A DNA stretch of 10,002 nt. It comes from Bryobacteraceae bacterium. Lineage in GTDB: Bacteria > Acidobacteriota > Terriglobia > Bryobacterales > Bryobacteraceae. A program made the translations under genes and the position numbers. The notes below the pieces were generated by a model that made no database searches, was not told the DNA's origin, and was given only the letters and a program-made list of their open reading frames with translations. Position 1 is the first letter of the stretch. Every line of letters begins with the position of its first letter. The stretch covers positions 1 through 10,002 of the forward strand of contig JACMLA010000123.1 in assembly GCA_014379815.1 (NCBI GenBank), read 5' to 3'. Positions 1 through 10,002 of this stretch are shown here, piece by piece.

Positions 1-64
1 CCTGGCCAACGCGCTGCTTTTTATGTACCTGGCCCTTAGGCCGCCTGATATCGCTCAGGTTCAT
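1..64 (-). CDS. rplO: 50S ribosomal protein L15, N-terminal fragment
   Basis: L15 is a 50S assembly protein that binds 23S rRNA. Only the first 21 codons lie in the window and the gene runs off the left edge. Translation from the ATG at 64-62 gives MNLSDIRRPKGQVHKKQRVG and then Q. This matches the usual bacterial L15 start: a short hydrophobic 'L..L/I' opening, then a basic stretch ending in RVG(R/Q)G. The family usually has Arg where Gln21 stands. The start codon overlaps the stop of the upstream coiled-coil ORF in an ATGA (64-61), which suggests translational coupling. A Shine-Dalgarno-like GAAGG lies at 74-78, inside that upstream ORF, 9 nt before the ATG. Position directly after rpmD and the small ORF fits the standard rpmD-rplO order. 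The call rests on a short peptide plus context. Confidence 0.85.
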   Translation of the reverse strand, partial: MNLSDIRRPKGQVHKKQRVGQ

Positions 65-291
65 TTGTCTGTACCTTCTTCCAGATCTTCAATCCGGTGC
101 TCATGAGATTCGGCGATGCGGGCCAGGGCGCTAATCGACTGTACTGTTTCGGCCAGTAACCCACGGACGTCAGTCATCTCGCGGCTATGCTGCTCTTCAT
201 GCAGGCGCTGCGAAGCGAGAAGCATCTCAACAGACTGTGCGAGCGCCTCATGACGCTCAGTAAGTCTCTCAATACGCTCGTCAATCGACAT
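61..291 (-). CDS. small predicted coiled-coil protein between rpmD and rplO
   Basis: This encodes a 76-residue hydrophilic protein of unknown function. It has no signal peptide, membrane segment or cysteine. Hydrophobic or core-like positions repeat with 3-4 spacing: 3, 7, 10, 14, 17, 21, 24, 28, 31, then after a stutter at 31/35/39 again 39, 42, 46, 49, 53, 56, 60, 63, 67, 70. This predicts one long, nearly continuous coiled-coil helix. Several core sites are polar (His14, Gln28, His31, His63), and the C-terminus is acidic (EDLEE). It starts 34 nt after the rpmD stop, behind a weak GGGGG motif 6 nt upstream of the ATG. It ends in an ATGA overlap with rplO, so it appears to be translated as part of the operon. 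No ribosomal protein normally sits here. I recall similar short coiled-coil hypotheticals in Acidobacteriota, but cannot verify homology. It could be a ribosome-associated or assembly factor, or an unrelated gene captured by the operon. Confidence 0.75.
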   Translation of the reverse strand: MSIDERIERLTERHEALAQSVEMLLASQRLHEEQHSREMTDVRGLLAETVQSISALARIAESHEHRIEDLEEGTDK

Positions 292-306
292 GCAGTGCCC
301 CCATGT

Positions 307-315
307 TTATCCACA
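307..315. promoter_or_regulatory. perfect DnaA-box sequence (possibly fortuitous)
   Basis: TTATCCACA on the plus strand equals the consensus high-affinity DnaA box. It lies in the 34-nt gap between the rpmD stop and the coiled-coil ORF start. I saw only one copy, with no cluster and no AT-rich unwinding region, so this is not an origin. It may be chance or a single DnaA regulatory or titration site. Confidence 0.25.
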
Positions 316-325
316 CTTGCCAGAT

Positions 326-508
326 CTAGTCGACAATCCGCAGCAAATGCGGAACCTTCGCTACCATACCGCGGAACGAAGGATTATCCGGTCTCACCAC
401 AACCTGGTTCATACGCTTCAGGCCGAGGGCACGAACAATGATCTTGTGCTTCTCAGGCGTACAGATCGGGCTCTTCACCAGTTTAATCCTGATCATTAAA
501 TCCGACAT
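326..508 (-). CDS. rpmD: 50S ribosomal protein L30
   Basis: L30 is a small 50S protein that contacts 23S rRNA. The 60-residue product matches bacterial L30 (about 60 residues): the basic opening strand IRIKLVKSPICTPEKHK, then VRALGLKRMNQVVV, and a C-terminal S-F-R-G-M-V.KV.HL segment. The frame stays open upstream to 589, but that part only overlaps the end of rpsE. The ATG at 508-506 is preferred because it gives family length and follows a GAGGGA-type Shine-Dalgarno a few bases upstream. A second Met at residue 5 is a possible alternative start. It begins 10 nt after the rpsE stop. The next gene on the transcript is the coiled-coil ORF, not rplO directly as in the usual spc operon. Confidence 0.95.
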   Translation of the reverse strand: MSDLMIRIKLVKSPICTPEKHKIIVRALGLKRMNQVVVRPDNPSFRGMVAKVPHLLRIVD

Positions 509-518
509 TAGGTCCCTC

Positions 519-1031
519 TTACAGCTTGTCGGGAGCCACGCCGCGGAGTTCCGCAACGCCCTCGACCGACCGCAGTTGCTCCAGCGCATTGATCGTTGCT
601 TTCACCGCATTGTGAGGGTTCCGGCTTCCGATGTTTTTCGTCAGGATGTTCGAGATTCCGACCGCCTGAATCACCGCCCGTACCGGACCGCCGGCAATTA
701 CACCCTTACCCGCCGGAGCCGGTTTCAGCAGCACCTGACCCGCACCGAAGCGTCCCAGCACCGCGTGTTTGATGGTTGTTTCGAGAACATTGATCTTGCG
801 CAGATTCTTCTTTGCTGCCTCAATGCCCTTCTTGATCGCCGATGGTACTTCCTTCGCCTTACCCGTGCCGTATCCTACAACCCTGGCTGCCGGATCTCCC
901 ACCACCACAAGCGCCGAAAAGCTCATGTTTTTACCGCCCTTGACCACCTTGGTCACGCGGTTGATGCTCACCACCTGCTCTTTCAGCTGCAGGTTCGAAG
1001 CATCCACTTTTTTCACGCTGTTGATTGGCAT
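519..1031 (-). CDS. rpsE: 30S ribosomal protein S5
   Basis: S5 lies at the mRNA entry side of the 30S subunit and contributes to decoding accuracy. The 170-residue product has the N-terminal double-stranded-RNA-binding domain (about residues 14-80) with [20 protein letters not shown], followed by [19 protein letters not shown]. The C-terminal S5 domain has [20 protein letters not shown] and a closing region around [12 protein letters not shown]. Length is typical. The spectinomycin-contacting loop (about residues 24-34) keeps the usual basic and glycine residues with no deletion. The ATG lies 5 nt after the rplR stop. A GGAG within the last codons of rplR, 11 nt upstream, probably serves as ribosome binding site, so translation is likely coupled. 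Confidence 0.98.
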
Positions 1032-1036
1032 CGTTG

Positions 1037-1393
1037 CTAAAACTCCAGTCCGCCTTCGCGTGCCGCATCGGCAAGCGCTTTGATTCGTCCGTGGTACAGG
1101 TAGCCGCCACGGTCGAATACAACCGAGGCTATACCCTTTTCTTTGGCGCGCTCCGCCACCAGCCGGCCAATCTCTTTGGCACCTGCGAGGTTTCCGCCGT
1201 TAAACGACACGTCCTTTTCATTCGATGAGGCCGCGGCAAGGGTCCTGCCAGCTGTATCGTCAATCACCTGCGCATAGATGTGCTTCACCGAACGGAACAC
1301 CGCCAGACGCGGACGCTCCGGAGTCCCACTGAGCTTTTTACGGATACGACGGTGAATCCGGAGGCGGATGATTTTCTTATTGATCTGTGGCAT
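1037..1393 (-). CDS. rplR: 50S ribosomal protein L18
   Basis: L18 binds 5S rRNA together with L5 and helps dock it onto the 50S central protuberance. The 118-residue product has the family features in order: a basic N-terminus, [18 protein letters not shown] at about residues 18-35, [10 protein letters not shown] after it, and the C-terminal segment around residues 89-110 with [20 protein letters not shown]. Length is normal for bacterial L18. The ATG lies 6 nt downstream of the rplF stop. The nearest Shine-Dalgarno-like run, GGGGAG, sits about 13 nt upstream inside the rplF coding end, which is rather distant. It is followed by rpsE after 5 nt. Confidence 0.98.
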
Positions 1394-1399
1394 CTGCTT

Positions 1400-1945
1400 T
1401 TACTTGCTCCCCTTGCCACCGGTACCGGACTTCCCGACCTTCTTGCGAAGAACCTCGCCCGTGTAGCGTACGCCTTTGTTCTTGTACGGATCGGGCGGAC
1501 GCAGCGAACGCATATGCGCCGCTACCTGGCCCAGCATCTGCCTGTCGTAACCGCTGAGTACGATGTGCGTCTGCTTGTCGACCTTCATCTCAACCCCGGC
1601 AGGCAGCAGAAACTCGATCTGGTGGGAATAGCCAAGCGTGAAAATGGCTACCGTTCCTTTCAGATCCACTTTGTACCCAATGCCGACGATATCGAGTTCG
1701 CGGACGAACCCGGCAGAGACACCGGTGACAGCGTTGGACGCCAGAGCACGGGTTAAACCGTGCGCGGCCGCGTACGAATCGTTTTCGCGCAGAACGTTCA
1801 GTATGCTGTCATTCTGCTCAAAACGGACGCCCGGCGGAATCGGAACCGACAGCTTGCCTTTCGGTCCTTCTACACGCAGTTCCGCTCCGATCGTGAGCTT
1901 CACGTTCGGGGGAACGGGAATGGGCTTTTTACCTATTCGGGACAT
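1400..1945 (-). CDS. rplF: 50S ribosomal protein L6
   Basis: L6 sits at the base of the L7/L12 stalk near the sarcin-ricin loop, where translational GTPases bind. The 181-residue product begins [15 protein letters not shown]. It has the two repeated alpha-beta L6 domains (about residues 10-82 and 83-160). The C-terminal signature [16 protein letters not shown] (about 149-164) is intact and is followed by a Gly/Lys-rich tail. Length is typical. The ATG is 21 nt after the rpsH stop, with AGGA immediately upstream and GGAG further back. It belongs to the spc segment, between rpsH and rplR. Confidence 0.98.
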
Positions 1946-1966
1946 GGTTCCTGTTCTCCGGACCTT

Positions 1967-2365
1967 TTACCAGATCTGACAAATCAACTCGCCGCCCACG
2001 TTTTCTTTCCGGGCGGCCCGGCCAGTCATCAGACCCCGGGGAGTCGTCAGTATATTGATACCCAAACCACCCAGAACGCGGGGAATCTCCCTCGAACTGA
2101 CATAGACCCGGCACCCGGGGCGCGAGACACGCTGTATTTTCGAGATCGCCGGCTGGTTGGTCGTCGTGTACTTCAGATACAGACGGATGGTCCTCTGCGT
2201 GCCTTCCTCAGCCATTTTGTAGTTGAGAATGTAACCCTCTTCCCGAAGGATCCGGGCCAGTTCCATCTTGATTTTCGACGCTGGAACGTCCACCTTTTGG
2301 TGGCGGGCTATCAGCGCATTCCGCACCCGCGTCAGCATGTCCGCTATTGGATCCGATGGTGTCAT
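1967..2365 (-). CDS. rpsH: 30S ribosomal protein S8
   Basis: S8 binds helix 21 of 16S rRNA and is a primary assembly protein. In E. coli it also represses spc-operon translation. From the ATG at 2365 the product is 132 residues and starts MTPSDPIADMLTRVRNA, as is typical. The C-terminal signature is present: SRPGCRVYV, then GLGINILTTPRGLMTGRAARK and NVGGELICQIW. The frame also opens upstream to a GTG at 2416, which would add 17 residues with no family counterpart and has no evident ribosome binding site. The nearest strong Shine-Dalgarno (AAGGAG, about 2383-2388) is unusually far from the ATG, about 16 nt. It is preceded by a 111-nt gap after rpsN, the longest in the window. Confidence 0.96.
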   Translation of the reverse strand: MTPSDPIADMLTRVRNALIARHQKVDVPASKIKMELARILREEGYILNYKMAEEGTQRTIRLYLKYTTTNQPAISKIQRVSRPGCRVYVSSREIPRVLGGLGINILTTPRGLMTGRAARKENVGGELICQIW

Positions 2366-2395
2366 GACAGGCTTACTTGTTCTCCTTGCATCAGC

Positions 2396-2442
2396 CCCGG
2401 TTTCCTCACTCTGCACCGGGTATCGGAGCTTTTGAACTCCGA
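2396..2442 (-). promoter_or_regulatory. two tandem RNA hairpins upstream of rpsH
   Basis: The mRNA between rpsN and rpsH can fold into two consecutive hairpins. The first to be transcribed pairs 2437-2442 with 2423-2428 (6 bp). It extends to 8 bp with a U-A and a G-U pair, closing a CAAA tetraloop. The second pairs 2415-2420 with 2396-2401 (CCCGGT/ACCGGG, 6 bp) with a 13-nt loop. Neither is followed by a U-run, so they do not look like an intrinsic terminator. They might control translation of rpsH and the genes after it, or mark a processing site. Confidence 0.4.
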
Positions 2443-2476
2443 CGGCGGCACTCCCGTGTGGACCGGAAGGTACTGC

Positions 2477-2686
2477 TTACCAGCTCGACTTAACTACGCC
2501 GGGTATCTCGCCCGAAAGGGCCAGCTTTCGGAAGCAGATCCGGCACAACATGAACTTACCGATGTAGCCCCGTGGACGTCCACACAGCTGACAACGGTTC
2601 CGGTGACGGACACCGAGAATCGGAGTCTTATTCTTCTTTGCGGCCGCGAGTCTGTTATCCCGCGCAATCTTTGCTGTAGTCGCCAT
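2477..2686 (-). CDS. rpsN: 30S ribosomal protein S14, zinc-binding (type Z)
   Basis: S14 sits in the head of the 30S subunit and is needed for late head assembly. The 69-residue product carries two CxxC pairs, Cys32/Cys35 and Cys48/Cys51, in [20 protein letters not shown]. This is the zinc-ribbon signature of the short C+ form of S14. The C-terminus IPGVVKSSW is the family ending. The N-terminus is about 8 residues longer than the usual 61-residue form. The ATG has AAGGA about 5 nt upstream and lies 7 nt after the rplE stop. A genome with only this form would depend on zinc for S14. Whether a zinc-free paralogue exists elsewhere cannot be seen here. Confidence 0.97.
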
Positions 2687-2693
2687 GTAATCC

Positions 2694-3266
2694 TTAAACC
2701 GCGCGGGCCTCGGGACGCGAACCCGTGAACGGCATACCTAAATGCTTCAGCAGAGCCAGCCCCTCGGCATCGGTGCGAGCCGTGGTCTGAATCGTGATAT
2801 TCATTCCCTTGGTTTTATCGACCTTGTTATAGTCAATCTCCGGGAAGATCAGCTGATCTTTAATGCCCAGAGTATAGTTGCCGCGTCCATCGAAGGATTT
2901 CGGGTTCACACCCCGGAAATCCCGGACACGGGGTAATGCCACTGTCAGCAGACGATCGAGAAACTCGTACATGCGGTCACCACGTAAGGTGACCATGCAG
3001 CCGATCGACATACCTTCGCGCAGTTTGAAAGCAGCGATGGACTTCTTCGCCTTGGTTGTCACCGGTCTCTGACCTGTAATCGTGCCCAGTTCCTGCACGG
3101 CGGCATCAATGAGCTTCTGGTTTCCGGTAGCCTCGCCCATGCCGACGTTGATCGACACTTTCTCGAGTTTAGGAACCGCCATCACGTTCTTGTAGGAAAA
3201 GTCTTTCACCAGCGCCGGGACAACAACGGTCAGGTAGTGCTCCCGGAGCCTTGCGTTTGCTGCCAT
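2694..3266 (-). CDS. rplE: 50S ribosomal protein L5
   Basis: L5 binds 5S rRNA and forms part of the central protuberance, touching the P-site tRNA and an intersubunit bridge. The 190-residue product has the family core: [11 protein letters not shown] near residues 36-46, [22 protein letters not shown], a middle region [22 protein letters not shown], and [20 protein letters not shown]. Length is slightly above the common 180, with about 10 extra residues split between the ends. Its ATG shares one base with the rplX stop (TAATG at 3268-3264), which suggests coupled translation. In E. coli the S8 repressor site overlaps the rplE start. I saw no clear equivalent here. Confidence 0.98.
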
Positions 3267-3613
3267 TACTTCAGCTCCTCACCCGTCTTGCGCGCAACAC
3301 GGACGCGACGGCCACCGTCGACGACTTTAATTCCGATGCGTGTTGGGATTCCGCCAGGGGTCATCACCATGACGTTCGAGTGATGAATCGTCGCTTCCTT
3401 TTCGGCGATGCCGCCTTTAATCTGTTTTGCCGGGTTGGGACGCGTATGACGTTTCATCATCATCACGCCTTCTACCAGGATCCGGCCAGTGCCGCGGTTG
3501 ACTTCCAGAACACGACCGGTCTTTCCCTTGTCGCGACCGGCAATGACCTTGACCATGTCGTTCTTCTTCAAACGAATCTTTACCGGCTCGGCCGGTTCAC
3601 GCTTTCCGGGCAT
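3266..3613 (-). CDS. rplX: 50S ribosomal protein L24
   Basis: L24 is an assembly initiator that binds the 5' end of 23S rRNA near the exit of the peptide tunnel. The 115-residue product has a KOW motif at about residues 18-45 ([20 protein letters not shown]). The L24 core follows, with [15 protein letters not shown] and [18 protein letters not shown]. The N-terminus ([10 protein letters not shown]) is about 9 residues longer than many homologues, which start close to VKIRLKK. No other start lies between the rplN stop and this ATG. GGAGG lies 14 nt upstream within the rplN coding end, a long spacing. The stop overlaps the rplE start by one base. Confidence 0.97.
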
Positions 3614-3619
3614 AGCTGC

Positions 3620-3988
3620 TTAGATAACCTCCGGAGCCAGCGACACAATCTTCATAAATCTCTTATCGCGCAGCTCCCGCGCGACTGGTCCAAACACACG
3701 AGTGCCAACCGGCTCGCCCAGATCGTTCACCAGAACCGCCGCATTGGAATCGAACCGGATATAAGTGCCGTCCCGGCGACGCGTTTCCTTACGCATCCGC
3801 ACGATCACACACTTCACGACTTTGCCCTTCTTGATTGTGGAATCCGGAGCGGCTTCCTTAACCGCCGCAGTGACGATGTCGCCAAGGCCGGCCCGAAGAC
3901 CCTTGTCGCCGCCGCGCGGAAGGATCGCTGATAAACGGCGCGCGCCGCTGTTATCAGCTACCTCCAGAATCGTTCTCATCCCAACCAT
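3620..3988 (-). CDS. rplN: 50S ribosomal protein L14
   Basis: L14 lies on the subunit interface of the 50S and forms intersubunit bridges with 16S rRNA. It is also the docking site of silencing factor RsfS. The product is 122 residues, the standard family length. It begins [19 protein letters not shown] and contains [33 protein letters not shown], then [15 protein letters not shown] and the terminal segment [12 protein letters not shown]. The ATG has AAGGGG about 7-8 nt upstream. A 77-nt gap separates it from the rpsQ stop. That gap contains one copy of a 15-bp tandem repeat and otherwise nothing I recognise. Confidence 0.98.
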
Positions 3989-4053
3989 AACGTTTCCCCT
4001 TTATGGAGTCTTGCGCTCACTCCGCCCAGCGCGTGACACGCCGCACCTGCTTG

Positions 4054-4083
4054 CTTCTTTTTCGCTTACTTCTTTTTCGCTTT
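4054..4083 (-). repeat. 15-bp tandem duplication spanning the rpsQ stop codon
   Basis: Two adjacent 15-bp units read on the minus strand as NAAGCGAAAAAGAAG, at 4083-4069 and 4068-4054. They differ only at the first base, A in the first and T in the second. In the S17 frame the first unit encodes K-A-K-K-K. In the second, the changed base turns AAA into the TAA stop, so the rest of that unit (A-K-K-K) is untranslated. Confidence 0.85.
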
Positions 4084-4458
4084 CTTCTTCGCGGCGCGCG
4101 TAACAGCCGCACGGGCCGGTGCCGCAATGTCCAGCGCCGAAGGTTCGACCGTTACCTGCACCGCGCGGCGTACAATGTCGCCCAGAATCCAGCGCTTCAG
4201 CTTACTCATCGGACGATGCTCCAGAATCCGGACTACATCGCCGGTCTTAGCGGTTTCGAGCTCATCGTGAGCGTAGAATTTCTTCTTCTTGGTAACGATT
4301 CGCTTGTACATCGGGTGCGGAACCCGGCGGGTGACCACAACCACGATGGTCTTGGTCATTTTTGTCGAAACGACTTCGCCCACTTTCTCGTTCTTGCGTA
4401 CATCCGGCCTCGCCGGAAGTTCCGCGCCCGGAACCTGTGCCTGCTGCGAATCTGACAT
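4066..4458 (-). CDS. rpsQ: 30S ribosomal protein S17, extended at both ends
   Basis: S17 is a primary 16S rRNA-binding protein of the 5' domain, with an OB-fold. The core spans about residues 25-102: [18 protein letters not shown], then [19 protein letters not shown], and the signature [13 protein letters not shown] near 80-92. At 130 residues it is well above the usual 80-90. About 24 extra residues precede the core (polar, with two prolines). About 28 follow it as an Ala/Pro segment ending in [10 protein letters not shown]. The ATG lies 4 nt after the rpmC stop, with AAAGGAG in the end of rpmC about 15 nt upstream. Met34 lies inside the core, so the N-terminal extension cannot be removed by choosing a later ATG. 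The stop sits in a 15-bp tandem repeat. Confidence 0.95.
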
Positions 4459-4462
4459 TGGC

Positions 4463-4666
4463 CTACTTCACCGCTCCTTTGAGTTCGCGTTCCCGGAGAA
4501 CACCCAGCATCCTGGCACGGTCGCGCTTCAGTCCGCGGTACTTGTTGATGCCCTCGGTTTGCCCCATGCCGAGTTGAAACCGCAAACGAAACAGCGTCTC
4601 CTCCTGCTCGGTAAGCTGCTTCTTCAGATCGGCTGTGTCGATCTCACGAATCTTCTCCGCCAGCAT
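4463..4666 (-). CDS. rpmC: 50S ribosomal protein L29
   Basis: L29 is a small helical protein at the peptide-tunnel exit, next to L23, where trigger factor and the signal recognition particle dock. The 67-residue product fits the two-helix L29 fold: [20 protein letters not shown] for the first helix, then [20 protein letters not shown], and a basic second helix [20 protein letters not shown]. Length is normal. The ATG follows the rplP stop after 4 nt. AAGGAG within the last codons of rplP, about 12 nt upstream, is the likely ribosome binding site. rpsQ follows after 4 nt, giving the standard rplP-rpmC-rpsQ order. Confidence 0.97.
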
Positions 4667-4670
4667 ATCC

Positions 4671-5093
4671 CTAGACCACTCCTTCAGAATCTCGTGTAAT
4701 CAGCTTGGTCGGGAGTGGCAGTTTGGACGCCGCAAGACGCATCGCCTCGGTGGCAACTTCCACCGTGACACCTTCCATCTCGAACAGGATCTTGCCCGGA
4801 CGGATCACGCACACCCATTCTTCCGGAGCACCCTTACCTTTACCCATTCGGGTTTCAGCAGGCTTTTTGGTAATCGGCTTGTCCGGGAATAACCGGATCC
4901 ACACTTTGCCACCGCGCTTGATATAACGCGTCATCGCAATACGGGCCGCTTCGATCTGACGCGAGGTAATCCAGCCGCACTCCATTGCTTTCAGCCCGAA
5001 GTCGCCAAAAGACAGCGTGGAACCTCTCCAGGCTTTGCCTTTCATGCGACCCCGCTGCTGCTTGCGGTACTTAACCTTTTTGGGCATCAACAT
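4671..5093 (-). CDS. rplP: 50S ribosomal protein L16
   Basis: L16 sits between the central protuberance and the peptidyl transferase centre and helps place A-site tRNA. The 140-residue product opens with [20 protein letters not shown], the strongly conserved L16 start. It continues through [22 protein letters not shown] (substrate-facing loop and helix), [26 protein letters not shown], and [11 protein letters not shown]. Length is typical. The ATG has a good AAAGGAG Shine-Dalgarno about 10 nt upstream. It lies 31 nt after the rpsC stop, so it probably initiates independently as well as from readthrough of the same mRNA. Confidence 0.98.
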
Positions 5094-5124
5094 GGCGTTT
5101 GTTCTCCTTTATATGCCCTGAACC

Positions 5125-6423
5125 CTACTCTTTAGGACCGTCGGACGGCTTCTCATCCGACCCCGCATCCGAACCGGCATCCGCACCGTTATCCGAACCA
5201 CGAGCCTCATTCCGAGGCTGATCCGCACCCGCCTGGTTCCCGGTCGCCGCAGCATCCGGCTGGGAAGAACCAGCAGCCGGAACCTCAGAGGCCGTAACCT
5301 CAGAGGCCGGAACAAGAGCTTCTGAAACACCAGCCGGAGCATCTGCCACAGGTGCACTGCTACGGGCTTCCTGTTTCCAGCTTGGCTGCGATTGCGGGGA
5401 CGCCAGCGGCGGCAAAATTGGACCGCCCGGACGCTGTACCGGTTCCTGCAAAGGTTGAGTCACACCGGCCGTGTCGGCACTGCTTTCCGTACCTGCCGCA
5501 GGTGGCTGCACGCCGGCAGGCTGCTGTTGCGGGCGCTGATACCCCCCGCCCTGATAACTTCCACCGTAGTTTCCGGCGCCCTGATAACCACCCGGACGAG
5601 GTCCGCGAGGCCCACGGTCTCCAGCAGCACCGCCACCAGGACCGCCGGCACCCCCGGGTCCGCCACCGACACGGTCACCGGGACGCGGGCTGCGATCCAT
5701 GCGGGGTCCGCGATCGGCTCCCCCGCGATCTCCTCGGTCGTTGCGGTCGCGCCGCCTGGGTTCAGGATCCCGTCCCAGCAATCCGGCCCGGCGAACGTCG
5801 CCGAGCACTTCGCCCTTATAGATCCAGCACTTGACGCCAATCGCCCCGTAAGTCGTACGGGCTTCGGCAAATCCGTAGTCGATATCCGCACGCAACGTAT
5901 GCAGCGGCAGCTGACCTTGCAAATACCACTCAGAACGCGCGATCTCCGCGCCATTCAAGCGGCCCGATACCCGTACCTTAATGCCCTTGCAGCCAAACCG
6001 GAGCGCACTGTCCACCGCTTTGCGCATCGCGCGCCGGAACGCTACGCGCTTTTCCAGCTGCAGCGCGATCGATTCCGCCACCAGCTGGGCGTCCAGCTCA
6101 GGCTTGTGCACTTCCTGAATATCGATGAAGACTTCGCGGTTCGTCTTGCGTGCCAGATCGCCCTTGAGCTTTTCGATCTCCGCGCCCTTCCGGCCGATGA
6201 CGATGCCCGGACGGGAGGTCCGGATCGTGATCCGGAGCTTGTTACCTGGACGGTCCACCTCAATCGAGCTCACGCCAGCCGATTTCAGCCGGTTCGCCAG
6301 CGCTTTCTTCAGCTCCAGATCTTCCAGCAGGAGCTTCGCATAATCCTGCTTGGCAAACCAGCGCGAGCGCCAAGTCTTGGTGATGCCCAGTCGAAAACCG
6401 TACGGATGTACCTTCTGACCCAT
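5125..6423 (-). CDS. rpsC: 30S ribosomal protein S3 with a long disordered C-terminal tail
   Basis: S3 lies on the 30S head at the mRNA entry channel and, with S4 and S5, helps unwind mRNA. The first 208 residues are a normal S3: [14 protein letters not shown], a type II KH domain with the GxxG loop G77-R-K-G80, and a C-terminal domain ending [13 protein letters not shown]. Family members usually end at about 210-240 residues, but this product has 432. The extra part runs in blocks: an Arg/Asp/Gly-rich segment (about 209-250), a Gly-rich segment with Tyr280, 286, 290 and 295 in Gly/Ser/Gln settings (251-300), a Pro/Gln segment (301-350), and an Ala/Ser/acidic end (351-432). It has no predicted fold and no cysteine. 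The frame is continuous with no break, so the tail is probably made. Spacing is 6 nt to rplV and 31 nt to rplP. Confidence 0.96.
5281..5309 (-). repeat. 15-bp-period tandem repeat in the rpsC tail
   Basis: Two identical 14-bp copies, AACCTCAGAGGCCG on the plus strand, lie at 5281-5294 and 5296-5309, one base apart. In the S3 frame they encode an A-S-E-V pattern twice (about residues 373-381). This looks like a recent slippage duplication in the disordered tail. Confidence 0.85.
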
Positions 6424-6429
6424 TCTGAA

Positions 6430-6768
6430 TTAGTCCTTCTGCTTTACAGCGACAACAATATGCGCGATGCGTCGCTGATACCGATAAGCACGGCCCATCG
6501 GAGCCGGCCGGATCCGTTTCATACGCGGGCCTTCATTCACATACGCTTCGCTCACATACAGCCGGTCCACGTCGACTTCATTCGACTTGTTTTCGGCATT
6601 GGCGATCGCCGACCGCAACACCTTCTCCACCGTTGGCGCAATCCGCTTATTGGTGGAGCGCAGGACCGTGATCGCCTGACCTGCCTGCAGTCCCCGTATC
6701 AGGTCCACAACGAGCCGCGCCTTTTGAGGCGACACCCGGATATATCTGGCTTCCGCGCGTGCTTCCAT
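6430..6768 (-). CDS. rplV: 50S ribosomal protein L22
   Basis: L22 lines the peptide exit tunnel with a long beta-hairpin and contacts all six domains of 23S rRNA. The 112-residue product is of normal length. It has ARYIRVSPQKARLVVDLIRG at residues 7-26, SAIANAENKSN at about 53-63, and the tunnel hairpin at about 78-100 with EGPRMKRIRPAPMGRAYRY. The hairpin shows no deletion of the type linked to macrolide resistance. The ATG has AGGGG about 9 nt upstream and lies 12 nt after the rpsS stop. rpsC follows after 6 nt. Confidence 0.98.
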   Translation of the reverse strand: MEARAEARYIRVSPQKARLVVDLIRGLQAGQAITVLRSTNKRIAPTVEKVLRSAIANAENKSNEVDVDRLYVSEAYVNEGPRMKRIRPAPMGRAYRYQRRIAHIVVAVKQKD

Positions 6769-6780
6769 GTTCGTCGCCCC

Positions 6781-7059
6781 TTACTTGCCTGACTTCTCGT
6801 TCTTGGCCACGTGGCCCTTGAACGTCCGCGTGGGGGAGAACTCGCCCAGCTTGTGGCCAACCATGTTCTCCGTCACATACACCGGAATAAACTTCCTGCC
6901 GTTGTGAACCGCAATCGTATGTCCGATAAAGTCGGGCAGAATCGTCGAGCGGCGTGACCACGTCCGGATCACTTTCTTTTCGTTGCGCTCATTCATGCCG
7001 ACAATCTTGTCCATCACGTGATAGTCGACGAACGGCCCTTTGGATACCGAGCGACCCAT
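6781..7059 (-). CDS. rpsS: 30S ribosomal protein S19
   Basis: S19 is in the 30S head, pairs with S13 and takes part in the bridge to the 50S central protuberance. The 92-residue product starts [19 protein letters not shown]. It contains the core [51 protein letters not shown], and a short basic tail. Length and motifs are canonical. The ATG is 6 nt after the rplB stop, with GAGGT and AGGGG runs immediately upstream overlapping the rplB end. Confidence 0.98.
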
Positions 7060-7065
7060 AGTCCC

Positions 7066-7896
7066 CTACCTCTTCTTCGCTTTGCGGCTGACGATGAACT
7101 TATCGGTCCGCTTGTTGTTGCGTGTCTTGAACCCACGCGTCGGAACACCCCAGGGTGTCACCGGGTGACGTCCACCCGAGGTACGGCCTTCGCCACCACC
7201 ATGCGGGTGGTCGACCGGATTCATCGTGACACCACGGTTGTGGGGCCGTTTGCCCATCCAGACCTTGCGGCCTGCCTTACCGAGGCTGACATTCTCGTGT
7301 TCGACATTGCCGACCTGCCCGACAGTGGCCATGCATTCGACGCGTACGCGGCGGGTTTCCCCCGAAGGCAGCTTCAGCAAAGCATACTCTGCCTCACGTG
7401 ATACCAGTTGCACCTGCGCACCGGCCGAGCGGGCCATCTGTCCACCCTTACCCGGCTTCAACTCCACGTTATGCACCACCGTGCCAGGAGGGATGTTCTT
7501 CAATGGAAGAGCGTTGCCAACCAGAATGTCGGCTTCCGGCCCGGAACTCACCATGCGGCCAACTTCAAGACCCAGCGGGGCGAGAATATACCGCTTCTCC
7601 CCGTCGACATAATGAAGCAGTGCAATCCGCGCACTCCGGTTCGGATCGTATTCAATGGCGGCTACCTTTGCCGGAACGCCGGATTTGTCGCGCTTAAAAT
7701 CCACGATCCGGATCGTCTGCTTGTGGCCGCCGCCGATGAAGCGGCTGGTTACGTGACCGGAGCTGTTCCGGCCCCCGCTTCTCTTCCTGCCCAGCGTTAG
7801 CGACTTCTCCGGCGCCTTTCTGCTCAGGTCCGAACGATCCAGCGTCGTGGTAAAACGCCGGGTCGGAGTAGTCGGACGATACGATTTAACTGGCAT
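7066..7896 (-). CDS. rplB: 50S ribosomal protein L2
   Basis: L2 is one of the most conserved ribosomal proteins. It is needed for subunit joining and lies near the peptidyl transferase centre. The 276-residue product opens with [15 protein letters not shown] and carries the OB-like domain with [20 protein letters not shown]. The SH3-like domain follows, and then the C-terminal signature [18 protein letters not shown] with His230 and His232. His230 should match the conserved histidine studied as His229 in E. coli. Length is standard. The ATG follows a 36-nt gap after rplW, with GGAAG about 6 nt upstream. Confidence 0.99.
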
Positions 7897-7932
7897 CAGT
7901 TTCTTCCATGGCGTTTGTCATCTTTCGCCTTC

Positions 7933-8220
7933 TTACAGCTCGGTGTACTCCGGCATTTTCTCGCCATCTTTCAGGCGGACATATGCCTTTTTCCAGTCCG
8001 GACGATAGCCTGCGAACTTGCCCCGGCGCCGCAGTTTTCCCAGATTATTGACCGTCGTAACACCAGCCACTTTTACCTTAAAAAGCTTCTGCACCGCGCT
8101 CCGGATATCGGTCTTGGTGGCTCCTGTGGCTACTTCAAAACACAGGGTGGCTTCGGTTTCCTTCTTGCCCACCGCTTTTTCAGTAACGATCGGCCGTCTA
8201 ATTACCTCGAAGATATTCAT
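7933..8220 (-). CDS. rplW: 50S ribosomal protein L23
   Basis: L23 forms part of the tunnel exit and is the main docking site for trigger factor and SRP. The 95-residue product starts MNIFEVIRRPIVTEKAVGKKE. It has the compact fold FEVATGATKTDIRSAVQKLFKVKVAGVTTVN, followed by the basic loop GKLRRRGKFAGYRPDWKKAYVRL. Length is normal. Its ATG overlaps the rplD stop in an ATGA (8220-8217), so translation is probably coupled to L4. GGAGG lies about 13 nt upstream within rplD. Confidence 0.98.
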   Translation of the reverse strand: MNIFEVIRRPIVTEKAVGKKETEATLCFEVATGATKTDIRSAVQKLFKVKVAGVTTVNNLGKLRRRGKFAGYRPDWKKAYVRLKDGEKMPEYTEL

Positions 8221-8876
8221 CTGGCTATCAGAGCCTCCGACAATTTTTTTGCCGCGGCTTCGGTGAGCACCACGTGCTGATGATTCAGCAGGTCGTAAAC
8301 ATTCACGTCGCGCGTAGGCACCAGCTTGGCACCCTCAATATTCCGAGAACTCAGCACAACCTTGCGATCCAGCTCCCCGGCCGCCCCTTCGTTGTCCTTC
8401 ACCGGCAGATCCACCAGCAGGACCTTGCGGTGAATCTCGAGCGCCTGGAGAGCCACAACCATACCTTTCGTTTTGTGATCCGGCAGGTCAAAAGCGCGAA
8501 CCACCTTCAGTTCGCCGTCGCGGAGCTTGGCCGACAGAGCGGAACGTAAAGCTCCAATTTGCATCTTGCGTGGCAGATGATACGCGTAAGACCTTGGCTC
8601 CGGACCGTGCGTCGTGGCACCGTGCCGCCAGAGTGGCGAACGGATCGAACCCATTCGTGCGCGGCCCGTACCCTTCTGTTTCCACAATTTCTTACCGGAT
8701 CCGGCTACTTCCCAGCGCCGTTTCGTCTTCGCCGTACCACTGCGAAGCCCAGCGCGATACCAGCGGACCGCTTCGTACAGCAGGTTCTTGTTGACTTCGG
8801 CGCCGAATACTTCGTCGGAGAGTTCCAGCGATCCCACGACCTGGTTCCGCAAATCGAGAACATTGACAACAGGCAT
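8217..8876 (-). CDS. rplD: 50S ribosomal protein L4
   Basis: L4 reaches into the peptide tunnel with an extended loop. In E. coli and relatives it also represses its own S10 operon. The 219-residue product has the globular start VNVLDLRNQVVGSLELSDEVF. The tunnel loop spans about residues 50-98, with WKQKGTGRARMGSIRSPLWRHG and no insertion or deletion. The Rossmann-like C-terminal part follows. Its ATG shares a base with the rplC stop (TAATG, 8878-8874), behind a strong GGAGGG about 10 nt upstream. I saw no S10-leader-like structure upstream of rpsJ in the window, so E. coli-type L4 autoregulation cannot be inferred. Confidence 0.98.
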   Translation of the reverse strand: MPVVNVLDLRNQVVGSLELSDEVFGAEVNKNLLYEAVRWYRAGLRSGTAKTKRRWEVAGSGKKLWKQKGTGRARMGSIRSPLWRHGATTHGPEPRSYAYHLPRKMQIGALRSALSAKLRDGELKVVRAFDLPDHKTKGMVVALQALEIHRKVLLVDLPVKDNEGAAGELDRKVVLSSRNIEGAKLVPTRDVNVYDLLNHQHVVLTEAAAKKLSEALIAR

Positions 8877-9508
8877 TACCGCTTAGCCCTCCGAACCATC
8901 ACATACGCACCATTAGGGCCCGGGACCGCACCCTTGATCATGATGGTATTTTCGTCCGCATCCACCTGAACGACTTCCAGGTTCCGCACCGTTACCTGGT
9001 CGGTACCCATGTGGCCGGCCGCACGCATACCCGGGAATACACGGGAAGGAAAGCTCGACGCACCGATCGAACCAGGGGCACGGTGAAACATCGAACCATG
9101 GCTGCCCTCGCCACCCCGGAAATGATGCCGCTTGACGACACCGGCAAATCCCCGACCTTTACTCACGCCAGTCACGTCGACTTTGTCGTTGGGCTTGAAC
9201 TCGTCAGCCAGGATGCGGTCGCCAGCCTTGAAGTCCGCATCACCCTGCCGGAGTTTGAACTCAGATAAGAATTTCGCGCCATCCACGCCAGCCTTCTTCA
9301 AATGACCGGTAAGTGGCTTATTCAGCCGCTGAGGCTTGACGTACTCGACCAGGCCTACCTGGATGGCGTCGTACCCGTCCCTGGTCGGCGTCTTGCGCTG
9401 GGTGACCACACAGGGGCCCGCCTTCAGGACAGTCACCGGCACTACCTGTCCGTCCGGACGAAATACCTGCGTCATTCCGATTTTTTTGCCTAGTATTCCT
9501 GGGCTCAT
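8876..9508 (-). CDS. rplC: 50S ribosomal protein L3
   Basis: L3 is an early assembly protein whose loop reaches the peptidyl transferase centre. The product is 210 residues from the ATG at 9508: [19 protein letters not shown], later [20 protein letters not shown], and the central loop [20 protein letters not shown]. The frame is open up to 9574, but the extra 22 residues overlap the rpsJ end and have no family counterpart. The chosen ATG has GGAGTG about 7 nt upstream. In the loop, E. coli L3 has a glutamine methylated by PrmB, whereas here the aligned stretch is A-S-S, so that modification site seems absent, as in many bacteria. The gap after rpsJ is 43 nt. Confidence 0.97.
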
Positions 9509-9551
9509 CTTTTCACTCCGCACTCCGGGGCGATTACCCTGCAAGGGTCGC

Positions 9552-9881
9552 CTACTTGCCGCCCTTAGGGCCAAAAGCCTTAATTTCCACGTCGACGCCA
9601 GCCGGAAGGTCCAGCTTCATGAGGGCGTCCACCGTGTCCTGCGTCGGCTCGAGAATATCGAGCAGACGTTTATGCGTCCGGATCTCAAACTGCTCCCGCG
9701 ACTTCTTGTCCACGTGAGGCGAACGAAGAACCGTGTAGCGGTTGCGCACCGTCGGCAGAGGGATCGGCCCCGCAATCTGCGCACCGGTTCGCTTAGCGGT
9801 GTCCACAATCTCCGTAGTCGACTGGTCCAGAATTCTGTGGTCGTATGCTTTCAATCGAATACGGATACGTTCTCTCAACAT
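9552..9881 (-). CDS. rpsJ: 30S ribosomal protein S10
   Basis: S10 is in the 30S head. In E. coli it also joins NusB in transcription antitermination and bridges to NusG. The 109-residue product starts [20 protein letters not shown]. It has [40 protein letters not shown], the signature and extended loop, and ends with [14 protein letters not shown]. It is a few residues longer than the common 102-105, at both ends. The ATG lies 23 nt after the tuf stop, with AGGA about 10 nt upstream. The short gap and lack of a visible promoter suggest joint transcription with tuf. Confidence 0.98.
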
Positions 9882-9904
9882 GAGCTTTCTTTCCTAGTTT
9901 CCTC

Positions 9905-10002
9905 TTACTCGAGGATTTCCGACACCGTACCGGCGCCGACAGTCCGGCCACCTTCACGGATCGCGAACCGCAATCCCTTATCCATGGCAACCGGCGTAAT
10001 CA
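9905..10002 (-). CDS. tuf: elongation factor Tu, C-terminal fragment
   Basis: EF-Tu delivers aminoacyl-tRNA to the ribosomal A site. Only the last 31 codons and the TAA lie in the window, and the rest is beyond the right edge. The visible peptide includes the end of domain [21 protein letters not shown] followed by [13 protein letters not shown]. This is the near-invariant EF-Tu terminus, with GGRTVGAG intact. Its place just before rpsJ matches the tuf gene at the end of a str operon fused to the S10 cluster. Genomes often have two tuf copies, so which copy this is cannot be told beyond its context. Confidence 0.96.

Follow-up and report, generated by a model that had tools for sequence, protein, structure and literature searches.

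The locus described here raises the question of whether a small gene that lies within a ribosomal protein operon, and overlaps the start of one of its genes, owes its place to a role in the ribosome or came to it by other means. The gene lies between rpmD and rplO in the spc operon of a Bryobacteraceae bacterium, close to one end of a stretch of 10,002 bases that was analysed as a whole and is here called the window. A first reading of the sequence (the original prediction) had described a small coiled-coil gene coupled to rplO, and had suggested that its product might be a ribosome-associated factor or that its translation might tune L15 output.

The arrangement itself is as that reading described it. 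The open reading frame (ORF), in a frame chosen by a custom hexamer coding score, comprises 76 codons from ATG to TGA at 61-291 on the minus strand, with the product MSIDERIERLTERHEALAQSVEMLLASQRLHEEQHSREMTDVRGLLAETVQSISALARIAESHEHRIEDLEEGTDK. Its TGA (63-61) and the ATG of rplO (64-62) share four bases as ATGA, and GAAGAAGG (81-74, minus strand), which includes the predicted GAAGG, lies inside the ORF 9 nt upstream of the rplO ATG. The features of this part of the window are as follows.

61..291, minus strand: 76-residue coiled-coil ORF, belonging to the dispersed MTIDERIERLTERHEALAQSVELL family defined by alignment A1
223..291, minus strand: conserved N-terminal family block, residues 1-23 (alignment A1 and codon analysis)
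79..96, minus strand: R-h-x-x-h-E trimerization motif RIEDLE, residues 66-71 (motif definition from PMC3653964)
74..81, minus strand: GAAGAAGG, likely rplO ribosome-binding site, codons E71-E72-G73 (putative use by the ribosome)
61..64, minus strand: ATGA overlap of the ORF stop with the rplO start (read from the sequence)
1..64, minus strand: rplO (L15), first 21 codons, cut by the window end (similarity to the L15 N-termini of relatives)
292..325, minus strand: spacer of 34 nt between rpmD and the ORF, with no sigma-70-like site
326..508, minus strand: rpmD (L30) (TIGR01308, 78.2 bits)

The distance from rpmD to rplO in the window is 261 nt, and the spacers among its remaining S10-spc genes are tight, ranging from -23 to 77 nt.

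A large and dispersed protein family

Pfam and NCBIfam searches with the ORF product returned nothing above cut-off. A search with the single sequence retrieved 163 proteins with E<=0.01 out of 175 candidates, of which the highest-scoring, self excluded, is 55% identical over 96%. In the resulting alignment (A1, 51 rows, with the window ORF as row 1) an N-terminal block, MTIDERLERLTERHEALAQSVELL, and a C-terminal block, LARIAExHExRIxxLE, flank a middle whose length varies; the window ORF carries both blocks, the N-terminal one being defined for this comparison as DERxxRLTERHEALAQSVE. A family profile, scored against 7,991 candidates, gathered 4,673 protein clusters at E<=1e-5; none of the 120 clusters listed has a Pfam domain, and the window ORF, itself part of the profile, matched it at E 1.1e-23. 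The family is large, undescribed and unnamed, and is composed of single-helix coiled-coil proteins, mostly of 55-135 residues, which bears out the statement in the original prediction that similar short coiled-coil proteins occur in Acidobacteriota. No description of the family was found in the open-access literature searched. PMC3174227 reports many short repeats in the Solibacter genome, and its main text contains no word beginning "coiled".

Whole-genome searches gave matches in 7 of 30 near relatives with the single sequence, in just 2 of the 297 genomes of a phylum-wide sample, and in 62 of the 237 genomes of one Bryobacterales-type taxonomic family (that of genome G019), with 1-7 matches per genome and some matches with internal stops. 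The 80 places that were fetched represent the stronger part of the match list, the weak tail being under-sampled; of 20 further regions, the analysis took in just two pieces of contig C43 of genome G476. Gene calls in fetched loci were made by a custom hexamer model.

Across the 86 family stretches in 82 fetched host loci and the window, the orientation of the upstream and downstream neighbours is mixed (same-same 27, same-opposite 20, opposite-same 19, opposite-opposite 14, and six with one side unknown). Eight of ten near same-strand downstream neighbours have Pfam matches, namely to T2SS protein F, indole-3-glycerol phosphate synthase, an amidase, a SIS/CBS protein, a 2Fe-2S thioredoxin-like ferredoxin, a short-chain dehydrogenase, the beta-lactamase family and DXP reductoisomerase. 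The family is dispersed without a fixed neighbour in these host loci and the window. A partner gene of the kind found in a toxin-antitoxin pair was considered and rejected, no neighbour recurring except at orthologous loci and in a few weak matches. All-against-all blastn of 40 loci placed similarity almost entirely within the ORF, the exceptions being one flank in common and a small number of orthologous loci, and revealed no terminal repeats or DNA ends shared between copies.

Selection on the encoded protein

For the codon analysis and the motif count, five near-identical copies were dropped, reducing the set from 79 to 74. Over 27 conserved columns in these 74 copies, synonymous entropy was 1.40 against an expected 1.37, and codon choice at these amino-acid-conserved columns is no more constrained than in other genes. 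Because synonymous variation equals expectation, mobile DNA ends hidden within the conserved blocks could be ruled out. The original prediction had called for dN/dS estimates, and among twelve orthologous or close family pairs the ratio was 0.06-0.19 in ten of the eleven that were usable and 0.79 in the remaining one, the orthologous pair L154/L202. Comparison of the window ORF with four relatives gave pN of 0.27-0.35 and pS of 0.77-0.97, with dS saturated. These rates point to strong selection at the protein level, established for the family, dS being saturated for the window copy. The claim that the ORF is a captured and truly coding small coiled-coil gene is supported by this large family with its conservation at the amino-acid level.

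Predicted product and known families

The heptad pattern with a single stutter that had been proposed for the product is present, with one register break. Hydrophobic residues, Ala counted, occupy six of the seven a/d positions in residues 3-24, and eight of the eleven in residues 39-74 are hydrophobic once the register has shifted; the stretch between is polar. AlphaFold2, run as a monomer with A1 as input, predicted one helix spanning residues 3-74 (pLDDT 95.5, pTM 0.58). Within their final 25 residues, 58 of the 74 copies contain the motif R-h-x-x-h-E (shuffled sequences: mean 1.68, maximum 9) as do 46 of the 51 rows of A1; in the window copy RIEDLE is in register, with I67 at a and L70 at d. 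Parallel trimeric coiled coils such as coronin-1 and GCN4p-M3, as presented in PMC3653964, have this motif at g-a-d-e in common with those 58 copies, and the family resembles them in its one long predicted helix. From sequence and model we infer that the product may be a rod of three identical parallel chains, constant at its ends and varying in between.

Resemblance to described families is slight. The Pfam family SKA2 (PF16740) shows weak, heptad-type similarity to the window ORF (E 0.0041) and matches 8 of the 51 A1 members at E<=0.01; at 17.3 bits against a cut-off of 30.1, membership was rejected, and every other Pfam family matched at most two of the 51. With Pfam, NCBIfam and PHROGs matches weak throughout, assignment to a known family was rejected as well. 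The best result of a PDB profile search had an E of 0.11.

Turnover between close species and association with phages

Copies of the family are present or absent between close species, as seen at two filled and empty sites with flanks that are 86-91% identical. The copy in G019 (L149) occupies 361 bp, comprising 58 before the ATG, the ORF and 21 past the stop, against 22 bp in G017 and G460; that in G426 (L157) occupies 410 bp (54 before and 32 after), against 106 bp resembling another repeat in G425. No target duplication was seen by eye at either site, the spacers being too divergent to place the ends, and a third comparison (L145), split over two contigs, was left out. Other copies are common to related species (L148/L185/L186, L139/L142 and L092/L093). 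Spread by recent copying within a genome is unsupported, since median identity is 0.453 within genomes (41 pairs) and 0.413 between them (3,040 pairs), and just 7 of 48 copies sampled from genomes with more than one have their nearest copy in the same genome. A second small ORF in L157 (1696-1959, minus strand), 87 residues long, coiled-coil-looking and of a different subfamily, sits in a 270-bp stretch of G426 that is missing from its close relative G425.

The family units are small, dispersed and located in spacers, as are miniature non-autonomous elements and intergenic repeats, and non-coding repeats occupy the same rpmD-rplO spacer in relatives of the window. Unlike such elements, however, the family retains an intact, conserved protein, and DNA similarity between its copies is nearly limited to the ORF.

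Many copies also appear to carry a leader of their own. A -10-like box (TANNNT, with at most two mismatches to TATAAT, 10-45 nt upstream) precedes 62% of 78 copies, compared with 26% of 340 other genes and 32% of the 153 that have a gap of at least 60 nt.

In IMG/VR, 16 contigs encode family members, about 11 of them distinct by inspection, and phage genes lie near the member in 8 of the 11 contigs scanned. Named by PHROGs, these neighbours are a portal and a terminase (L299), an integrase and a tail fibre (L300), a tail-lysozyme-like protein (L302), Erf-like and RecE-like recombination proteins (L304), a transposase (L307), an exonuclease (L313) and a terminase (L314); the eighth contig is L301, with an integrase. 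In L303 the neighbour is a Sak4-like protein with a weak match, and in L306 and L312 no clear phage structural or recombination gene was found among the genes scanned. A single-sequence search of named phage and plasmid records gave no match. In L303 and L304/L305, TTGACA/TTGACT promoter-like boxes overlap palindromes directly ahead of the gene, within the 45 bases before position 3001 (by eye), and, judged by their letters, these palindromes look like operators.

Phage morons are accessory prophage genes that often have their own promoter. The present family is comparable in that it consists of small genes found on contigs of temperate phages, often with their own -10-like box, and in that its copies come and go between close species; it differs in that the majority of the copies located stand alone in spacers of the host, and no neighbouring phage gene was noticed for them. 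We infer that the gene may be carried between hosts by phages.

Significance of the spc operon position

As the family occurs at unrelated loci in related bacteria and phages, its place in the spc operon is probably a chance landing and not the sign of a ribosomal job. The -10-like box that most copies possess, a common but not obligatory trait of the family, is missing upstream of the window copy, and no sigma-70-like site was found there; for these reasons the window ORF is probably expressed as part of the spc transcript.

The ORF might instead act mainly in cis, its translation tuning L15 output by coupling whatever its protein does. The ATGA overlap and the internal ribosome-binding site are what this account would lead one to expect, and a parallel exists in the phage contig L301, in which the start of the integrase gene overlaps the stop of the family member as GTGA and a purine-rich site lies in the member's last codons. 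We nevertheless consider a primarily cis-acting role unlikely. The family is selected at the protein level, and none of the host copies overlaps a same-strand downstream gene, the nearest such gene being 8 nt away. Tetramers resembling ribosome-binding sites occur within the final 24 nt of 37 of 79 family copies, against 84 of 283 other genes. With this modest excess as its support, the provision of such a site by the final codons was not adopted as a family trait. Moreover, L15 ribosome-binding sites located within rpmD are ordinary where the gap between the two genes is short. Some tuning of L15 output as a side effect of translating the ORF is possible.

The original prediction of a novel factor that associates with ribosomes or assists their assembly, and is synthesized together with the ribosomal proteins, drew on the overlap with rplO and called for conservation of the position to be checked. 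This check used rpsE-matched loci, taking the best 80 of 362 relatives in the genome collection, most of which are titled Bryobacterales, Bryobacteraceae or Acidobacteria. In these 80 the rpmD-rplO gap ranges from -4 to 142 nt with a median of 16, in agreement with the premise that rplO normally follows rpmD directly. By tblastn, the ORF lies between rpmD and rplO in none of the 80, and the few weak matches in these loci (E 0.07-6) fall outside that spacer. Two of the loci, L018 (titled Bordetella parapertussis) and L039 (titled Acidimicrobiia), encode S5 proteins 76% and 73% identical to that of the window; both came back among Acidobacteriota, and their titles look wrong. In a tree built from eight ribosomal proteins, with 78 rows, the window forms a long, weakly placed branch, with its nearest relative at 0.45 substitutions per site, and the collection holds no close relative of it.

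The comparison was extended to the 237 genomes of G019's taxonomic family, in which the gap was resolved for 148 (103 genomes with 104 loci, among the matches listed, and 45 added later) and unresolved for 89. One of the added genomes, G458, had its gap read by eye, L15 being cut there, and five gaps of 68-98 nt were judged by size, being too short to hold such an ORF. A family-related ORF between rpmD and rplO is absent from 147 of the 148, the sole exception being G476. Its ORF, also of 76 residues, starts three bases past rpmD and matches the family profile at E 1.5e-7. Because the closest local alignment between it and the window ORF has just 10 of 18 residues matching and its distances to both neighbours are unlike those of the window ORF, it is probably an independent landing of a distant relative.

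The same operon of G476 contains a second family member (contig C43, L195:2995-3396, minus strand), a protein of 133 residues with internally duplicated ERHEALAQTVEL units encoded between rplX and rplE, and the two ORFs together could hint at a preference for the operon. They speak for a ribosomal factor, as does the overlap with rplO. Against it stand the lack of the ORF at this position in all 80 loci and in 147 resolved genomes, and the location of the other copies outside ribosomal operons, no ribosomal protein gene having been found near any in the copy loci examined, G476 excepted. A ribosomal factor identified by conserved position was therefore rejected, and we regard a ribosome-associated role as very improbable. 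The S3 protein of G476 (319 residues) and that of the window have a tail patch, PILPPLxSPQxQPSWKQE, in common; the window S3 (rpsC, 5125-6423, minus strand) is 432 residues long, and its long low-complexity tail is rich in Gly, Arg, Pro and Gln and then in Ala, Pro and acidic residues.

Several other long rpmD-rplO gaps, of 69-199 nt, are filled by repeat-like, non-coding sequence, on which account the spacer seems permissive. Nine loci (L227, L239, L244, L246, L249, L254, L264, L267 and L270) have such spacers of 85-199 nt, and in some of them short units, G/C-rich or of the CAGGAGT type, are repeated in tandem or inverted.

The rpmD-ORF-rplO junction rests on one contig end, because the record apparently stops where the window does, 64 bases into rplO. 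An assembly chimera could in principle have joined a family copy to rplO at this point, the ORF lying less than 300 bases from the end of the record, and a second contig with the junction was not found. Such an error is scarcely to be expected, for a random join would rarely produce an in-register ATGA together with a well-spaced ribosome-binding site, and G476 demonstrates that insertions do occur in this spacer. That the ORF is spurious and non-coding, as its small size and want of a Pfam or NCBIfam match above cut-off might suggest, can practically be dismissed given its 55% identical relative, protein-level conservation with synonymous sites free, and the excess of pS over pN against four relatives.

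Conclusions

We consider it likely that the ORF represents a phage-linked accessory gene for a coiled-coil protein, which came to rest in the spc operon and at present overlaps rplO. In small units made up of a short leader, the ORF and a tail of 20-30 nt, genes of the family are scattered over temperate phages and genomes of the Bryobacterales type, and one copy would have landed in the permissive rpmD-rplO spacer in this lineage. Weighing against this account are the missing -10-like box and sigma-70-like site of the window copy, the want of shared DNA ends or clear target duplications, the two family-related ORFs in the operon of G476, the dN/dS of 0.79 for L154/L202, the lack of a match in named phages or plasmids, and the low count in the phylum-wide sample. 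Ribosomes finishing the ORF may re-initiate at rplO by way of GAAGAAGG, and the product would be an accessory, moron-like protein without a ribosomal role. More speculatively, and with considerable doubt, a phage-borne, self-expressed mobile coding unit of ~350-410 bp, unnamed until now, might seed Bryobacterales chromosomes and enter short spacers even in the essential spc operon. It would spare the downstream gene in that the conserved Leu-Glu-(Glu/Gly)-Gly codons at its C-terminal end could serve as a ribosome-binding site for a start codon that overlaps it.

These results unite thousands of protein clusters, with no Pfam name in the listed rows, as one family that is strongly selected, has links to phages and undergoes turnover among close species, and that represents a tractable part of the Acidobacteriota dark proteome. 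They further indicate that an accessory gene can land, and be tolerated, even in the spc operon, and serve as a warning that operon position alone is a poor guide to function.
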